Shown here one piece after another: positions 1 to 10,585 of a stretch of 10,585 nt of DNA (positions are counted from its first letter, which is position 1; each line of letters begins with the position of its first letter). Below the pieces are notes generated by a model, which ran no database searches, was not told where the DNA came from, and worked only from the letters and a program-made list of their open reading frames with translations. A program made the translations under genes and the position numbers. This DNA comes from a bacterium (GTDB lineage: Bacteria; Patescibacteria; Dojkabacteria; SC72), in assembly GCA_029553845.1 (NCBI GenBank), contig JAKPKF010000114.1, positions 1 to 10,585 on the forward strand. Direction: 5' to 3'.

Positions 1-125
1 TCATACTGATAATCAGAATCTCTACAATCTAGTTCTTTAAGTTGTTCTTCTGTTAATTCTATATACCCCTCTGTATATTCTCCTTCTATCCCATCTGTAT
101 ATACTCTGTATATCTTCTTCTCCAT
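1..125 (-). CDS. Hypothetical small phage protein (3' end outside window)
   Basis: Minus-strand frame open from ATG at 125-123 to the window edge, giving at least 41 residues (begins MEKKIYRVYTDGIEGEYTEG). It is acidic, with a patch rich in E, D and Y, and has no domain I recognise. The start is supported by the 25-bp leader block shared with three other genes (TAAATT 14 nt before ATG). There is no Shine-Dalgarno sequence. It is the last visible gene of the minus-strand cassette run and follows the 37-aa gene by 17 nt. The C-terminus is not visible. Function unknown. Confidence 0.6.
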   Translation of the reverse strand, partial: MEKKIYRVYTDGIEGEYTEGYIELTEEQLKELDCRDSDYQY

Positions 126-145
126 ATTACTTTGTTGTTAATTTA
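121..145 (-). repeat. 25-bp leader block, copy 1
   Basis: First of four identical 25-bp blocks (others at 796-820, 1048-1072, 1400-1424). On the minus strand it starts TAAATTAACAACAAAG and ends at the start codon of the downstream gene. It also supplies the stop codon of the upstream small gene (143-145). Confidence 0.9.
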
Positions 146-256
146 GATATCTTTCTTTTGATTAAACTCTTTGATAGCCTCATTTATTCCCAATATAATT
201 CTCTTGTAAGGCGTAATATGTTGTCTTTTTCCTTTATATTTTTTACTTAATCGCAT
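143..256 (-). CDS. Small basic hypothetical protein, 37 aa
   Basis: Short open frame beginning MRLSKKYKGKRQHITPYKRI and ending FNQKKDI. It is strongly basic at the N-terminus. ATG (256-254) lies inside the end of the preceding minus-strand gene, which stops at 243, so translation would be coupled by a 14-nt overlap. The stop codon falls in the 25-bp leader block of the next gene. The words KRQHI also occur near the N-terminus of the protein at 813-1052, a possible trace of shared origin. There is no clear ribosome binding site and no known domain. The tight fit between neighbours is the main support, and short length keeps confidence moderate. Confidence 0.45.
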   Translation of the reverse strand: MRLSKKYKGKRQHITPYKRIILGINEAIKEFNQKKDI

Positions 257-578
257 TGTATTGTTCTTTTATCGTTTCTCTAGCACTTCTTAACCCGTCA
301 AACCAAGGTTGTGGAGCAGAAAAATCACTTATTCTTATTATTCCATTTATTAGTTCAATATCCTTGTCTAACTGTTCTTGTCTTATCCTATGTTTATCTT
401 TCAAATGATAATGTTGTATATTCTTAGCGACTGTCAATGTAATAGATAATGCCTCTTCTAAATCTTCTATCTCCTTATTGCCAGTCAGTGTATCTACTAA
501 ATCCCAAGCCAAATCATTTATCCTCTGTGTTTTTGTCTTCTTTATTACTTTTCCGTTTTCTAATACTATGTCTTTCAT
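243..578 (-). CDS. Hypothetical protein, 111 aa
   Basis: Open frame starting MKDIVLENGKVIKKTKTQRI. It has a predicted helical middle (residues 35-85, rich in E, L, I and K) and a C-terminal stretch with SAPQPWFDGLRSARETI. No membrane segment or recognised domain is visible. ATG is preceded by the 29-bp leader block (TAAATT 14 nt upstream) also found before the gene at 1406-1744. That block fixes the start and lacks a Shine-Dalgarno sequence. It lies 21 nt after the upstream gene and overlaps the downstream 37-aa gene. Likely an accessory phage protein of unknown function. Confidence 0.75.
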   Translation of the reverse strand: MKDIVLENGKVIKKTKTQRINDLAWDLVDTLTGNKEIEDLEEALSITLTVAKNIQHYHLKDKHRIRQEQLDKDIELINGIIRISDFSAPQPWFDGLRSARETIKEQYNAIK

Positions 579-604
579 CTTATATATAACTTAATTTAAT
601 TACT
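576..604 (-). repeat. 29-bp leader block, copy 1
   Basis: Identical to 1742-1770. On the minus strand it carries TAATTAAATTAAGTTATATA and continues to the start codon. It overlaps the stop codon of the upstream gene (600-602). It is the second leader type of the left arm and differs from the 25-bp type except for TAAATT at the same distance from ATG. Confidence 0.85.
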
Positions 605-800
605 CTTCTTCTACCAACTCAATCATCTTCTCAACCATTGTCTTAACCTGTTTAACTCCCTTTATAAATGATTTCCCTATGATATCTCCGTGTACCTTTG
701 ATAGGTTATCTTCATCAAACTTCACCTCTTGATTACATACAGATATTACTGCTTTAAGGGCATCTAAGTAACCCTTATTATATGTATCTTTGTTCTCCAT
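600..800 (-). CDS. Hypothetical protein, 66 aa
   Basis: Starts MENKDTYNKGYLDALKAVIS and ends in an acidic tail (MIELVEEE). It looks helical, with alternating hydrophobic and charged residues and no membrane segment. The start follows copy 2 of the 25-bp leader block. Its N-terminal style (YNKGYLDALK) resembles many small phage proteins but I cannot assign a family. It is the fourth gene of the run that starts below the structured RNA region, with a 12-nt gap to the upstream gene. Function unknown. Confidence 0.7.
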   Translation of the reverse strand: MENKDTYNKGYLDALKAVISVCNQEVKFDEDNLSKVHGDIIGKSFIKGVKQVKTMVEKMIELVEEE

Positions 801-820
801 ATTACTTTGTTGTTAATTTA
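796..820 (-). repeat. 25-bp leader block, copy 2
   Basis: Identical to 121-145. It runs from the stop codon region of the upstream gene (813-815) to the start of the 66-aa gene. Confidence 0.9.
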
Positions 821-1052
821 ACTTTTTGAATATAAAGCTAATTGCTTCTACTGCATTTTTAATACTTCCACTTCTCAACCACATTAAGGATAAAGAAAAT
901 AGGGCTTCTATCTTGGTATTCCATACACTTAATGGTGGGGTATCTTCTATATCTTCATAAAATCCTTTGTCTGCTCGTTCTAGGTCTAAGTGACAACACC
1001 TTGTATACCATTGTCCCATTTTAATGTGTTGTCTTTTCTTCTTCTCTTCCAT
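813..1052 (-). CDS. Hypothetical protein, 79 aa
   Basis: Starts MEEKKKRQHIKMGQWYTRCC. A middle segment with acidic and proline residues (YEDIEDTPPLSVW) is followed by a hydrophobic, probably helical C-terminus (residues about 48-79, ALFSLSLMWLR and AVEAISFIFKKLN). This could be one amphipathic or weak membrane segment. Two adjacent cysteines (residues 19-20) are present but no metal motif. ATG is one nucleotide after the TAA of the upstream gene, within leader copy 3. No family recognised. Confidence 0.65.
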   Translation of the reverse strand: MEEKKKRQHIKMGQWYTRCCHLDLERADKGFYEDIEDTPPLSVWNTKIEALFSLSLMWLRSGSIKNAVEAISFIFKKLN

Positions 1053-1072
1053 ATTACTTTGTTGTTAATTTA
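1048..1072 (-). repeat. 25-bp leader block, copy 3
   Basis: Identical to 121-145. Here it also encodes the C-terminal KLTTK and stop codon of the upstream protein, so the block is partly coding. Confidence 0.9.
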
Positions 1073-1404
1073 GATAGTTCTTTTAACCGTTTTGCTATTT
1101 CGTCTGCAACATACACTTCTGACAACCCCTTCTCTCTTTTGAAGTTGAGCAAACGCATCACTTCTAAAAGTGTCCTCTTTCTCTCTTCGTTACGAGATGT
1201 CTCAATCTCTCTTAGTTGTGCATTATATGAGTCCCTCTTCCATTCTTCCCTTGCTTTGTCTAGTTCTTGCTGTATCTCAGATACAAATAACTCTCCATCT
1301 TTTGTTAGTTGTAAATTATCTCCCTGTCCATCTCCATCGTCAGAGATATCGTCTACTAACGACCATAGCCCAAAACTTGCAAATATTTCTTTCCAGTTCT
1401 CCAT
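1054..1404 (-). CDS. Hypothetical protein, 116 aa, paralogue of the next upstream gene
   Basis: Starts MENWKEIFASFGLWSLVDDI. An acidic glycine-rich loop (DISDDGDGQGDN, about residues 19-30) is followed by a long charged helix (residues 40-85, likely coiled coil) containing QQELDKAREEWKRD. The C-terminus ends ELSKLTTK. The protein at 1406-1744 shares the MExW start, the QELDxAREE segment and the identical ELSKLTTK end, so the two look like diverged tandem duplicates. The start lies in leader copy 4, one nucleotide after the neighbour's stop. The role is unknown. Helical shape suggests a protein-binding accessory factor, which is only a guess. Confidence 0.75.
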   Translation of the reverse strand: MENWKEIFASFGLWSLVDDISDDGDGQGDNLQLTKDGELFVSEIQQELDKAREEWKRDSYNAQLREIETSRNEERKRTLLEVMRLLNFKREKGLSEVYVADEIAKRLKELSKLTTK

Positions 1405-1424
1405 ATTACTTTGTTGTTAATTTA
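1400..1424 (-). repeat. 25-bp leader block, copy 4
   Basis: Identical to 121-145. It also encodes the LTTK end of the protein at 1406-1744 and leads into the ATG at 1404. Confidence 0.9.
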
Positions 1425-1744
1425 GATAATTCCTCTGAATATATTTGTTCTGCTTCTTTTATATAGTGTCTTAAATCGTCCCAAGTTAGAGGTAGGTTTT
1501 TGTTGCGATGGGTGTCATTTATAAAAATGTAGTCCTTTAAATTATCAAGGGCATACAATTTCCCCTCTTCCCTAGCTCTGTCTAGTTCTTGTTCTAAAAT
1601 GTCTTGAATAAATACAACAAGTTCTCTTGGACTACCCGTTAACCATTGTTCACTTTCCCATACCGTATCCCCTTTTAATTCCCTTGGATTAGTTACTCTT
1701 GACTGTACGAACTTCTTGTACAATTTTTTCTCCCAATCTTCCAT
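1406..1744 (-). CDS. Hypothetical protein, 112 aa, tandem paralogue
   Basis: Starts MEDWEKKLYKKFVQSRVTNP, with a basic N-terminus, then ELVVFIQDILEQELDRAREE (about residues 40-60) and the end ELSKLTTK. The shared QELDxAREE and ELSKLTTK segments mark it as a paralogue of the next gene. It is the first gene after the structured RNA region. Its ATG lies 40 nt beyond the terminal hairpin of that RNA and is preceded by the 29-bp leader block (TAAATT 14 nt upstream). There is no Shine-Dalgarno sequence. Its expression could depend on the folding of the RNA just upstream. Function unknown. Confidence 0.75.
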   Translation of the reverse strand: MEDWEKKLYKKFVQSRVTNPRELKGDTVWESEQWLTGSPRELVVFIQDILEQELDRAREEGKLYALDNLKDYIFINDTHRNKNLPLTWDDLRHYIKEAEQIYSEELSKLTTK

Positions 1745-1770
1745 CTTATATATAACTTAATTTAATTACT
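1742..1770 (-). repeat. 29-bp leader block, copy 2
   Basis: Identical to 576-604. It lies between the terminal hairpin of the structured RNA region and the ATG at 1744. Confidence 0.85.
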
Positions 1771-1784
1771 TAACAAACTGTATA

Positions 1785-2186
1785 GGACACTCTGGGTAAA
1801 CAAAACTCTAGGAAAGGAGGTAATGCTACCAGAGTATCCAACGCAATCTGTTAAAGAAGGAGGAGGGAATTGCACCCTCTACGGTGTAAATAGGTCTCGG
1901 TTATGATAACCTTGCATGACTTTCGTCGTATGCCACCCAGCTCTTATTTAGCGTTCCCTTATTAATTGGATACTCCTTCATGTTGGAGGGGTAGGGCTAT
2001 TCTCCCTAACACGGCAATCGTCTTTATGCCCACTTACACCTTCCCACGATTTAGATAAGGCATCGAACCTTAGGTCATTGCGTGTCTCTCTTCCACCACC
2101 CTCCTTGTTTTAAAGAACTAATACGAAACCTCCAGTATGTTTGTGACCTCCAGGAGTTCGTAGCAGTCCTCTAAACTGCTAGAAAG
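1785..2186 (-). ncRNA. Candidate large structured RNA (about 400 nt)
   Basis: This gap of over 400 bp between tightly packed genes has no usable ORF but many helices. Read on the minus strand they are: a 7-bp hairpin TAGCAGT/ACTGCTA right after the upstream stop; a closing pair AGGAGGG (2105-2099) with CCCTCCT (1867-1861); a T-arm-like hairpin TAAGG-TTCGATG-CCTTA (2072-2056); TAGGG/CCCTA (2008-1992); a long-range pair GGTGTAA (2040-2034) with TTACACC (1889-1883); GCAT-AC-GAC-GAAA-GTC-ATGC (1933-1914); and a terminal hairpin 1839-1785 with 11-13 pairs. The GNRA loop and a G-U pair in the terminal hairpin favour the minus strand, as do the neighbours; one GGAGGG/CCCTCT hairpin favours the other strand. 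GAGTATCC (1975-1968) can instead pair with GGATACTC (1839-1832), so folds may alternate. It is not recognisable as tRNA, tmRNA, RNase P or an intron. Phage-associated large RNAs such as GOLLD or ROOL are comparable in style only. Confidence 0.55.
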
Positions 2187-2705
2187 TTATATCCTTTCAC
2201 CTTCGTCATTATATCCGTGAGGAATATTACTACCTCCAGAAAAGAAGTTTATTCTTACAGAATCTCCTTCGTTAAACTCTGCGTAAGCAACTTCGTCTTC
2301 TTCCACATTCACAACAATTTCCTTATTTCCTTCTGGAACTCTTTCCTTCTCATCTTCTTCTCTCCAATCTTTTCTACATGCATTTAGAAAGTCCCTGATG
2401 CCCTCTAGGTATCCGAAATAACTATTAAGGTCTTTCTGTCCACCTTCCTCTGCTAACCTATCCCTGTTCCTTCTGAGGGACTCGTAGATGTTTTCTAAAC
2501 TATCTGCTACAGGTTCTATTGTGTATCCACTTATGTATGAGTATCCTAATACAGTAGGGTTCTTTTGAAGTGTTTGTATCCTACCATCTTCTATAGCTTT
2601 CTCTACCTCTTCCCTGACTTTTTCTCCAGTAGAGACTAAGAATGAAACATCTGGCTCTTCCGAATGCCTATTTATGTAATGCACTGCGAACAGTTGGTTC
2701 TTCAT
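2187..2705 (-). CDS. Hypothetical acidic protein, 172 aa
   Basis: Starts MKNQLFAVHYINRHSEEPDV. The N-terminal part (1-65) looks like a mixed alpha/beta domain, followed by a charged helix (about 70-115, SLENIYESLRRNRDRLAEEG) and an acidic C-terminal domain (EIVVNVEEDEVAYAEFNEGD). It is soluble with no membrane segment, and no family is recognised. A near-consensus promoter lies 36-64 nt upstream (-10 at 2746-2741, -35 at 2769-2764). This is therefore the first gene of a unit that continues through the structured RNA and the leader-block genes. TAAATT is 16 nt before ATG. The start is supported by this leader and by an upstream terminator. Confidence 0.75.
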   Translation of the reverse strand: MKNQLFAVHYINRHSEEPDVSFLVSTGEKVREEVEKAIEDGRIQTLQKNPTVLGYSYISGYTIEPVADSLENIYESLRRNRDRLAEEGGQKDLNSYFGYLEGIRDFLNACRKDWREEDEKERVPEGNKEIVVNVEEDEVAYAEFNEGDSVRINFFSGGSNIPHGYNDEGERI

Positions 2706-2740
2706 AATATTTGTATGTAAGAATTTAATTATTATAATTT

Positions 2741-2769
2741 ATCATAGCATATGACACGGGATATGTCAA
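2741..2769 (-). promoter_or_regulatory. Strong sigma70-type promoter, minus strand
   Basis: On the minus strand: TTGACA (2769-2764), 17-nt spacer, TATGAT (2746-2741). The -35 is perfect and the -10 matches 5 of 6. The plus strand shows an inverted repeat TGACA-N7-TGTCA (2752-2768) over the -35 and spacer, a plausible repressor site. It drives the 172-aa gene and what follows. Confidence 0.8.
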
Positions 2770-2820
2770 GTATATATGTACAGGGGTAGTTAGTATTGGT
2801 TGGCAGGTACTCTTTGGTAT

Positions 2821-2831
2821 GATAGTGGATT
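2821..2831 (-). promoter_or_regulatory. 11-mer motif, copy 1 (AATCCACTATC)
   Basis: Plus-strand GATAGTGGATT in the gap between the terminator of the upstream unit and the promoter at 2741-2769. It is one of seven copies or close variants, all in non-coding gaps. Identical copies lie at 4321, 4947 and 5521. Confidence 0.6.
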
Positions 2832-2861
2832 TTATAATTTAGGTTTTCCAAAATCGGGCAG

Positions 2862-2890
2862 AAAAAAAAGAAGAGGGAGGTTTCCCTCCC
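2862..2890 (-). terminator. Rho-independent terminator, minus strand
   Basis: On the minus strand: GGGAGG-GAAA-CCTCCC followed by TCTTC and a run of eight T (fwd 2862-2869). It ends the unit containing genes 2980-4278 and the small peptide at 2897, and insulates it from the promoter at 2741-2769. Confidence 0.85.
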
Positions 2891-2896
2891 CTGTTC

Positions 2897-2962
2897 TTAT
2901 TTTCGGATAGCTATGAGTACAGATATAATCAGAGCAGTTCCCATAAATTGTAAAATCATCAT
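2897..2962 (-). CDS. Possible 21-aa hydrophobic peptide
   Basis: A short open frame between the gene at 2980 and its terminator encodes MMILQFMGTALIISVLIAIR plus a final K. It is almost one transmembrane helix, followed by a positive end. The ATG is 17 nt after the upstream stop and the TAA lies just before the terminator hairpin. It would fit a small membrane peptide (toxin-like or holin-like), but its length makes chance possible and there is no ribosome binding site. Confidence 0.35.
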   Translation of the reverse strand: MMILQFMGTALIISVLIAIRK

Positions 2963-2979
2963 TGTACTATGTGTTAAGT

Positions 2980-3411
2980 TTAGATAGATAGTGCAAGTCT
3001 GTAAACTTCTGCTTGGTCGTCTGTTAAGTAGTCTTCATAGCTTATATCTTCCATTGCATTGTCGTGTGCCAGTTCTGATAGGTACTCGATAGCTATATTT
3101 GATAGTGGCATTTCGTGGTAGCATATGCGTTCATTGTTTGGTTCTTGTTCTTTTTTGATTATTTCATATATGTTGCTCCAGTCATTTGAGTTGTATGCCT
3201 TGTCTAGTAATATCCTAAACCTTTTTTCTGTTATGGTTTCTGTAGGCTGTTCTTGTGCCGTTATGGTGTCTTCCCATGCGTTTTGTATATCTACTAGAAG
3301 GCTGTAAAACTTGTTTGAATATGCCATTGCTGTAAATGGGTTTTTCTTCTCTTGCTCATACTCTGTAAGAGTTTGGCATATTCTGTCGTATATCTCCGTT
3401 TTGCTTTTCAT
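2980..3411 (-). CDS. Hypothetical protein, 143 aa
   Basis: Starts MKSKTEIYDRICQTLTEYEQ. It is mostly helical and rich in E, Y, N and D; residues 75-143 contain SNDWSNIYEIIKKEQ and an acidic segment MEDISYEDYLTDDQAEVYRL. No family recognised. ATG overlaps the stop of the upstream gene (TAATG), so it is probably translated by reinitiation. It is the last full-size gene before the terminator at 2862-2890. Probably soluble. Function unknown. Confidence 0.7.
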   Translation of the reverse strand: MKSKTEIYDRICQTLTEYEQEKKNPFTAMAYSNKFYSLLVDIQNAWEDTITAQEQPTETITEKRFRILLDKAYNSNDWSNIYEIIKKEQEPNNERICYHEMPLSNIAIEYLSELAHDNAMEDISYEDYLTDDQAEVYRLALSI

Positions 3412-3680
3412 TAAAGTATTGGTAATAAATTATTTTCGATTAGTTCTTTTGCTAACTCGTCGCCTTCTGCTCCAGAAAATTCCCGAGTATCTCCAGTCAT
3501 CTCATTGGTAAAGATTATTGAGTATATATATCCGTCGTCGGTGTAAAATACTTCTACTGTACATACTCTGTCGCCGTCTTTGTTGTCGTATTGTAACTCT
3601 TGTATGTATTGTCTATTCTCGCATAGGTACTTTTTGTTTTTGTCCATTGCGTCTATTACATAGTTCTTTGTTATGTTCAT
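3411..3680 (-). CDS. Hypothetical protein, 89 aa
   Basis: Begins MNITKNYVIDAMDKNKKYLC at ATG 3680-3678. A longer frame to 3740 exists but would overlap the upstream gene by about 45 nt. The shorter start lies 13 nt after the upstream TAA and is preferred. The middle (VCTVEVFYTDDGYIYSIIF) looks like a small beta sheet, and the end (GDELAKELIENNLLPIL) is helical. The short gap before ATG contains a variant of the 11-mer motif (3684-3694). Its TAA overlaps the next ATG. No family recognised. Confidence 0.7.
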   Translation of the reverse strand: MNITKNYVIDAMDKNKKYLCENRQYIQELQYDNKDGDRVCTVEVFYTDDGYIYSIIFTNEMTGDTREFSGAEGDELAKELIENNLLPIL

Positions 3681-3683
3681 TAT

Positions 3684-3694
3684 GATAGTTGATT
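3684..3694 (-). promoter_or_regulatory. 11-mer motif variant (AATCAACTATC)
   Basis: GATAGTTGATT on the plus strand, in the 13-nt gap just before the ATG at 3680. It differs from the main form at one base. Confidence 0.45.
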
Positions 3695-4278
3695 TAAAAA
3701 TTAGGTTGTCTGCCGTCTGCATAAAATTCATACTCGGCATTGATTATTTCTTCCTTTATACATTCATCACTTGTTAGATATTCGTACTCGTCCTCTAACT
3801 TCTTGTATAGTTGCCTTGCTTCCTCCCTGAAAGTTTCCTCTATCTCGTCCATGAGTTTGTATAGTTGGTCGCTTTGTTTCTCTGTACCCTCTAAAAAGAA
3901 GTGGTCGTCAAAATACATAGTGTTTTCGTGGCTGTAGTTTCCTTGTTGTCTTATATCTACAAACGGCTCGTATTCTTCTAAGTACTTGTATAGGCTTCTA
4001 TACTTGCTTTTTTGTTTTGTCTTTTCTATGTAGTCTTTTATAGATATACTCCCTGTAAAACTTGCCCCGTCGCCCTGACTCCAAAATCCTGAAAAGTATA
4101 TATCATCTACAGTACAACTGTATTCTTGATACATACGGTCTTTGAAGTCTTCGTATATAAAGGTATACCAGTCGTACATTAGAAAGCTATCGTCCTTTTG
4201 CATATTCTCTATAACTTTCTGCTTGGCTTCTTCTGAAAGTTCCTCGTATTGATAGAGTTTGATTTTTGCTTCTCTCAT
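3694..4278 (-). CDS. Conserved-looking phage protein with GFWSQGDGASF motif, 194 aa
   Basis: Starts MREAKIKLYQYEELSEEAKQ. The N-terminal helix (LYQYEELSEEAKQKVIENM, 8-26) and the central GFWSQGDGASFTG (64-76) are, from memory, seen together in uncharacterised proteins of many phages. A second conserved-looking part is around FVDIRQQGNYSHENTMYFDD (106-125), and the C-terminus is a long charged helix ending YEFYADGRQPNF. Function is not known to me. Some database names mention antitoxin systems but I cannot support that here. The start is supported by TAAATT 15 nt upstream. It is the first gene of a unit of three or four genes ending at 2862, and a 66-bp repeat lies directly upstream. Confidence 0.8.
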   Translation of the reverse strand: MREAKIKLYQYEELSEEAKQKVIENMQKDDSFLMYDWYTFIYEDFKDRMYQEYSCTVDDIYFSGFWSQGDGASFTGSISIKDYIEKTKQKSKYRSLYKYLEEYEPFVDIRQQGNYSHENTMYFDDHFFLEGTEKQSDQLYKLMDEIEETFREEARQLYKKLEDEYEYLTSDECIKEEIINAEYEFYADGRQPNF

Positions 4279-4288
4279 TGTGAATAAA

Positions 4289-4354
4289 ATAAGAATTTAT
4301 ATATTTTGAGGTTTCCTTTTGATAGTGGATTGCCTCCAGTTTCTATATTTATTA
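4289..4354 (-). repeat. 66-bp intergenic repeat, copy 1
   Basis: Matches 4915-4980 at 65 of 66 positions. It covers the whole gap between two genes, from the stop codon of the upstream gene (4352-4354) to 11 nt before the next ATG. It contains the 11-mer (4321-4331) and, 17 nt further on the minus strand, TATATAAATTCTTA. It may act as a promoter plus leader unit; GAGG/CCTC around the 11-mer could form a small stem. Confidence 0.85.
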
Positions 4355-4579
4355 CCTTTCGGGCTTCTCGCCTTGGTCTATGTACTTCTTTTTTAAGTCC
4401 CATGAGCTAACAAATTTTAATGAGCAAGATTGTTCGTATAGGTCTGTTAGTGCTTCCATTGGGTATATTACATAGTTATTGTTTAGTGCTTCCCACACTT
4501 CCTGTTCTTTGTGTATTATGTAAATTTTGTGGCATTCATCGTATGCGATAGCTTTTCCTTTTATGTCTTTGAGTTTCAT
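4352..4579 (-). CDS. Hypothetical protein, 75 aa
   Basis: Starts MKLKDIKGKAIAYDECHKIY and ends KKYIDQGEKPER. It has a mixed beta/alpha pattern with repeated hydrophobic strands (KIYIIHKEQEVWEAL) and three cysteines not arranged as a metal motif. It follows the upstream gene by 4 nt, so the two are likely co-transcribed. The stop lies in the 66-bp repeat. No family recognised. Confidence 0.65.
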   Translation of the reverse strand: MKLKDIKGKAIAYDECHKIYIIHKEQEVWEALNNNYVIYPMEALTDLYEQSCSLKFVSSWDLKKKYIDQGEKPER

Positions 4580-4583
4580 TGTA

Positions 4584-4904
4584 TTAAAGTATATTGAATT
4601 TAATATTATGACTTTCTACAAAATAGTTTCTAGCTTGTAGAATATTATCCTTTTGTATTTCTAAAATCCTTTTTGCTTCCTGTAGTGCTTCTTTTCTAGT
4701 GCTATAGCTCTGCGTTGTTATTGCTAACCCTGAGAGATAATCGTCTATGTGCCAATAGTCGTTACTTCCTGCTTCTGTTTTTCTAAGTCCTACGGTTATG
4801 CTTAAGCCGTTTGAAAGGTATAATCTCTCTGTATATCCTTCCACTTCTTTCTGCTTGGCTTCCTTGTCGCCTACTATGTTTATATTGTATTTTCTTTTTT
4901 GCAT
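4584..4904 (-). CDS. Hypothetical protein, 106 aa
   Basis: Starts MQKRKYNINIVGDKEAKQKE. The core (about residues 28-82) reads as strands followed by a helix: LSITVGLRKTE, YWHIDDYLSGLAI, then STRKEALQEAKRILEI. A tryptophan plus D(D/L)xSGL strand followed by TRKEAL helix is a pattern I associate with small uncharacterised phage proteins. No catalytic residues are evident. The start is supported by TAAATT 15 nt upstream and by the adjacent 66-bp repeat copy. It heads a two-gene unit with the 75-aa gene. Confidence 0.7.
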   Translation of the reverse strand: MQKRKYNINIVGDKEAKQKEVEGYTERLYLSNGLSITVGLRKTEAGSNDYWHIDDYLSGLAITTQSYSTRKEALQEAKRILEIQKDNILQARNYFVESHNIKFNIL

Positions 4905-4914
4905 TGAATTGTGT

Positions 4915-4980
4915 ATAAGAATTTATATATTTTGAGGTTTCCTTTGGATAGTGGATTGCCTCCAGTTTCTATATTTATTA
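4915..4980 (-). repeat. 66-bp intergenic repeat, copy 2
   Basis: Second copy of the 4289-4354 repeat, with a single difference (G at 4946 where copy 1 has T). It again begins at a stop codon (4978-4980) and ends 11 nt before an ATG. It contains the 11-mer at 4947-4957. Confidence 0.85.
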
Positions 4981-5481
4981 AAAATTAGGTTTGATATTTG
5001 GGTAGTAGTGTTTGATTGTTTCTTTCACATAATGCGATAGTGGCTTGTATTCTGTATAGTTGTTGGTTAGTTTTTCTATTTCTTCGTGTCTTTTAAGCCT
5101 TTTATCTTCTATTATTTCCCTTTGTTGTTTATCTAGTAGGTTATATCCTAGAGCATAATCGCAGTCTTCCTCAAAAAATACCATTTCCTTGTTTCCATCA
5201 TTACTGTAAAAGCTACAACTAGCCTCTTTATACTCCTTTGTGTTTGTGATAGTTCCCCTGTCGGCATATATAATAAATCCTCCGTGTCCTTCACAATCTA
5301 TATCAAAGACTGCAATTTGCTTTTCTAAGTCATAGAATTGAAACCGTATGCTGTTTATATTTCCCCAATAATCTTTTGGCTTTAATTGTTTTGCTTTGTT
5401 CTCTAAGTATTCCCCTAGAAACTGCCCTCCTGTTCCTATTACTTCTACATATTCATTTGTGAGAAATCTTGTTGTTTCCAT
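4978..5481 (-). CDS. Hypothetical phage protein with GHGG and EEDCDYA motifs, 167 aa
   Basis: Starts METTRFLTNEYVEVIGTGGQ. Residues about 54-112 contain FDIDCEGHGGFIIYADR and then MVFFEEDCDYALGYNLL. The combination of an HGG strand with a later (Y/F)EEDCxxA segment resembles a domain I recall in uncharacterised phage and plasmid proteins (possibly DUF7007), but I cannot confirm this. The C-terminal third is a charged helix. TAAATT lies 14 nt before ATG, and an 11-mer copy (5521-5531) plus an upstream terminator make it the first gene of its unit. Function unknown. Confidence 0.75.
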   Translation of the reverse strand: METTRFLTNEYVEVIGTGGQFLGEYLENKAKQLKPKDYWGNINSIRFQFYDLEKQIAVFDIDCEGHGGFIIYADRGTITNTKEYKEASCSFYSNDGNKEMVFFEEDCDYALGYNLLDKQQREIIEDKRLKRHEEIEKLTNNYTEYKPLSHYVKETIKHYYPNIKPNF

Positions 5482-5520
5482 TTTATTATTTACTTAATTT
5501 ATATATGCAAGTATTCTTTT

Positions 5521-5531
5521 GATAGTGGATT
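5521..5531 (-). promoter_or_regulatory. 11-mer motif with flanking inverted repeat
   Basis: AATCCACTATC on the minus strand, 15 nt before TATATAAATT. It sits between GCAAGT (5543-5538) and ACTTGC (5512-5507), a 6-bp inverted repeat that could place the motif in a hairpin loop. It lies between the terminator at 5557 and the ATG at 5481. Confidence 0.5.
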
Positions 5532-5556
5532 TTATTGACTTGCTTTTTCTAAAATC

Positions 5557-5583
5557 GGGGGAAAAGAAAAAATCTTCTCCCCC
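5557..5583 (-). terminator. Rho-independent terminator, minus strand
   Basis: On the minus strand: an 11-bp stem GGGGGAGAAGA/TCTTTTCCCCC with a T5 loop, followed by GATTTTAG. A G-U pair forms only on the minus strand. It ends the 5592-6054 unit 8 nt after the last stop codon. Confidence 0.8.
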
Positions 5584-5591
5584 TTGTGTTT

Positions 5592-5888
5592 CTATTCCTT
5601 GTACTTTCCAAATTTGGCGAAATAAGTGATGTCTTCCTCATTGTCCCATCTGAAGCCCTTGTAATCGCTTTTAACAACTTTTCCATATATCGCAGTCGAT
5701 GGGAAGTATTCAAAACCCATCTCCTTCAAGTCTGCCTCTGCATATTGATAGCCCGTACCATATAGCCCTTTTGTCCTAAATGTTCCGATATTATTCCCTC
5801 TAATAACAATCCAAGTAAAAAATTCATCACTACAGCCATATACTCCAGAGCTGTATCCTGTCTTTATATATGTATATAATTTTTTCAT
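5592..5888 (-). CDS. Hypothetical phage protein rich in Tyr and Gly, 98 aa
   Basis: Starts MKKLYTYIKTGYSSGVYGCS. Conserved-looking pieces are TGYSSGVYGCSDEFFTWIV (10-28), GLYGTGYQYAEADLKEMGF (41-59) and KGFRWDNEED (77-86). This style is found in small uncharacterised phage proteins; I cannot name a family. A mixed beta/alpha fold is likely and there is no membrane segment. The ATG lies 19 nt after the stop of the 48-aa gene, so the two probably form one unit from the promoter at 6113-6140 to the terminator at 5557. No Shine-Dalgarno sequence. Confidence 0.75.
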   Translation of the reverse strand: MKKLYTYIKTGYSSGVYGCSDEFFTWIVIRGNNIGTFRTKGLYGTGYQYAEADLKEMGFEYFPSTAIYGKVVKSDYKGFRWDNEEDITYFAKFGKYKE

Positions 5889-5907
5889 TGTTTTATATAT
5901 TAAAAAA

Positions 5908-6054
5908 TTAATTGTTTACTATTTGATATCCATTTTCTATTAGCATAATCATTAACTCTAATGAGTCCATAGAGCCTAGCCCTTTGATTGTGGCTTTCTC
6001 CCCGTCCTCGTATGCTTTTATGATATGATTACCCTTCTTGTATAGTGTAAACAT
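5908..6054 (-). CDS. Hypothetical protein, 48 aa
   Basis: Starts MFTLYKKGNHIIKAYEDGEK and ends MLIENGYQIVNN. The pattern is two short strands followed by a helix (SMDSLELMIMLIENGY), a compact small domain. It is the first gene of the unit starting at the promoter 6113-6140, with a leader of about 50 nt containing TAAATT 15 nt before ATG. The promoter, shared leader motif and close spacing to the next gene support it despite its size. Function unknown. Confidence 0.6.
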   Translation of the reverse strand: MFTLYKKGNHIIKAYEDGEKATIKGLGSMDSLELMIMLIENGYQIVNN

Positions 6055-6112
6055 ATTGATATATATAAGAATTTATTTATAGATTGATACTTTTGTATCT
6101 TTCTATGATTAC

Positions 6113-6140
6113 ATTATACATCTTTCACGACCTATGTCAA
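6113..6140 (-). promoter_or_regulatory. Strong sigma70-type promoter, minus strand
   Basis: On the minus strand: TTGACA (6140-6135), 16-nt spacer, TATAAT (6118-6113). Both boxes match consensus. It points at the 48-aa and 98-aa genes and is the outermost promoter found for the left arm. Confidence 0.85.
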
Positions 6141-6231
6141 TACCCTATTTATATATATTTACTATAACATATTAATATATAGGAAGGCTTGTAGTCTTTG
6201 GGTTGTTGTTTGTTTGTGGTTGGTTTGTGCA

Positions 6232-6260
6232 AAATCGCCAAGAAAAAGGGACTCCCCTTG
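6232..6260 (-). terminator. Probable terminator, minus strand
   Basis: On the minus strand: AAGGG-GAGT-CCCTT running into TTTCTTGGCGATTTT. It is a weaker stem than the other two, but it is followed by the same CGATTTT context. It implies a minus-strand transcript starting between about 6260 and 6850, for which no clear gene is visible. Confidence 0.5.
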
Positions 6261-6307
6261 TTTGTGTTTTATTATGAGGAGAATGTAGCGAAAGGGTCTT
6301 AATATAT

Positions 6308-6318
6308 GATAGTTGATT
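6308..6318 (-). promoter_or_regulatory. 11-mer motif variant
   Basis: GATAGTTGATT on the plus strand, the same variant as at 3684-3694, in the gene-poor region. Confidence 0.4.
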
Positions 6319-6412
6319 AGGTGAGCTGGGTTTGACCAATTTCCCGAAAGAAAAGAAAATAATCTCGGTGCCTGTTTTGATTGCCCCCCTACATATATAT
6401 ACACCAATAGAT

Positions 6413-6423
6413 GATAGTTGAAT
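6413..6423 (-). promoter_or_regulatory. 11-mer motif variant
   Basis: GATAGTTGAAT on the plus strand, two differences from the main form. It lies about 100 bp from the copy at 6308. Confidence 0.35.
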
Positions 6424-6628
6424 ATCCTTTTTACTCCTTTTACCGTTCCCGTGTGGGCTTCTTAATATACATCTTTCTAAAATCCTTTATACATCTACAT
6501 TTTAATATATACAATAACATGTCGGAGGTATTCTTGAACAGTCGGGCTAAGATAAGAATGAATGAAATGAATACATAATAGTATGGTAAAGTATGTATCG
6601 GATTAAGTATGAGAATAACGGAGGATTA

Positions 6629-6751
6629 ATGAAAAATATTTATAAATATATTATTACATGGGCGTTCCCGTCGTGTTATGTATTACCGTTAGGGGTAGGG
6701 TATCCACCGTATGGGTATGGTTTATATATATATAGTACCCTGTATAAATAA
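6629..6751 (+). CDS. Possible 40-aa Tyr/Gly-rich peptide
   Basis: The frame starts at ATG with GGAGG 5 nt upstream, one of the best ribosome binding sites in the window. It encodes MKNIYKYIITWAFPSCYVLP and continues as GVGYPPYGYGLYIYSTLYK. It has a short hydrophobic N-terminal segment and a Tyr/Gly/Pro-rich end. The stop is 153 bp before the RHH start. It may be a small secreted or membrane peptide, or a regulatory leader. Low-complexity AT-rich DNA around it makes a chance ORF possible. Confidence 0.35.
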   Translation: MKNIYKYIITWAFPSCYVLPLGVGYPPYGYGLYIYSTLYK

Positions 6752-6837
6752 TTCTTCCTCTCTCTTTAAGACTTATTATAATTTACAGTAGTAAAACATA
6801 GTGGGGGTATAGGTTTTTATAAAAGGTATGTTAGGTA

Positions 6838-6866
6838 TTGTATTTTATATTTTATTATGTTATACA
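6838..6866 (+). promoter_or_regulatory. Possible promoter of the right arm
   Basis: TTGTAT (6838-6843), 17-bp spacer, TATACA (6861-6866). It matches 3 and 4 of 6 consensus bases, so it is weak, but the spacing is ideal and the -10 overlaps the tandem repeat. A second candidate -10, TATAAT at 6777-6782, lacks a good -35. Confidence 0.35.
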
Positions 6867-6898
6867 TAAGTACATACATACATAAGTACATAAGTAAG
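6863..6898. repeat. Four tandem 8-bp repeats, candidate operator
   Basis: TACATAAG at 6863, 6879 and 6887, with TACATACA at 6871, all in register, followed by a half unit TAAG. The array ends 6 bp before the start codon of an RHH regulator. RHH proteins often bind short tandem repeats next to their own gene, so autoregulation is likely. This is inferred. Confidence 0.6.
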
Positions 6899-6904
6899 AT
6901 TATA

Positions 6905-7129
6905 ATGAGATTAAATATAACGATAAGTATAGAGAGTGAGGTGTTGGAGGAATTTGACTCTAGTAGGGGTGAGTTGAGTAGGGGTGATTACATAGCGGAG
7001 TTGTTAAAATGTTCAGAACCATTCAAATCCTCCACCCCAGATAAGAATGTAGTAGAGAGTAGGGAGGTGCCAGAGGATGATAATTGGATAGGTCCTCAGT
7101 TTAAGGATTCTAAGTTAAATAAAAAGTAG
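6905..7129 (+). CDS. Ribbon-helix-helix DNA-binding protein, 74 aa
   Basis: I take the start at 6905, giving MRLNITISIESEVLEEFDSS. An upstream in-frame ATG at 6857 would translate the tandem repeats into a tail unlike the family. Residues 1-35 fit the CopG/Arc-type fold: a beta strand RLNITISI, helix 1 SEVLEEFDSS, a turn with GELSRGD, and helix 2 YIAELLK. Such proteins dimerise and place the paired strands in the DNA major groove. The C-terminal half (36-74) is polar and probably flexible. It heads the right arm and sits next to four tandem 8-bp repeats, so it probably controls this arm or its own promoter. Its exact role (repressor, partition or antitoxin) cannot be decided; no ParA or toxin gene is adjacent. 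Confidence 0.75.
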   Translation: MRLNITISIESEVLEEFDSSRGELSRGDYIAELLKCSEPFKSSTPDKNVVESREVPEDDNWIGPQFKDSKLNKK

Positions 7130-7132
7130 GGT

Positions 7133-7318
7133 ATGAAGGATACATTGTCAGAATTGAAAGAGGTTAAAGTTTACCATGCGGCAACTGACGTAATACTGAA
7201 TTATCATAATAGTGGGGAGAACGCTGCCTTGGAGGCGTTAAAGAGGTTAGAAGAAGTTATAAGGACACCTAAGGAAGAAATTTTGGACAAGGAGGAAGAA
7301 GATGAAGAACAAGAATAG
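7133..7318 (+). CDS. Small acidic protein, 61 aa
   Basis: Starts MKDTLSELKEVKVYHAATDV. It is probably all helical (residues 1-48) with a very acidic tail (DKEEEDEEQE). It starts 3 nt after the RHH stop and overlaps the next gene by 17 nt, so it belongs to the same operon. No family recognised. An acidic partner next to the strongly basic 72-aa protein might suggest interaction, which is speculative. Confidence 0.65.
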   Translation: MKDTLSELKEVKVYHAATDVILNYHNSGENAALEALKRLEEVIRTPKEEILDKEEEDEEQE

Positions 7319-7520
7319 GAAGAGAAAAAGGAATAAGAAGGACAGAGGAAAGCCAAAGGGTTACGCTTGGAGGTATGAGAAGTGGTTTGATGTGAATGAC
7401 GAGTTGGATTATAAGGACAGAAATTTGTTACCTAGGGAGGGTAGTTGGGGTCAGATAATGAGTCCTATTACTGGAATAAAGTACAGGGTAAAGATAGCGA
7501 AGATAAAGAGAGTTCGTTAA
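7302..7520 (+). CDS. Small basic protein, 72 aa
   Basis: Starts MKNKNRKRKRNKKDRGKPKG. The first 20 residues are nearly all basic, suggesting nucleic acid binding. The remainder (YAWRYEKWFDVNDELDYKDR to the basic end KIAKIKRVR) may form a small beta domain. The start has AAGGAGG 6 nt upstream, inside the end of the previous gene. The stop comes 2 nt before the closing helix of the structured RNA at 7523, so this gene and that RNA may share a transcript. Function unknown; binding of the adjacent RNA is possible. Confidence 0.65.
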   Translation: MKNKNRKRKRNKKDRGKPKGYAWRYEKWFDVNDELDYKDRNLLPREGSWGQIMSPITGIKYRVKIAKIKRVR

Positions 7521-7522
7521 CA

Positions 7523-7826
7523 ACAGAGTCGGGGGTGGTCGAACAAGCCGCTATGCACGGCTAAGACACACGGATTTACTGAAAGCTAGAAATAGTGAGT
7601 AGGACTCAGAGAGGCAATCGCTGTATGATGGTTTCGTGGTTGTGGGTCTAAACAAGCAATATACTGATAATATATAGTAGCTATGTAATTAGTGCAGAAG
7701 ACCCAAAGCTTGGTAAGTAACTTCATTTCTTTGCTGGACGAGAGGTAGGACAATCTGGGGAAACCTGGTGAGTCCGAGACTGGGAAAGCGGTAGGTGGAC
7801 GGGCTTACCCCTCCGACTTTGTTTTT
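7523..7826 (+). ncRNA. Candidate structured RNA, about 300 nt
   Basis: A gene-free stretch whose ends pair in a 13-bp helix: 7523-7535 (ACAGAGTCGGGG and one more G) with 7810-7822. Two G-U pairs (G26-U19 and G33-U12, last digits) exist only on the plus strand, which fixes the strand. Inside are AGCCG-N7-CGGCT (7546-7562) with outer GTC/GAC; a hairpin CTA-GAAA-TAG (GNRA loop, 7586-7595) extended by 7575-7580 with 7598-7603; a 7-bp pair TGGGTCT (7643-7649) with AGACCCA (7699-7705); and several GGAC/GTCC options at 7736-7800. AAGCC (7545-7549) could also pair with GGCTT (7802-7806), a possible switch. GTTTTT follows the closing helix like a terminator tail. I do not recognise it as tRNA, tmRNA, RNase P, SRP RNA, group I/II intron or a named riboswitch. 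Confidence 0.65.
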
Positions 7827-7828
7827 AA

Positions 7829-7858
7829 TGGGCAATAGTGTATATTGGGGTATATAAT
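7829..7858 (+). promoter_or_regulatory. Possible promoter after the structured RNA
   Basis: TGGGCA (7829-7834), 18-bp spacer, TATAAT (7853-7858). The perfect -10 lies 16 nt before the ATG at 7875. It could restart transcription of the resolvase and packaging genes after the RNA. Confidence 0.35.
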
Positions 7859-7874
7859 TTTAGAACACAAAATT

Positions 7875-8024
7875 ATGAAGATAGTAAAAGAGAAGGGCAA
7901 GTGGTTACTTTATAGTGATGATGACAAGAAGGTTATCGGGAGGTTTGGTAGAAAGGATATAGCGGAAGCATACAGGAGTGAACTAAAAAAGGAAGACAAG
8001 AAGTCTTCAAAGAAAGAAAAGTAG
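7875..8024 (+). CDS. Small lysine-rich protein, 49 aa
   Basis: Encodes MKIVKEKGKWLLYSDDDKKV, then IGRFGRKDIAEAYRSELKK and a lysine-rich tail. The first 37 residues read as strand-turn-strand-helix (KWLLYSDDDKKVIGRFGRKDIAEAYR), a compact pattern like small phage proteins with a trailing amphipathic helix. It has no Shine-Dalgarno sequence. A candidate promoter lies just upstream and RusA starts 33 nt downstream. No family named. Confidence 0.6.
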   Translation: MKIVKEKGKWLLYSDDDKKVIGRFGRKDIAEAYRSELKKEDKKSSKKEK

Positions 8025-8057
8025 AGATACTAATACTTACATAACAAAAGGAGTACT

Positions 8058-8420
8058 ATGGTTTTTTATACTAAACCTGTCCCAAAACCAAGGATGACAC
8101 GCTCAGACAAATGGAAGAAGAGAGATTGTGTAGTTAATTACTACGAGTTCAAGGACGCAATACAACTTCAAGCAAAGTTAGAAAATTTTGAATTACCCGA
8201 TTCGTTTCGGGTTGTTTTTGCTATACCGTTTCCACGAAGTTACGGTAAGGGTAAAAGAGAGAAGATGCTGGGGCAGCCTCATCAGATTAAACCTGACATA
8301 GACAATTACATAAAGGCTTTAATGGACTGTTTGAAGGACAGTGATGCTGACGTTTGGCACGTGGATGCTCAGAAGATATGGACAAACGGAGACGGATTTA
8401 TTTCAGTAGAAGAGCTATGA
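8058..8420 (+). CDS. rusA: RusA-type Holliday junction resolvase, 120 aa
   Basis: RusA enzymes are dimeric, Mg-dependent endonucleases that cut four-way DNA junctions. In phages they help remove branches from replicated DNA before packaging. Visible hallmarks are PVPKPRMTR at 7-15, a strand RVVFAIPFPRS (51-61), a basic loop YGKGKREKML and the signature KPDIDNYIKALMD (78-90). D80, D82 and K86 match catalytic positions. D103 in HVDAQKIW matches the third acid; the usual DD pair is VD here, keeping the second D. The length equals that of Escherichia coli RusA. AAAGGAG lies 5 nt before ATG, a good site in a window where they are scarce. The stop overlaps the next start (ATGA). Confidence 0.9.
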   Translation: MVFYTKPVPKPRMTRSDKWKKRDCVVNYYEFKDAIQLQAKLENFELPDSFRVVFAIPFPRSYGKGKREKMLGQPHQIKPDIDNYIKALMDCLKDSDADVWHVDAQKIWTNGDGFISVEEL

Positions 8421-8755
8421 AAATAAAGTGGGCAGATTTTAGAGACAATCCAATGAAGTATTTGGAGGGGGTTAAGGAGGTTAAGGTAGAAAGAGGGGAC
8501 GGTAGTTATTTTAGGGTAAGACACTATAGCCCGTACGCAGAAGACGGTGGTCACAAGATAAAAGGTCCTAGGAAGTATCCTAATGCTAAGGTGAAGAAGG
8601 ACCATAGGTGTAACATATGTGGTAAAACGGAAAGGGTGCTTTGGGTAGTACCATTTGACGCAAGTTATTCGCCAGGTTGGTATTGTTACAAGTGTAGGAG
8701 GGCTAGGGATATAATGGATATTAAGAGGGCGAAGAAGTATAATAAAATTGTATAG
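8417..8755 (+). CDS. Zinc-ribbon-like protein, 112 aa
   Basis: I choose ATG 8417, which overlaps the RusA stop as ATGA; the frame remains open upstream only inside RusA. It starts MKIKWADFRDNPMKYLEGVK. C65-x2-C68 (RCNICGKT) and C90-x2-C93 (WYCYKCRR) make a two-knuckle zinc site, flanked by basic residues (RRARDIMDIKRAKKYNK). A DNA-binding role near replication or packaging is likely. I cannot name a family. It overlaps the longer possible start of the HNH gene. Confidence 0.75.
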   Translation: MKIKWADFRDNPMKYLEGVKEVKVERGDGSYFRVRHYSPYAEDGGHKIKGPRKYPNAKVKKDHRCNICGKTERVLWVVPFDASYSPGWYCYKCRRARDIMDIKRAKKYNKIV

Positions 8756-8780
8756 AAACCAAGGGGCGAAGCGATTGAGT

Positions 8781-9065
8781 ATGGGAAGATTTTTTAAATT
8801 AAAATATTTTAAAACCGATGATATTAATGTTCACGCTTACGATAACAACCATTATGGGAATTGCGTACTTTGTGGCAATTTTTGCTTGCTTCATAGCCAT
8901 CATGTCGTTACTAGAAGCAAAGGGGGCAAAGGAGAAGATACTGTGGGTGTTTGCCCTGCTTGTCATAATTGGGTTCATGCTCATCCTAAGCTGGCAGCTG
9001 CACGAGGTCTTTATTTAAGCGAATATAAGAATGAAAAAAGAATTACTAGAATTACTCCCTACTGA
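8781..9065 (+). CDS. HNH endonuclease, 94 aa
   Basis: Metal-dependent DNA nuclease of the HNH type. The sequence shows C28-x2-C31 (NCVLCG), then HSHHVVTRSKGG (38-49, with catalytic His near 40-41), C58-x2-C61 (VCPAC) and HNWVHAHP (62-69) giving the final N and H. HNH genes beside terminase are known in cos-type phages, where they assist terminase cutting during packaging; that role fits here. The ATG at 8781 is chosen. In-frame TTG starts at 8748 and 8775 are possible, the first overlapping the previous gene. The 3' end overlaps the small terminase by 35 nt. A second frame inside it (8818-9018) encodes a two-segment membrane-like protein. Confidence 0.85.
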   Translation: MGRFFKLKYFKTDDINVHAYDNNHYGNCVLCGNFCLLHSHHVVTRSKGGKGEDTVGVCPACHNWVHAHPKLAAARGLYLSEYKNEKRITRITPY

Positions 9066-9540
9066 ACAAGAACTCTTAAAGCTGAGTGCCAAGGTTAAGA
9101 CAGTCATTACAAGTCGAGACGAGTTGCTTAGACAAATAGGTTCTCTTAAGTTAGAGGAAGTAGGGTTAGAGGAAAAGATGGTCTATGTACTAGGTCTGAT
9201 TAGTTTAGGTTTTGACCCTGTACGTGCTAGAAAAAGATTAGAGGTACCTTACAGTCATTTCTATATTTGGCAACAAGACCCAAGGCACCAGGCGATGTTA
9301 GAGAGTGCAGAGGCTAGAGGTGAATTGGTGTTAGAGGAAAAGGTGTTGGCTGGAGCAGAGAAAGACCCAGAGCTAGCGCTTAGAGTGCTTAAAGAAAAGC
9401 AGAGGGTTAGAGAGAAGAAGGAAGACGTGGAGATAGAAAAGACTAAGACTGTATGGGAGATAATGCAAAAGAGTGGTAAGGAAAGGGGTATAGAAAATGA
9501 GCCAGTAGATGGACAATTAATTGACGATGTACTCAAATAA
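9031..9540 (+). CDS. terS: Terminase small subunit, 169 aa
   Basis: The small terminase binds the packaging start site on phage DNA and directs the large subunit there. Residues 50-90 (MVYVLGLISLGFDPVRARKR and onwards) form a helix-turn-helix with the typical pattern of a GF/AxxxxxARKRLxVPxxxFxxWxxDPxHxxML element. The N-terminal 45 residues are helical, and residues 91-135 form a charged helical oligomerisation region. The tail binds the partner. Length fits the family. It overlaps the end of the HNH gene, and its TAA overlaps the large subunit ATG (TAATG). Identification rests on the motif plus position. Confidence 0.85.
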   Translation: MKKELLELLPTEQELLKLSAKVKTVITSRDELLRQIGSLKLEEVGLEEKMVYVLGLISLGFDPVRARKRLEVPYSHFYIWQQDPRHQAMLESAEARGELVLEEKVLAGAEKDPELALRVLKEKQRVREKKEDVEIEKTKTVWEIMQKSGKERGIENEPVDGQLIDDVLK

Positions 9541-10585
9541 TGAAAAACAAGATACTCAAGGACGAGAGATTAGAAAAACTGGCAAGGGAAGACCCTAGAC
9601 AGATAATAGAAAAAATGTTCTGGATTGTTGATAAGGCGGGTAGAAGAGTCCCATTTAAATTCAATGTCCCTCAGGCTAAGTATTACGAGGAATATATGTC
9701 ACCAAGGGACGATATATTAAAGGCAAGGAAGGAGGGTTTTTCTTCGGCGATTTTGGCTATACTGACCTGTAAGTTTCTATTCGTACCAAACAGTGTGTGT
9801 GCATGCGTAAGCCATAGGGATGAGGACACTAAGAGGTTGCTTGAAAAGGTGTATTACTACATAGAGAATTTACCTTTTGAGGTAACCTTAGAAAAAGCTA
9901 GTGCAAGTAGGTTAAGGATTAAGGAAATGAATACAGACTTCATTATAGGAACGGCTGGTTCTAAGACGTTTGGTAGAGGTGATACGATTCATTATTTACA
10001 CTTATCAGAGTTTGCACACTACGGCAACTGGGATATGGTTACTGGTTTGCTTAACGCTGTTCCTGACGATTTAGACAATACCTGGGTGGTCAAAGAAACT
10101 ACTGCAAACGGATACGGGACTCCGCACCATATAGCATGGCAGGACGAGAAAAGGGGGGCTAGTGTATTCAAGCCAATCTTTTTTTCCTGGGCAGACAACC
10201 CTGAATATCAAATGCCTATACAACCAGACACAAAATTCACTGCAGAGGAAAGAAGTTTACAGGATTCGCTTGGTCTAACAGACGAGCAATTGCTATGGAG
10301 ACAATGGAAGATTAATTCCATGCAACCTACACAAGATTATACCAGGGAGGATTTATTCAAACAGGAATATCCTGCAACGGATACGGAAGCATTTTTGTCT
10401 ACAGGAAGACCTGTTTTTGACCCAGAGACACTAGAATGGTATGACCAAGCTATATGTACAGAGCCAATTAAAAGGGGTGAACTCATAGGCTGGAATCCTC
10501 CGTATATACACGAAACTAACCTAGGAGAACTTAGAATTTATAAAGAGTCGGAGCAAGGACACCAGTACGTGATTGGTGGGGACAC
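9540..10585 (+). CDS. terL: Terminase large subunit, N-terminal 348 residues (cut by window end)
   Basis: Packaging motor ATPase with a C-terminal nuclease. Starts MKNKILKDERLEKLAREDPR. RVPFKFNVPQAKYYEEY (36-52) is the adenine-binding region. KARKEGFSS (61-69) is the Walker A variant of the KARQxGxST type. IHYLHLSEFAHYG (150-162) is Walker B with catalytic E157. ETTANG (186-191) is the coupling motif, and YPATDTEAFLSTG (277-289) is typical for the link to the nuclease. The frame ends at YVIGGD (343-348), where D348 should be the first metal ligand of the RNase H-like nuclease. About 100-200 residues lie beyond the window. Start by TAATG overlap with the small subunit, without a ribosome binding site. 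Confidence 0.95.
   Translation, partial: MKNKILKDERLEKLAREDPRQIIEKMFWIVDKAGRRVPFKFNVPQAKYYEEYMSPRDDILKARKEGFSSAILAILTCKFLFVPNSVCACVSHRDEDTKRLLEKVYYYIENLPFEVTLEKASASRLRIKEMNTDFIIGTAGSKTFGRGDTIHYLHLSEFAHYGNWDMVTGLLNAVPDDLDNTWVVKETTANGYGTPHHIAWQDEKRGASVFKPIFFSWADNPEYQMPIQPDTKFTAEERSLQDSLGLTDEQLLWRQWKINSMQPTQDYTREDLFKQEYPATDTEAFLSTGRPVFDPETLEWYDQAICTEPIKRGELIGWNPPYIHETNLGELRIYKESEQGHQYVIGGD

What the first reader, a model, noticed from the sequence alone, without database searches (positions are those of the whole stretch)
7523..7826. Unassigned 300-nt RNA closed by a 13-bp helix between phage genes
The sequence shows a closed domain with two strand-specific G-U pairs, a GAAA-capped hairpin, a 7-bp long-range pair and a possible alternative pairing AAGCC/GGCTT. 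It has a T-rich tail and lies in an otherwise compact operon. It matches no RNA class I can recall. It could be a packaging RNA, a regulatory element or a new class of phage RNA.
Basis: seen in the sequence. Interest (0 to 1): 0.8.

Follow-up and report, generated by a model that had tools for sequence, protein, structure and literature searches.

The report
Orphan folded RNA in phage operon
Between two small genes of an unnamed phage lies a roughly 310-base stretch with no convincing protein code whose two ends pair, as RNA and on one strand only, far better than chance; it matches no known RNA family, but no relatives could be found, so it is a candidate for a new phage RNA and not yet a proven one.

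Summary
The helix is real and longer than reported; the rest of the fold is less certain. The 13-bp helix is part of a 23-pair one: 7512-7520/7825-7833 (9 bp), a C.U mismatch, 7522-7535/7810-7823 (14 bp), 5 pairs G.U. It contains the upstream stop codon and most of the 'T-rich tail'. Over 7500-7840 the + strand folds at z -3.8 to -3.9 (0 of 1500 shuffles as good; 0 of 600); - strand z -0.41, DNA -0.25. But the interior without the closing helix, 7536-7809, is at only z -1.1 (77 of 600): the excess lies mainly in the helix. No Rfam family reaches its threshold.

Covariation could not be tested: no homologous RNA was found in what I could search of IMG/VR, GTDB contigs, INPHARED and PLSDB. Close relatives were seen only as proteins. 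AAGCC/GGCTT costs 4.5 kcal/mol and leaves the closing helix intact, so it is no simple terminator switch.

Best reading: an RNA domain bracketed by a long helix that sets its ends by processing or termination. A cis-acting intercistronic element is equally likely. Packaging RNA has no support.

The parts
7512..7833 (+). whole candidate RNA domain, including the extended closing helix
   Evidence: z -3.9 over 7512-7833 (1 of 600 shuffles as good); interior alone z -1.1
7522..7535 (+). 5' arm of the inner closing helix (14 bp with 7810-7823, 2 G.U)
   Evidence: mean pair probability 0.94; duplex -21.8 kcal/mol
7810..7823 (+). 3' arm of the inner closing helix
7512..7520 (+). 5' arm of the outer closing helix (9 bp with 7825-7833, 3 G.U); contains stop codon TAA 7518-7520 of the upstream ORF
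   Evidence: p 0.99; for the ORF
7825..7833 (+). 3' arm of the outer closing helix
7546..7562 (+). predicted hairpin AGCCG/CGGCU with 7-nt loop CUAUGCA
   Evidence: p 0.94
7592..7624 (+). predicted stem-loop, 7 bp AUAGUGA/UCGCUGU
   Evidence: p 0.86
7643..7705 (+). predicted arm closed by 7-bp helix UGGGUCU/AGACCCA, with AU-rich inner hairpin
   Evidence: p 0.97
7712..7809 (+). predicted 3' arm: GGUAAGU/GCUUACC, then UUCAUUU/AGGUGGA, UUGCU/AGCGG and GGAC/GUCC
   Evidence: p 0.87-0.96; modelled as R1 (7709-7812)
7755..7768 (+). GAAA-capped hairpin CUGGG-GAAA-CCUGG
   Evidence: p 0.92
7818..7826 (+). U-rich run UUUGUUUUU after the G+C-rich closing stem; mostly paired in the extended helix; possible terminator or processing tract
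   Evidence: the short-loop terminator scan does not list it
7302..7520 (+). upstream ORF, 72 aa, basic, no family found
7875..8024 (+). downstream ORF, 49 aa from ATG (59 aa from TTG 7845), no family found
   Evidence: for the ORF; long form; short form

Best explanation
An RNA domain of about 300 nt is made as part of the rightward transcript that also carries RusA, HNH and terminase genes. Folding brings together the two arms of a 23-pair closing helix. The RNA's ends are then set at that helix, either by double-strand-specific cleavage (RNase III-like) or by termination at the G+C-rich stem followed by UUUGUUUUU. What remains is a bracketed domain protected from exonucleases that acts as a separate RNA, most likely in an RNP or by binding host or phage factors during infection. 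Shown: sequence, strand-specific closing helix well beyond shuffles, absence of a credible ORF, fit to the gene gap. Inferred: transcription, end formation, stability, the interior arms, action in trans, any partner.
For: Fold energy and closing helix of 7500-7840 beyond all 1500 shuffles. Signal on the strand of the operon and only with RNA energies. Five G.U pairs in the extended helix, which on the other strand would be A.C mismatches. No + strand ORF of 50 aa or more inside the gap; the longest ORF there is a 55-aa antisense TTG ORF that finds no candidate protein. GC 0.45 in 7501-7800 against 0.37 for the contig, second highest of the 300-nt windows. The helix begins on the stop codon of one gene and ends before the next. 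No Rfam family at threshold.
Against: No homologue and so no covariation. No transcript data. The interior without the closing helix folds no better than many shuffles (z -1.1, 77 of 600), so the multi-armed fold is a single-sequence prediction. Coding sequence at 3193-3496 (-) reaches z -3.5. No promoter of its own above chance: 8 promoter-like sites in 6500-9600, 8.0 expected. Helices of equal pairing weight over 150-500 nt occur in 19 of 35 other loci. A ribosome at the stop codon would melt the 5' arm, which fits a cis-acting element as well as a free RNA.
Confidence: 0.36

Rival explanations
1. Cis-acting intercistronic element: the closed domain stays in the polycistronic mRNA and controls or insulates the downstream RusA-terminase genes (partial termination at the closing stem plus U-run, 3'-end protection of the upstream messages, or coupling to translation of the upstream ORF, whose stop codon is in the helix).
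For: Stop codon TAA 7518-7520 is inside the 5' arm. G+C-rich stem followed by UUUGUUUUU. It lies between genes of one direction. Most of the folding signal is in the closing helix, not the interior. The 5' arm carries TTAACAACAGAGT, one base different from TTAACAACAAAGT found four times in the leftward cluster.
Against: The proposed alternative pairing leaves the closing helix intact and costs 4.5 kcal/mol. The loop of such a terminator would be about 270 nt, and the terminator scan, which allows loops of 3-8, does not list it. No ligand-binding family matches.
Confidence: 0.36
2. Chance or compositional structure: a G+C-richer non-coding filler whose ends happen to pair.
For: One contig only; chosen after the fact by a reader. 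Interior at z -1.1 and the energy signal depends on the limits. Comparable z in coding sequence. Long helices elsewhere: 19 of 35 loci have one of equal weight, and 1 of 4720 sliding windows has 23 or more closing pairs (that grid holds no window covering the whole helix of the finding).
Against: 0 of 1500 shuffles reach the energy or the 23-pair helix. Strand and RNA specificity is not explained by composition. The helix brackets the gene gap.
Confidence: 0.2
3. DNA-level element: inverted-repeat mobile element (MITE-like), replication origin or packaging site whose palindrome acts as DNA.
For: A 24-position imperfect inverted repeat bounds a non-coding block upstream of the terminase gene; its ends resemble a motif repeated in the genome.
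Against: 5 of 6 non-Watson-Crick positions are G.U on the + strand (a G.U-permissive search favours this). DNA fold z -0.25, - strand RNA z -0.41. No other match in the window above shuffles. No inverted repeat reported in 7400-7950 with seed 7 and minimum length 10. No target duplication seen by eye.
Confidence: 0.05
4. Packaging RNA analogous to phi29 pRNA.
For: About 2 kb upstream of a terminase large subunit gene.
Against: No Rfam match. Some of the closest terminase relatives carry PF17289. pRNA is about 174 nt and tied to phi29-type ATPases (recalled).
Confidence: 0.03

Closest known systems
GOLLD and ROOL RNAs (phage/prophage ornate RNAs)
   Same: Phage-encoded, non-coding RNA of unknown function; GOLLD rises during lysis and both often lie near tRNA islands (passages of PMC12286853).
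   Different: 659 nt (a ROOL) to over 800 nt (many GOLLDs; same passages) against about 322 nt here; their fold is backed by covariation, this one is not; no Rfam match; no canonical tRNA gene in the window, only a tRNA-like oddity 5.5 kb away.
phi29 prohead RNA (pRNA)
   Same: Phage RNA near packaging genes.
   Different: Size (recalled) and no Rfam match; no evidence for a capsid role.
Large intercistronic or leader structures of phage operons (attenuators, processing stems)
   Same: Folded block between co-directional genes, G+C-rich stem then U-run.
   Different: The closing helix spans about 320 nt, far more than a usual terminator hairpin.
SpF44 sRNA (RF02437)
   Same: Only Rfam model listed for 7450-7900 at E up to 10 (17.1 bits, E 1.8).
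   Different: Far below its gathering score of 70 and covers only 7545-7625; a chance match.

Membership tests
Any Rfam 15 family (including RNase P, tmRNA, SRP, 6S, group I/II introns, ROOL, GOLLD, OLE, pRNA, HEARO) | covariance-model match at or above the gathering score | tested here: not met
   0 matches in the whole window; only SpF44 at 17.1 bits (gathering 70) in 7450-7900 with E up to 10. The named families are recalled as present in Rfam, not checked one by one
GOLLD/ROOL-like phage ornate RNA | length of about 600 nt or more and family-specific conserved helices | tested here: not met
   domain about 322 nt; no Rfam match
New structured-RNA family (general criterion) | statistically supported covariation across homologues | tested here: inconclusive
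   no homologue of the RNA found
New structured-RNA family (general criterion) | fold beyond dinucleotide-shuffled controls, specific to one strand | tested here: met
   met for 7512-7833 and 7500-7840; not met for the interior 7536-7809 taken alone (z -1.1)
tRNA / tmRNA | acceptor and T-arm geometry | tested here: not met
   none in the window by the default run; in the intron-permissive runs none was seen in the finding, but each printout was cut at 6000 characters
Intrinsic terminator | short-loop G+C-rich hairpin followed by T-run | tested here: not met
   one search lists no terminator-like site on the + strand within 7500-7850; only the long-range stem precedes the T-run
Type III toxin-antitoxin RNA / retron ncRNA / omega RNA | repeat array, adjacent toxin, reverse transcriptase or RNA-guided nuclease gene | tested here: not met
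   one direct-repeat family of two 70%-alike copies in 7400-7950, no array; no such gene among 20 of the 44 ORFs, run against PHROGs and Pfam, 8 of them also against PADLOC; the window is only part of the phage
Packaging RNA | presence in proheads / requirement for packaging | not testable with these tools
   needs biochemistry

The most novel reading that the evidence does not exclude
The phage lineage carries a previously undescribed family of compact RNAs of about 300 nt, encoded ahead of the packaging genes, closed and excised at a 23-pair helix that overlaps the stop codon of the preceding gene, and acting as a free RNA or RNP during infection. A second orphan, tRNA-like RNA in the leftward cluster would make it a phage with at least two unclassified RNAs.
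Probability: 0.25. Interest if true: 0.75.

Novelty: new variant of a known kind. Interest (0 to 1): 0.4.

Why it matters
If real, this is a compact phage RNA with no Rfam counterpart, small enough for direct structure work, in a phage clade represented in the protein database by terminases 69-92% identical on contigs of up to 46 kb. Its position ahead of the packaging genes makes clear predictions: a discrete RNA, ends at the closing helix, an effect on packaging-gene expression or on the host. It would also be an example of a non-coding gap in an uncultured phage that strand-specific folding flags before homologues are known.

Tried and rejected
Homologue searches, all negative for the RNA: terminase single sequence in IMG/VR (no pattern match) and alignment A1 (31 rows: window plus 30 of the 120 listed of 656 proteins) in IMG/VR (34 loci, 26-48% identity) and GTDB contigs (123 pattern matches, 0 confirmed); Zn-finger alignment A2 (window plus 13 of 13 proteins) in IMG/VR (1 locus, a 13-residue match); blastn against INPHARED and PLSDB (no match); tblastn against INPHARED of the Zn-finger and 9031-9540 proteins (no match) and of the terminase (270 records, best row 29.8% identity, DNA not examined); exact patterns from the RNA (in IMG/VR and 48 in GTDB contigs: 0; in IMG/VR: 110 and 12 loci). 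These 122 loci and the earlier 35 were compared by blastn and nhmmer (157 loci): blastn rows were cut at 40, best E 0.03 (L147, 18 nt, not looked at further), nhmmer none. The two longer matches, L155 and L098, lie inside coding ORFs. Model R1 of the 3' arm was run on window plus 35 loci (itself, and L024 at E 6.2), on 15 whole viral records (0 of 15) and on 92 of the 122 pattern loci (0; L116-L145 not given).

Structure in relatives: 68 gap strands from 18 loci folded. Three gaps were followed up: L003 1990-2320 (z -2.3) contains a 54-aa ORF, L014 5300-5570 (z -1.9) holds a tRNA-like gene, L007 852-1123 is at chance. The lowest z, L004 9953-10160 (-3.6; the same-sized gap of L003 gave -2.6), lies downstream of the terminase and was not examined further.

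Similarity of this RNA to the other non-coding gap (about 1750-2190, - strand): both hold TACCCCTCC, but 108 of 200 shuffles reach the score, so a paralogue claim was rejected.

Terminator-switch idea (AAGCC/GGCTT): rejected by forced folding. Group I/II intron, RNase P, retron and omega RNA: considered from memory, no Rfam match and no partner gene found. The last protein search went to the 55-aa antisense ORF: no candidate.

The control used the window plus 10 of the 15 nearest loci; L004, L010, L011, L013 and L015 were dropped as near-duplicates, judged, not tested.

I also corrected a wrong statement that the window 5321-5624 is coding: it spans two genes' ends and the gap between them.

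Papers: passages of PMC12286853 and PMC2864571 were seen; all other titles in listings only.

Full report
What the window is. The right half carries rightward phage genes: a RusA-like resolvase (8058-8420), a protein with two conserved CxxC pairs, zinc-ribbon-like by recall (8417-8755), an HNH endonuclease (8748-9065), an ORF in the usual place of a small terminase (9031-9540, by position only, no family) and a terminase large subunit (9540-, cut by the window end). The eleven best protein relatives of the terminase are 77-92% identical but were seen only as database proteins. The nearest DNA that I could fetch is 26-48% identical at that protein. The left half is a leftward cluster of small genes; of ten tested, one has PHROG matches (unknown function) and none a Pfam match at cut-off. 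No whole genome is held.

The observation. The gap between the ORF 7302-7520 and the ORF starting at 7845 (TTG) or 7875 (ATG) has no + strand ORF of 50 aa or more; the longest ORF in it is an antisense 55-aa TTG ORF, for which the protein search had no candidate. Given its flanks, the closing helix grows to 23 pairs: 7512-7520/7825-7833, a C.U mismatch, 7522-7535/7810-7823, with 18 Watson-Crick and 5 G.U pairs, mean probabilities 0.94-0.99. The stop codon of the upstream ORF and most of the U-run are inside it.

Chance. On 7500-7840 the fold is at z -3.8. Of 1500 dinucleotide shuffles, 0 reach the energy, 0 reach a 23-pair closing helix (largest 18), 1 has 14 or more contiguous closing pairs and 55 have 10 or more. 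The opposite strand is at z -0.41 (33 of 100 shuffles as good). The same strand folded as DNA is at -0.25 (37 of 100). The two 300-nt windows with the highest GC are 1801-2100 (0.460) and 7501-7800 (0.453); both fall largely on stretches without a credible gene.

Results against. The signal depends on the limits and sits in the helix (600 shuffles each): 7525-7828 z -2.3 (12 as good), 7523-7826 z -2.8 (5), 7512-7833 z -3.9 (1), 7500-7840 z -3.9 (0), 7450-7900 z -2.7 (8), and the interior 7536-7809 only z -1.1 (77). The wide limits were chosen after the helix was seen. In a 304-nt grid (272 strands, 40 shuffles each) the window 7525-7828 is not among the 25 best listed; 3193-3496 (-), which is coding, has z -3.5, and 5321-5624 (-), which spans two genes' ends and their gap, has -3.9 or -3.2. 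Helices with a pairing weight of 33 or more over 150-500 nt occur in 19 of 35 other loci, some of them much richer in GC. Among 4720 sliding 341-nt windows, 1 has 23 or more closing pairs and 6 have 14 contiguous, one of these six being this helix; that grid holds no window covering the whole 23-pair helix. I rate a real RNA element as likely (about 0.7), with the helix better supported than the interior.

Anatomy. Inside the closing helix the prediction has a hairpin AGCCG/CGGCU with a 7-nt loop, a 7-bp stem-loop at 7592-7624, an arm closed by the all-Watson-Crick UGGGUCU/AGACCCA, and a long 3' arm closed by GGUAAGU/GCUUACC that ends in the GAAA-capped hairpin. The AAGCC (7545) / GGCUU (7802) alternative costs 4.5 kcal/mol of 108.5 and keeps the closing helix, so it rearranges the interior rather than releasing the ends.

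Relatives. No homologous RNA was found by DNA similarity, by exact patterns in IMG/VR or GTDB contigs, or by a covariance model of the 3' arm (104 positions, one sequence) in 36 sources, 15 whole viral records and 92 further loci. A single-sequence model is weak and these relatives are distant, so the absence says little.

Mechanism. The operon's direction and the folding strand agree. The helix starts on a stop codon and ends before the next gene. It is long enough for double-strand-specific cleavage, and its G+C-rich part is followed by UUUGUUUUU. I infer that a discrete RNA is set free at this helix by processing or termination (0.36). A cis-acting intercistronic element that controls or insulates the packaging genes is equally likely (0.36): the signal is in the bracket rather than the interior, and the stop codon in the 5' arm means that translation of the upstream ORF would hold the helix open. 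The promoter scan gives no support for a promoter of its own: 8 sites in 6500-9600, 8.0 expected.

Known families. Rfam gives nothing at gathering thresholds in the whole window and only a sub-threshold SpF44 match with permissive settings in 7450-7900. GOLLD and ROOL are the nearest in kind: phage-borne, ornate, function unknown, often near tRNA islands, 659 to over 800 nt (passages of PMC12286853). This candidate is about half their size and not matched by their models. A phi29-type packaging RNA is not supported. Type III antitoxin, retron and omega RNAs are not supported either: no repeat array and no partner gene among the 20 ORFs tested.

Novelty. If homologues confirm the fold it would be a new RNA family of a known kind, phage structured non-coding RNA. 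On present evidence it is a single-sequence candidate with one strong feature, the closing helix.

Noticed in passing
window 1855-1979, - strand (gap 1745-2186): A tRNA-like element: perfect 7-bp acceptor stem GAAGGAG/CTCCTTC, T-arm GAGGG-TGCAATT-CCCTC directly before it, TA at positions 8-9, short D-arm, but an oversized region where the anticodon arm should be. ARAGORN lists it only with introns allowed and a lowered threshold (Leu(caa), 31-nt intron), among other calls that look spurious; the default run and Rfam's tRNA model do not. Fold z -2.2, 4 of 200 shuffles as good.
   Followed up: partly
window 1749-2052, - strand: This stretch has the lowest fold z of 272 grid strands (-4.0; -3.8, 1 of 600 shuffles as good) and overlaps the highest GC of the contig (0.46), so the phage may carry a second unclassified RNA.
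   Followed up: partly
window 129-141, 804-816, 1056-1068, 1408-1420 (-) and 7517-7529 (+): The 13-mer TTAACAACAAAGT occurs four times in the leftward cluster, three of them at gene junctions; the 5' end of the finding has it with one base changed, and its 3' arm carries it inverted with one mismatch (pattern written after seeing both; 7 matches with up to 2 mismatches, 1.18 expected). It may be a gene-junction or translation-start motif.
   Followed up: partly
window 2818-6318: A motif TTTGATAGTGGATT recurs (8 matches with up to 2 mismatches, 0.21 expected), in two places within a 66-nt unit 98% alike (4289 and 4915); perhaps a promoter or regulator site of the leftward genes.
   Followed up: no
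L009 1895-2102, L010 and L011 5405-5612, L014 5398-5476: In 4 of 10 loci scanned ARAGORN finds tRNA genes just upstream of the terminase genes, each with an anticodon loop of unusual length (tRNA-???), plus tRNA-Gly(tcc) in three. L009, L010 and L011 look like near-duplicates, so this is perhaps two independent cases.
   Followed up: partly
window 7951-8232, + strand: Another long-range helix (18 pairs, 13 contiguous) spans the next small ORF and the start of the RusA gene; probably chance, but it lies directly downstream of the finding.
   Followed up: no
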